DNA of 46,845 nt from Lautropia sp. (GTDB taxonomy: Bacteria > Pseudomonadota > Gammaproteobacteria > Burkholderiales > Burkholderiaceae_E), in the NCBI GenBank assembly GCA_030532895.1, contig JAUNKF010000029.1, forward strand, positions 1-46,845. The letters run 5' to 3'. The notes under the pieces were generated by a model. It saw nothing but the letters and a program-made list of their open reading frames with translations, searched no databases and was not told where the DNA came from. How positions within the stretch are numbered: position 1 is the first letter of the stretch; every line of letters begins with the position of its first letter. This document shows positions 1 to 46,845 of the stretch, one piece after another. Position numbers and translations under genes: made by a program.

Positions 1-658
1 CATCCTGGCAAAACTGGAACGTTTGTGCAAAGTTATTAATGGAACATGACACTAGCCCCTGCCGTGCATCACCCCGAGCTTTTGGGCATCGCAGCAACAT
101 AAAGGGTGGCGCCCATTCAGGTTGCGCCTGCCCAACTCTTATCAGTCTGGTGAATGAGATCCGCCGTTCTGGGCGCGAAACAAGCGCTCCTTTGAGGTAC
201 TGGACGCTTTGGCGTATAAAACAGCCGAATAGTGTAGTATTTTTGTCATTTCAAAACGTTACAGATAGTTGGTACAGAGGGACGCATTGAGACTTCATTT
301 TTGAGTCCAGGCAAAGCTGATGAAGCGGATGAATTGGCGGCGCACGAGGCTGTTCCGGATGGCTGAAAATTGAGCCATAGAAATTTTCTTTTGTATCAAT
401 CGGTTGATTTCGGCTCTTCAAGCAGACTTCCGTTGTGATCATCCTTGAGCCCCGATGCGCCTCATCGGATCTCGATATGTAAGCGTTCGTTAGTAATCTA
501 TTCGATTCGCAAGCAGCGCACAGAGGGTGGAGTGTGCAGTTTTTTAATGTGAAAATGACAAAAAAGGCGGAAGATTCGCCTCAACCCTATTTCATTGGCA
601 AAGAAGGGCGCTCATTCAGTCTCCGGGCGTCGTTCATTCATACGTAGACAGGATCGCC
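1..658. other. Intergenic region upstream of the oxidase gene
   Basis: No gene is recognised here. The short open frames have no plausible ribosome binding site or family resemblance. Two small inverted repeats are visible: CCGATG/CATCGG at 452-468 and AGGCG/CGCCT at 565-581. The second is followed by a T run only when read on the minus strand. The last 30 bases before the oxidase ATG contain AGGA as a possible ribosome binding site. The region probably carries the oxidase promoter, but I could not define its boxes. Confidence 0.5.
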
Positions 659-2491
659 ATGAGAGTATCCACGCCATCTTTCAAGCTCGCTTCCCTCGCC
701 ATGCTGACCATTCTGGCTGCTTGCGGCGGCGGTGGCGGTGATTCCGGTTCGGGCAATGTCTCGTCCACGCCTCAGACTTCAGGATCCACGGCAACGGCTC
801 CCGGTGCGCCTGCCGCGCCAGGCAATCCGCCTGCACGGGCCAATGCCGACAACGGCACCAACGGCGCCATCATCAACGGAAAGCCCGCACCGGGCCTCGG
901 CCTCGGTGGTACGGTCGGTGCCGGCGTGGCACCGCAAAGCGGTACGGGCATCACCCAGCTGCCAGTGCCCACGCCCAGCCCCACGCTGAAGGCTCAGGGG
1001 ATCTGGTCACCCCTGATGGACTGGCCCGTCATCTCCATCCATGCTGCGCTGACGCCTGATGGCCGTGTCATGACCTTCGGTGTCGATTACAGCAGCCGCA
1101 ACGACAACAAGTTCTACTATGACGTCTGGGATCCGACCAAGGGTACCGGCCCGGATTCGCACATGGTGCTGCCCAACCAGACCAACACGTTCCTGTTCTG
1201 CGCGGCTCAGGTGCTCGTGCCGACCACGGGTGAGCTGTTGATCCTGGGCGGTGACTTGCTGAAGGATGGCAAGGTCACCAACACCGGTGTGAAGGATGTC
1301 AACCTCTTCAACCCGGCTGACAACAGCCTGAAGCGTGCTACCAACGCCATGCAGCTGCCACGCTGGTACGGCACCGCCACGACCTTGCCAAGCGGTGAGA
1401 TCTACATTCAGGGTGGCACGAGCGGTGAAGAACATCCGGAGGTTCGCAATCTGGATGGCACCTTCCGCCTGCTGGATGGCATCGACACGTTGGCGACCTA
1501 TGGTGGTGGCGCTGGCAACTACTTCGACAACAACTACCCGCGCAACTTTGTCGCGCCCAATGGCAAGGTCTTCGGCTTTGACCCGCACTACATGTATGAG
1601 GTCGATCCGAAGGGCAAGGGTACGGTCAAGATGTACGGCGCTCACTGGGATATTCCCCACAGCGATCCGGCCGAGGCCGCCAAGAACCCTGACTTCTATC
1701 GTGGTTGGTCGGCCACGTCGGCCACGGCCATGATTCGTCCGGGTCTGATCCTGCAATTTGGTGGTTCGGAGCCACGTGCCACGCTCATCGACATCAACGG
1801 TGCCAAGCCGGTGCTGACCGATCTGCCCAAGCTGAAGAAGGTCTATCACTGGAGTAACGCCACCATTCTGCCGGATGGCAACGTGCTGGTCTCGGGTGGC
1901 TCGACGAAGAATCTGCTGCTCGATACGGTGGAGCCGATCAATGAAGACGCGGGCGAAATCAACTATGACGCCATGATCTTCAACCCCGAGAGCCGTACCT
2001 GGATGGATGCCGGCAAGTTCAATGCTCAGCGTCTGTATCACAGCACCACCTTGCTGCTGCAGGATGGTACGGTGCTGTCGACGGGTGGTGGTGCGCCTGG
2101 CCCGGTTCACAACCTGAACGCCCAGGTCTATCAGCCCGGCTACCTGTTCAATGCGGATGGCACGCTGGCCAAGCGTCCCGCATTGGAAGGCACCGATGGT
2201 GCTTTGCCGCTGGTCGTCGAGCCGGGGGGTACTTTCTCGGTGGGGTCAGCCGATGCATTGGACATCGACAAGGTCACGCTGATCAAGACGGGGGCTGTCA
2301 CGCACTCCTTCGACATGGAACAGCGTTTCAACCAGCTTGAGTTCAAGGCAGATGGTGCCAAACTCGACATCACGCTGCCGGCCAACAAGTTCCTGACGCC
2401 GCCGGGTTATTACATGGTCTTTGCACTGAACAAGGCTGGTGTGCCGTCGAAGGGCCGCATCATCCGCATCAACCCCTCGGCCAATCCCTAA
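659..2491 (+). CDS. Galactose oxidase-like copper radical oxidase, lipoprotein
   Basis: The 610-residue protein starts with a lipoprotein signal peptide (lipobox LAAC, Cys22) and a Gly/Ser/Pro-rich linker to about residue 110. Kelch-type repeats (GELLILGG, GEIYIQGG, GNVLVSGG, GTVLSTGG) form a beta-propeller. A C-terminal galactose-oxidase early-set domain (DUF1929-like) spans about 505-605. The copper and cofactor positions of fungal galactose oxidase have counterparts: Cys181 in FLFCAAQ and Tyr237 in PRWYGT (the Cys-Tyr crosslink pair), Tyr460-His461 in RLYHST, and His549 in VTHSF. It is therefore probably an active alcohol or aldehyde oxidase making H2O2 outside the cytoplasm, tethered to a membrane. 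The substrate is unknown. The gene stands alone and is closed by a strong terminator. The family call is firm; the specificity is not. Confidence 0.85.
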   Translation: MRVSTPSFKLASLAMLTILAACGGGGGDSGSGNVSSTPQTSGSTATAPGAPAAPGNPPARANADNGTNGAIINGKPAPGLGLGGTVGAGVAPQSGTGITQLPVPTPSPTLKAQGIWSPLMDWPVISIHAALTPDGRVMTFGVDYSSRNDNKFYYDVWDPTKGTGPDSHMVLPNQTNTFLFCAAQVLVPTTGELLILGGDLLKDGKVTNTGVKDVNLFNPADNSLKRATNAMQLPRWYGTATTLPSGEIYIQGGTSGEEHPEVRNLDGTFRLLDGIDTLATYGGGAGNYFDNNYPRNFVAPNGKVFGFDPHYMYEVDPKGKGTVKMYGAHWDIPHSDPAEAAKNPDFYRGWSATSATAMIRPGLILQFGGSEPRATLIDINGAKPVLTDLPKLKKVYHWSNATILPDGNVLVSGGSTKNLLLDTVEPINEDAGEINYDAMIFNPESRTWMDAGKFNAQRLYHSTTLLLQDGTVLSTGGGAPGPVHNLNAQVYQPGYLFNADGTLAKRPALEGTDGALPLVVEPGGTFSVGSADALDIDKVTLIKTGAVTHSFDMEQRFNQLEFKADGAKLDITLPANKFLTPPGYYMVFALNKAGVPSKGRIIRINPSANP

Positions 2492-2555
2492 GTATCCGAC
2501 TGCCGCCATCATGCCCCGTGTGGACGGGGCGTGACAGTGGCTCATGCTTCGGATT

Positions 2556-2599
2556 GAAGCCTGTTTCGACCATTCGTGGTTGAGGCAGGCTTCTTTTTT
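2556..2599 (+). terminator. Intrinsic terminator after the oxidase gene
   Basis: GAAGCCTG (2556-2563) pairs with CAGGCTTC (2586-2593). The stem continues inward with wobble pairs to CGACCA/TGGTTG around a TTCG tetraloop, and six T residues follow at 2594-2599. This is a textbook rho-independent terminator. Confidence 0.9.
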
Positions 2600-2622
2600 G
2601 CGTGCGCCCACCGGGCGCACGC
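2600..2622. repeat. Perfect 10-bp hairpin
   Basis: GCGTGCGCCC (2600-2609) and GGGCGCACGC (2613-2622) are perfect reverse complements around the three-base loop ACC. The hairpin directly abuts the T run of the oxidase terminator. It has no T run of its own, so it may be a second barrier to transcription or an RNA-stabilising structure. Confidence 0.7.
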
Positions 2623-2830
2623 CTGGTGCTCAAACTCGCCCAGGGGCACCGATCTCATGTTCTGTCTGTCGGGGAGCACAAGTGCCAGGCCAACGCTCTG
2701 AGCATCGGCCGTGTCTGGCCATTTATCGGTGAGGCCAGGGCAAAGTGTGGCTGCTTCGATTAACGTGGCTGCTAATTGTTGAACCACGATGAAGGGCGGC
2801 CCACAGGGTGTCAGCCGGACGGTTAGGAAC

Positions 2831-3904
2831 ATGAAAATACGCAGACAGGCCTTGCCTGTGGTCATGACGCTGTCAGTGTTGCTCGGTGGGTGTGTGAGTG
2901 CTTCCCATCAGAAAGATCAGGCCGGCAGTGCACAGGCGACAGATCGTGCCGCTTCCTTTGAAAAGATCGAGGAGGCACAGGTTGCCCGTGATCAAGGCAT
3001 CTATCGGGAAACGCAAGCGCGAATTGCCGCGCTGAATGCCAAACAGGGCATTCGGCTGAACAACTATGCGCTGGCCAAGGCCCAATGCTGGCTGGATGTC
3101 AGTTTTCATGAGTACAGCCGCAATGATCGTGGCGGCTTTCCCCGTGCGGCCTTGCAGCAGGCACAGGGGATTCTGGACGTGCTGGAACAGGGGAGCATGC
3201 CGGATGTGAGCGAAACACCGTTGGTCAATGGTGCAAAGCGCTTGCGTCAGGATCTGTGGGCACGTCATGCCGAGCTGCGTCAGTCCGAGCATCTCAGTTG
3301 TGCTGCATCACGCCTGGCATGCGCCGAGGTGGAGCTGGTGCATGCCGGCAACGAGATCCGTCAGGGAGGGTGGCGTCATGCCAGCCCGTACATCCAGATG
3401 GCCGAAGACCTGACGGCAGAGGCCGAGCAGGCCATCAGCCAGTGTGGCATGGCCAAGGTGCAAACCGAAGCGCCCGCAGTTGCGCCGGTGAGCGCGGTGT
3501 CTGCTGCCAGACTTGATGTGCATTTCCACTTTGACCAGCATCAGGTTGACGACATCCTGCCGGACGATCTTGTGCAGCTGCGTCAGTTTGCCGAGGCGCT
3601 GAAGGCAAACTATAGCCGTATCGACAGTCTGAACTTGATTGGTTATGCCGACCGGATGGGCAACGAGCGGTACAACAGCTGGTTGTCGATGCAGCGTGCG
3701 ATGACGGTGCGTGACGAGTTGCAGCGTCTGGGCATCTCGCAGGTGATGGGACTGGTGCCGATGGGGGCTGTTCCCGAGAAGCCGTCGGCATGTCAGGTCT
3801 TGAATCCAGGGCAGCGTACGGAAAATCTGGCCTGTCTGCAACCAGATCGTCGTGTCAGCATCGAGGTTGTCGGCGTGAAAAAGGTTGAAGTGGCTGAACG
3901 CTGA
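2831..3904 (+). CDS. OmpA-C-like domain lipoprotein
   Basis: This 357-residue protein has a lipoprotein signal peptide (MKIRRQALPVVMTLSVLLGGC, Cys21). I chose ATG 2831 because AGGA lies 3-6 bases before it and the signal peptide starts there; an upstream in-frame ATG at 2789 would bury the signal. A helical, Gln/Ala-rich middle part is followed by an OmpA/MotB-type peptidoglycan-binding domain over roughly the last 130 residues. Its markers are the strand FHFDQHQVDD, then GYADRMGNERYNSWLSMQRAMTV in the helix-turn region, and DRRVSIEV near the end, resembling the usual NRRVEI. It probably anchors the outer membrane to the cell wall. An internal Cys-containing insert (about residues 318-337) is unusual. 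It is monocistronic between two terminators. Confidence 0.75.
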   Translation: MKIRRQALPVVMTLSVLLGGCVSASHQKDQAGSAQATDRAASFEKIEEAQVARDQGIYRETQARIAALNAKQGIRLNNYALAKAQCWLDVSFHEYSRNDRGGFPRAALQQAQGILDVLEQGSMPDVSETPLVNGAKRLRQDLWARHAELRQSEHLSCAASRLACAEVELVHAGNEIRQGGWRHASPYIQMAEDLTAEAEQAISQCGMAKVQTEAPAVAPVSAVSAARLDVHFHFDQHQVDDILPDDLVQLRQFAEALKANYSRIDSLNLIGYADRMGNERYNSWLSMQRAMTVRDELQRLGISQVMGLVPMGAVPEKPSACQVLNPGQRTENLACLQPDRRVSIEVVGVKKVEVAER

Positions 3905-3960
3905 CACCCTTTGGTGAATGAGGCAAGCGGGCGATCCCTGTTGCCGCCATCCTTGAATGT

Positions 3961-3990
3961 GGCCCGGCTTGATGCCGGGCCGTTGCTTTT
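3961..3990 (+). terminator. Intrinsic terminator after the OmpA-like gene
   Basis: GGCCCGGC (3961-3968) and GCCGGGCC (3974-3981) form an eight-pair stem around TTGAT, followed by a T-rich stretch (GTTGCTTTTT). Confidence 0.85.
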
Positions 3991-4061
3991 TGGAGCAGCA
4001 GGCTGGTGGTGGGCGGTTGCTGTCTGGATGGATCGGGCGCGTCGTCCGAACGGGCCGGCGC

Positions 4062-4093
4062 GGGGACGAATCAGTGCATGACACGCGCTAAGG
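4062..4093 (+). repeat. Dispersed intergenic repeat, copy A
   Basis: The fullest copy of a short repeat seen in at least nine gene gaps. It contains the core AGTGCATGACACGC preceded by GGGGACGAATC and followed by GCTAAGG. It matches the inverted copies at 10102-10129 (16 identical bases in a row) and 40062-40093. Confidence 0.65.
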
Positions 4094-4289
4094 GAAGAGG
4101 TCGTTGATCATGATCGCGCTCACTTGCCTCGTCTTGGTGTGGGGCACGCTTGAATGAGGCTCACACGCGCAGGGTAGTGCCGACCAAGGGGCTGTGTTCC
4201 CGGCGCCGTGCTGGAAGCGTGTTGGCTTGTGCGTTTATGCACAGGATGGTTACCTTTGGGGGCAGAGCAGAAAATTTTTTTGAAGGGGC

Positions 4290-4316
4290 TGTAAGAAACG
4301 GGCCGCGTCCTCCGAC
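4290..4316 (+). promoter_or_regulatory. Candidate ECF-sigma promoter of the hvf operon
   Basis: TGTAAG at 4290-4295 and CGTCC at 4306-4310 (or CGACC at 4313-4317) resemble the two boxes of ECF-type promoters, which often have an AAC/AAG-type -35 box and a CGT-type -10 box. They lie about 80-100 bases before the precursor start, next to an A/T run (4271-4281). Assignment to the sigma factor encoded at 7655-8233 is inference. The rest of 3905-4392 holds a terminator, repeat copy A and no gene I recognise. Confidence 0.35.
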
Positions 4317-4392
4317 CAAAGGGGTAACGCAGCACGGAATGGCTGCGGGGTTTCACCAAATTCAATCACCAACTTCTTTTGGAGTCCTTTTG

Positions 4393-4695
4393 ATGAACAA
4401 GAAATTTGCTGCTCTGCTCTCGGGTGCCGTGGCTGCTGGTGCGCTGATCGGTTCGCCTGCTTTTGCTGCCGTCACGTTGGCTGACGGCTACCAGGTGGCT
4501 GCTGCCGACAAGGCCAAGGAAGGTAAATGCGGTGAGGGTAAGTGCGGTGCTGCCGAAGAGAAGGCTGCTGAAGGCAAGTGCGGCGCTGACAAGAGCAAGG
4601 ACGGCAAGTGCGGCGAAGGCAAGTGTGGCGCCGATGGCAAGAAAGCCGGCAAGGCCAAGGAAGGCAAGTGCGGCGAGGGCAAGTGCGGTAGCTGA
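4393..4695 (+). CDS. hvfA: HvfA-type RiPP metallophore precursor (EGKCG repeats)
   Basis: A 100-residue precursor with a Sec signal peptide (about residues 1-25, ending SPAFA) and a short spacer. It has seven [E/D]GKCG motifs at 43-47, 48-52, 60-64, 70-74, 75-79, 90-94 and 95-99. All seven cysteines sit in these motifs (46, 51, 63, 73, 78, 93, 98); the fourth motif is DGKCG. In the HvfA family, EGKCG cysteines are converted by the neighbouring MNIO enzyme to oxazolone/thioamide groups that bind copper. The start is ATG 4393, with GGAG at 4381-4384. The open frame extends upstream, but the signal peptide and ribosome site fix this start. The genes for the enzyme, partner and DoxX protein follow on the same strand. 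The copper role is inferred from the family. Confidence 0.88.
   Translation: MNKKFAALLSGAVAAGALIGSPAFAAVTLADGYQVAAADKAKEGKCGEGKCGAAEEKAAEGKCGADKSKDGKCGEGKCGADGKKAGKAKEGKCGEGKCGS
4519..4689 (+). repeat. Seven imperfect 15-bp repeats encoding [E/D]GKCG
   Basis: Imperfect copies of GAAGGCAAGTGCGGC, single or in tandem pairs, separated by Ala/Lys-rich spacers. Several are nearly identical at the DNA level, so the number of motifs may change by slippage or recombination. Confidence 0.85.
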
Positions 4696-4705
4696 TCCGC
4701 TTGAT

Positions 4706-4760
4706 GGCAAGTGTCCTGATCGTCTGGTCTGTGTGGTGTCGATCCGATTGGGCACTTGCC
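4706..4760 (+). promoter_or_regulatory. Large hairpin between hvfA and hvfB
   Basis: GGCAAGTGTCC (4706-4716) pairs with GGGCACTTGCC (4750-4760) over 11 pairs including one G-U. A second stem lies inside: GATCG (4718-4722) with CGATC (4740-4744). There is no T run. It lies 10 bases after the precursor stop codon, where it could protect the precursor mRNA end or reduce read-through so that precursor is made in excess over the enzymes. The structure is directly visible; the role is inference. Confidence 0.6.
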
Positions 4761-4879
4761 TCCAGGGTGATGGCGCCTGTTTGCATTTTTGCCATCTGCT
4801 TCTCCTCTTTTTTCATCGGGGCTGGATCCAGGTTTTTCCAGTCATCGCTTTGATGGCGTCATCCAGCCCGGTTTCAGAT

Positions 4880-4905
4880 ACGGGTAAGAACAACAAGATA
4901 CCCGT
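4880..4905 (+). promoter_or_regulatory. Inverted repeat just before hvfB
   Basis: ACGGGTA (4880-4886) and TACCCGT (4899-4905) are perfect reverse complements with a 12-base loop. They lie 20 bases before the hvfB ATG and touch its likely ribosome binding region. The repeat could limit hvfB translation or bind a regulator. Confidence 0.45.
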
Positions 4906-4925
4906 CACGGGTGGGTAATACGATC

Positions 4926-5849
4926 ATGAACAATCCTGACGCCAAACTGCTGCACCGGGCTGGACTTGGGTTGCGGCGTAGCCTGTTGCCAGATACCTTG
5001 AGCGCGCTGAAAGCGGGTGAGTTGGAGTCTGTAGCTTTCTTTGAAGTGGCGCCTGAAAACTGGAGTCGACTGGGTGGGAAGTTCTCGCGTGATTTGCGGG
5101 CCATCAGTGAGTTCCGCCCGCTGGCTTGTCATGGCCTGTCCCTCAATCTCGGTGGCTCGGATCCGTTGGACATGAGTCTGCTGGCCGAGGTCAAGGCTTT
5201 CATGCGCACCTATCGGATAGCGCTTTATACCGAACATCTGTCCTGGTGCGGCCACGAAGGGCATTTGTACGATCTGCTGCCTTTGCCTGCCACCTATGAA
5301 ACGGTACGTCATGTGGCTCGGCGGGTCGAGCAGGTTCAGGATTTCTTCGGCGAGCAGATTGGTATCGAAAATGCCAGTTACTATGCTGCGCCTGAAGGGG
5401 CCGAGATGGATGACGCCACTTTTGTGGCCTCGGTTGTGAAGGAGGCGGGCTGCCTGCTGCATCTTGATGTCAACAATGTTTACGTCAATAGCTGCAACCA
5501 TCAGTTCGATCCCTATCATTACATGCGTCAGTTGCCACTGGACAAAACCTGCTATTTGCACGTGGCCGGTCATCACGTCGAAGAGGATGGGCTGATCATC
5601 GACACGCATGGCATGCCGGTGATCGATCCGGTCTGGCAGTTGCTGGACTTCACCTATGACGAGCTGGCCGCGGCAGGGCTGGATCCTGTGGCGATTCCTT
5701 CTTGCCTGGAGCGTGATTTCAATTTCCCACCGTTGACGGAGCTGGCCGAAGAGGTGCGCATCATCGACCAGAAGCAGCGCGAAGCGTCTGCGCGCAGCGC
5801 GCAGAAGCGTTTGGCTGCTGCTGTCATTTCTCCCGCTTGTGCGCTGTGA
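4926..5849 (+). CDS. hvfB: HvfB-type MNIO enzyme (DUF692)
   Basis: A 307-residue TIM-barrel enzyme of the DUF692 family, the multinuclear non-heme iron oxidative enzymes that modify cysteines of ribosomal peptides. Family signatures appear in order: EVAPENW (40-46), HGLSLNLGG (69-77), EHLSW (103-107), IENASYY (147-153), HLDVNNVYVNSCNHQFDPY (179-197), YLHVAGH (210-216), DTHGMPVIDP (226-235) and ERDFNFPPL (262-270). These hold the His/Glu/Asp metal ligands of the family. The start is ATG 4926; an in-frame GTG at 4911 is possible but less likely. It has no signal peptide, so modification occurs in the cytoplasm before export. hvfC follows after eight bases. Its substrate is almost certainly the upstream EGKCG precursor. 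Confidence 0.9.
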   Translation: MNNPDAKLLHRAGLGLRRSLLPDTLSALKAGELESVAFFEVAPENWSRLGGKFSRDLRAISEFRPLACHGLSLNLGGSDPLDMSLLAEVKAFMRTYRIALYTEHLSWCGHEGHLYDLLPLPATYETVRHVARRVEQVQDFFGEQIGIENASYYAAPEGAEMDDATFVASVVKEAGCLLHLDVNNVYVNSCNHQFDPYHYMRQLPLDKTCYLHVAGHHVEEDGLIIDTHGMPVIDPVWQLLDFTYDELAAAGLDPVAIPSCLERDFNFPPLTELAEEVRIIDQKQREASARSAQKRLAAAVISPACAL

Positions 5850-5857
5850 GGGGGGGC

Positions 5858-6607
5858 ATGAACAACGAGGCTTCGCCATCTGCCGCTTTGGCGCAGATGC
5901 AGGGTGAGTGGGCCAGCTATTTGCGGGCGCCTCAGTCGGCACCCCAGCCGGCAGGTACGTCGGCGCGGCACATGGGGGCTTATGCGAGTTTGCTGCGCAA
6001 CAATATCGGCGGCTTCATCCACCAGTGCTTTCCCCTTTGCCGGCAATCGCTGCCGCAGGCCAGATGGGAGGCGTTGATCGATCGTTTCTTCGCGGAGTCG
6101 GTCTGGCACCACAGTCCGTTCTTCCATGAAATCCCGAAGGCTTTCGTGGCTTTTCTGGGGGGCTGTACGCCACACCCCGACCTGCCACCGTGGTTTGGCG
6201 CGCTGGCCCACTATGAGTGGGTGGAGCTCGCCGTGGATACGGCGCCTGATGTGCCACCGCAGTTTGGCCCCCAAGGGTTGGCCGTGAACCCGTCCTGTCA
6301 GCTGGAGGCGTATGAGTGGCCCGTTCATACGATCACACCGGATTCGGTTGAGGTGCCTGAGCAGCCAACCTTCGTGGCGGTGTTCCGCAACCGGCAGCAT
6401 CAGGTGCGTTTCAGTGTGCTGACGCCAGCTGCGGCGCAGTTGCTGCACCTGCTGAAAAGCAACGGATGTGACTGGTTGGCAGCCCAGCAGTCCCTGGCCG
6501 AGGCTTTTCAGTTGAGTCTGGATGTCCTTCAGACCCAGACGGATGGCTTGTGTGATCAGTGGTTGGCCGATGAGCTGTTGCGGAAACAATCCCCGGCTAT
6601 TTGCTGA
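5858..6607 (+). CDS. hvfC: HvfC-type RiPP maturation partner (DUF2063)
   Basis: A 249-residue protein with the DUF2063 N-terminal helical domain (about 10-105; markers MGAYASLLRNNIGGFIHQCFPLC and FFHEIPKAFVAFL) and a C-terminal beta/helix domain (about 110-245) with the mid-protein motif ALAHYEWVELA. In MNIO operons the DUF2063 protein acts with the DUF692 enzyme and probably presents the leader part of the precursor. ATG 5858 follows a GAGGGGGGG ribosome site; an in-frame GTG at 5837 overlapping hvfB is less likely. The family call is strong and the mechanism is known only from relatives. Confidence 0.85.
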   Translation: MNNEASPSAALAQMQGEWASYLRAPQSAPQPAGTSARHMGAYASLLRNNIGGFIHQCFPLCRQSLPQARWEALIDRFFAESVWHHSPFFHEIPKAFVAFLGGCTPHPDLPPWFGALAHYEWVELAVDTAPDVPPQFGPQGLAVNPSCQLEAYEWPVHTITPDSVEVPEQPTFVAVFRNRQHQVRFSVLTPAAAQLLHLLKSNGCDWLAAQQSLAEAFQLSLDVLQTQTDGLCDQWLADELLRKQSPAIC

Positions 6608-6638
6608 CAACCCTTTTTCGAGGTTTTCGAGGATCGTG

Positions 6639-7145
6639 ATGAATCGTGTTGGTGACCGGTTGTGTGCCTTGCGTGCCATGCTGACTGCTGCGGCACCTTG
6701 GGTTGCGCTGCTTTTTCTGCGAGTGCTGGTTGGTTGGGAGTTTCTGGAGGCTGGGCTTGAGAAGCTTGGCGGCGAAAACTGGTTCGACAGCATTCAGGAC
6801 AAATTCATTTTCCCGTTCAATCTGCTGCCGGTTGATGTCAGCTGGTCGATGGCGATGTGGTTCGAGATCGTGGGGGGCATCGCGCTGATTCTGGGGGTGG
6901 GTACCCGCTTTTTTGCGCTGAGTCTGCTGGTGCTGACGGTGGTGGCGACGGCTGCTGTCCATCTGCCGGATCAGTGGAGCACTTTGGCCGAGCTGTGGCG
7001 CGGTTATGTGATCAGCAACAAGGGGCATGGCAACTTCAAGCTGCCGTTGATTTTCATGACAATGCTTTGGCCCCTGATGTTCTATGGGCCGGGGCGTCTG
7101 AGTATCGATGGGCTGATCCACGGGTTGCTCTCTCGCCAGCGTTGA
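6639..7145 (+). CDS. hvfD: DoxX family membrane protein, HvfD-type
   Basis: A 168-residue protein with four predicted membrane segments (about 15-35, 65-90, 90-110, 128-150) and the DoxX features FLRVLVGWEFLEAGLEKL and MWFEIVGGIALILGVGTRFFA. ATG 6639 has GAGGA at 6629-6633. DoxX proteins are the usual last gene of Hvf and Gig-type operons, with a suspected role in the redox or export side of the system. The function is not settled. A possible terminator follows at 7165. Confidence 0.82.
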   Translation: MNRVGDRLCALRAMLTAAAPWVALLFLRVLVGWEFLEAGLEKLGGENWFDSIQDKFIFPFNLLPVDVSWSMAMWFEIVGGIALILGVGTRFFALSLLVLTVVATAAVHLPDQWSTLAELWRGYVISNKGHGNFKLPLIFMTMLWPLMFYGPGRLSIDGLIHGLLSRQR

Positions 7146-7164
7146 TGCGGTAGTGGGGCAACCG

Positions 7165-7192
7165 GGGCCGGGGCGTTTCACGCTGCCGGCCC
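7165..7192 (+). terminator. Possible terminator of the hvf operon
   Basis: GGGCCGG (7165-7171) pairs with CCGGCCC (7186-7192), with GCG/CGC pairing inside, and is followed by the pyrimidine-rich TTCGTCTTTC. The T run is imperfect. Confidence 0.5.
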
Positions 7193-7204
7193 TTCGTCTT
7201 TCAT

Positions 7205-7220
7205 GCGTGCATCATGCACT
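7205..7220 (-). repeat. Dispersed intergenic repeat, copy F
   Basis: Read on the minus strand it is AGTGCATGATGCACGC, the repeat core with two extra bases. It lies in the convergent gap between hvfD and the anti-sigma gene. Confidence 0.45.
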
Positions 7221-7241
7221 TGCTGACTTGCTGACTTGCTG
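7219..7241. repeat. Tandem 8-bp repeat
   Basis: CTTGCTGA occurs at 7219-7226 and 7227-7234 and is followed by CTTGCTG at 7235-7241, giving nearly three direct copies. No function is apparent. Confidence 0.7.
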
Positions 7242-7362
7242 CGCCGGCCGTGATCATCTGACCGGCTGTGCTCATGCACGTGCTTGATCTGGTCAAGCTG
7301 GCTGGGCCGAGCAGAAGAAATTTCGCCAGGTGCCGTGCATGGTGGGCGCGGTTTCTCAGGTG

Positions 7363-7653
7363 TCAGCGGGGGGCGTTGCCCTGATGGGCACCGTCATCGG
7401 CGGTATCGGTATCCGCGCCGGCACTGGCCGTATGGGAAGCGGGCGGAAAAAGTCCTGAGGACGAAGACGAGGCATCACCGTTGGCGTAGTGCTGCATGAT
7501 TCGGCGCAGGGCAGCCGAATTTTTTCTGAAATTCCGACAGTCTGCGCAGGCCAGCAGGTGCAGGCGCATGGTCAGGCGCGCCCACAGTGGCAGATCGGCA
7601 TCCTGATCCATCGAGACGAGCTGGGTGGTACGAAGGCACTTCTGGTTTTTCAT
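7363..7653 (-). CDS. Zinc-type anti-sigma factor (zf-HC2-like)
   Basis: A 96-residue protein with the HxxxCxxC motif of zinc-binding anti-sigma factors (His32, Cys36, Cys39 in HLLACADC) in a short helical N-terminal part. A Ser/Ala/Asp-rich, probably disordered tail follows. There is no membrane segment, so it is a soluble sensor. It starts one base after the stop of the ECF sigma gene, as expected for a co-expressed sigma/anti-sigma pair. Similar pairs control MNIO/bufferin genes in Neisseria and Cupriavidus relatives. The signal is unknown; redox or metal sensing through the Cys residues is plausible. Confidence 0.78.
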   Translation of the reverse strand: MKNQKCLRTTQLVSMDQDADLPLWARLTMRLHLLACADCRNFRKNSAALRRIMQHYANGDASSSSSGLFPPASHTASAGADTDTADDGAHQGNAPR

Positions 7654-7654
7654 G

Positions 7655-8233
7655 TCACTGAACCCCGATCGCTCCGTCCAGCCAGTTTTGCTGGAGACAC
7701 TTCTGCAACTTCAGTCGGGCACGATATAAACACACGTTCATGTTACTGGTGCTGAGGCGCGTTTGCTCGCAAATCTCCTTGCCACTCAGTCCCAGATATT
7801 CTCGCATCAAAAACACCTGTGCCTGCTGTCCCGGCAGGTTGTCGAGGCAGCGTTGAAAAACCTGCCAGAAAGCCTGGCTGTGGGCATGTTGTTCCGGCGT
7901 GCCGAGGTCGCTGGGGGCTGTCCCTGTCGCCCAATGCCCGTTCGCCTGAAAGAGTTCTTCGATCAGCATGTCCCCATCGGGGTCGTCATCCAGCGGCACT
8001 TCGTGCTGGTCTCGCCGATAGCGTCCCCGCAAGGCGTCGGCGATCTTGTTTTTCAGGATGGCGAATACCCAGGTTTTGAGGGCCGACTCGGCGCGGAAGG
8101 CTTCGGCTCGATCCAGGGCTGCCAGCAGGGCGTCCTGAACCACATCCTCGGCCACATCGTTATCGCCCAGTTGTTTGCTGGCATAGGACAGCATCTGGGG
8201 CCGGAAACTGGCCAGTTGTTGTGAAATGCTCAT
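7655..8233 (-). CDS. ECF-family RNA polymerase sigma factor
   Basis: A 192-residue sigma-70 family protein with region 2 at about 8-75 (DVAEDVVQDALLAAL, then ESALKTWVFAILKNKIAD) and region 4 at about 130-180 (LPGQQAQVFLMREYLGLSGKEIC, then the recognition helix TRLSTSNMNVCLYRARLKLQKCL). It lacks regions 1 and 3, as ECF factors do. It lies first in a two-gene operon with the anti-sigma factor, converging on the hvf operon. By analogy with Neisseria Ecf, Cupriavidus RpoQ and Caulobacter SigF, all linked to DUF692 operons, it probably activates hvfABCD. That target is inference. Confidence 0.85.
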   Translation of the reverse strand: MSISQQLASFRPQMLSYASKQLGDNDVAEDVVQDALLAALDRAEAFRAESALKTWVFAILKNKIADALRGRYRRDQHEVPLDDDPDGDMLIEELFQANGHWATGTAPSDLGTPEQHAHSQAFWQVFQRCLDNLPGQQAQVFLMREYLGLSGKEICEQTRLSTSNMNVCLYRARLKLQKCLQQNWLDGAIGVQ

Positions 8234-8625
8234 CGATCGCAGTCGGGTGATTGGGAGCTAGGCGGCACCCTGCCGGGCAGGGGCCGACGTGAGGCATACG
8301 TCTTGTGGGCACGGCTGCAGGGCCGAATGTGTCCTTGCCACGCCCAAGTCTTGGGTGATGGGCTGTCCTTTCGCAAGCGAGGGCTGCTACCTAGTTGGGA
8401 CAGACGCATCGATGGCGGGCATTATGCCGCCAATGAGACGGCTCGACAGAAAAAATAGGTGAAGGCGGCGCGGTAGCATTGCCTTCCGGGCCAGTGTGGA
8501 GACGATCAGCGCATGATGTGTTCGGGGGTCTGAGCTGCGATCTGACTTGGCCAGCGCCCATCCGATGACGTGTGTGCGTTTCCTGCCTGGCTGCATGACA
8601 CTTTCCCTCTCTTCAGGCTGACTGT
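8234..8625. other. Divergent intergenic region with two palindromes
   Basis: This 392-base gap separates the sigma factor from the forward fusion gene. Two perfect palindromes are visible: CCCTGCC/GGCAGGG at 8268-8282, about 35 bases before the sigma start, and CCCAAG/CTTGGG at 8343-8355. Either could be an operator. Repeat copy H is at 8498-8516. No gene was recognised. Confidence 0.5.
8498..8516 (+). repeat. Dispersed intergenic repeat, copy H
   Basis: GGAGACGATCAGCGCATGA matches the left half of the repeat as seen in copy B, with one base missing and one changed. The right half is not conserved. Confidence 0.45.
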
Positions 8626-10104
8626 ATGCAAGCTTTTGAGATTCGTCCGGCCACCGAGGCCGATCTGCCCGCCATGCTGGCGATCTTCAACGACCTGGTA
8701 CTGCACTCGGATGCGGTGTATACCGAGGTGCCGGCCACGTTCGAGGAACGGCGTGCGTGGTTTCAATCACGAACCGGGGCGGGCTTTCCGGTGCTGGTGG
8801 CCGATCGGGACGGTGAGGTGCTTGGTGTGGCTTCCTTTGGGCCTTTCCGGGATGCCTGGCCGGGATATCGTCACACGGTCGAGCACAGCGTGCATGTGAG
8901 GCGGGATCAGTATCGGCAGGGGGTAGGGCGCGCGCTGATGGAGGCGTTGCTGCAGGCGGCCCGCCAGCGTTCCTTGCACATGATGATCGGCGTGGTTGAC
9001 GCAGCCAATGTCGGCTCGCTTCGCTTGCATGAGCAGCTGGGGTTCCGGCGGGTTGGCCATTTGCCACAAGTGGGCTGGAAGGCCGGTCGCTGGCTGGATG
9101 TCGTGTTGGTGCAGCGCCCTCTGCAGGCCCTGGAGGCTTCGACGGCGTCCGGGCTTCCCGCGGCGGAAGGCGAGGCAGGGCTGTTTGAGACGATGGCCGG
9201 GGGGCAGGATGTGGCCTCCAAGCCGGAGGGCGTGTCGGCGACAGCGCAAGGTGTCAGCTCTGCTGTTCATGTGTCGCCCCGTGCTGTGGTGTCGCGGTCT
9301 CGGCACACCAGGCTCGGGGCTTTGCATCTGAAGTACTGGCCGGCGCCGTCCGGCGCATCCCGGTGGCCGACCGTGGTGCTGTTTCATGGTTTGTTCGGTG
9401 ATAGCGATGTTTGGGCTGCCACCGCCTTGAACCTGAACCGGGCGGGGTTGAACGTGCTGGCTGTCGATCTGCCCGGACACGGTGCCAGTCAGGTGAGTGC
9501 CACGACGATGGCTGCCGTGGTCGAGAGCGTCAAAGAGGCGTTGCTGGCAGAAGCCTGGCCTTCGCTCGTGCTGGTCGGGCATTCGTTTGGCGCGGTGGTG
9601 GCAACACGGTTGGCGGCCGATGCCGATCTCCCGGTGGCTGGGCTGGCGTTGTTGTCGCCGGCCGGCATGGGGCGGGAAGTCAACAGCACATTTCTGGAGG
9701 CGGTGATGGCGGCCACGGATGAGAAGATGTTGGCCGATGCCTTGTCCTATGTGACGGTCAAGCACCAGCGTGCATCCAGCCACTATTTGCGCCAGATGTT
9801 GACGCGCATCGAGGCGGCCAAGGTTCAGCTTCGAGCCTTGATCGACGAGGCCGTGGGGCCGGATGACGGCTTGCAGCAAAACTCGATTCGTGAGGTGTTG
9901 CCGAGCTTGCACTGTCCGGTTGTCATCATCCAGGGGCGGGAAGATGGCGTGATGCCCTGGCGGCATGTCTTGAATGCCCCGTCGCAGGTGGGGCTGCACC
10001 TGTTGTCGGATGTGGGGCACATGCCGCACTGGGAGGCGACCGCGTTGACGCAGCGCATCCTGTTGCAGCTGATCAGGGGGATCGGACAGTCACCAGCCTG
10101 CTAA
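8626..10104 (+). CDS. Fusion of GNAT acetyltransferase and alpha/beta hydrolase
   Basis: A 492-residue two-domain protein. Residues 1-165 form a GNAT N-acetyltransferase of the phosphinothricin-acetyltransferase type (FEIRPATEADLPAMLAIFND at the start, acetyl-CoA loop RQGVGR at 97-102, NVGSLRLHEQLGF at 128-140). After a low-complexity linker (about 168-225), residues 230-485 form an alpha/beta hydrolase. Its oxyanion motif HGLFGDS is at 254-260, nucleophile Ser320 is in GHSFG, and Asp440 and His465 (VGHMPHW) complete the triad. The hydrolase half resembles the C-terminal domain of AcoC-type proteins, but no lipoyl domain is present. Both active sites look intact. The stop codon overlaps repeat copy B. 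Substrates are unknown. Confidence 0.8.
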   Translation: MQAFEIRPATEADLPAMLAIFNDLVLHSDAVYTEVPATFEERRAWFQSRTGAGFPVLVADRDGEVLGVASFGPFRDAWPGYRHTVEHSVHVRRDQYRQGVGRALMEALLQAARQRSLHMMIGVVDAANVGSLRLHEQLGFRRVGHLPQVGWKAGRWLDVVLVQRPLQALEASTASGLPAAEGEAGLFETMAGGQDVASKPEGVSATAQGVSSAVHVSPRAVVSRSRHTRLGALHLKYWPAPSGASRWPTVVLFHGLFGDSDVWAATALNLNRAGLNVLAVDLPGHGASQVSATTMAAVVESVKEALLAEAWPSLVLVGHSFGAVVATRLAADADLPVAGLALLSPAGMGREVNSTFLEAVMAATDEKMLADALSYVTVKHQRASSHYLRQMLTRIEAAKVQLRALIDEAVGPDDGLQQNSIREVLPSLHCPVVIIQGREDGVMPWRHVLNAPSQVGLHLLSDVGHMPHWEATALTQRILLQLIRGIGQSPAC

Positions 10105-10129
10105 AGCGTGCATGCACTGATTCGTCTCC
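10102..10129 (-). repeat. Dispersed intergenic repeat, copy B
   Basis: The inverted copy shares 16 consecutive bases (10111-10126) with copy A. It contains the perfect palindrome GTGCATGCAC, and its end supplies the TAA stop codon of the fusion gene. Confidence 0.6.
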
Positions 10130-10146
10130 GAAAAAGCCCCGCGGGC
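10130..10146 (-). terminator. Possible short terminator after prpE
   Basis: Read on the minus strand, GCCC-GCG-GGGC is followed by TTTTT and C. The stem has only four pairs, so strength is uncertain, but it is placed about 27 bases after the acyl-CoA synthetase stop. Confidence 0.4.
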
Positions 10147-10172
10147 GTGCAGCATCGTGTTGCCTGCTCTGA

Positions 10173-12056
10173 CTAATGCTTCAGGGCCGAGAGTGCCACC
10201 GCGATTTCATCCAGCACGCTCGGGTCATCGATGGTGGCGGGCATGCTGACGGACTGGCCGTCGGCAATCTTCACCATCGTGGCACGCAGGATCTTGCCCG
10301 ATCGCGTCTTGGGCAGCCGATCGACGACGATGGCGTCCTTGAACGCAGCCACCGGGCCGATCTGGTCACGGATCAACTGGATGCATTCCTGGCTGATCTC
10401 GACCGGGTCGCGGGTCGTGCCGCGGTTCAGGCACAGCAGACCGACGGGCACCTGACCTTTCAGTTCGTCCGCCACGCCGATGACGGCACACTCGGCCACA
10501 TCCGGGTGTGAGAGCAGCACCTCTTCCATGGCGCCAGTCGACAGCCGGTGGCCGGCCGCATTGATCACGTCATCGGTGCGGGACATGATGAACACATAGC
10601 CGTCGTCGTCGATGTAGCCGGCATCACCGGTTTCATACCAGCCTGGATAGCGGCTCAGATAGCTTTTCAGGAACCGCTCGGGGGCCTGCCAGAGCGTGGG
10701 CAAGGTGCCAGGCGGCAGCGGCAGGCGAATCGCGATGGCGCCCAGCTCTCCGGCCGGTACCGGTTCGCCATACTCGTCGAGCACCTGTACATCGTAGCCG
10801 GGCATGGGCACGCTGGGGCTGCCAGGTTTGGTGGGCAGCCGTTCGAGGCCGAGCGGGTTGGCGGCGATGGCCCAGCCCGTTTCGGTTTGCCACCAGTGGT
10901 CGATCACGGGTACACCGAGATGTTTTTCGGCCCAGGCGATGGTGTCGGGATCGGCTCGCTCGCCAGCCAGAAACAGTGCCTGCAATTTGTGCAGCTTGTA
11001 CTTGCGGATCCATTCGCCATCGGGGTCGTCACGGCGAATGGCACGAATGGCGGTGGGGGCCGTGAAAAAACTCTTGATCCGGTGGTTCTGGATCGTGCGC
11101 CAGAAAACGCCGGCATGGGGTGTGCCGACAGGCTTGCCTTCAAACACCAGTGTGGTGGCGCCAACCAGTAAGGGGCCGTAGCAAATGTAGCTGTGGCCAA
11201 CCACCCAACCCACATCCGAGGCGGCCCAGAAACGATCACCAGGGTCGATGTTGTAGATGGCTTTCATCGTCCAGGCCAGTGCCACGGCGTGCCCGCCGGT
11301 ATGACGGACGACGCCTTTGGGCTGGCCGGTGGTGCCGGAGGTGTAAAGGATGTAGGCCGGATGATTGCCATCGACCGGGACGCATTCGGCTGGTGTCACG
11401 CCATACTGGAAACTGTGCCAGGCCACGTCACGGCCTTCTGTCAGCTGCGCGATCAGCGCTTCGCGCTGAAAGATGACACAAAAATCGGGCTGGTGGCTGG
11501 CATGATCGAGCGCTTCATCGAGTAGCGGCTTGTAGGGCACGATCCGTTTAGGCTCCAGGCCACAGGAGGCAGCGATCACGGCTTTTGGCTGGCAGTCGTC
11601 GATGCGGGTGGCCAGCTCCCGGGCCGCGAAACCACCGAAGACGACCGAATGGATGGCGCCCAGCCGCGCACAGGCCAGCATGGCCTCGATCGCTTCCGGA
11701 ATCATCGGCATGTAGATGATCACCCGGTCGCCTTTGCCGATGCCTTTGGCACGCAAGGCGCCGGCCAGCGTGGCGACGCGTTTTTGCAGCTGCGCAAAGG
11801 TGATGCCTTTGGTCGACAAGGTCACAGGGCTTTCGTGGACGATGGCGACCTGATCACCGCGACCGTTTTCCACGTGCCGGTCGACGCAGTTCCAGCACAT
11901 GTTCAACTGGCCATCGCTGAACCACTCGTAAAAAGGCGGGTTCTGATCGAAGAGGGCGTGGCTGGGCGGTTGAACCCAGTCGATGGCCTGCGAGGCTTTC
12001 ATCCAGAAGTTTTCCGGGTCGTTCTGCCAGGCACGATAGGTCTCGGCGTAGGGCAT
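10173..12056 (-). CDS. prpE: Propionyl-CoA synthetase-type acyl-CoA ligase
   Basis: A 627-residue enzyme, the usual length of PrpE, starting MPYAETYRAWQ at 12056 with AGGAGA just upstream. It has the acetyl-CoA-synthetase N-terminal cap (FYEWFSDGQLNMCWNCVDRHV), the ATP loop YTSGTTGQPKG, the adenylation motifs DHWWQTETGW and YETGDAGYIDDDGY, and the acetylatable-lysine motif PKTRSGKILR near the C-terminus. It activates propionate or acetate to the CoA thioester with ATP. PrpE and AcsA are close relatives; length and the motif SDVGWVVGHSYICYGPLL favour PrpE. No methylcitrate-cycle genes are adjacent. Confidence 0.85.
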   Translation of the reverse strand: MPYAETYRAWQNDPENFWMKASQAIDWVQPPSHALFDQNPPFYEWFSDGQLNMCWNCVDRHVENGRGDQVAIVHESPVTLSTKGITFAQLQKRVATLAGALRAKGIGKGDRVIIYMPMIPEAIEAMLACARLGAIHSVVFGGFAARELATRIDDCQPKAVIAASCGLEPKRIVPYKPLLDEALDHASHQPDFCVIFQREALIAQLTEGRDVAWHSFQYGVTPAECVPVDGNHPAYILYTSGTTGQPKGVVRHTGGHAVALAWTMKAIYNIDPGDRFWAASDVGWVVGHSYICYGPLLVGATTLVFEGKPVGTPHAGVFWRTIQNHRIKSFFTAPTAIRAIRRDDPDGEWIRKYKLHKLQALFLAGERADPDTIAWAEKHLGVPVIDHWWQTETGWAIAANPLGLERLPTKPGSPSVPMPGYDVQVLDEYGEPVPAGELGAIAIRLPLPPGTLPTLWQAPERFLKSYLSRYPGWYETGDAGYIDDDGYVFIMSRTDDVINAAGHRLSTGAMEEVLLSHPDVAECAVIGVADELKGQVPVGLLCLNRGTTRDPVEISQECIQLIRDQIGPVAAFKDAIVVDRLPKTRSGKILRATMVKIADGQSVSMPATIDDPSVLDEIAVALSALKH

Positions 12057-12527
12057 GGTGGGTGTCTCCTGTGTCAGCGCGCGTGGTGGCATCCTGCGTC
12101 CTTTGCGCTGTCTTGGCCTCGGCTGGTTGAGCCGCCACCGTGGGACGCTCAACCACGTGTTGGCAAGGCCAAGGGTTGTGTGTTTTATGCGGAAAGACCG
12201 GACGATGTTGGCGTGGTGGTGGACGGCTGGATGTTGCGTTGCGAAAACCGCGGCGCCGTCATCCCGGATCTTTGTTCAAAGATAGCATGCAGTGCTCTTC
12301 TGCGGAAACGATATCCCCGGTGCGCCACCCATGCGGATGTTTCCCAACCCTTGTCTGAGGGTTGTTCTGTGGGGTTGATGAACAAAACATGAATGAATGA
12401 GCCACCGAATCATCTGGGTAAAGCCGGTGGCAATCGATGATTCTGTTATGCTGCGTTGACAGTATTTTTCAGTGAAGGGCAGCAGGGTTTTCCTGATGCC
12501 GATGGTTTTTTGAGGAGAAGTGGCCCC
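12057..12527. other. Divergent intergenic region between prpE and the carbonic-anhydrase-like gene
   Basis: No gene is recognised. An extended -10-like sequence, TGTTATGCT at 12444-12452, points toward the forward gene but has no clear -35 box. GAGGAGAAG at 12512-12520 is the ribosome site of the forward gene and settles its start at 12528. Confidence 0.4.
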
Positions 12528-13097
12528 ATGTCCCAGTCATGCTGTGATCGATCAGAAGTGTCCCACGCCGTCGAGGAGTCGGTATCGGTGCGTCGCCAGT
12601 TCGTCAAACTGGGCATGTTGGCCGGCGGTGCCAGCCTCTTGGGGCTGAGCATGCCGAGCGCACAAGCCGCGGGCGAAACCGAAGCCTTGTTGCTGAGCTG
12701 CATGGATTTCCGCTTGATGAATGAGATCGAGCACTACATGAATGCGCGTGGTTTGCGTGACAAGTACGATCATGTGGTGCTGGCAGGCGCATCGCTGGGG
12801 GCGGTGACGGATCAGTTTCCGGCCTGGAACAAGACCTTCTGGGATCACGTCGACATCGCGAAGAAGCTGCACCACATCAAGAAGGTCATCGTGATCGACC
12901 ATCGTGATTGCGGTGCCTACAAGGTGGTGCTGGGTGAAGACAGCGTCAAGACCGAAAAGCTCGAAACCGAGGCACACGTCGCGCAGCTGGGTAAATTGCG
13001 CAGCATGCTGAAGGCACGCCATCCGGAGCTGGAGGTGGAAACGCTGCTGATGTCGCTGGATGGCCAGGTCGAGCCGGTCGAAGTTGGCGTCAGTTGA
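12528..13097 (+). CDS. Tat-exported beta-carbonic-anhydrase-like protein
   Basis: A 189-residue protein. The N-terminus carries a twin-arginine signal (VRRQFVKLG at 21-29, hydrophobic stretch, cleavage near AQA at 45-47). The mature part has the beta-carbonic anhydrase zinc and active-site motifs CMDFR (Cys58, Asp60, Arg62) and HRDCGAY (His125, Cys128). The mature domain of about 140 residues is shorter than most beta-class enzymes. Tat export suggests folding, perhaps with zinc, before transport. CO2 hydration is plausible but unproven. The gene converges on the pirin gene with a 24-base gap. Confidence 0.75.
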   Translation: MSQSCCDRSEVSHAVEESVSVRRQFVKLGMLAGGASLLGLSMPSAQAAGETEALLLSCMDFRLMNEIEHYMNARGLRDKYDHVVLAGASLGAVTDQFPAWNKTFWDHVDIAKKLHHIKKVIVIDHRDCGAYKVVLGEDSVKTEKLETEAHVAQLGKLRSMLKARHPELEVETLLMSLDGQVEPVEVGVS

Positions 13098-13121
13098 GGC
13101 GCCAAGCCTGTCGCAAGGGGC

Positions 13122-13991
13122 TCAAGGCATGCCTGGGGGCGCTGCTTGCTGCCAGGCAGCTTGCACGTCGGCCAGCTGTTCGGCCGTGTTCATGACGAGG
13201 CTGTCCTTGCCCACGATGGGTTCATCCAGCGGTGCGGCACTCAGCAACACCAGGTGGGTGTCGGTGTCCACATTCAGAAAAACCTGATCGCCGCTGGCAT
13301 CCAGGAAGGCCAGTTGCGGGCCTTTGACCGGGGTTGGCCAAAAATCCAGACGAAGCTGGCCTGACAGCACCAGGAGCAGGCAATACCAGCCGCGGGGTAT
13401 CGGCAGGCTGATCTGATGTTCGCCCGCCAGGTGGATGTCCCACAACTGAAGTGGGGTGACGGTTTCGGCCGGCCCCAGTTGGCCTTCCCATTCTCCTGCG
13501 ATCAGGCGCAGTGTGCCGGCATCATCCGGCAGTGACATCAAGGGGATCTGAGCCTTGGGCAGGCACTGATGATGCGGGTCGATCTGCTTGCAGGATGCGG
13601 GCAGGTTGATCCAGAGCGTCAGCAGGCTCAGCGTGCCGCCCTGTTCCGTCAGATTGGGGCCGAGTCGTTGTTCCGTCTGCATGCCCCGGCCTGCTCCTTG
13701 CCACAGCACATCGCCTGGCAGCAACAGGTTTTGCTGGCCCGTGCTGTCACGGATCTGCAAGTCGCCTGACATCAACAGCGTGACGGCTTCAAAACCGCTC
13801 ATCACGGTTTTGTCCGATCCCGTCGTGCCGTGGGTGGGCGGCAGGGTTTGAGGCGGGGCATAGCTTGCCCGTATGGCGGGGTTGGCTTGCCGCCCCAGGC
13901 CCTGATAGCTGAAGAACAGTTGTTCCTGCCAGCCGCTGGCGAGTGTGTGGGCGGACAGGGGACGTGAGACGCCGATCGTGGTTTTTCTCAT
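13122..13991 (-). CDS. Pirin-like cupin with altered metal site
   Basis: A 289-residue protein with the pirin bicupin pattern: SGFEAVTLLMSGDLQIRDS (65-83), LLPGDVLWQGAGRG (90-103), LSLLTLWINLPASCK in the middle, and the C-terminal cupin ending DEPIVGKDSLVMNT. In typical pirins the first cupin carries HPHRGFE and GRGIxHSE, giving three His and one Glu for Fe or another metal. Here the corresponding positions read TVMSGFE and GRGMQTEQ, so all four ligands appear lost. It starts 20 bases after nosL and is probably the last gene of the nos operon. Without the ligands a quercetinase-type activity is unlikely. A role in NosZ maturation is speculation. Confidence 0.78.
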   Translation of the reverse strand: MRKTTIGVSRPLSAHTLASGWQEQLFFSYQGLGRQANPAIRASYAPPQTLPPTHGTTGSDKTVMSGFEAVTLLMSGDLQIRDSTGQQNLLLPGDVLWQGAGRGMQTEQRLGPNLTEQGGTLSLLTLWINLPASCKQIDPHHQCLPKAQIPLMSLPDDAGTLRLIAGEWEGQLGPAETVTPLQLWDIHLAGEHQISLPIPRGWYCLLLVLSGQLRLDFWPTPVKGPQLAFLDASGDQVFLNVDTDTHLVLLSAAPLDEPIVGKDSLVMNTAEQLADVQAAWQQAAPPGMP

Positions 13992-14011
13992 GGGGTATGG
14001 TGAAGATTGGC

Positions 14012-14605
14012 TTACATGCTATGGTCGAGATGGGCGCCACCGCGCAAATCGACCATCTCGGGCTTGATGTCGGCCATCTTGACCACCTGACCGCCATATT
14101 CCTTGGCAAAAGCCTGGGCATCCTCTGTCTTGCTGAAACTGGCGAGCGTGGGCCCCATCGAGCCTTTTCGGCGGCTGCCCAGCACATAGATGGCCGTGTT
14201 GGCGTCGATCCAGGCGCCTTGCGGGTTATCCCAGTCGGTTTGGCCCATGTCCTGAACATAGACAGCATTGACCTTGCGCACCTGCTCGGGCACCAGCAGT
14301 GCGTTGATGACCTCCATCGTGTCGCAATAAAAGGCGGGTTGTGGCAGGCCAGCGTAGTGAATTTGTCCTTTCGGGCCAGGAAAATCCATCAGCAACATGC
14401 CATCCAGTTCGCAGGCGGTGTTGCGGGTGATGTCGACGGGAGCGATAGTCGCGGCCTTTTCAGTGTCGGACTTGCAGGCGCTCAGGGGGCTGAGTGCGGC
14501 CAACGCCACCAGCCCGAGCAGCATCCGCCGGGTGTCGTTCGGCATGTGGGCGCTGGCGTGTGTGTGCGGGCCGGGACGGCCACAGCGGCAGAGGTAAGTC
14601 GTCAT
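14012..14605 (-). CDS. nosL: NosL copper chaperone lipoprotein
   Basis: A 197-residue protein. The N-terminus has an extra Cys/His-containing stretch before a lipoprotein signal (RRMLLGLVALAALSPLSAC, lipobox LSAC). The mature part has NosL features: ELDGMLLMDFPGPKGQIHY, PAFYCDTMEVINALL, YVQDMGQTDWDNP and AIYVLGSRRKGSMGPTLASFS. NosL delivers Cu(I) to NosZ in the periplasm. The ATG overlaps the nosY stop (ATGA), so translation is probably coupled. A later Met (MPNDTRR) just before the signal could be the true start. Confidence 0.88.
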   Translation of the reverse strand: MTTYLCRCGRPGPHTHASAHMPNDTRRMLLGLVALAALSPLSACKSDTEKAATIAPVDITRNTACELDGMLLMDFPGPKGQIHYAGLPQPAFYCDTMEVINALLVPEQVRKVNAVYVQDMGQTDWDNPQGAWIDANTAIYVLGSRRKGSMGPTLASFSKTEDAQAFAKEYGGQVVKMADIKPEMVDLRGGAHLDHSM

Positions 14606-15420
14606 GGTTTGAATCTCCAGTTGGCGATCATCAGGGGCACGGCGATCCAGCCCAGCATCACGCCGGTCAACACGCCGATGTGTGAGAGGATGGGAGGCAC
14701 GACATTGATCAGCCCATAGGCGCTTTTGACATCTTCCATCGAAAACACGTTCAGGATGCGAAAGACATCGGTGGGGTTGAAGAGCAGCAGGTAGGGGAAG
14801 ATCTCGCCGCCATAGTGGCCGGCTGTGGCCACCAGCACGCCCAGCAGCACCAGATCGAACACCAGCACGAACAGAAACCACAGGATGATGGCGGCACCCG
14901 ACGCGCGTGTGCGATCTCGTGCCAGCACTGACACCAGGATCGCCAGGCTCAGAAAAGCCAGGCCCATCATCAGTGCGCTGATGACGAAACCGGCATAATG
15001 AAAAATCGCTTCGTGACCAAACTGCATCACCAGCAGCACGCCGACTGCAGCCAGTCCGGTCAGCATGGCCAGTGCGAGCGCCAAGGCCAGGCCAGCGTAT
15101 TTGCCCAGCAACAATTCGCTGCGTGTGATCGGGTAAGCCAGCAGCAGATCGAGCGAGCCGCGTTCCCGTTCGCCCACGATCGCATCGAAACCGAGCAGCA
15201 GGGCGATCAGGGGCACCAGGTAGATCACGAGGCTCACGAGGCTGGTGATGGTGAATTCCAGCGAACGCAAACCGACCGTGCCCTGTTGTGCGCCACCCGC
15301 ATAGGTGATGACAAGGGAGAACACGGCAAAGACCAGCGCCACGGCCAGCACCCAACGGTTTCGAAGCCGGTCACGAAATTCCTTGGCTGCCAGGGTGAGC
15401 ACTTGGCGGGGCTGGATCAT
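14602..15420 (-). CDS. nosY: NosY ABC permease
   Basis: A 272-residue membrane protein with six predicted helices. It opens with QVLTLAAKEFRDRLRNRWVLAVALVF and has the NosY/ABC-2 signature GERERGSLDLLLAYPITRSELLLGKY. With NosF it forms the transporter that supports CuZ assembly in NosZ, working with periplasmic NosD. The start overlaps the nosF stop by four bases (ATGA). Confidence 0.92.
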   Translation of the reverse strand: MIQPRQVLTLAAKEFRDRLRNRWVLAVALVFAVFSLVITYAGGAQQGTVGLRSLEFTITSLVSLVIYLVPLIALLLGFDAIVGERERGSLDLLLAYPITRSELLLGKYAGLALALALAMLTGLAAVGVLLVMQFGHEAIFHYAGFVISALMMGLAFLSLAILVSVLARDRTRASGAAIILWFLFVLVFDLVLLGVLVATAGHYGGEIFPYLLLFNPTDVFRILNVFSMEDVKSAYGLINVVPPILSHIGVLTGVMLGWIAVPLMIANWRFKP

Positions 15421-16385
15421 GCGTGCTGCTCCTTCGGATCGGAAAAGAACATGTCTTCAAGGGACGGTTCCTCCACACTGATATCGGCCACCAGATGGCT
15501 GGCTGCGAGCAGCTGCTCAAGCATCGCCATTTTTTGCTGACGTGGCACGGACAGGGTCAGGGTACCCATCTGGGGTGAGTGTTGCCAGGGGAGGTGGGCA
15601 AAGTGTTCAGGCAGGCAGGCGCGCAGTTGGGCGATGCTCGCTTCGGAGGGCGGCACCTTCAATTGCACCTCGATCTGCAGCGGTAGTTCGAATTGTTCGC
15701 GGAGTGTGTGCAGGCTGCCCAGCGCCTCGACACGTCCGTTGGCCATCACGGCAACCCGGTCGACCCGGTGTTGCAATTCCGCCAGAATGTGTGAGGTGAG
15801 TACGATGGTCAACCCCTGTGCCCGTAATTCAGCCAGCGTGTCCCAGAAAAAATGGATGGCACGGGGGTCGAGGCCGGTCGTCGGTTCATCCAGAAACAGT
15901 ACCTGTGGTTTACCGAGCAGCGCTTGGGCAAAGCCGAGCCGTTGACGCATGCCTTTGGAGTAGGCCCGTACCGGGCGCTCGCCGGCGTGCCCCAGGCCCA
16001 CCCGTTCGAGCAGCGTTGCGCATTCCGCCGTATCCAGCCCTTTGAGCCGAGCGAAGAAGTTCAGTGTTTCAAGGCCGCTCAGGTTATCCCACAGCGCGAC
16101 GTTTTCGGGCAGATAACCGATTCGCTGTCTCACCGTGCGCGCATTGCTGCCCATCACCAGCTCGCCGCTGATCCGGATCTGTCCGCCGGTGGGGGCGAGC
16201 AGGCCGAGCATCATCTTAAAGAGCGTGCTCTTGCCGGCGCCGTTGTGCCCGATCAGGCCGAACACTTCGCCACGGTGGATCGAGAGGCTCACGTCATCGA
16301 CCGCGGTGAAGTTGCCAAAGCGCTTGCTGATGGCTTTTACCTCGATGACGGGCGAGGTGGTGGACAGGCTCATGTCATGGGGCAT
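15417..16385 (-). CDS. nosF: NosF ABC ATPase
   Basis: A 322-residue ABC ATPase with Walker A GHNGAGKST, signature YSKGMRQRLGFAQAL (in place of LSGGQ, as in NosF proteins), Walker B VLFLDEPTTGLDP and switch His in VLTSHILAEL. It powers NosY for copper-site assembly of N2O reductase. It overlaps the nosD stop by about 11 bases; a second in-frame ATG at 16373 (MSLSTTSP) is possible. Confidence 0.92.
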   Translation of the reverse strand: MPHDMSLSTTSPVIEVKAISKRFGNFTAVDDVSLSIHRGEVFGLIGHNGAGKSTLFKMMLGLLAPTGGQIRISGELVMGSNARTVRQRIGYLPENVALWDNLSGLETLNFFARLKGLDTAECATLLERVGLGHAGERPVRAYSKGMRQRLGFAQALLGKPQVLFLDEPTTGLDPRAIHFFWDTLAELRAQGLTIVLTSHILAELQHRVDRVAVMANGRVEALGSLHTLREQFELPLQIEVQLKVPPSEASIAQLRACLPEHFAHLPWQHSPQMGTLTLSVPRQQKMAMLEQLLAASHLVADISVEEPSLEDMFFSDPKEQHA

Positions 16386-17703
16386 GATGCAGGTTCTCCA
16401 GAGTCCGCTCGCGCCAGCTGACCCATGACATCGAGTCAGGTTGCATGCGGGGGTGCTTCTCGACGATGCTGGGCACGCGAAGGACGGGGAATTGCTGGCC
16501 GACCATGCGCAGAGCCTGGACAGCCGGACTGGCCAGCAACAGGCGCATCGCCGGATAGCGCCAGCTCAACCGATCCACCACATCATTGGCTTCATAGGGA
16601 ATGTCGCCACGTCCATCATCGTCTCGATCCCAGCCCCGGTAATTGCTCCAGTAGTTGCCGAGTGGGCCGCCCCAGGCCATGTCGCGGGTGCCCGCGTACT
16701 TGATCTGCTCACGATTTTCGACGAAGTCGTTGCCATCGACTTCGTTGCGGGCCGAGCCGGCCAGATGAATGCCGATACGGTTGGCGGCCACCACGTTGCC
16801 AGTGAGCTTCGTGTATTCCACATCGTAGACGAAAAGGCCGCGCCCATTGCCGACCACGATGTTGTTTTCGACCGTGGCGTCTTGCAGCGTGCGCAGCATG
16901 ATGCCGTGGTCACTGTTGTGCCAGGCCCGATTGTTTCTGATTTCTTGGTTGCGCACTTCCATCAGCGCAAGGCCGCCCCGGTTTTCCCACGTGTCATTGT
17001 CCTCCCACAGGTTGTGATAGGAGTTCATGTAGTGGGTACCGTAGCGGCTGTGGTGCAGCTTGTTCTGCTTGAAGATGGCGTGATGTGAGACATCGATGTA
17101 GAGCGCGTCACGCACGAAGCTGATCTCGTTGCCGATGATGCGTGCACCTTTCGTGTTGTAGAGTTGCACGCCATTGCCTCGCTGGGCGCTGTCATAGTCG
17201 CGCTTGCCGGTGATGTTGTTGTTCAGTACCTGGACATCATCGGCTTTTTCGATCCACAGGCCGAACAGGTTGTAGCTCAGCACGCAGTTGCGCACGATGG
17301 CTCGGTGTGCACCCGGCTGAATGTAGATGCCGGCATGCTGATCTCGCAGGCTGCCGCCCGAGTCGGAGACGATCAGGCCGTCGATGATGACATCTGGTGC
17401 TGTCACCCGGATCGTGTCGCCCTGATCGTTGCCACTGAGGGTGGGGCGGTCGATGCCCCGGAGTGTCAACGGCTTGTCGATGCGAAGGTTTTCGACGTAG
17501 CGCCCGCGTTCGATCTGGATGTCGTCGCCAGGCGCGGCCTGATCGATGACCGCCTGGATGCGCTCGCCAGGGCGCACCGTCCAGCTTGCCGACCAGGCCG
17601 GCGTCACGGCGAGCAGGCTGGTGCACAGGCCCAGCAGGCTCAGGCCGAAGGCTGTCAGCGGAGGCGCGGGTGATGGCACAGGGCGTGAGTGTGATCCGGT
17701 CAA
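16375..17703 (-). CDS. nosD: NosD periplasmic copper-site maturation protein
   Basis: A 442-residue protein with a signal peptide (cleavage near AWSA, about residue 39) and a right-handed parallel beta-helix made of repeated turns (NNNITGKRDY, GARIIGNEISF, NLWEDNDTW, NNIVVGNGRGLF). The NosD/NapG-type tail WGGPLGNYWSNYRGWDRDDDGRGDIPYEANDVVDRL is present. It partners NosFY in maturation of NosZ. The start appears to be TTG at 17703, because AGGAGA (17709-17714 on the minus strand) lies exactly five bases upstream. nosR ends 25 bases before it. Confidence 0.9.
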   Translation of the reverse strand: MTGSHSRPVPSPAPPLTAFGLSLLGLCTSLLAVTPAWSASWTVRPGERIQAVIDQAAPGDDIQIERGRYVENLRIDKPLTLRGIDRPTLSGNDQGDTIRVTAPDVIIDGLIVSDSGGSLRDQHAGIYIQPGAHRAIVRNCVLSYNLFGLWIEKADDVQVLNNNITGKRDYDSAQRGNGVQLYNTKGARIIGNEISFVRDALYIDVSHHAIFKQNKLHHSRYGTHYMNSYHNLWEDNDTWENRGGLALMEVRNQEIRNNRAWHNSDHGIMLRTLQDATVENNIVVGNGRGLFVYDVEYTKLTGNVVAANRIGIHLAGSARNEVDGNDFVENREQIKYAGTRDMAWGGPLGNYWSNYRGWDRDDDGRGDIPYEANDVVDRLSWRYPAMRLLLASPAVQALRMVGQQFPVLRVPSIVEKHPRMQPDSMSWVSWRERTLENLHHAP

Positions 17704-17728
17704 AGTGGTCTCCTGATCAGGGGGCGTG

Positions 17729-20377
17729 TCAGGGCAGCATCGTGCCGCTTTGCGCCAGCGCCCAGAACAGTGCAGCGCCGATCAGCAGGTTCTTGAACGA
17801 GACATAGGCCAGCATGTCCATCAGATTGGCTTCACGGTAGGTCTTGCCCCACCAGGGGCCGTCTTTCACATAGCGTTTGCCCTGCCATCGTACCAGCACT
17901 TCCAGCACGCTCCAGCCAAACCAGGCGCCGATCAGGCCCAGCGGTGAGACGCTGCCCTGAGCGCCGAGCACCCAGACCAGTGAGGCGCCAATGGCGCAGG
18001 CCACGGCCATGGCCATCAACAGGTGGTTGCGATGCCAAGCCTCGCGGCTGAAAGGCCACAGATGGTCGAGCACTTCTGCCACCAGGCGGCGTAGCCCGGT
18101 CATCGTCGAGACGGGGGGGATGGCCGGCGCAGTTGGCAGTCTCGGATCGACGCCGTCTACCGGCATGTTCGCAGGTGTCAGCGTTTCAAGTCTGATCGGG
18201 ATGAAATACCCGTCTTTGCCGATCGGTGTCAACGCTTCACCGTTGCGCTCGCGGCGCTTGCGTTCCTTGGCGAGTGGAGGGCAGGCCGTCTGGTCGGTGT
18301 AGAGGATCAGGCAATCCAGGCAATGCAGGCATTCGCGATGATCGATTTGCCCATCGGCATTGATGGCCTGTGCGCCACATCCCTTCGCACAGGCTTTGCA
18401 GCGGTTGCAATCGGGCTTGCGCTTCAGGCCAAACCAGCGAAAGGTGCTCGGCATCGCCAGTGAAGCGCCCAGCGGGCACAGGTATTTGCAATAAGGACGT
18501 TCGATGAAGACCGACAGCGCAAAGATCACCAGCACGAAGGTGGCGAAGGGCCAGCTCCGATTGAAGATGCCCACGAGGAAGGTGGTCTTGAAAGGTTCGA
18601 CTTCGGCCAGTTTTTCTGCCTCGATCATCGAAAAGAGGGAGACGGTGAGCAGGCCGAAGAACACGGCGTATTTCAGCCACTTCAGACGGTCATGCCATCG
18701 GATCGGCAGCAGGAACTGGTAGCGCTTCAAGCCCACCTTGGCACCGATCTTGTGCAGTCCTTCCTGAATCGAGCCGAACGGGCATGTCCAGCCGCAGAAC
18801 AGCCCGCGCCCAAAGAGGAAGACCGTGATGACGATGAAAATCCAGTACAGGAAGATGAAAGGATCGCTCAAAAAGAGCGTCCATTCCCATTTGAAGAGGA
18901 TCGCGTGGAACCAGGTCAGCACTTGGGTGATCGAAGGTTGTGCCAACAGCCCGAAGCCCACCCATACGATGAAGAGCAGCCAGAAGGTGTATTTGAAGGC
19001 GTTGACCGGCCATTTGTTCTTGTGGCTTGAGAGGCGGGTGAGCCGTTCGCGCAAGGCGTAGACCACGGCTACCGCGATGAGTAGCAGGGCAAAGAGGACG
19101 ATCTGTATCGGGCGAGCCTTCCAGACCTTCAGCCAGGCCGGATCGGGGCGTACGATGGCTGGATGTCCGCCTGCCAGATACTCGGCGGGCAGCCAGTATT
19201 CGGTGTCGAAGGCGAGAAAGGTTTTGGCGCCCGTGTCTCGATCGACCTTGTTGCCCAGAAAGATCAGCTTCCACGGATAGGCGGCTGAAAAGGCGGTCGA
19301 GCGGATCATGAAGATGCCGGATTCCGTCGCGCGCGGCGCGCCTTTGGCCGCAATGCCATAGAGGTTCTTGGCATCCGTGTCGCGGAAGGTGAAAGTGTCG
19401 CCATCCTGGCGTACCTGAATCCGGTCATAGATGCCGCCACGCACGAAGCCCGAGCCTTTGAAGGACTCCCGTCCGGCCGTGCGGATGACGAAAATCGCGT
19501 TTTCGCCTTCCTTCAATTGGCTCATCAGGTGCTTCCAGCTGCTCTGGCCGAGGATGGCTGGGCCGACGATCGGTGAATTGAGCGAGCCGAACCACAGTTC
19601 GATGAAGGGATCGGGTGATTTGGGCAGGCCGACCTGTTGGGGCGTGATCAACACCCGCTGGACAGCGCCTTGACGAACCAGTTCATCCCAGGTGGGGGGA
19701 GCGGCGCCAGGGGCCGGCTCGACATACTTGACGGGCTGTCGCACCACCGGTTCGATGATGCCGACCTGCTTGGCGATGGCCGCGCCCGATGTCATGATGA
19801 CCTGGTTCTGCGCGATGACCGTGACCGTGGCGCCTGAAATGGCGTCCACGCCGATGATGTCTTCCGCTGGTCGCGATTGGCCGACTTCGATCGTGTCCTT
19901 GACCGACCGGCCCAGATATTGGGCATTGAAATCCAGCAAGGCCGATTCAGGAATGCCGAGCAACAGGATCGGCTCGGAGTGCTTCAGGATCTTGATGCCG
20001 ACGAAGCGCCCGGCCGTGTCCATGCCGATCAGCGTGACGACAGGCTTGCCCGAGTAGGCAGGGATGTCGGTGATGTCGGTGGACAGCATCACATAGCCGA
20101 GCAGCTGCCTGCCATCCGGGCCGCCCAGTGCTTCGACGTAGGGCGGCTGACCTTTGCGCTCGGAAAAGTGCGTCGCGCCGGGGAACACGTCCTGACAGGG
20201 CAGCAGCGCACACAGGTCGGCCGCCGTGGCCAGGTTGGCTGGCAGTGCGGCTTCGTAGGCTTGGGTACCACCTGCGCCCGCACCCCGAGGGGCAGCCGTG
20301 GTCGTTGTTGTCGTCAGGGAAAGCAGCGTGCTGAGCGCAACCGCCAGCATCGCTTTGCCAATTTGGCTCCACTTCAT
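17729..20377 (-). CDS. nosR: NosR flavo-iron-sulfur membrane protein with C-terminal extension
   Basis: NosR supplies electrons to, and supports expression of, N2O reductase. From ATG 20377 it has 882 residues. Layout: signal peptide; FMN-binding periplasmic domain with flavinylation motif SGAT (about 181-184); a membrane core with CxxxCP motifs CGWTCP (528-533) and CKYLCP (630-635); and two [4Fe-4S] sites, CNRCKACAKGC (657-667) and CLHCLDC with a later Cys (683-699). The tail after about 740 adds helices near 785-805 and 808-830 and the conserved-looking end WWGKTYREANLMDMLAYVSFKNLLIGAALF. This makes it longer than the 724-residue Pseudomonas stutzeri NosR. GTG 20386 is an alternative start. 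No apbE/nosX flavin transferase gene lies in the window. Confidence 0.9.
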   Translation of the reverse strand: MKWSQIGKAMLAVALSTLLSLTTTTTTAAPRGAGAGGTQAYEAALPANLATAADLCALLPCQDVFPGATHFSERKGQPPYVEALGGPDGRQLLGYVMLSTDITDIPAYSGKPVVTLIGMDTAGRFVGIKILKHSEPILLLGIPESALLDFNAQYLGRSVKDTIEVGQSRPAEDIIGVDAISGATVTVIAQNQVIMTSGAAIAKQVGIIEPVVRQPVKYVEPAPGAAPPTWDELVRQGAVQRVLITPQQVGLPKSPDPFIELWFGSLNSPIVGPAILGQSSWKHLMSQLKEGENAIFVIRTAGRESFKGSGFVRGGIYDRIQVRQDGDTFTFRDTDAKNLYGIAAKGAPRATESGIFMIRSTAFSAAYPWKLIFLGNKVDRDTGAKTFLAFDTEYWLPAEYLAGGHPAIVRPDPAWLKVWKARPIQIVLFALLLIAVAVVYALRERLTRLSSHKNKWPVNAFKYTFWLLFIVWVGFGLLAQPSITQVLTWFHAILFKWEWTLFLSDPFIFLYWIFIVITVFLFGRGLFCGWTCPFGSIQEGLHKIGAKVGLKRYQFLLPIRWHDRLKWLKYAVFFGLLTVSLFSMIEAEKLAEVEPFKTTFLVGIFNRSWPFATFVLVIFALSVFIERPYCKYLCPLGASLAMPSTFRWFGLKRKPDCNRCKACAKGCGAQAINADGQIDHRECLHCLDCLILYTDQTACPPLAKERKRRERNGEALTPIGKDGYFIPIRLETLTPANMPVDGVDPRLPTAPAIPPVSTMTGLRRLVAEVLDHLWPFSREAWHRNHLLMAMAVACAIGASLVWVLGAQGSVSPLGLIGAWFGWSVLEVLVRWQGKRYVKDGPWWGKTYREANLMDMLAYVSFKNLLIGAALFWALAQSGTMLP

Positions 20378-20602
20378 CTTGGGCACCGATCACAAGCGTC
20401 GACATGAAACATGGCCCATCACACACCACGTGGCTTGGGCCGGCATCGGGAAGGCGGCCAATCGTTTTCGCGTCAGCGCGCCAGGATGCGCTCGATTGGT
20501 GCTGGCCGATGACGGCTTGCCAAGCCAGCGCCGCAGCAGGCACCCGCCAGATGAATCTGTCGGGTGCCCGAGGCGGCGAGTGACAGGCATTGGCCAGATT
20601 GC

Positions 20603-22555
20603 TCAGGGTTCAACGATCATCCGGCCACGCATTTCAAGGTGAAGGGCATGGCAGAAATTGGTGCAGTAGTACCAGAACACCCCAGGCCGATCGACCGTGA
20701 AGGTGACGGACTGGGTCTCCTGCGGGTTCACGACGAACTGCACGTTGAACTCGGGGATGGCCAGGCCGTGGGTCAGATCCTCCACCTTGTCGTGGTTGGT
20801 GAGGATCAACGTGACCTCATCGCCCACCTTGACCGTGAATTCGGATGGGTCATAGGCCGGTGCGAAAGACACCATCTTCACCGTGACCTTCTTGCCGTTG
20901 CGTGTCACACCCGCTTCGGCAGCGGTCTTGACGGCATTCGGGAAGTCGGACATGTCATAGACGGGCTTCGGATGCAGCCAGTCGCGATTGAAGATGATGA
21001 AATCGTGCGGTTCCGGCCGGACGGCGTTGTCGTGTGCCAGCACCATCTGCTCGCCCGTGATGTCGACCAGCTGGTCGTTTTCCGGGTGCATAGGGCCAAC
21101 GGGCAGGAAGCGGTCTTTCGAGAACTTGTTGCCCACGGCCATCCAGATGCCATCGGCTGCGGTCGTCTCGGCATTCGTCGCATTGATGTGGCCAGGCTGG
21201 TACATCACGTCCAGCTTGTGCACGATCGGGTTCACCGTCTTGTCGCCGTTGTGTTTCTGAATGGCTTTGTCGATGTTCCACTTGCAGACTTGGCTGTCGA
21301 GAAACAGCGTCGTGTAGGCATTGCCACGGCCATCGAAGGTCGTGTGCAATGGCCCCAGGCCGATTTCCGGCTCGGCCACGATGGCCTTGTCAGGGTCGTC
21401 CAGCTTGCCGTCGAACCAGTCGAGCACCTTTTGCAGTTCGATCACCGTGCAGGTGGGTGAGAGCTTGCCCGAGCAGATGAAATATTTGCCATCAGGCGAA
21501 GCGTTCACACCGTGCGGGTTTTTCGGGGTCGAGACGCGAACGCAGAGGGCCGTTTCGGGATCCTTGTTTGATGCCATCGTGCAATCGACCACCGGCACCT
21601 TCGAGTCACCGATGGTGGTGAACTTGCCGTCCTTCACGGCCTGTTCGATGCGAGCGATGTTGAAGAACAGGCAGGCATCGCGCTCCAGCGACATCATGTC
21701 GGTGTAGTCGGCACCGTTTTCGACGTTGTACTGGTTGCTGGCGGCGAGCTTGCCGTCGAAGGAGGTGGCCACCAGATCGCAGTTGCCGTCGATCAGCGCC
21801 TGCCAGCGCACGTCCATGCTTTCGGCATCGACACAGGTGAAGAGGCAGCGGTAGTTGTCCGGGTTGTTGACGTCCTTGCCGTTGTTCGGCATCGGCACAT
21901 GAAACTCCTGGCCGCAGAACACGCGTGTCGTGTAATTGATGTTGGGATCGACCGGATCGCGTTTGTCGGAAAAAATGCCGTGAAAGCCCTGCACGTTCGG
22001 CAGCTTCGTAATCTTGTCGCACACCATGTAGTCGAGACGGATGCGCGCCAGCCGCGAGTTGATCTTGTCGTTGATCCACGCGTATTTGCCATCGTAGACG
22101 CCATCCTTGTACGAGGCATGTGCGTGGTGGGTATCGCCCACGGTATAGCGTAGCGTGCCGTCGGGCTTGGTGCCCATGATGGCTTTGGAGTCGTTTGTCT
22201 GACCCCATCCGATCAGGGCATCGGGGACGAAGCAGGGAATGCGCAGCAACTCGCGGCCGGATGGGATGCCCAGCACCCGCATGTCGCCGGTGTGCCCACT
22301 GCTCCACAGCCCGTAGTGGGTGTCAAGCTCGCCGGGCTTCACCTCGACCGAGCCGGCGCCACCTACGTGGGAGGCGGGGGCCGGTTGCGTGCCGCCCGTT
22401 GCACCGGCGTTTGATGCACCTGCGCTTTCTTCCTTCTTGCAGGCGGCAAGACCCACCGAGCTGATGCCCAGGATGGCGGCCGTATTCAGGAAACGCCGGC
22501 GGCCGATGCCCGCAGGATGTTCGCTCTGGGCGGCGTCGTGGCCTCGTTCTATCAT
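20603..22555 (-). CDS. nosZ: Nitrous oxide reductase, clade I (Tat type)
   Basis: A 650-residue enzyme reducing N2O to N2 in the periplasm. ATG 22555 follows GGGAGA; the longer upstream frame lacks such a site. The leader has the twin-arginine motif GRRRFLN (18-24) and then the lipobox-like LAAC (36-39) followed by KKEES. The CuZ histidine motif DTHHAH is at 141-146. The C-terminal cupredoxin has the CuA ligands Cys631, Cys635, His639 and Met642 (CTNFCHALHLEM) plus the His in DLTHGL. It is complete. It is first in the block, with nosR after it, the reverse of the classical nosRZDFY order. An FNR/DNR box lies upstream. Confidence 0.95.
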   Translation of the reverse strand: MIERGHDAAQSEHPAGIGRRRFLNTAAILGISSVGLAACKKEESAGASNAGATGGTQPAPASHVGGAGSVEVKPGELDTHYGLWSSGHTGDMRVLGIPSGRELLRIPCFVPDALIGWGQTNDSKAIMGTKPDGTLRYTVGDTHHAHASYKDGVYDGKYAWINDKINSRLARIRLDYMVCDKITKLPNVQGFHGIFSDKRDPVDPNINYTTRVFCGQEFHVPMPNNGKDVNNPDNYRCLFTCVDAESMDVRWQALIDGNCDLVATSFDGKLAASNQYNVENGADYTDMMSLERDACLFFNIARIEQAVKDGKFTTIGDSKVPVVDCTMASNKDPETALCVRVSTPKNPHGVNASPDGKYFICSGKLSPTCTVIELQKVLDWFDGKLDDPDKAIVAEPEIGLGPLHTTFDGRGNAYTTLFLDSQVCKWNIDKAIQKHNGDKTVNPIVHKLDVMYQPGHINATNAETTAADGIWMAVGNKFSKDRFLPVGPMHPENDQLVDITGEQMVLAHDNAVRPEPHDFIIFNRDWLHPKPVYDMSDFPNAVKTAAEAGVTRNGKKVTVKMVSFAPAYDPSEFTVKVGDEVTLILTNHDKVEDLTHGLAIPEFNVQFVVNPQETQSVTFTVDRPGVFWYYCTNFCHALHLEMRGRMIVEP

Positions 22556-22696
22556 GTTTCTCTCCCTTTCGTCTGCACGAAAAACCCAAACACACCAAAA
22601 CCTCAATACCGGTGCTGCATGCGCGTGGACATGCCAGACCGGTCTGAGCTTTTTCACCTAACCAGCCAAGCGTAAACCCTGCATGGCCGGGGCGCT

Positions 22697-22718
22697 GTTG
22701 ACGTTTATCAACGTCAAC
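22697..22718 (-). promoter_or_regulatory. FNR/DNR-type box upstream of nosZ
   Basis: TTGACGTTTATCAA at 22698-22711 fits the TTGAT-N4-ATCAA consensus with one change. Its centre lies about 150 bases before the nosZ ATG. The site is also part of an overlapping perfect inverted repeat, GTTGACGT/ACGTCAAC (22697-22704 and 22711-22718), centred three bases away. The region between it and nosZ has no other clear promoter box. It suggests anaerobic or NO-responsive control by an Fnr/Dnr/Nnr regulator, which is not encoded in the window. Confidence 0.75.
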
Positions 22719-22797
22719 CCGGTGGCTTGGGGGGAGGGTGGGGGCGCCTCGCGTGTGGCGGCGCCGGGCGGGAGAGAGGTGCGGCTTTTGTGCCGAC

Positions 22798-23055
22798 TTA
22801 GTCGCGTAATGCTTCGCTGAGCTGGTCGATCAGCAGGTTCCAGGGCGGCTCATCCAGCTGTCGTTGTTCACGGATGAACTGGGCTTGCGCCGTGTTCCAG
22901 AAGGGGGCGTCGGCCAGCAGTACCTGATCGGAGAGCGGGTGGTGCTCGGCGATGAAGTCAGCGATTTGTTCCGGGCTGCTGGGCAGCCCCAGTTGCAGGA
23001 ACAGATCGGTGAAACTGGCGCAGCGTTCGATGAACTCGGGGCTGTGAGCGGGCAT
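22798..23055 (-). CDS. DUF2789 family protein
   Basis: An 85-residue, probably cytoplasmic helical protein starting MPAHSPEFIERCASFTDLFLQLGL, with PEQIADFIAEHHPLSDQVLLADAPFWN in the middle and PPWNLLIDQLSEAL at the end. This matches the DUF2789 family of gammaproteobacteria and betaproteobacteria. The start is set by AGGAGA ten bases upstream; the longer open frame runs through the tRNA gene and is not real. The function is unknown. Confidence 0.8.
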   Translation of the reverse strand: MPAHSPEFIERCASFTDLFLQLGLPSSPEQIADFIAEHHPLSDQVLLADAPFWNTAQAQFIREQRQLDEPPWNLLIDQLSEALRD

Positions 23056-23177
23056 GGATTTCTCCTCCAGGATAAACGAGGTAGGGCAAACAAAACGCGT
23101 AGAACGAAGACTACAAGAAAAGCAAGGCCACAAAAAGAAAAACGCCTGACCGGATAAGCGATCAGGCGCAAAAGATA

Positions 23178-23253
<76 letters not shown>

Positions 23254-23486
23254 ATATGCAAAACTTCCCGATGTGGTTGGAGGCGCCACATCAAAGAAGT
23301 CAGCAGTATAGACGAAGTTTTGGAGGAATACAAACAGGGCGTCAAATGGCGCCTGTGCCGGTTCCCGTGTGTGTCCGTGATGGGACGGGGCTGGCATGCC
23401 GGGCTGGTGTCCGACAGGCGGCTGTGGTGCGGTCATCCCGGTGTCATCCGGGCGCGAGCCAGGGACTGCCGCATGTTCGCCGGGGC

Positions 23487-23501
23487 GCATGACACGCTCT
23501 A
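23487..23501 (+). repeat. Dispersed intergenic repeat, copy D
   Basis: GCATGACACGCTCTA matches 14 of 15 bases of the right half of copy A. It lies 17 bases before the ubiH-family start, next to a TATACT sequence at 23505-23510 that resembles a -10 box. Confidence 0.5.
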
Positions 23502-23517
23502 CTCTATACTGTCTGGC

Positions 23518-24846
23518 ATGAATACCTGTGACGTGGCTGTTGTAGGGGCCGGCAGCGTGGGCGCGGCTGCTGCGCTGGCTTTTGCGCGTGCTGGCAAGCA
23601 TGTGGCGCTGATCGATCCACGCCCTCATCCGTTTCCCAGGCAGACCGGGCGTAGCGGTTTTTCATTGCCGGGTTCGGCTGTGACCTCGGGGGGGCTGTCG
23701 CCTTTGCCATCATCGGTGCTGCCGGCTGATCCGGATGACTGGGATGTGCGCGTGTTCGCCTTGTCGCCCGCCAGTTGCCGGCTGCTCGGTGAGTTGGGCG
23801 TCTGGCACCGGATGGCTCTCGAGCGGATTGCCCCCGTTCATGACATGCGTCTTTTCCATGATGCGGATGGCGGTGCTCGCCAGGCCAGTCTGCAACTGGA
23901 GGCTTATCAGGGACAGGTGGCCTTGTTGGCGCACATCGTCGAAGGGCGGCATCTGCAGGGGGCGCTGGATGCGGCGGTGGCCGATGCGGCCAAGGCGTTT
24001 CGTCTGACACGGCTGGAGACATCGGTGGCGGCCTTGTCCTTGCCAGAGGAGCGGGATCTGCGCCACGGTGCAGAACTCCGCTTGGCCAATGGTGAATCAT
24101 GGCGTGCCGGGCTGGTGGTGGCTGCCGATGGCGCCCGATCGCCCTTGCGGGAAATGGCGGGGCTTGGGCATCAGGTACTCGATTACCACCAGACGGCCTT
24201 GGTGACGAATTTCAACAGTGCCCTGCCAACGCGTGATGCGGCTTGGCAATGGTTCGACCGGGATCAGGGGGTGATGGCTTTGTTGCCGCTGCCGGCCAAT
24301 GGCCGACCGGGTGGGACGGGGCGTGTCAGTCTGGTCTGGTCGGCACCGACGGCCAGGGCAGAGGCGTTGCGAGCCATGCCGCCCGAGGGGTTGGCCATCG
24401 AGGTGGCGGCATTGTCACGCGGTGCGCTGGGGGCGCTGCAGCCGATTTCGTCCGTGGCGAGCTTTCCGCTGCGGGCCATCCGTTGTGAGCGGGTGATTGC
24501 ACCGGCTTTCGTGATGATCGGTGACGCCGCGCATGCCATCCATCCGATGGCAGGCCAGGGGATGAATTTGGGCATGGGGGACGTGCAGGCGCTGATCGAT
24601 GCGTTATTGACGGGGCATCAAGGCCAAGGCTGGCATCAGGGGTCGCCCTCGCGACTTCTGTTGCGACGTTACGAGCGGGCCAGAAAGGAGCCGGTGGAAC
24701 TGATGCAGGCCACGATGACGGGTTTGCATCGCTTGTTCGGGCCGAACCTGCCGGCGCCGTTCGTGATGGCTCGCAATATCGGCTGGCAGCTCGTGTCGGC
24801 TTCTGGTTGGCTCAAGCGTCAACTGATCGCCCACGCCATTCGTTAG
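23518..24846 (+). CDS. UbiH/UbiF/COQ6 family FAD monooxygenase
   Basis: A 442-residue flavoprotein hydroxylase. It starts with the dinucleotide-binding motif DVAVVGAGSVGAAAALAFARAGKHVALIDP and has the DG motif VVAADGARSPLRE in the middle. The UbiH family signature GDAAHAIHPMAGQGMNLGMGDV lies at about residues 338-359. Members hydroxylate the ubiquinone ring. ATG 23518 is chosen because homologous sequence starts there; the open frame upstream overlaps tRNA-Phe. Which ubiquinone position it acts on (UbiH, UbiF or UbiI type) cannot be read directly. Confidence 0.85.
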   Translation: MNTCDVAVVGAGSVGAAAALAFARAGKHVALIDPRPHPFPRQTGRSGFSLPGSAVTSGGLSPLPSSVLPADPDDWDVRVFALSPASCRLLGELGVWHRMALERIAPVHDMRLFHDADGGARQASLQLEAYQGQVALLAHIVEGRHLQGALDAAVADAAKAFRLTRLETSVAALSLPEERDLRHGAELRLANGESWRAGLVVAADGARSPLREMAGLGHQVLDYHQTALVTNFNSALPTRDAAWQWFDRDQGVMALLPLPANGRPGGTGRVSLVWSAPTARAEALRAMPPEGLAIEVAALSRGALGALQPISSVASFPLRAIRCERVIAPAFVMIGDAAHAIHPMAGQGMNLGMGDVQALIDALLTGHQGQGWHQGSPSRLLLRRYERARKEPVELMQATMTGLHRLFGPNLPAPFVMARNIGWQLVSASGWLKRQLIAHAIR

Positions 24847-24852
24847 CATAGA

Positions 24853-24880
24853 GCGTGTCGGCCAGTAGTGCATGACACGC
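24853..24880 (+). repeat. Dispersed intergenic repeat, copy C, forming a hairpin
   Basis: AGTGCATGACACGC at 24867-24880 is identical to the core of copy A. An inverted GCGTGTC at 24853-24859 pairs with its GACACGC end, so this copy can fold as a hairpin starting six bases after the ubiH-family stop. Confidence 0.55.
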
Positions 24881-25003
24881 ACCAGAACATGTCATGGCAC
24901 TTGCGCGTCCCTGTCAAAGCCTGGTCAGGCGGGATGGGCGGGTGCCCAGCTTGTTGGATGCAATGATCAATGCCCTGACAGGGGCGGAGGATTGGGATTG
25001 GTG

Positions 25004-25780
25004 ATGATGAGGATGAAGACCCAGATGAAGAGCAGCCGAATGATCGCCCAATGGGGCCGTTTGGCGGTGGCGGCAGTGGCCGCGCTATCGACGAGCGCGC
25101 TCGTTCAGGCCGGGCAGCCGTCCGAGGAGGCCATCCGTGAAGGTGTCAAGAGCCTGTTGCCGGCCGGTGCGGACATCAAGGTCGAGGAAATCCGGGCCAC
25201 CCCGATCAAGGGGTTGTATGAGGTGCGTGTCGCCCAGCATCTGCTTTATGTCGATGAGCGGGGGGAGTTTGCCTTGCTGGAGGCCAATTTGGTCGATCTG
25301 AAGAACAAGCGCAATCTGACGCAGGAGCGGCAGGATGAGCTGTTGCGTGTGGACTTCAAGAAGGATCTGCCGCTCGACAAGGCCATCAAGCAGGTTTACG
25401 GCAATGGCAAGCGGCAACTGGCGATCTTCGAGGATCCGAACTGTTCCTATTGCCGCCGGATGCGGGCGACGCTGGCCAATATCGACAACCTGACGCTCTA
25501 CACCTTCCCCTATCCGATCCTCTCGGGTAATTCGTATACCAAGTCCCAAAAGGCTTGGTGCGCCGAAGACCGTGCCAAGGCTTGGGGTGAGATGATGAGC
25601 GAGGGCAAAACGCCCGAGAATGAGGGCAAGTGCGACACCCCGCTGGATGAATTCGTGGCGCTGGGGCGCAAACTGCAGGTGACAGGCACACCCACGCTGT
25701 TCTTCCCCGATGGCAAGCGGGTGCCGGGGGCCATTCCCCCCGAGCGGCTGGAGCAGCTGCTCGCTGCCCAGGACAGCTGA
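25004..25780 (+). CDS. dsbC: DsbC-type thiol:disulfide interchange protein
   Basis: A 258-residue periplasmic protein with a signal peptide ending near ALVQA (about residue 36). The N-terminal dimerisation domain (about 38-100; IREGVKSLLPAGADIKVEEIRATPIKGLYEV) is followed by a thioredoxin domain with active site CSYC (147-150) and cis-Pro motif TGTPTLFF. It repairs wrong disulfides. GGAGG at 24986-24990 supports a start at GTG 25001, ATG 25004 or the next ATG. Its stop abuts the convergent mltA stop with no gap. Confidence 0.9.
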   Translation: MMRMKTQMKSSRMIAQWGRLAVAAVAALSTSALVQAGQPSEEAIREGVKSLLPAGADIKVEEIRATPIKGLYEVRVAQHLLYVDERGEFALLEANLVDLKNKRNLTQERQDELLRVDFKKDLPLDKAIKQVYGNGKRQLAIFEDPNCSYCRRMRATLANIDNLTLYTFPYPILSGNSYTKSQKAWCAEDRAKAWGEMMSEGKTPENEGKCDTPLDEFVALGRKLQVTGTPTLFFPDGKRVPGAIPPERLEQLLAAQDS

Positions 25781-26944
25781 TCAGCGTAGTCCCCGCGGCA
25801 CCAGCAACCACATGCGGGCGGGGGCTTTCATCAGCCCGGCGGCCAGCCCCGCATCGGGGCCAAACCCCCAGAAGTAATCTCCGCGTCGGCCGCCCCGAAT
25901 GGCGCCACCGGTGTCCTGCGCCAGCATCATCCGGGCCATTGGTTGCTGGCTGACCGGGTGTGTGCTCTGGATGAAAACAGGGGAGCCGAGCGGAATGCGG
26001 CTGCGGTCGACGGCAAGTGAGCGGTGCGGGGTGAGGGGCACGCTCATTGCGCCCAGTGGCCCGGCGCCAGGATCATCCGGGCTGTCCGGCAGCTCGCGAA
26101 AGAACACGACGCCAGGGTTCGTCTGCATCACCTTTCGGCCTTCTTCCGGATGGGCGCGCAGCCAGGCCTGAATGGCCGGTGCCGTCACTTCTTCTTTCTT
26201 CAGGGCGCCACGGCGTACCAGCGTGTTGCCTATGGCCTGATAGGGGTGGCCGTTCTGGTCGGCGTAGCCGATGCGGATCATCGAGCCATCGCGCAATTGC
26301 AGGCGGCCGGAGCCTTGAATTTCGAGAAAGAAGGCATCCACCGGGTCATCGGCCCAGGCGATCACGGGCTGGGCGCCGATGCCGTGGAGCCGTTCACCAT
26401 CCTCGATCTGCTGGCGGTTGGCATAGGGTACCACCCGTTGGCCATCCAGCCGGCCACGCAGCCGCATGCCTTTCAGCTTGGGCGCCACGGCACCCAGGTC
26501 GATGATCAGCAGGTCGGTCGGCATCGCGCGCAGTGGCACCTGGCGAGGATGTTCGCGCTCGCGACTGCCCGTCAGCAACGGTTCGTAATAGCCGGTGAGC
26601 AAACCATCTGGCTGCTTGTCATCGAGCAGCTCCCTGGCCACGAAGCGCTGGTTCAGCCAATGGCGCAGGCTGGTGCTGTCGGGGGACAGTTGTGAAAACT
26701 CCGTGCAGAGCGTGGGCCATTGGCCGGGCGGCTTGGGCAGCAGACATTGACGCCGGATGGCCTGATCCAGCCCGTTCAGATCGTCCTGTTCAATGCCGGG
26801 CAGTGCATCGATGGCCACAGGTGCAGGGGGTGCGGTGGGGGCAGGCGCCTTCGGTGGCGTGCTCTGGCAGGCGGCGAGCAGGGCCAGCGTGCTGATGAGG
26901 CAAAGGCGACGCCCGTGTCGGCAGAGGGGGTGGAGGGTGTTCAT
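25781..26944 (-). CDS. mltA: Membrane-bound lytic murein transglycosylase A
   Basis: A 387-residue lipoprotein (lipobox LAAC, Cys26). It has the MltA domain (DGLLTGYYEPLLTGSRERE, then PYANRQQIEDGERLHGIG and VDAFFLEIQGSGRLQL) and the C-terminal 3D domain (MLAQDTGGAIRGGRRGDYFWGFG) containing the catalytic Asp. It cleaves peptidoglycan with 1,6-anhydro product formation. It lies nine bases after apaG and is probably co-transcribed with it. Confidence 0.92.
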   Translation of the reverse strand: MNTLHPLCRHGRRLCLISTLALLAACQSTPPKAPAPTAPPAPVAIDALPGIEQDDLNGLDQAIRRQCLLPKPPGQWPTLCTEFSQLSPDSTSLRHWLNQRFVARELLDDKQPDGLLTGYYEPLLTGSREREHPRQVPLRAMPTDLLIIDLGAVAPKLKGMRLRGRLDGQRVVPYANRQQIEDGERLHGIGAQPVIAWADDPVDAFFLEIQGSGRLQLRDGSMIRIGYADQNGHPYQAIGNTLVRRGALKKEEVTAPAIQAWLRAHPEEGRKVMQTNPGVVFFRELPDSPDDPGAGPLGAMSVPLTPHRSLAVDRSRIPLGSPVFIQSTHPVSQQPMARMMLAQDTGGAIRGGRRGDYFWGFGPDAGLAAGLMKAPARMWLLVPRGLR

Positions 26945-26953
26945 CGTGCTGGC

Positions 26954-27343
26954 TCAATGTAGCGTATGGGGCATGTTCAACGGAAAGCTCGGGATCTCGG
27001 CATCGAAGCGTTCGCCGTCTTCCGACACGAAAAAATAGCTGCCTTCCATCTGTCCTCCCGGTGTCGGTAGCTGGCTGCCACTCGTGTACTGAAAGCTCTC
27101 ACCGGGCTTCAGCAAGGGTTGACGTCCCACCACCCCAAGACCTTTGACTTCGCGGGCCATGCCGTGGTCATCCCGGATGATCCAGTGACGGCTGATCAGC
27201 TGGGTGGCCACGGTACCCCGGTTCGTGATGGTGATGGTATAGGCGAATGAAAACACCCCTTCGGCTGGTGCCGACTGCTCTTCGAGGTATCGGCTCTCCA
27301 CCGTGATGTCGATGGCGTACTTAGGGGGGGCTGTCATGGGCAT
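26954..27343 (-). CDS. apaG: ApaG protein
   Basis: A 129-residue single-domain beta-sandwich protein with the ApaG pattern VESRYLEEQSAPAEGVFSFAYTITITNRG, QLISRHWIIRDDHG, EVKGLGVVGRQPLLKPGESFQYTSG and MEGSYFFV. It is linked in other bacteria to divalent cation resistance, but its biochemistry is unclear. It is divergent from rpe across 82 bases that contain a near-perfect palindrome. A second ATG at 27337 is an alternative start. Confidence 0.92.
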   Translation of the reverse strand: MPMTAPPKYAIDITVESRYLEEQSAPAEGVFSFAYTITITNRGTVATQLISRHWIIRDDHGMAREVKGLGVVGRQPLLKPGESFQYTSGSQLPTPGGQMEGSYFFVSEDGERFDAEIPSFPLNMPHTLH

Positions 27344-27369
27344 GGGCGTCGCGTGTGTTTGAGAATCCG

Positions 27370-27392
27370 TGAATACAATCGCATTCTATTCA
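27370..27392. promoter_or_regulatory. Palindrome in the apaG/rpe divergent promoter region
   Basis: TGAATACAAT (27370-27379) and ATTCTATTCA (27383-27392) are reverse complements with one mismatch around a three-base centre. TACAAT at 27374-27379 could be a -10 box for rpe. This would suit a dimeric regulator acting on one or both genes. Confidence 0.45.
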
Positions 27393-27425
27393 TAACGCTC
27401 CTCAACGCAGGGAAAGAGAACCATC

Positions 27426-28112
27426 ATGGCTTACCGTATTGCGCCCAGCATGTTGTCGGCTGACTTTGGCCGTCTGAAGGAAGAGGTTCAGGCGATCGAA
27501 GCGGCCGGTGCCGACCTGCTGCATTTCGATGTCATGGACAACCATTACGTGCCCAACCTGACGGTCGGGCCGATGGTGTGTCAGGCACTGCGGCCACACG
27601 TGAAGATGCCGATCGATGTCCATCTGATGGTGCAGCCGGTCGACAGCCTGGCTGCGGCCTTTGCCGATGCTGGGGCCAACATCATCACTTTTCATCCGGA
27701 GGCCAGTCAGCATGTGGATCGCACCCTGCAGCTGATCCGGGACAAAGGCTGCAAGACCGGGTTGGTCTTCAATCCTGCTACGCCGTTGTCGTGGCTTGAT
27801 CACACCATCGACCAGCTCGACATGGTGCTGCTGATGTCGGTGAATCCCGGCTTTGGCGGGCAGGCGTTCATTCCGGCCACGCTCGCCAAGTTGCGTGAGG
27901 CACGTCGGCGCATCGATGAATCGATGGCACGTACTGGCCGAGAGATCTGGCTGGAAATCGATGGCGGGGTGAAAGTCGACAACATCGCGGAGATTGCGGC
28001 TGCTGGCGCCGACACTTTCGTGGCAGGCTCGGCGGTTTTCGGTGCGCCCGATCCGGATGGCGGTTATCACGGCATCATCGGCCGGCTGCGTGACGCACTG
28101 GCGGTCGCATGA
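27426..28112 (+). CDS. rpe: Ribulose-phosphate 3-epimerase
   Basis: A 228-residue TIM-barrel enzyme interconverting ribulose 5-phosphate and xylulose 5-phosphate. Motifs: [13 protein letters not shown] at the start, the metal site [19 protein letters not shown] and DVHLMVQP, the loop [22 protein letters not shown], and the phosphate-binding [11 protein letters not shown]. It overlaps gph by four bases (ATGA), so the two are translationally coupled. Confidence 0.96.
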
Positions 28113-28933
28113 ACGAGGAGGGCGGCACGTTGGTGGCAGGGGGCGCCGGGGTGGAGCAGCCTGTGACGGGGGCGGCCGGCAAGGTGGGGACATCGTTGCC
28201 CGCAGGGACGCCTTGGCCGGATGCGCCATTACAGGAAAAACTCTCGGGCGTGCGTGCGCTCTGCTTCGATCTCGATGGCACGTTGCTTGACACCATTCCT
28301 GATCTGGCCGAGGCAGCCAACGCGATGATGCGTGATCTGGGTCTGCCCGAGATCGCCCTGGAGACGGTTGCCACCTTCGTCGGCAAGGGGGCCGACCGCC
28401 TGATTGAACGGATGCTCAGCGCGGGTGGGCAACCCACGGCGCAGGACAGCCCTGATTTCTCGGCGGCCCGCTCCCGTTTTCATGCACACTACGCCCGGAT
28501 CAATGGGCAGGCAGCCCGGCTTTATCCGGGCGTTGTGGCTGGTCTGGATCGGCTGCGTGCGCTCGGGCTGCCGCTGGCCTGTGTCACCAACAAGCCGCAG
28601 GCTTACATCGCGCCCTTGCTCCAGCGCTTTGAGATGCTTGTTTATTTCGACTTCCTGATCGGTGGGGACACCTTGGCGGCGCGAAAACCGGATCCCGGCC
28701 CACTGCTTGAAGCCTGCCGCCGGTGGCAGCTGCCGCCCGCCTCGGTCTTGATGGTAGGTGATTCGCTCAATGATGCCCAGGCAGCCCGTGCGGCCGGCAT
28801 GCCCGTCGTGATGCTGCCCTATGGTTATAACGAGGGGCAATCACTTGATGCCGTGGATGCCGACTCGGTCATTGATACCATCGAGTCATTGGCTGCCTGG
28901 CTGGCGGCCCGGCACGATCTCACAAGGAGCTGA
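28109..28933 (+). CDS. gph: Phosphoglycolate phosphatase
   Basis: A 274-residue HAD-family phosphatase with nucleophile motif [11 protein letters not shown] (Asp54 and Asp56), motif II VTNKPQ, and motif [16 protein letters not shown] and [16 protein letters not shown]. About 45 Gly/Ala-rich residues precede the usual N-terminus, so a downstream start cannot be excluded. The ATGA overlap with rpe favours the longer form. Gph removes 2-phosphoglycolate. The rpe-gph-trpE order is common in betaproteobacteria. Confidence 0.93.
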
Positions 28934-28936
28934 TGC

Positions 28937-30442
28937 ATGACCGAACTCGAATTCAAGGCTTTGGCCGCCGAGGGCTATAACCGCATTCCGGTCATGACAC
29001 AGGCGCTGGCCGATCTCGACAGCCCGCTCGGCCTGTACCTCAAGCTGACGGCACCAACGGATCGTCGGAACACCTTCCTGCTGGAGTCGGTGGTAGGGGG
29101 GGAGCGTTTTGGGCGCTATTCCTTCATTGGCCTGCCGGCCCGAACCCTGCTGCGTGCAACGGGCAACCAGATCGAAGTCGTGCGTGACGGCGTGGTGATC
29201 GAAAGGGCCGAGGGCGATCCGCTCGCCTTCGTGCAGCGGTTTCAGACGCGCTACCGGGTTCATACCCGTCCGGGCCTGCCCCGCTTCTGTGGTGGTTTGG
29301 CAGGGTATTTCGGCTACGATGTCGTGCGTTTCATCGAACCCAAAATCGGCCATGCCCAGAAGCCGGACCTGATCGGCGTGCCTGATCTGTTGCTCTTGGT
29401 GGTGGATGAACTGGCCATCATCGACAACCTCAGCGGCATGATCTATCTGATCGTCTATGCCGACCCGGCCGAACCCGAAGCTTATGGCAGGGCACGGGAG
29501 CGTCTGCGGCGGCTGGAACAACGGATGAGGCAGGCGGCCCTCGCGCCGGAGGACTTTGCCGTGGGGGGGGGAGAGCAGGTCGAGCACACGCCGATCGAGC
29601 GGCCCTTTGCCCGTGACGACTATCTGGCCATGGTGGCCAAGGCCAAGGAACACATCATTGCGGGTGACCTGATGCAGGTGCAGATTGGTCAGATCCTGCG
29701 CAAACCCTTTCCGCATGCCCCGTTGTCGCTCTATCGTGCCTTGCGCTCCATCAACCCGTCCCCTTACATGTATTACTACGACTTCGGGGACTTTCATGTC
29801 ACGGGGGCCTCGCCCGAGATTCTGGTGCGTCAGGAGAAGGGGGCTTATCCGAAGGTCACGCTGCGGCCCATTGCCGGCACCCGAAAACGGGGGCTCACGC
29901 CTGCTGATGACGAACGGGCTGCGGCCGAGCTGCTCGCCGACCCGAAGGAACGGGCCGAGCATCTGATGCTGATCGACCTGGCTCGCAATGACATCGGCCG
30001 ATTGGCCCGCATCGGCAGCGTTCGCGTCACCGAGCAGATGGCCATCGAAAAATATTCACATGTCATCCATATCGTGTCCAACGTCGAGGGTGAGCTGGCC
30101 CAGGAAATGGATGCCATCGACGTGCTGCGTGCCACGTTCCCCGCCGGTACGTTGACCGGGGCACCCAAGGTGCGTGCGATGGAGCTGATCGAGGAACTGG
30201 AGCCCTTCAAGCGGGGGGTCTATGGCGGTGCTTGCGGTTATCTCAGCTATTCGGGTGAGATGGATGTCGCCATCGCCATCCGTACAGGCGTGTTGAAGGA
30301 TGGGGTGCTCAACGTACAGGCGGCGGCTGGGGTGGTCTTTGATTCGGTGCCCGAGAATGAGTGGCAGGAAACCGAAGTGAAAGCCCGTGCGGTGATCCGT
30401 GCGGCCGAAATGGTCGAAAGCGGTCTGAGTAACGTGCGGTGA
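28937..30442 (+). CDS. trpE: Anthranilate synthase component I
   Basis: A 501-residue chorismate-binding enzyme making anthranilate with TrpG. It has the tryptophan feedback site LLES in NTFLLESVVGGERFGRYSF, and the catalytic motifs IAGTRKRG, RNDIGR, EKYSHVIHIVSNVEG, FPAGTLTGAPKVRAMELI and GGACGYLSYSGEMD. AAGGAG precedes the ATG. It follows gph by three bases. Its partner trpG lies about 12.7 kb away at 43154. Confidence 0.96.
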   Translation: MTELEFKALAAEGYNRIPVMTQALADLDSPLGLYLKLTAPTDRRNTFLLESVVGGERFGRYSFIGLPARTLLRATGNQIEVVRDGVVIERAEGDPLAFVQRFQTRYRVHTRPGLPRFCGGLAGYFGYDVVRFIEPKIGHAQKPDLIGVPDLLLLVVDELAIIDNLSGMIYLIVYADPAEPEAYGRARERLRRLEQRMRQAALAPEDFAVGGGEQVEHTPIERPFARDDYLAMVAKAKEHIIAGDLMQVQIGQILRKPFPHAPLSLYRALRSINPSPYMYYYDFGDFHVTGASPEILVRQEKGAYPKVTLRPIAGTRKRGLTPADDERAAAELLADPKERAEHLMLIDLARNDIGRLARIGSVRVTEQMAIEKYSHVIHIVSNVEGELAQEMDAIDVLRATFPAGTLTGAPKVRAMELIEELEPFKRGVYGGACGYLSYSGEMDVAIAIRTGVLKDGVLNVQAAAGVVFDSVPENEWQETEVKARAVIRAAEMVESGLSNVR

Positions 30443-30451
30443 TGGATGGCA

Positions 30452-30488
30452 CTCCGTGCGAAAGCCCTTTCGGGCTTCGCCAGCGGAG
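30452..30488. terminator. Hairpin between convergent trpE and the secreted-protein gene
   Basis: Outer stem CTCCG/CGGAG (30452-30456, 30484-30488) encloses GCGAA-A-GCCC/GGGCTTCGC around TTTC (30458-30480). There is no T run, but its position between convergent genes suggests a bidirectional transcription barrier. Confidence 0.5.
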
Positions 30489-30532
30489 GGGACTGCCTTC
30501 GGGAAACATCGATGGCAGAAGGGGCGGATGGA

Positions 30533-31357
30533 TCAGCGCTTGGCCGGGTAGGCGCAAACCGGGTGGTTGCGCATCAGCTCCTGACGGGTGATGCCGGTGT
30601 AGTCGGTCGTCTGGTCGGACAAGGTCGTCATCGAGACGGTGGTCCAGCCACGGCGCAGGAAACGGGGGGCCGAGTTGCCGGCGGCCGTGATGGCCACGCC
30701 ACCCAGGTTGCTGGTGGCCGGTGGGTAGTAGTCCGCGCCCACGGTCAAGAGTGCCCGGCCGCCACTGATCGAACGGGCCTGAACGCTCACGCTGAGCGCT
30801 TGCACATCACTGGGAATGGTCACGAAGTTGAACCAGCCGTGCAGCGGGTTCGGTGAATAGGCCGTGGCTCTGGGAGAGCTGGTCATCGTGCAATCCGTCA
30901 GTGCCGTGTTGGCACGGCAGGTACCGATCTCGGGGAAGATGTCCTTGGCCAGCAGGCGCCATCTGCGGGTCTTGCTCGAGAAATAGTGCACCGACATGCG
31001 ACCCACTTCGACATAAGCCGGCGTGCGACTGCCGGCTGGGCCGGAAATCACGAACCATGGCATCAGGCGATTCCATTCGCCCTTCACGTACCGGTATTGG
31101 GCCAGCCGGGCTTTTTCCCAGGCGGGCCAATGGTTCCAGCCACCTTTGGCGCTGGTGGAGTAGCCGGCGTGCGACCACGTCCAGTAAGGATTGATGCCAG
31201 CCAGGTAGGCGTCACCGCGGCCCTGGTCGGCAATCATCGTGGCCGGTGCTGCACAAACGACATTCGGGCCGCGCTGTGCGTGGGCGGTGGTGCTGAGAAA
31301 CAAGGTCAGACCGATGGCGGTAACCAGTGTCCGGGCTTTGAAAGAAGCTTGGCTCAT
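30533..31357 (-). CDS. Secreted protein of unknown function
   Basis: A 274-residue protein that I do not recognise. It has a clear Sec signal peptide (MSQASFKARTLVTAIGLTLF, cleavage after AHA at residue 27). The mature part is rich in Trp, Tyr, Ser and Arg (PYWTWSHAGYS, GGWNHWPAWEKARLAQY) and contains four cysteines that could form two disulfides. The C-terminal third looks like beta strands (ALLTVGADYYPP, GGVAITAAGN). ATG 31357 is chosen because the signal peptide begins there; the frame extends to a TTG at 31408. It stands alone between a hairpin and a long non-coding region. Confidence 0.6.
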   Translation of the reverse strand: MSQASFKARTLVTAIGLTLFLSTTAHAQRGPNVVCAAPATMIADQGRGDAYLAGINPYWTWSHAGYSTSAKGGWNHWPAWEKARLAQYRYVKGEWNRLMPWFVISGPAGSRTPAYVEVGRMSVHYFSSKTRRWRLLAKDIFPEIGTCRANTALTDCTMTSSPRATAYSPNPLHGWFNFVTIPSDVQALSVSVQARSISGGRALLTVGADYYPPATSNLGGVAITAAGNSAPRFLRRGWTTVSMTTLSDQTTDYTGITRQELMRNHPVCAYPAKR

Positions 31358-32319
31358 GGGAAAGGTTGGGTTGCAGGGTTGGGTTGATGACAAGGTGAAC
31401 GTGGGCAATCAATCTGCACGGCAGAGGCAGCACACCACGCAGGAACATATTGACTGAGACGCAATCGCTTGCTTGTCATGTTCCTTGGGTAAGAAGCGCT
31501 GAGATTTCTTTCGAGAAAGTGTTTCCTGATTACCGTTTGTTACGTTTTGGGGTGAACGTGCTCTCCGTCTGCAAAGGCTGTGAAACCGCTCGTGCAGGGA
31601 GATGGGCACCGCCAAGACAGGGGGTGGCCAAGCACGTTTTCAATGGCTTGCAGATGGGTGGTTGATGCCATGTGACAGCAGGTGTCCCCGTTGCGTCCTG
31701 TGTGGCGATCTGCAAGCAAGGCATAACTGTAGACCTCAAAACGGGCAAAAAGTTTAGCGATTTAGGTCGAAATACAACATTTAATTAATAAATAACGTTA
31801 AATTTATCCTGATTTAATGTTGAGTTGTATTAACGAAACCATTTGTTTCTGAAAAAACCTCACGGCAAGGCAGTTTCATGATTGGCATCATGTGCTCACC
31901 GTTCCAGCGAAATGTCGTTATCTTTGAGCTTTCAAATGTCTTTTTTATGCAATTTGGCCTTATTTGAAGCCAACAGACGGCGTCCATGAGGCGTTTTTTT
32001 GAGCCGTTTTTGTTAAATCCGGCAGCGAATTCTGGGTGTGCCATTCATGTTTCCGGCATGTTGCCGTCATCACGGAATAGACATTTATTCACTATGCATA
32101 TCTGATCCGTTTCTATCAAAAATCCGGCATGCTTCGTCTGGTGGGCTATGGATCGATGTTGTCCAGGCGGCTTGTAATCGGTATGTTTCAGCTTGTTCTG
32201 CTGCTCGGTCTGTATCCTTGTTCCCGGTCTGGCGTATGCCATGCTTGCATCGGCACGCCTGAAAGTCCTGTCGGGCCTGTATCAGAAGCGCTACCGTTGC
32301 CGTTTTCTCCTGGAATGTC
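31358..32319. other. Long intergenic region with an AT-rich core
   Basis: Nearly 1 kb without a recognisable gene. From about 31741 to 32000 the sequence is markedly AT-rich compared with the rest of the window. It includes a long-spaced inverted repeat AATACAAC/GTTGTATT (31771-31778 and 31824-31831) and a perfect CATGAT/ATCATG repeat (31877-31892). The short frames here look random. It probably holds the promoters of the secreted-protein gene and the ABC transporter. Confidence 0.5.
32159..32187 (+). promoter_or_regulatory. Candidate sigma-70 promoter of the ABC transporter
   Basis: TTGTCC (32159-32164) and TATGTT (32182-32187) are 17 bases apart, each matching four of six consensus bases. 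They would give a leader of about 125 bases before the transporter gene. Confidence 0.3.
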
Positions 32320-33909
32320 ATGATCAAGAAATTGCTTGCCGCCTCCCTGATGTCGATGAGTCTGCTGCCGCATGCTGCCTTGCAGGCCGAGCCATTGCGC
32401 TGGGCACGCTCATCCGATCCGGCCACACTTGACCCGCATGCCGTCAACGTGGGCACCAACTTCAACGTGCTGCACCAGATGTACGAGCCGTTGATCGTTC
32501 GGTTGGCTGACAATTCGCTGCAGGGGGCGCTTGCCACTTCCTGGCGAATGCTGGAGGATCCGACGGTCTGGGAGTTCAAGCTGCGACCTGATGTCCGCTT
32601 CCACGATGGCACGCCGTTCACCGCGGCTGATGTGGTGTTTTCGCTGAAGCGGGCACAGGCGCCGTCTTCCCAGATGAAATCCTTGCTCTCGTCGGTGGTC
32701 GAGGTCAGTGCCGTCGATCCGTTAACCGTTCACGTCAAGACGAAGGGGGCCGATCTGGTCTTCCCGAACAATCTGACGAACCTCTTCATCATGAGCGAGG
32801 CATGGGCTAAGGCCAACAAGGCTGAGGTGCCGCAGGATGTGGCCGCCAAAACCGAAAACCATGCCACGCGCCATGTGAATGGCACGGGGCCCTATGTGCT
32901 GGCCTCGCGTGAAGTCGACGCAAAAACGGTGATGAAGCAGTTTGACGGGTACTGGGGCAAGGGGCAGTTTCCGCTGGAGGTCACGGAGCTGACCTATCTG
33001 CCGATCAAGTCGGCGGCCACCCGTGTGGCTGCCCTGCTGTCGGGGGAGGTCGATTTCGTGCAGGATGTGCCGGCACAGGATGTGGCGCGCCTCAAAGCGG
33101 ACAAGCGGCTGCGCGTGGTCGATGGGCTGGAGAACCGTACCATTTTTCTGGGGCTGAACATCGGCGCCAAAACCTTGCGTCAGTCCAGTGTGAAGACTGC
33201 CAATCCATTGGCCGATATTCGGGTGCGTGAGGCCATCGGTTTGGCCATCGACCGTGATGCCATCAAGCGTGCAGTCATGCGCGGCCTGTCACAGCCTACG
33301 GGCCTGATGGCTCCGTCTTTCGTCAATGGCTACGATGCCTCGCTGGCAGCCTATCCGAAGCCCGATCCTGCAAAGGCCAAAAAATTGCTCGCTGAGGCAG
33401 GTTACCCCGATGGCTTTACACTGACACTTGATACGCCCAATGACCGCTATGTCAATGATGAAGCCATCAGCACGGCCATTGCCGGCTTCCTGGGCCGTAT
33501 CGGAATCAAGGTCAATGTCTCAGCTCGTCCGATTGCGCTGCATAACGCCATTCTCAGTAAGGGTGAGACGGATTTCTACCTTTACGGTTGGGGCGTGCCC
33601 ACGCATGATTCGGCCTACATTTTTGACTATCTGGTCAACACGCGTGGTAAGAACAATCGGGGCACCTGGAACGTGACCGGCTACAGCAACCCACAGGTCG
33701 ATGCCGATATCCTCTCGCTCGCCGCCGAAGTCGACAAGGACAAGCGCAATACCACCATTCGCCGTATCTGGGACACGGTGCAGAAGGAGCAGTTCTACAT
33801 TCCGTTACATGACCAGATGATCAGCTATGCCTCCAAACCGGACATCGAGATGCCCGTGCATCCGAACAACATCACCTATTTCAAGTTGCTCAAGCGCTCC
33901 GGACAATAA
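32320..33909 (+). CDS. ABC transporter substrate-binding protein (DppA/GsiB-like)
   Basis: A 529-residue periplasmic binding protein of the family 5 solute-binding group with a signal peptide (MIKKLLAASLMSMSLLPHAALQA). Family markers are WARSSDPATLDPHAVN, YEPLIVRLADNSLQGALATSW, KLRPDVRFHDGTPFTAADVVFSLKR, NGTGPYVL and VREAIGLAIDRDAI. It delivers peptides, glutathione or a related ligand to the two permeases encoded next. The exact ligand cannot be read from sequence. Confidence 0.87.
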   Translation: MIKKLLAASLMSMSLLPHAALQAEPLRWARSSDPATLDPHAVNVGTNFNVLHQMYEPLIVRLADNSLQGALATSWRMLEDPTVWEFKLRPDVRFHDGTPFTAADVVFSLKRAQAPSSQMKSLLSSVVEVSAVDPLTVHVKTKGADLVFPNNLTNLFIMSEAWAKANKAEVPQDVAAKTENHATRHVNGTGPYVLASREVDAKTVMKQFDGYWGKGQFPLEVTELTYLPIKSAATRVAALLSGEVDFVQDVPAQDVARLKADKRLRVVDGLENRTIFLGLNIGAKTLRQSSVKTANPLADIRVREAIGLAIDRDAIKRAVMRGLSQPTGLMAPSFVNGYDASLAAYPKPDPAKAKKLLAEAGYPDGFTLTLDTPNDRYVNDEAISTAIAGFLGRIGIKVNVSARPIALHNAILSKGETDFYLYGWGVPTHDSAYIFDYLVNTRGKNNRGTWNVTGYSNPQVDADILSLAAEVDKDKRNTTIRRIWDTVQKEQFYIPLHDQMISYASKPDIEMPVHPNNITYFKLLKRSGQ

Positions 33910-33915
33910 GCGCTC

Positions 33916-34881
33916 ATGATTGCCTATTTGCTCCGGCGTGTCGGCCAATCAATTCTGGTCCTTCTGGCGGTGTCGTTCGTGTCGTTTCTGGTGTTCCGTT
34001 ACCTGGGCGATCCCACCGTCAGTCTGCTCGGCGAGGATGCTTCGGTCGAGGAGCGCGAGGCGCTCGTCGAACAGCTCGGCTTCAATCAGCCGGTGCCGGT
34101 TCAGTACGCTCACTACCTGGGACAGGTGCTGCATGGCGACCTGGGCGTTTCCTATCGATTCAAGCAGCCCGTCACACAGGTGATTGCCGCACGCCTGCCC
34201 GCTACGCTGGAACTGGCCGTGGCGGCCTCCCTCTTTGCCGTGGCCGGTGGAATTGGCCTGGGGGTGCTCACGGCCATTCGTCGACAGGCGTTCATCAGTC
34301 GGGTCATCATGGCCGTGTCGCTGGTGGGGGTATCCTTACCGACTTTTCTGATCGGTATCGGTCTCATTTATCTGTTCGCCGTCGAGCTGCGCTGGTTGCC
34401 TTCTTTTGGCCGCGGGGAGTTGGTCAAGATCGGTGGCTGGGAAACCGGACTGTTGACACGATCCGGCCTCAGTGCGCTGATCCTGCCAGCCATCACCCTG
34501 GGGTTCTACAAGCTGACGTTGATCATGCGGCTGGTGCGTGCCGAAATGCTCGATGTGCTTCGCAGCGATTACATGCGCTTCGGCCGCGCACGTGGCCTGC
34601 GTGAGCGCACGTTGCATTATGGTCATGCCCTGCGTAACACGATGGTGCCGGTCATCACCATCGTCGGACTGCAGATCGGTTCGTTGATCGCCTTTGCCAT
34701 CGTGACCGAAACCGTCTTTCAGTGGCCGGGGGTAGGGCTGCTGTTCATCGCCTCGATTCAGGGCGTGGATATCCCGGTCATCGCCGCCTACCTGATGTTG
34801 ATCGCACTGCTCTATGTGCTGATCAACCTGCTGGTCGATGCACTGTATGCCTGGGTCAACCCGCGGCTGCGCCGTGCCTGA
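33916..34881 (+). CDS. ABC transporter permease (DppB/GsiC-like)
   Basis: A 321-residue inner-membrane permease with about six helices. It has the family start MIAYLLRRVGQSILVLLAVSFVSFLVFRYLGDP, the LG-rich periplasmic loop (LGQVLHGDLGVSYRF) and the EAA-type cytoplasmic loop YMRFGRARGLRERTLHYGHALRNTMVPV. It follows the binding-protein gene by six bases. Confidence 0.92.
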   Translation: MIAYLLRRVGQSILVLLAVSFVSFLVFRYLGDPTVSLLGEDASVEEREALVEQLGFNQPVPVQYAHYLGQVLHGDLGVSYRFKQPVTQVIAARLPATLELAVAASLFAVAGGIGLGVLTAIRRQAFISRVIMAVSLVGVSLPTFLIGIGLIYLFAVELRWLPSFGRGELVKIGGWETGLLTRSGLSALILPAITLGFYKLTLIMRLVRAEMLDVLRSDYMRFGRARGLRERTLHYGHALRNTMVPVITIVGLQIGSLIAFAIVTETVFQWPGVGLLFIASIQGVDIPVIAAYLMLIALLYVLINLLVDALYAWVNPRLRRA

Positions 34882-34888
34882 GTGCGGT

Positions 34889-34904
34889 ACGAAGTCGTGC
34901 ATGA
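34889..34904 (+). repeat. Dispersed intergenic repeat, copy J
   Basis: ACGAAGTCGTGCATGA matches ACGAATCAGTGCATGA of copy A with one inserted and one deleted base. It lies seven bases after the first permease stop, inside the transporter operon. Confidence 0.4.
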
Positions 34905-34959
34905 AGCCATCTTGCCCTCACCGTTGCCCATCCCGTCTTTCCCCTGTGCGTTTTGAGCC

Positions 34960-35898
34960 ATGTCTTCCCAATCATCACCTGCACGTTCGTCCCGTTCATG
35001 GCGTCGGTCCGACGCTGCCGTGATCCGGGCCTTGGCGGCATCACGATTGACGCAGCTCGCCTTGCTGGTGTTGCTGCTCTGCGTGCTGGCCGCGGTGCTT
35101 GCACCTTGGGTGGCTCCCCAGAACCCTTTTTCTTCCGCTGATCTTGACCTGCTCGATGCGTTCACGCCTCCCGGTGAGCAGGGTATCTCGGGGCAGCGCT
35201 ACTGGTTGGGGGCCGATGACCAGGGGCGCGATGTGTTGTCGGCTATCGTCTATGGGCTGAGAATGTCGGTGCTGGTGGGGCTGGCGGCGGTTGCCGTGTC
35301 GATGCTGATTGGCGTCGGCCTTGGGCTGCTGGCCGGCTACGCCGGTGGCTGGATCGATGCTCTCATCATGCGGCTGGCCGATGTGCAGTTGACCTTTCCG
35401 GTGTTGCTCGTCGCCTTGCTCATTTTTGGTATTACCCGCAGCGTGTTGCCCGAAGCCTATCGGGATGAGGCGGCGGCCTACATCATCATCCTGGCCATCG
35501 CACTCTCGGACTGGGTTCAGTATGCGCGTACCGTTCGTGGTGCCGTCATGGTGGAGAAGCAGAAGGATTATGTGGCTGCTGCCCAATTGATCGGGCGATC
35601 GCGCATCGGCATTGCTTTTTTTCATGTGCTGCCGAACATCCTCGCACCGGTGCTGGTGATCGGCACGATCAGCTTTGCGCTGGCCATCGTCACGGAATCG
35701 ACACTCTCCTATCTCGGTGTCGGCTTGCCGCCGACCCAGCCCTCTCTCGGTACGCTGATCCGTATCGGGCAGGGGTTCCTGTTTTCGGGAGAATGGTGGA
35801 TCCTGCTGTTCCCTTCGCTGATGCTGCTGGCTTTGGCGTTGTCCGTCAATCTGGTGGGAGACTGGCTGCGCGATGCCACGAATCCCCGGCTTTCATGA
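34960..35898 (+). CDS. ABC transporter permease (DppC/GsiD-like)
   Basis: A 312-residue inner-membrane permease. An N-terminal hydrophilic stretch is followed by the helix LTQLALLVLLLCVLAAVLAPWVAP. It has the typical YWLGADDQGRDVLSAIVYGLRMSVLVG, and the EAA loop VEKQKDYVAAAQLIGRSRIGIAFFHVLPNILAP. It pairs with the upstream permease. The stop overlaps the next start (ATGA). Confidence 0.92.
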   Translation: MSSQSSPARSSRSWRRSDAAVIRALAASRLTQLALLVLLLCVLAAVLAPWVAPQNPFSSADLDLLDAFTPPGEQGISGQRYWLGADDQGRDVLSAIVYGLRMSVLVGLAAVAVSMLIGVGLGLLAGYAGGWIDALIMRLADVQLTFPVLLVALLIFGITRSVLPEAYRDEAAAYIIILAIALSDWVQYARTVRGAVMVEKQKDYVAAAQLIGRSRIGIAFFHVLPNILAPVLVIGTISFALAIVTESTLSYLGVGLPPTQPSLGTLIRIGQGFLFSGEWWILLFPSLMLLALALSVNLVGDWLRDATNPRLS

Positions 35899-37808
35899 AG
35901 TCGACCATGAAACCGACCCACACTGCCACACCATTACCTGCCGCGTCGCCAGGTGAAGCCACGTCCACCGCTGCCGACTCGGTGGTGCAGGTGTCTCCTT
36001 CGGTTCCTGTCCCTGAACCATCGTCTTCGCTTCTGACGGTTCAGTCGCTCGATGTCACGTTCGACAGCCATCGAGGCCCGCGTCAGGTTTTGTCTGATGT
36101 CAGCTTTTCCATGGGGGTCGGTGAAGTCCTCGGCGTCGTGGGTGAGTCCGGGGCCGGCAAATCCATGACGGGCTTGGCCATCATGGGATTGATCGAGCCA
36201 CCTGGCCGGATTTCCGGGGGCAGCATCCATTGGGCAGACCAGCGTATCGACCTGCTGCGGGGAGAGGCGATCCGGCAGATTCGTGGCCGCCAAATCGCCA
36301 TGGTCTTTCAGGATCCGCTCACCAGCCTCAATCCGGTTTACACCATTGGCCGTCATCTGATCGAGACAATCCGTACCCATTTGCCACTGAGTGAGCGAGA
36401 GGCGCGTGCCCGTGCGCTGGCCTTGCTCGATGAAGTCGAGATTCCGATGGCGAAGTGGCGTATGGCGCAATACCCGCATCAGCTTTCAGGTGGCATGCGT
36501 CAGCGGGTGGCCATCGCGCTGGCGCTCAGTGCCGAGCCACGGCTCCTGATCGCCGATGAGCCGACGACGGCACTCGACGTGTCGGTTCAGGCACAGATCA
36601 TCGCGCTGCTGCGCAGGCTCTGCGAACAGCGTCAGCTCTCCGCCTTGTTGATCACTCATGACATGGGCGTCATTGCCGAGGCCGCCAACCGCGTGATGGT
36701 GATGCACCACGGTCGTGTGGTCGAAACGGGTTCGGTTCGTCAGGTGCTCGACCACCCTCAAGAACCCTACACCCAGGCATTGATGGCCGCCATCCCTGCG
36801 ATGGATCACCGGCAGTGGCGCCTGCCCGTGCCGGAGGTTCGGGCAGGTGCCGGGGAGTCCGGCTTATCCCAGCCCCAGACCATGGCCGAGCGGGTTGCCG
36901 CCAAGCCGTCGGCGCAGATCGTGCCGTGCCTGTCATCCCGCACCGACAAGCCTTCGGTATCTGATGACATGAGCGGTGAAGTGCCTTCGCCCTTGCTGGT
37001 CGTCGAAGGTCTGTCCAAGCAGTTCGACCTTTCTTCGTCTTGGATGATTCGACTGCTGGCTCGTGAGCAACGCCGCGTCCTGCAAGCAGTCGATCAGGTG
37101 AGTTTTCAGCTCAGCCGGGGGCGAACCTTCGGTTTGGTGGGTGAATCGGGTTCCGGCAAATCCACCATCGCCCGGATGGTGGCAGGTCTGATCAAACCGG
37201 ATACGGGCCGTATTCTCATCGACGGTGTCTCGCGCTGGGCGGGCAGCCGTCCCGACAAGGCATTGCTGCGCCAGTGCCAGATGATCTTTCAGGATCCTTA
37301 TGCCAGCCTCAATCCTCGCTGGCGGGTCGACCAATTGATTGCAGAGCCGCTGCAGGTGTTGGGCTTGGTGCGTGACCGGCAGGAGGTCGAATCCCGTGTG
37401 GCCGACATGCTGCGGCATGTACGGATGTCGCCTGACGATGGTCGGAAATATCCGCACGAGTTCTCGGGCGGGCAGCGTCAGCGAATTGCCATTGCCCGTG
37501 CGCTGATCAGCCGGCCGGCGTTCATCATCTGTGACGAGCCGACTTCGGCGCTTGACGTTTCGGTTCAGGCCCAGGTGCTGAACCTGATGCGTGACCTTCA
37601 GGATGAGTTCGGCCTCACCTACCTGCTGATCAGCCACAATTTGGCCGTCATCCGCTTCATGTGTGATGACGTGGGCGTCATGCAGCGTGGCAGGATGGTG
37701 GAGCAGGGGGCTGCCGATGCCGTGCTCCATGCACCACAACATGAATACACGCGACAGTTGATGGCAGCCGTGCCTTCTCTGGCGAGGCCAAAAGCCCTCG
37801 CCTTTTGA
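35895..37808 (+). CDS. Dual ABC ATPase (DppD-DppF/GsiA-like fusion)
   Basis: A 637-residue protein with two complete ABC ATPase domains, as in GsiA. Domain 1 (about 45-310) has Walker A GESGAGKS (83-90), signature LSGGMRQR and Walker B LLIADEPTTALD. Domain 2 (about 370-635) has Walker A GESGSGKS, signature FSGGQRQR and Walker B FIICDEPTSALD. An N-terminal Pro/Ser/Thr-rich extension of about 40 residues is unusual. It energises the peptide-type transporter. ATG 35895 is chosen for its four-base overlap with the permease stop. It converges on trpB with a 17-base gap. Confidence 0.92.
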   Translation: MKSTMKPTHTATPLPAASPGEATSTAADSVVQVSPSVPVPEPSSSLLTVQSLDVTFDSHRGPRQVLSDVSFSMGVGEVLGVVGESGAGKSMTGLAIMGLIEPPGRISGGSIHWADQRIDLLRGEAIRQIRGRQIAMVFQDPLTSLNPVYTIGRHLIETIRTHLPLSEREARARALALLDEVEIPMAKWRMAQYPHQLSGGMRQRVAIALALSAEPRLLIADEPTTALDVSVQAQIIALLRRLCEQRQLSALLITHDMGVIAEAANRVMVMHHGRVVETGSVRQVLDHPQEPYTQALMAAIPAMDHRQWRLPVPEVRAGAGESGLSQPQTMAERVAAKPSAQIVPCLSSRTDKPSVSDDMSGEVPSPLLVVEGLSKQFDLSSSWMIRLLAREQRRVLQAVDQVSFQLSRGRTFGLVGESGSGKSTIARMVAGLIKPDTGRILIDGVSRWAGSRPDKALLRQCQMIFQDPYASLNPRWRVDQLIAEPLQVLGLVRDRQEVESRVADMLRHVRMSPDDGRKYPHEFSGGQRQRIAIARALISRPAFIICDEPTSALDVSVQAQVLNLMRDLQDEFGLTYLLISHNLAVIRFMCDDVGVMQRGRMVEQGAADAVLHAPQHEYTRQLMAAVPSLARPKALAF

Positions 37809-37825
37809 AGGGAGGCGCTCGCCGG

Positions 37826-39043
37826 TCAGAGACCGAGCACTTGGGCCACGTAGTCCGCATCCTTGTCACCGCGGCCTGACAGATTGATGAGAATGTGCTG
37901 GTCCGTGTCCAGCTTCGGTGCTTCGCGCATGGCCCAAGCCACCGCATGTGCACTTTCCAGGGCCGGGATGATCCCTTCCACGCGTGACAGCGTGATGAAG
38001 GCATCCAGGGTTTCCTGGTCGCTGGCTGTCTCATAGGTGGCACGGCCCAAGTCCTTCAGGTAGCTGTGCTGGGGGCCTACCCCTGGATAGTCCAGACCGG
38101 AAGCGATGCTGTGCACCGCTGCCGGTACCCCATCGGCGGCTTCCAGCACATAGCAATGCATGCCGTGGATGTCGCCGGGCTTGCCCATCGTGAGGGTGGC
38201 AGCATGCCGCCCGGCCTTGTCGATGCCTTCGCCGGCCGGCTCCACGCCTACCAGACGAACATCCAGGTCATCCAGGAAGGCCGTGAACATGCCGATTGCA
38301 TTCGAGCCGCCGCCGACACAGGCGGCCACATAATGTGGCAGTTTGCCGTGCTTGGCCAGAAACTGCTCGCGCGCTTCACGGCCGATGATGGCTTGAAAAT
38401 CACGAACCATCGCGGGGAAGGGGTGTGGGCCGACGACCGAGCCAATGGCGTACAGATAGTCGCTCGGGTTTTCCAGGTATACGCGGAAAGCGCTGTCCAC
38501 GGCTTCTTTCAATGTGGCCGCCCCTTCGGTGACGGGCACAAGCTTGCAGCCCAGAATGCGCATCTTCGTCACGTTCGGGTGTTCCTTCTCGATGTCGACC
38601 TGCCCCATGTGGATTTCACAGGGAATGCCCACGAGCGCACAAGCCGTCGCGAGCGCGACCCCATGCTGGCCGGCCCCTGTCTCGGCAATCACCTTTTTCT
38701 TCCCCATGAATTTGGCCAGCAACGCTTCGCCCAGGCAGTGATTGATTTTGTGCGCGCCGGTGTGGTTCAGGTCTTCCCGCTTCAGATGGATCTGCGCACC
38801 GCCTAGTTGTGCCGACAGGCGTCTGGCATGGAAGACAGGGCTGGGGCGTCCTACATAATCAGCAAACAGACTGGCCAGCTCGTTCTGAAAGTCCGGGCGT
38901 TGACGGATTTCCTCGTAGGCTGTGGCAATGTCCGTCATTGCCTGTTTGAGGGCAGGAGGCACCAGTTGCCCGCCATAGGGGCCAAAGTAGCCGTTTGCGT
39001 CAGGCATGGCGGTCAGTGCCGCTGGGGAAGCGTTCTGAGACAT
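37826..39043 (-). CDS. trpB: Tryptophan synthase beta chain
   Basis: A 405-residue PLP enzyme condensing indole and serine. It starts [15 protein letters not shown] and has the PLP lysine in HTGAHKINH (Lys99), followed by [15 protein letters not shown], the phosphate-binding GGGSNAIG, and [11 protein letters not shown] near the end. It looks like a normal TrpB1. No trpA or trpF lies beside it; the neighbours are a glutathione transferase and the ABC transporter. The start is MSQNAS (39043) or, nine bases earlier, MTPMSQ. Confidence 0.95.
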
Positions 39044-39129
39044 GGGCGTCATCCGTGGTGGTGGAAAACTGCGATTGTCGCACTGCCCATAGGGTCTGTG
39101 CCGGTCGCAGTGGGGCGGGGGGGAGCGAT

Positions 39130-39149
39130 GCCCCCTGCCTTTTGGGGGC
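39130..39149. repeat. Inverted repeat between the GST gene and trpB
   Basis: GCCCCC (39130-39135) and GGGGGC (39144-39149) form a six-pair GC stem in the 174-base gap. There is no T run. It may be a weak transcription pause site upstream of trpB. Confidence 0.35.
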
Positions 39150-39197
39150 GCAGGCACAAGCCACGCCTGTGTCGAGCGGCTTGAGCGAGCCAACGAC

Positions 39198-39220
39198 GTG
39201 CATGCACATGGCACGCGCTA
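39198..39220 (+). repeat. Dispersed intergenic repeat, copy E
   Basis: It contains the perfect palindrome GTGCATGCAC (39198-39207), then ATGG and CACGCGCTA, which matches the right end of copy A. Its last three bases are the TAG stop codon of the GST gene on the minus strand. Confidence 0.5.
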
Positions 39221-39949
39221 CCTCTGGCCTGTGGCCATGGCTCGTTTGGCCCGTCGCGCCAGGCCATCGAAGGCGTCCAGCAGCCGTTCCTGCCAGGCAT
39301 GAATGGGACTGTCCGTGGCCACCAGGGCCACATCGCTGACAGCGCGGCACCACATGAAGGTGCCGAACACGGCGTAATCGGCATAGCCCGGTTTGGGGCC
39401 TGCCAGAAAGGGCCGTTGTTGGAGTATCAGCCGAATGGGTGTCAACACCTGTGCCAGGCGTTCGAAGTGCTCGTCACGATGTCGTCCCACTGCTTCCAAT
39501 GCTTTGCCAAAGCGGCGCTCGCGGCTCTGTCGGAAATAGGCTTGACTGGGCTCGTCGAGGTAGGCATGGATGTCCATCAGGAAGAGAGGCAGGGCCGTCG
39601 GTATCAGCTGGGTATCCACCCAGGCATTGATGAGCTGCACCAGCGGCATGGCATTGCCTATGCTGACTTCGTCGGCCTGGGCGGGCGAAAACAGTGAGGG
39701 TGCGTCCGGATATCGGCGCTCCAGATAGCAGGCAATCTGCCAGGAGTCCGCAATCACCTGCTCACCATCGACCAGCACCGGCACCTTGTCCTGTCCGGAA
39801 AAGGCCAGATCGGTCTTGTCCACGAAACGCCAAGGGCGGGTTTCCGTTTCCAGTCCCTTGTGGGCGAGCGCCATCCGTGCTTTCCAGCAATGCGGGCTGA
39901 AGCGGATCTCAGGGTCGGCGCCCACCAGCTCGTACAGTATGCGGCTCAT
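39218..39949 (-). CDS. Glutathione S-transferase, LigE/beta-etherase-like
   Basis: A 243-residue protein. The thioredoxin-fold N-terminus has YELVGADPEIRFSPHCWKARMALAHKGLE, with FSP followed by CW where LigE-type enzymes have FSP followed by an aromatic pair. DKVPVLVDGEQVIADSWQIACYLERRYPDAPSLF contains the cis-Pro and the glutathione-binding DS. A helical C-terminal domain follows. It probably conjugates or reduces small substrates with glutathione. ATG 39949 has GGAG upstream. trpB follows on the same strand after 174 bases. Confidence 0.85.
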   Translation of the reverse strand: MSRILYELVGADPEIRFSPHCWKARMALAHKGLETETRPWRFVDKTDLAFSGQDKVPVLVDGEQVIADSWQIACYLERRYPDAPSLFSPAQADEVSIGNAMPLVQLINAWVDTQLIPTALPLFLMDIHAYLDEPSQAYFRQSRERRFGKALEAVGRHRDEHFERLAQVLTPIRLILQQRPFLAGPKPGYADYAVFGTFMWCRAVSDVALVATDSPIHAWQERLLDAFDGLARRAKRAMATGQR

Positions 39950-40254
39950 CTTTGGTGTGTCTCCATTCAGGCGGCAGCGCTCATCATCACATGGGGCTAC
40001 CCGCACCGCCATCAGGGCTTCTACTGGCCAAACCCGAAACGCCAAAAACGGGCTTTGGTATCCTTGGCGCGTGTCGATGCATGGTGTCGTCCCTGTTGCA
40101 GCCCCCGATCGGGCCTGCATGGTCTTCGCCCTGGCATCTGAATGAACCACCGTCATGCTGTCCTGACATGTCCGTATCTGCGGGCGTGCCCATGGTCTCC
40201 TGCCGCTCAACGGCGTGGGGCTTGGCGTGATGGACAAACCGGCCACTCCCGATC
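39950..40254. other. Divergent intergenic region between the GST and phospholipase-D-type genes
   Basis: About 305 bases without a recognisable gene; the short frames here overlap one another and show no family resemblance. It holds repeat copy I at 40062-40093. I could not place promoters. Confidence 0.45.
40062..40093 (-). repeat. Dispersed intergenic repeat, copy I
   Basis: Read on the minus strand it aligns with copy A over its whole length, with about 26 of 32 positions identical. The blocks GGGACGA, TGCAT, GACACGCGC and AAGG are shared. Confidence 0.55.
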
Positions 40255-41736
40255 ATGCCCCATTCCAGCCCGTCTTCTTTGTTCCGCCCCGGTGACAACT
40301 GTTGGCGTGTCGAGCAAGCCGATCGCTTCGCTTTCATCGTCGATGCAGCAGACTACTTCGTCGTGGCACGTCGTGCCATGCTGGCTGCGCGCAAGAGCAT
40401 CTTTCTGGTGGGATGGGATTTCGATCCTCGCATCACGCTCGGCAACCCGGCCGATGGGGGGCCAGCCAAGCTGGGAGATTTCCTGATCTGGCTGGCCAAC
40501 CGAACGCCCTCGCTGGAGGTTCGGCTCTTGCGCTGGGATGTGGGGGCATTCAAGGCATTGTTCCAACCTGCCTCGTTGATGGCCATTCTGCGCTGGAAGG
40601 CACACCCGAGAATCACTTTGCGGCTTGATGGCGCCCATCCCTTTGCCGGGTCTCATCATCAGAAAATTGTCGTCATCGACGACAGTTTGGCTTTTTGTGG
40701 TGGTATCGACATGACGCTGGGACGCTGGGATCGTCGTGAACACCTGGATGATGAACCGGGACGTCTCAATCCCGATGGCAAGGCTTACGGCCCTTGGCAC
40801 GATGCCACCAGTGCTTTTGATGGCAAGGCAGCTCGTGCCCTGGGTGATCTGGCGCGGGAGCGTTGGCTTGCCGCTTCCGGCGAGGATTTGACGCCCTGCG
40901 AAACCTGCCATGACTGCTGGCCCGACGGGTTGAAACCCACTTTCACGGACGTGAAACTCGGTATTGCGCGAACACGTCCCGATCTCGATCAGCTGCCGGC
41001 CATTCATGAAATCGAGCAGATGTACCTCGACCTGATTGCAAGGGCCAAACGCCTGATCTATGCCGAAAGCCAGTATTTCGCCTCTCGCAAGGTGGCGATG
41101 GCACTGGCAGCCCGTTTGCAGGAGGATGATGGCCCTGAGATCGTCATCATCAATCCGATGGCGGCAGAAGGCTGGCTGGAGCCGATCGCGATGGACTCGG
41201 CCAGGGCACGGTTGTTCGAAGCCTTGAAGCGGGTCGACAAACATCATCGCTTGTGCATCTACCACCCGCAGACGGCGGCTGGTGAAGAGATCTATGTCCA
41301 TGCCAAGGTCATGATCATCGACGATGTCTATTTGCGTGTCGGCTCGTCCAACTTCAACAGCCGCTCGCTGCGGCTCGATACGGAATGCGATGTGGTGCTG
41401 GCGGCCGAAGGCGATGAGGCGCAGACGCTCAGGGAACAGATCGCCCATGTCCGTGACGACCTGATCGCTGAACATCTGGGTGTGCCGGTCGAGCGGCTCG
41501 TGCAAGCGCATGAGGCGCACGAGTCGATGATCGCCGCCATCGAATCCTTGCGTGCACCGGGCCGCAGTCTGGCTCCCTATGACATTCCCGAACTCAGTGC
41601 CACCGAAGAGTGGCTGGCCGACAACCAGATCCTCGATCCCGAAGGGCCGGATGACATGTTCGAGCCATTGAGCAAACGCAGCCTTTTCAAGAATTGGCGA
41701 AAGAACCTGCGCCGTGCCCGTGCGGCCAACCGCTGA
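40255..41736 (+). CDS. Phospholipase D-like protein with two HKD motifs
   Basis: A 493-residue protein of the cardiolipin-synthase/PLD superfamily. HKD motif 1 is His135, Lys137, Asp142 (HHQKIVVIDD, followed by FCGGIDMT). HKD motif 2 is His349, Lys351, Asp356 (HAKVMIIDD, then LRVGSSNFNSRS). WDFDPRITLGNP near the start and LDTECDVVLAAE near the end are typical of this bacterial subgroup. There is no signal peptide or clear membrane helix. It probably transfers phosphatidyl groups or cleaves phospholipids. The DUF2254 gene follows after 27 bases. Confidence 0.85.
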   Translation: MPHSSPSSLFRPGDNCWRVEQADRFAFIVDAADYFVVARRAMLAARKSIFLVGWDFDPRITLGNPADGGPAKLGDFLIWLANRTPSLEVRLLRWDVGAFKALFQPASLMAILRWKAHPRITLRLDGAHPFAGSHHQKIVVIDDSLAFCGGIDMTLGRWDRREHLDDEPGRLNPDGKAYGPWHDATSAFDGKAARALGDLARERWLAASGEDLTPCETCHDCWPDGLKPTFTDVKLGIARTRPDLDQLPAIHEIEQMYLDLIARAKRLIYAESQYFASRKVAMALAARLQEDDGPEIVIINPMAAEGWLEPIAMDSARARLFEALKRVDKHHRLCIYHPQTAAGEEIYVHAKVMIIDDVYLRVGSSNFNSRSLRLDTECDVVLAAEGDEAQTLREQIAHVRDDLIAEHLGVPVERLVQAHEAHESMIAAIESLRAPGRSLAPYDIPELSATEEWLADNQILDPEGPDDMFEPLSKRSLFKNWRKNLRRARAANR

Positions 41737-41763
41737 ACCTCATCACGACAAGGAGAAAACTGA

Positions 41764-43107
41764 ATGTCCCGTTGGCAATGGCTGGTGTCCCAGCTCAGCA
41801 GGCAATTGTGGGTACGAACGTCCATCATCGGATTGATGGGCGTGCTCATCGCGGTCCTGTCCGCGGTCATCGAACCCTATTTGCCGTGGGAGTTGTCGGG
41901 TGAGATCAGCGCTGATGCGGTCGATAGCCTGTTGAGCATTCTCGCGTCGAGCATGCTTGCCGTCACCACCTTCTCTCTCAGCATCATGGTGTCGGCCTAT
42001 GGTTCAGCCACCAACACGGCCACGCCCCGTGCCACCAAGTTGCTGATCGAGGACACGCTGACCCAGACCGTGCTGGCGAACTTCGTTGGCTCCTTCCTCT
42101 TTGGCATCGTCGGACTCGTCATGCTGAAGGTGGGGTTGTACGGTGAGCGCGGCCGGATCGTCCTCTTCGTTGCCACGATCGTCGTCATCGCATTGGTGGT
42201 CGTGTCGCTGATGCAATGGATCGATCATCTCACCAAGCTCGGGCGTCTTGGGGAGACCACGGATCGGGTCGAGGCAGCAACCCGAAAGGCGTTGGAAGCC
42301 CGTTTGGCCCAGCCTTACCTCGGTGGGGAGGCATTGTTGGATCCCGACAAAGAGATTCCGGCTGATGCCTTGCCCGTCGTCGGTAAAGAGGTTGGTTATG
42401 TCCTGCATGTCGATATGCCCGCACTGTCGGCCTTTTGTCAGGAACATGAAACCCGTGTCTATCTGAGTGCCTCGCCAGGCACTTTTGTCTACCCTGGTCG
42501 GCCTCTGCTATGGGTTGCTGCCACCCCTGCCTTGCGAGGCGAGGGCGCTTCTCGGGTCAAGGGGGGGCAGGTTGAGCAGCTTGCCGGGGCAGAACAGGCG
42601 TGGCGTGAGTCCTTGGTGGCCGCCTTTTCGGTCGGTAACGAGCGTTCTTTTGAGCAGGATCCCCGCTTTGGTCTGGCCGTGATGAGCGAGATTGCGTCCC
42701 GAGCCTTGTCGCCGGCCGTCAATGACCCTGGTACGGCCATCGGCGTCATTGGTCGACTCACCCGGCTGCTCAACATCTGGGCTGTCGCGTCGGTGGCGAC
42801 GCCTGACGACACGGCGGAGGAGCAGGCGCTCGACTACCCCAAGGTTCACGTTCCACCGGTCAAGGCCAGTGATCTCTTCGAGGATGCCTTCATGCTGATC
42901 GCTCGTGACGGTGCAGGCATGATCGAGGTGCAGTTACCGTTGCAGAAGGCGTTGCTGGCGCTCAGTGAGGTGGGGGACGACGCTTTTACCGAAGCTGCAC
43001 TGGCACAATCGAGGATGGCGCTCGACCGGGCGGAGGCCAGTCTGCCGTTGGAAGAGGAAAAGCGCCGATTGCGCGTGCTCGCCAGAAAAGTCGAGCAAAC
43101 GGCTTGA
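41764..43107 (+). CDS. DUF2254 family membrane protein
   Basis: A 447-residue protein with about four helices in the first 145 residues ([80 protein letters not shown]). A large soluble part contains [29 protein letters not shown] and the family motif [27 protein letters not shown]. The function is unknown. GGAG precedes the start; it is probably co-transcribed with the PLD-like gene. trpG follows after 46 bases. Confidence 0.87.
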
Positions 43108-43153
43108 CAGGTGCCTCCGCTTTCTTGCGTCTCCCGTTTCTTCAAGGAATGCC

Positions 43154-43723
43154 ATGCCCAAGCTGTTGATGATCGACAACTACGACTCCTTCACCTACAA
43201 CATCGTCCAGTATCTGGGCGAGCTGGGGGCGGATGTTACGACCATTCGCAACGACGCCATCGATATTGCCGGCATCGAAGCGCTGGCTCCTAGCCACATC
43301 GTGCTTTCCCCTGGGCCGGGGGATCCGGATGGTGCCGGGATCATGCTGGAGACCATCAGCCATTTTGCGGGACGCGTGCCCATCCTGGGGGTCTGCCTCG
43401 GGCACCAGGCCATTGGTCAGGCTTTTGGTGGCCGCATCGTTCGGGCCAGACGCGTCATGCATGGCAAGCATGACACGGTTCACCATCAAGGGCAGGGCGT
43501 CTTCGCCGGATTGCCGGAAGCCTTTCAGGTCGTCCGTTACCACTCGCTGGTGGTGGCGCGGGATGGCTTGCCGGCATGTCTTGAGGTGACGGCCTGGACG
43601 GATGATGGCGAAATCATGGGCTTGCGCCATCGCGAGCTGCCCATCGAGGGCGTGCAGTACCACCCTGAATCGATTGAAAGTGAGCATGGCCATGCTCAAC
43701 TGAAAACCTTCCTGGAGCGTTGA
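43154..43723 (+). CDS. trpG: Anthranilate synthase component II (glutamine amidotransferase)
   Basis: A 189-residue class I amidotransferase. It has MLMIDN-type start [29 protein letters not shown], nucleophile Cys81 in [11 protein letters not shown], and His170/Glu172 in YHPES. It supplies ammonia to TrpE. ATG 43154 follows AAGGA. It is followed by trpD after three bases. It may also serve PabB (TrpG/PabA dual role), which cannot be judged here. Confidence 0.95.
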
Positions 43724-43726
43724 GTC

Positions 43727-44758
43727 ATGAGTATCACCCCTCAGCAGGCGTTGTTGCGAACCATCGAGCATCGCGAAATCTTCCATGACGAGATGCTGAG
43801 CCTGATGCAGCTGATCATGCGCGGTGACTTGTCGCCGGTGATGACGGCAGCGCTGATCACCGGTTTGCGTGTCAAGAAGGAGTCCGTCGGAGAAATCGCT
43901 GCAGCGGCACAAGTCATGCGCGAGTTTTCGGTACCGGTACTGGTCAAGGATCGTAGCCATTTCGTCGACATCGTCGGTACTGGTGGTGATGGCGCCCATT
44001 CCTTCAACATTTCCACGGCCTCGATGTTCGTGGCTGCTGGTGCCGGAGCCACCGTTGCCAAGCATGGCAACCGCAGCGTTTCGTCCAAATCGGGGGCAGC
44101 CGATGTGCTTGAGGCGCTGGGCGCGAACATCATGCTCAGTAGCGAACAGGTAGCCGAGTCCATCGCGCAATGTGGTATCGGTTTCATGTTCGCACCCAAC
44201 CACCACCCAGCCATGAAGAACGTGGCTGCCATCCGCAAGGAGTTGGGCGTCAGAACCATTTTCAACATTCTGGGGCCGCTCACCAATCCGGCGGGGGCAC
44301 CCAACACCCTGATGGGGGTTTTCCACCCGGATCTGGTCGGCATCCAGGTGCGCGTGATGAAACAGCTTGGGGCAGAGCATGTACTCGTCGTTCACGGCCT
44401 CGATGGCATGGACGAAATCTCGTTGGGTGCATCCACGCTGGTGGGCGAGCTGAAAGATGGCCAGATCGTCGAATACGAAATTCATCCGGAAGACTTCGGT
44501 TTCAACATGGTGTCGAGCCGAAACCTCCGGGTCGACAATGCCGATGAATCCCGCCAGATGTTGTTGGATGTGCTCGAGAACAAGGCTGGACCCGCCAGGG
44601 ACATCGTGTTGCTGAATGCGGGCAGTGCCCTCTACAGTGCCAATGTGGCGGAATCCATTGCCGATGGCATCCGTCGTGCAAGGGAGGCCATCGAGAGTGG
44701 CGCAGCACGGGCCAAGCTCGATCAGTTCATCCAGATCACCCGATCCTTCGCTGCCTGA
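43727..44758 (+). CDS. trpD: Anthranilate phosphoribosyltransferase
   Basis: A 343-residue enzyme joining anthranilate to PRPP. Motifs: PRPP-binding [36 protein letters not shown], the anthranilate site [33 protein letters not shown], and [11 protein letters not shown]. It sits in the middle of trpGDC with tight spacing. Confidence 0.96.
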
Positions 44759-44762
44759 GCTT

Positions 44763-45584
44763 ATGAAAATTCCCACTGTACTCGAACGCATCATTGCTGA
44801 AAAACACCGGGAAATCGCCGAGGTCAAAGCCAGTCTCGGCGAGTCGGCGTTGCGGGATCAAGTGGCCGAGCGTTTGCGCCAACTGCCTCCCCGTGGTTTT
44901 GAGCAGGCCATTCGCCGCCAGGTCTCGCTGGCACTGGCCTGCTCGGCCGAGCGGCCGGCCGTCATTGCCGAGATCAAGAAGGCCAGCCCCAGCAAAGGCA
45001 TCATCCGTCCGGACTTCGATCCACCGGCCCACGCCCGAAGCTATGAAGCGGGCGGCGCCAGCTGTCTGTCGATCCTCACCGATCGACGCTTTTTCCAAGG
45101 CCATGATGACTACCTCAAGGCCGCACGCGCCGCCGTCACCCTGCCTGTCCTGCGCAAGGACTTCACGGTCGACCCCTGGCAGGTGCTGGAGGCTGTCGCC
45201 ATCGGTGCCGACGCCATCCTGCTGATCGTCGCTGCCCTCGGTGACGCCCAGATGGCCGAGCTGGCGGCCTGCGCGGCTGAACACCAGCTTGATGTGCTCG
45301 TGGAAGTTCACGATGCCGTTGAGCTGGAGCGGGCGCTCCGCCTCGATACCCCGCTCGTTGGCATCAACAACCGCAATCTGCACGATTTCAGTGTCACCCT
45401 CGACACCACCTTGTCGCTATTGCCCGAAGTCCCCTCTGACCGGATTCTCGTCACCGAAAGCGGCATCTTCACCCGTGAAGACATCTCCCTGATGCGAGAT
45501 CATGGTGTCCATGCCTTCCTCATTGGCGAGTCCCTCATGCGCGCCCCTGACCCCGGCCAGGCGCTCGATGCCTTGATTCGTTAG
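44763..45584 (+). CDS. trpC: Indole-3-glycerol phosphate synthase
   Basis: A 273-residue TIM-barrel enzyme. Motifs: [39 protein letters not shown] with the catalytic lysine, [37 protein letters not shown], and [12 protein letters not shown] followed by [10 protein letters not shown]. There is no fused TrpF domain. ATG 44763 is four bases after the trpD stop. It ends the trpGDC segment. Confidence 0.96.
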
Positions 45585-45614
45585 GGGGCAGCACATAGTC
45601 GTTCGTTCTGGGGG

Positions 45615-45656
45615 GCGCCCAGTCGGGCGCGGCACGGTTCGATCCCTGTGCGTGCC
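45615..45656. terminator. Two adjacent hairpins after trpC
   Basis: GCGCCC/GGGCGC (45615-45630, loop AGTC) is directly followed by GGCACG/CGTGCC (45631-45656). A third repeat, GCTCGC/GCGAGC (45692-45723), overlaps the end of the convergent M61 gene. None has a T run. They probably separate the convergent transcripts. Confidence 0.4.
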
Positions 45657-45700
45657 CACGAAGTCGATCCGGGGCACCTGTACGTGACAAGGCTCGCAGA

Positions 45701-46845
45701 TCATTCGGTAGAACGTGGCGAGCGCTTCCTTTTGCCCGCTTTACCCAGCCAGGCATCCCGCGCCGGGTTGGCGTCCTCGACAAGGTCAAGTGCCATCTGC
45801 CCTGGTGGCTGTCCGAGCCGAACAGTCAGCTGGAACAGCTCATCCCGCCGGAAACCAACCACCTCGATCTCATCCCCGGAGCGGCGACGCGCCAGCAGTG
45901 TTTTCAAACCGGCTTCGGTGCAGCGCAACCCATCGATGGCCACCAGTTTGTCTCCGGCTGAGAGGCCCGCATTCGAGGCAGGCCCGCCACGTTGTGTACT
46001 GACGATCGTCAGCTCGCCGTCACGCACCGCCGTCCGTGCCCCGAACCAGGCACCGTCCGGCTGAGAGGAGCCCTTGTCCTGGCGCAGACTCAAGCCAAAA
46101 GGCTTCAGGCAGGCCGCCAACGGCAGCTCAGCCGTCCCATAGGCCCAAGCCTTGATCTGGCGTGACAGGTCAATCCCTGTTGCCGCCTTGATCAGCGCAG
46201 GCATCTCGTCTTCCTTCACGCCCCGGCCCGTACCCGATACTGGATAAAAATCCCGGCCATATCGCGTCCACATCAGCCGCATCACATCATCCAGCGAATG
46301 CTTCGACCCTGTTTTCGCCCGAATCGTCAGATCCAGACACAGCGCGACCAGCCCGCCTTTCACGTAATAGCTTGAAATGCTGTTGTTGCTGTTCTCATCC
46401 TGCCGGTAATACTTTGTCCAGGCATCCTGACTCGACTCGGCAATCGACTGCAGATGCCGTCCCGGATTGTCCGCCACGCGACGGATGTTCTGTTCCAGCA
46501 ACTTCAGATATGCGCCCTGATCGATCACGCCCGAGCGAACCAGCATCAGATCGTCGTAATAGGATGTGAAGCCCTCGAAGACCCAAAGCAGTGCCGTGAA
46601 ACTTTCCCGATCCAGATCATAGGGATCAAAACAGGCTGGCTTGATCCGCTTCACGTGCCAGGTATGGAAATATTCGTGGCTCGCCAGCCCGAGAAAGGTC
46701 TGATACCCCTCAGGTGTACCCTGCATGCCGGGCCAGGGCAGATCCTTGCGCGAGCAGATCAGCGCCGTACTGGCCCGGTGCTCCAGTCCGCCATAACCAT
46801 CGCCAACGGCCATCGTCATGAACAGATAGCGATCGACGGGCGCAC
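45701..46845 (-). CDS. M61 family metallopeptidase with PDZ domain, partial
   Basis: The reading frame enters from the right edge of the window, so the N-terminal part is missing; about 380 residues are seen. It contains the M61 sequence YLFMTMAVGDGYGGLEHRAST, the zinc motif HEYFHTWHVKRIKP (HExxH), the downstream Glu in WVFEGFTSYYDD, and a C-terminal PDZ-like domain (SNAGLSAGDKLVAIDGLR). A basic tail, GKAGKRKRSPRSTE, ends the protein. Related enzymes are glycyl aminopeptidases. It converges with trpC. Confidence 0.9.
   Translation of the reverse strand, partial: APVDRYLFMTMAVGDGYGGLEHRASTALICSRKDLPWPGMQGTPEGYQTFLGLASHEYFHTWHVKRIKPACFDPYDLDRESFTALLWVFEGFTSYYDDLMLVRSGVIDQGAYLKLLEQNIRRVADNPGRHLQSIAESSQDAWTKYYRQDENSNNSISSYYVKGGLVALCLDLTIRAKTGSKHSLDDVMRLMWTRYGRDFYPVSGTGRGVKEDEMPALIKAATGIDLSRQIKAWAYGTAELPLAACLKPFGLSLRQDKGSSQPDGAWFGARTAVRDGELTIVSTQRGGPASNAGLSAGDKLVAIDGLRCTEAGLKTLLARRRSGDEIEVVGFRRDELFQLTVRLGQPPGQMALDLVEDANPARDAWLGKAGKRKRSPRSTE

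Follow-up and report, generated by a model that had tools for sequence, protein, structure and literature searches.

Gene content and class of the hvfABCX locus

We analysed a 46,845-nucleotide stretch of Lautropia sp. DNA (the window), in which sequence and profile searches place the complete set of hvfA, hvfB, hvfC and hvfX at 4393-7145, all on the + strand and separated by 230, 8 and 31 bases. The hvfA-type precursor gene (4393-4695, + strand) starts at an ATG with GGAG upstream and encodes 100 residues, with an N-terminus that, judged by eye, resembles a Sec signal (MNKKFAALLSGAVAAGALIGSPAFA^A). It has exactly seven cysteines, every one inside an [E/D]GKCG motif, arranged as pair, single, pair, pair: EGKCGEGKCG at 4519-4547, a lone third motif, DGKCGEGKCG at 4600-4628, with Asp in the pair's first motif (the fourth overall), and EGKCGEGKCG at 4660-4688, all on the + strand. 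A preliminary description of this DNA had reported a secreted precursor of this length, motif order and cysteine content, all of which can be read directly from the sequence, apart from the signal, which was assigned by eye. A repeat of this kind is very unlikely by chance; NCBIfam model KCGExKCG_twice matched the precursor in four stretches (3.8e-23). No Pfam family matched the precursor at E 0.001, and it is therefore not a DUF2282 protein. The HvfA-family domain NF050137 scored 80.8 bits (cut-off 19.5), and the HvfA equivalog NF050188 scored 46.9 against a cut-off of 95; we therefore file the precursor under the EGKCG branch and not as HvfA itself.

The second gene, hvfB (4926-5849, + strand; alternative GTG start open at 4911), encodes a DUF692/MNIO enzyme (PF05114, 303.4 bits) that is predicted to be a 5-thiooxazole-forming maturase and is the single PF05114 match found by profile search in the window's own genome. 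Its product matched 3BWW at 2.2e-69 and narrowly exceeded the cut-off of the NCBIfam HvfB family (362.1 bits, cut-off 360). It stayed below those of the BufB equivalog (239.4, cut-off 310) and of the MbnB equivalog of methanobactin MbnABC (TIGR04159; 32 bits, cut-off 325). It is followed by hvfC (5858-6607, + strand; NF050145, 206 bits, cut-off 142), a DUF2063/PME1 partner with DUF2063 and NGO1945_C domains (PF09836, PF22106), and by hvfX of the DoxX family (6639-7145, + strand; NF050144, 136.8 bits, cut-off 80; PF07681, DoxX domain score 77.6 bits). Coordinates and domain matches thus agree with the DUF692, DUF2063 and DoxX genes described earlier downstream of the precursor on one strand. 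The name HvfABCD used in that description should be replaced, since the DoxX gene is properly HvfX, both by profile and in the accessible text of PMC13419390.

In a tree of MNIO enzymes, the phylogenetic check that had been proposed for this protein, the window enzyme grouped with EGKCG-linked enzymes with branch support of 100/100, apart from seven Buf1-linked and three Buf2-linked enzymes; of the distant loci L008-L030, 23 in number, this tree omits 8 with weak, partial or very long ORFs. The specificity and catalysis positions of FonB given in the accessible part of its description (R15, R16, D249, F250) correspond to R17, R18, D264 and F265 of the window enzyme when matched by motif rather than by alignment. 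Among EGKCG-labelled rows, 63 of 70 carried this RR/DF signature, as did 14 of 15 rows for which no precursor was found; it occurred in 0 of 15 Buf1, Buf2 or unlabelled rows. Residues essential for HvfB activity (N175, D242, H244) correspond, via the 3BWW alignment, to N183, D226 and H228, which are invariant in six aligned sequences.

The preliminary description had called the operon Hvf/bufferin type. Gene order, profile matches and the MNIO tree bear out the Hvf-type copper-peptide operon; the bufferin part, taken in its narrow sense, does not hold. Bufferins 1 and 2 do share the MNIO superfamily and, as far as the accessible sources go, the same four-gene layout with DUF2063 and DoxX genes and a secreted precursor, as well as thiooxazole formation and copper binding. 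However, the same sources give them DUF2282 or 6/12-Cys precursors, neither of which describes an EGKCG-type peptide, and both the BufB score and the separate MNIO clades speak against a Buf1/Buf2-type operon, which we regard as very improbable. Judged by its sequence, the locus is instead a member of the Lys-Cys (EGKCG) branch of captophorins, alongside oxazolin and fontiphorin.

The closest known systems fit this placement. Oxazolin HvfABCX of Haemophilus influenzae shares the four-gene set, with a signal-bearing tandem-EGKCG precursor, an HvfB-family MNIO, HvfC and a DoxX-like protein. It differs in having six modified cysteines in three AEGKCGEGKCG units (PMC13419390, in its accessible text), whereas the window precursor has seven motifs, one of them alone and one with Asp, and falls short of the HvfA equivalog score. 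Fontiphorin FonABC of Fontimonas thermophila, a captophorin of the Lys-Cys group, is described in the accessible text as having seven modified sites, matching the seven motifs of the window, although FonA includes an EAKCG motif (PMC13097082, same limit) that the window precursor lacks. Bulbicupramide MmrABC of Microbulbifer likewise combines EGKCG repeats, with five to eight cysteines, with MNIO and DUF2063 proteins; the accessible account leaves its expression and copper role in Microbulbifer uncertain.

Gene sets of this kind are already well described, with more than 24,000 MNIO-PME1 loci reported so far, and the window locus is one further member of the class. What goes beyond the earlier finding is a position rule for Asp in the motif pairs, and a convergent ECF/ZAS pair with a promoter-like element. 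The hvfABCX set was found in four of eight other same-genus genomes searched, with an EGKCG-type precursor in one of the four and a mixed EGSCG/EGKCG precursor in the other three. The 230-base hvfA-hvfB gap contains two inverted repeats, but we rejected both a terminator and a conserved RNA element there, since the fold of the gap was unexceptional (z -1.34; 20 of 200 shuffles as good) and its conservation across the genus was poor (10 invariant of 290 columns, five sequences).

The Asp motif and the tandem pair

The fourth motif, DGKCG, had been put forward as a natural test of enzyme tolerance. We rejected DGKCG as a rare variant: in the precursors of 65 relatives (the 80 named loci less 15 in which the motif filter found no precursor), it occurred 47 times, second only to EGKCG (230). 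As the second commonest motif, and one whose substrate FonBC fully modified in vitro according to the accessible part of that report, DGKCG is not special.

Among adjacent motif pairs in the order-wide sample, Asp stood in the first motif in 38 of 95 and in the second in 0 of 95; the pair count over named loci excludes 11 longer runs (three or four motifs), and the change count leaves out 7 of 71 rows, which have no adjacent pair. With runs of three or four motifs included, 0 of 65 precursors had Asp in a second motif. As a sequence rule in the samples searched, the conserved unit is the tandem pair [E/D]-G-K-C-G-E-G-K-C-G, in which the first acid is Glu or Asp and the middle Glu is fixed. A variant that, going by its name in the accessible text, has DGKCG in both repeats was modified in full by FonBC; simple enzyme inability therefore does not account for the fixed second Glu. 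We lean, by a small degree, towards the view that selection acts on the tandem pair and not on the single EGKCG, with the middle Glu invariant throughout the class and the first acid free to drift between Glu and Asp. If so, the middle Glu would have a job of its own, for example in repositioning the enzyme from the first to the second cysteine, towards which the impaired E6A variant of FonA is a hint; alternatively, it might help two thiooxazoles to hold one copper. The rule is simple and directly testable with existing FonBC or HvfBC assays.

Some same-genus precursors consist mostly of lone EGSCG motifs with one terminal EG[K/R]CGEGKCG pair. These would be better substrates than DGKCG for testing enzyme tolerance; in a literature search limited to titles, none named EGSCG peptides.

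An adjacent ECF sigma factor and a promoter-like element

Convergent with the hvf operon, on the - strand, lie genes for a ZAS-type zinc anti-sigma factor (7363-7653; NF052368, 50.8 bits, cut-off 50) and for an ECF sigma factor of the TIGR02943 family (7655-8233; 223.7 bits, cut-off 162.2). The anti-sigma factor contains HLLACADC, and the spacing counted in its translation, C6-X25-H32-X3-C36-X2-C39 (C-X25-H-X3-C-X2-C), falls within the ZAS definition C/H-X23-26-H-X3-C-X2-C; HxxxCxxC was present in 9/9 anti-sigma relatives found beside named loci. An ortholog of the sigma factor occurred in 5/5 same-genus genomes with hvfB, the window's own included. A search of the sigma factor against PADLOC found nothing.

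A candidate ECF-type promoter element, TGTAAG-N17-CGACCA, lies upstream of hvfA (4290-4318, + strand). In an alignment it was recognisable by eye at 5/5 same-genus loci, four of which match TGTAA-N16-19-CG[AT]C while the fifth reads CGTAA. We compared seven patterns between ECF-linked loci, which are related to each other, and other loci. Loci were scored as ECF-linked at phmmer E < 1e-10 (13 of 80, 12 with a precursor), and nine more loci, whose ECF match reached up to 1e-5 and which bring the total to 22 of 80, were counted as not linked. The first pattern, TGTAA-N15-20-CGA[CTA], derived from the genus, matched 7/12 ECF-linked and 7/53 other loci (reversed control, 0 and 3; reverse-complement, 0 and 8). 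TGTAA-N16-19-CG[AT]C, broadened after seeing the data and controlled by the reversed pattern alone, matched 11/12 and 6/53 (reversed, 0 and 2), and GTAA-N16-19-CGNC matched 11/12 and 8/53 (reversed, 2 and 9). The remaining four patterns showed no link with ECF-linked loci (12 vs 53), and by count alone the element was not significant in the window (two matches, control two). The ECF factor and hvfA are linked by association, and the factor may control the operon.

Known systems offer a parallel. Under HOCl, the homologous doxX (hvf) operon of H. influenzae is controlled by an ECF factor paired with a ZAS anti-sigma factor, and the sigma-E operon of Neisseria includes a doxX gene. The pairs RpoE2/HrsE (Haemophilus) and sigma-E/MseR (Neisseria), in which an ECF factor and a small ZAS anti-sigma factor control a homologous doxX operon, resemble the TIGR02943 factor by type. 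The oxazolin operon is like the window's neighbourhood in having an ECF/ZAS system, by demonstrated control in H. influenzae and by association in the window, where, as a difference, the two genes adjoin the operon. Gene content, family profile matches, tree placement, the motif rule and the promoter association are directly supported. Taken as a whole, the locus is very probably a captophorin (oxazolin/fontiphorin-type) biosynthetic operon, which the adjacent, putatively redox-responsive ECF sigma factor would control. A possible regulatory link between ECF/ZAS pairs and EGKCG-type operons is testable in further Pseudomonadota.

The idea that the regulon extends past hvf in the window's own genome was rejected: there, TGTAA-N17-19-CGACCA had two matches and its reversed control six. 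The other match falls antisense to an ORF, presumably electron-transfer-flavoprotein-like, and looks like chance.

Proposed mechanism and biological role

The cysteines of the secreted peptide are probably converted to copper-binding rings. The oxazolone/thioamide groups named in the preliminary description have been superseded: the oxazolin structure was revised, and the modification is now assigned as 5-thiooxazole (PMC13097082; PMC13419390, accessible text of both). The accessible sources report 5-thiooxazole in fontiphorin, oxazolin and gonophorin, and copper binding by the peptides.

The zinc anti-sigma factor, on losing zinc or being oxidised by oxidants or thiol-reactive metals, would free the ECF factor, which could then transcribe hvfABCX from the TGTAA-N18-CGACCA element. 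HvfC would present the precursor to HvfB, with the signal region as leader, a role reported for HvfA. By homology, HvfB would form 5-thiooxazoles from as many as seven Lys-Cys-Gly cysteines, with the help of O2 and an Fe(II)/Fe(III) centre. FonBC left a short single-repeat peptide unmodified in vitro (PMC13097082, accessible text); therefore, the lone third motif may stay unmodified. The peptide, exported via Sec, would bind copper in the periplasm and damp copper toxicity, and HvfX may assist in the membrane.

The copper-protective role of EGKCG peptides is disputed, given that, in the accessible text, MmrA-C went undetected in copper-exposed Microbulbifer and protected E. coli only slightly. 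This weak protection, together with the induction of the homologous H. influenzae operon under HOCl by the same ECF/ZAS type, favours a different role, in which the thiooxazole peptide and DoxX scavenge oxidants or protect periplasmic thiols, with copper secondary. However, the 5-thiooxazole peptides of the EGKCG branch bind copper (PMC13097082, as accessible), and ECF systems beside MNIO genes may sense thiol-reactive metals too; Caulobacter sigma-F/NrsF responds to chromium and cadmium. We consider a mainly oxidative or chlorine-stress system possible but the less probable reading, and favour the copper-binding captophorin.

Upstream of hvfA, on the same strand, lies a gene (659-2491) for a galactose-oxidase-like protein whose N-terminus resembles a lipobox, and the oxidase-hvf order is kept in three of four other same-genus loci. 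The operon could accordingly be a dedicated module that loads or limits copper for this copper radical oxidase. However, a separate OmpA-like gene stands in between, no oxidase match was found in the 14-kb stretch around the hvf locus of one same-genus genome (G002), and an oxidase was found at 0 of 80 named hvf loci (up to 5 kb on each side). Ordinary local synteny suffices as an explanation, and copper delivery to the oxidase seems highly unlikely. The candidate ligands of the oxidase, which we take from the family motif, are C181, Y237, Y460, H461 and H549.

The hvf operon and its enzyme family

The hvf operon (4393–7145, + strand) encodes, in order, a precursor, an MNIO (DUF692) enzyme, a DUF2063 partner and a DoxX protein. 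The precursor has 100 residues, a Sec-like signal, seven [E/D]GKCG motifs and no further Cys. All sequence statements of the preliminary description hold, among them that the motifs run pair, single, pair, pair and that the fourth reads DGKCG. The observation is sound, and the system is of a kind already known. By NCBIfam scores, the enzyme belongs to the HvfB family (362.1 bits against a cut-off of 360), the DUF2063 partner is HvfC (206 bits, cut-off 142), the DoxX protein is HvfX (136.8 bits, cut-off 80), and the precursor is an HvfA-family metallophore (80.8 bits, cut-off 19.5). The precursor scored below the cut-off of the stricter HvfA equivalog (46.9 vs 95 bits), and the enzyme below that of the BufB equivalog (239.4 vs 310 bits). 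The closest solved chain to the MNIO by sequence is 3BWW (2.2e-69), a Histophilus MNIO that the available part of PMC13097082 describes as thought to be part of a RiPP locus.

In place of the comparison with the HvfB, BufB1 and GigA groups proposed in the preliminary description, a tree of precursor-labelled loci put the enzyme on the EGKCG side, apart from enzymes linked to the bufferin classes Buf1 and Buf2. The tree has 101 rows and leaves out 8 of the 23 distant loci. A 100/100 branch separates the 71 rows labelled EGKCG (the window among them), together with 15 rows without a found precursor, from the 15 others (7 Buf1-linked, 3 Buf2-linked and 5 unlabelled, with the Buf1 and Buf2 labels assigned by eye from Cys-rich ORFs adjoining the enzyme gene). 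Inside the EGKCG side, the window's genus has a long stem of 1.18 changes per column.

Matched by motif, R17, R18, D264 and F265 of the window enzyme correspond to R15, R16, D249 and F250 of FonB from Fontimonas thermophila, residues with a role in substrate selectivity and catalysis (PMC13097082, available part). A simple pattern applied to the tree rows read RR/DF in 63 of the 70 rows labelled EGKCG, in 14 of the 15 rows without a found precursor, and in 0 of the 15 Buf1, Buf2 and unlabelled rows; the remaining seven EGKCG rows were unread at one site (three), GL/DF and probably misread (two), or RR/DY (two). Aligned via 3BWW, N183, D226 and H228 match HvfB N175, D242 and H244, each of which is essential, where the numbering of 3BWW and HvfB is inferred to differ by one residue for D242 and H244. 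The oxazolone/thioamide chemistry cited in the preliminary description is outdated, since that assignment has been revised to 5-thiooxazole (PMC13097082 and PMC13419390, available parts); hence, by homology, the expected product would be 5-thiooxazole.

Asp and Ser in motif pairs

We next consider the DGKCG motif, previously regarded as a natural test of enzyme tolerance. From at least 80 loci in named genomes, precursors were obtained from 65 among the matches listed, with 230 EGKCG, 47 DGKCG, 43 EAKCG and 42 EGSCG motifs. According to the available part of PMC13097082, FonBC fully modifies a DGKCG substrate in vitro. Together, the counts and this result answer that test in principle, and the Asp motif is less special than first thought.

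The position of Asp followed a rule. Among the matches listed, Asp occupied the first motif of 40 of the 124 runs made up of just two adjacent motifs, and the second motif of 0 of the 124; with all adjacent motifs counted, Asp was first in 23 of 65 precursors and second in none of the 65. A DNA-pattern search of 399 genomes sampled across the order found 95 pairs in 55 genomes, including the window's own three and overlapping pairs of longer runs, with Asp first in 38 (28 genomes, 13 family codes) and second in 0 of 95. Among 369 genomes sampled across the class, 90 had a pair (with positions listed in part), and 0 of 369 had Asp in the second motif. These Asp-first and Asp-second counts do not represent independent events. 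When the Asp-first trait was mapped on a quick MNIO tree, in which 64 of the 71 rows had pairs, it required at least 8 changes. The precursor of the sister species (G006) has only EGKCG. The rule echoes FonA variants, of which E1A was tolerated and E6A impaired. A simple enzyme reading of the rule is nevertheless disfavoured, because the fully modified DGKCG variant carries the change in both repeats, as its naming implies. We found no statement of the rule in the available part of PMC13097082, the source for these variants, and make no claim that it is unpublished; it is a modest addition, worth testing.

Ser at the third place was found in 64 of 176 lone motifs, 6 of 124 first-of-pair motifs and 0 of 124 second-of-pair motifs (65 precursors among the matches listed). 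Same-genus precursors with lone EGSCG/ESSCG motifs and one terminal EG[K/R]CGEGKCG pair lie in retrieved loci L032 (7245–7604), L033 (6316–6729) and L034 (6111–6458). Two genomes of the genus (G001, G002) have four lone EGSCG/ESSCG motifs before a terminal EGKCGEGKCG pair, and a third (G007) has four EGSCG motifs and a terminal EGRCGEGKCG. A FonA peptide with a single repeat was unmodified (PMC13097082, available part).

A convergent ECF sigma/anti-sigma gene pair

Just downstream of the operon, and convergent with it, are genes for an anti-sigma protein (7363–7653, − strand) and an ECF sigma factor (7655–8233, − strand). The anti-sigma protein has full ZAS spacing, and HxxxCxxC was present in 9 of 9 relatives adjoining named loci among the matches listed. 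Inspection of an alignment by eye revealed TGTAA-N17/18-CGAC[C/A]A before hvfA in all five same-genus loci, including the window's own, one reading CGTAA. Among the matches listed, a more permissive version of this element, TGTAA-N16-19-CG[AT]C, occurred upstream of hvfA at 11 of the 12 ECF-linked loci and at 6 of the 53 other named loci (Fisher 1.5e-7, for a pattern picked post hoc from seven and with kinship ignored), and its reversed control at 0 of 12 and 2 of 53. A narrower pattern, tried first, matched 7 of 12 and 7 of 53 among the same loci, and its reverse-complement control matched 8 of 53.

All 5 same-genus genomes that have hvfB also have the ECF ortholog, which lies on another contig in G002. 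Of the 4 same-genus genomes without hvfB, 3 lack it, those three being 80–88% complete. In the fourth, G008, where no hvfB match was found, a relic of the sigma gene (contig C3, 35557–35980) consists of two adjoining fragments with stops. The available parts of published accounts describe RpoE2 (with ZAS anti-sigma HrsE) driving a homologous doxX operon under HOCl in H. influenzae, a doxX gene in the sigma-E operon of Neisseria, and control of bufferin-type genes by sigma-F in Caulobacter, with the motif GTAACC-N16-CGAA. In the available part of PMC12452194, sigma/NrsF genes accompany Buf1 and not Buf2 clusters, and we found no mention there of ECF genes for EGKCG clusters. The link between the ECF genes and the operon is a modest addition, worth testing.

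Neighbouring genes and other loci

Upstream of the operon is a gene for a copper radical oxidase that resembles galactose oxidase and has a lipobox-like N-terminus (659–2491, + strand; 139.3 of 800 bits for the GlxA model). In 3 of the 4 other same-genus loci it likewise lies upstream of hvf, and it had no match in 80 named hvf loci among the matches listed (flanks of at most 5 kb). A single ORF at 8626–10104 (+ strand) fuses a GNAT acetyltransferase, resembling ArsN1/phosphinothricin acetyltransferases below those models' cut-offs, to an alpha/beta hydrolase; it has a near full-length match in the sister species and two separate overlapping matches in G001. A putative carbonic-anhydrase-like protein (12456–13097, + strand) has Pro_CA_2 at residues 77–208 and a long N-terminal extension. 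In two same-family genomes, MNIO matches lie within ORFs of ~700 aa (L019, 1210–3354; L020, 1057–3066) that adjoin small Cys-containing precursor-like ORFs, and these MNIO ORFs possibly encode fusion proteins.
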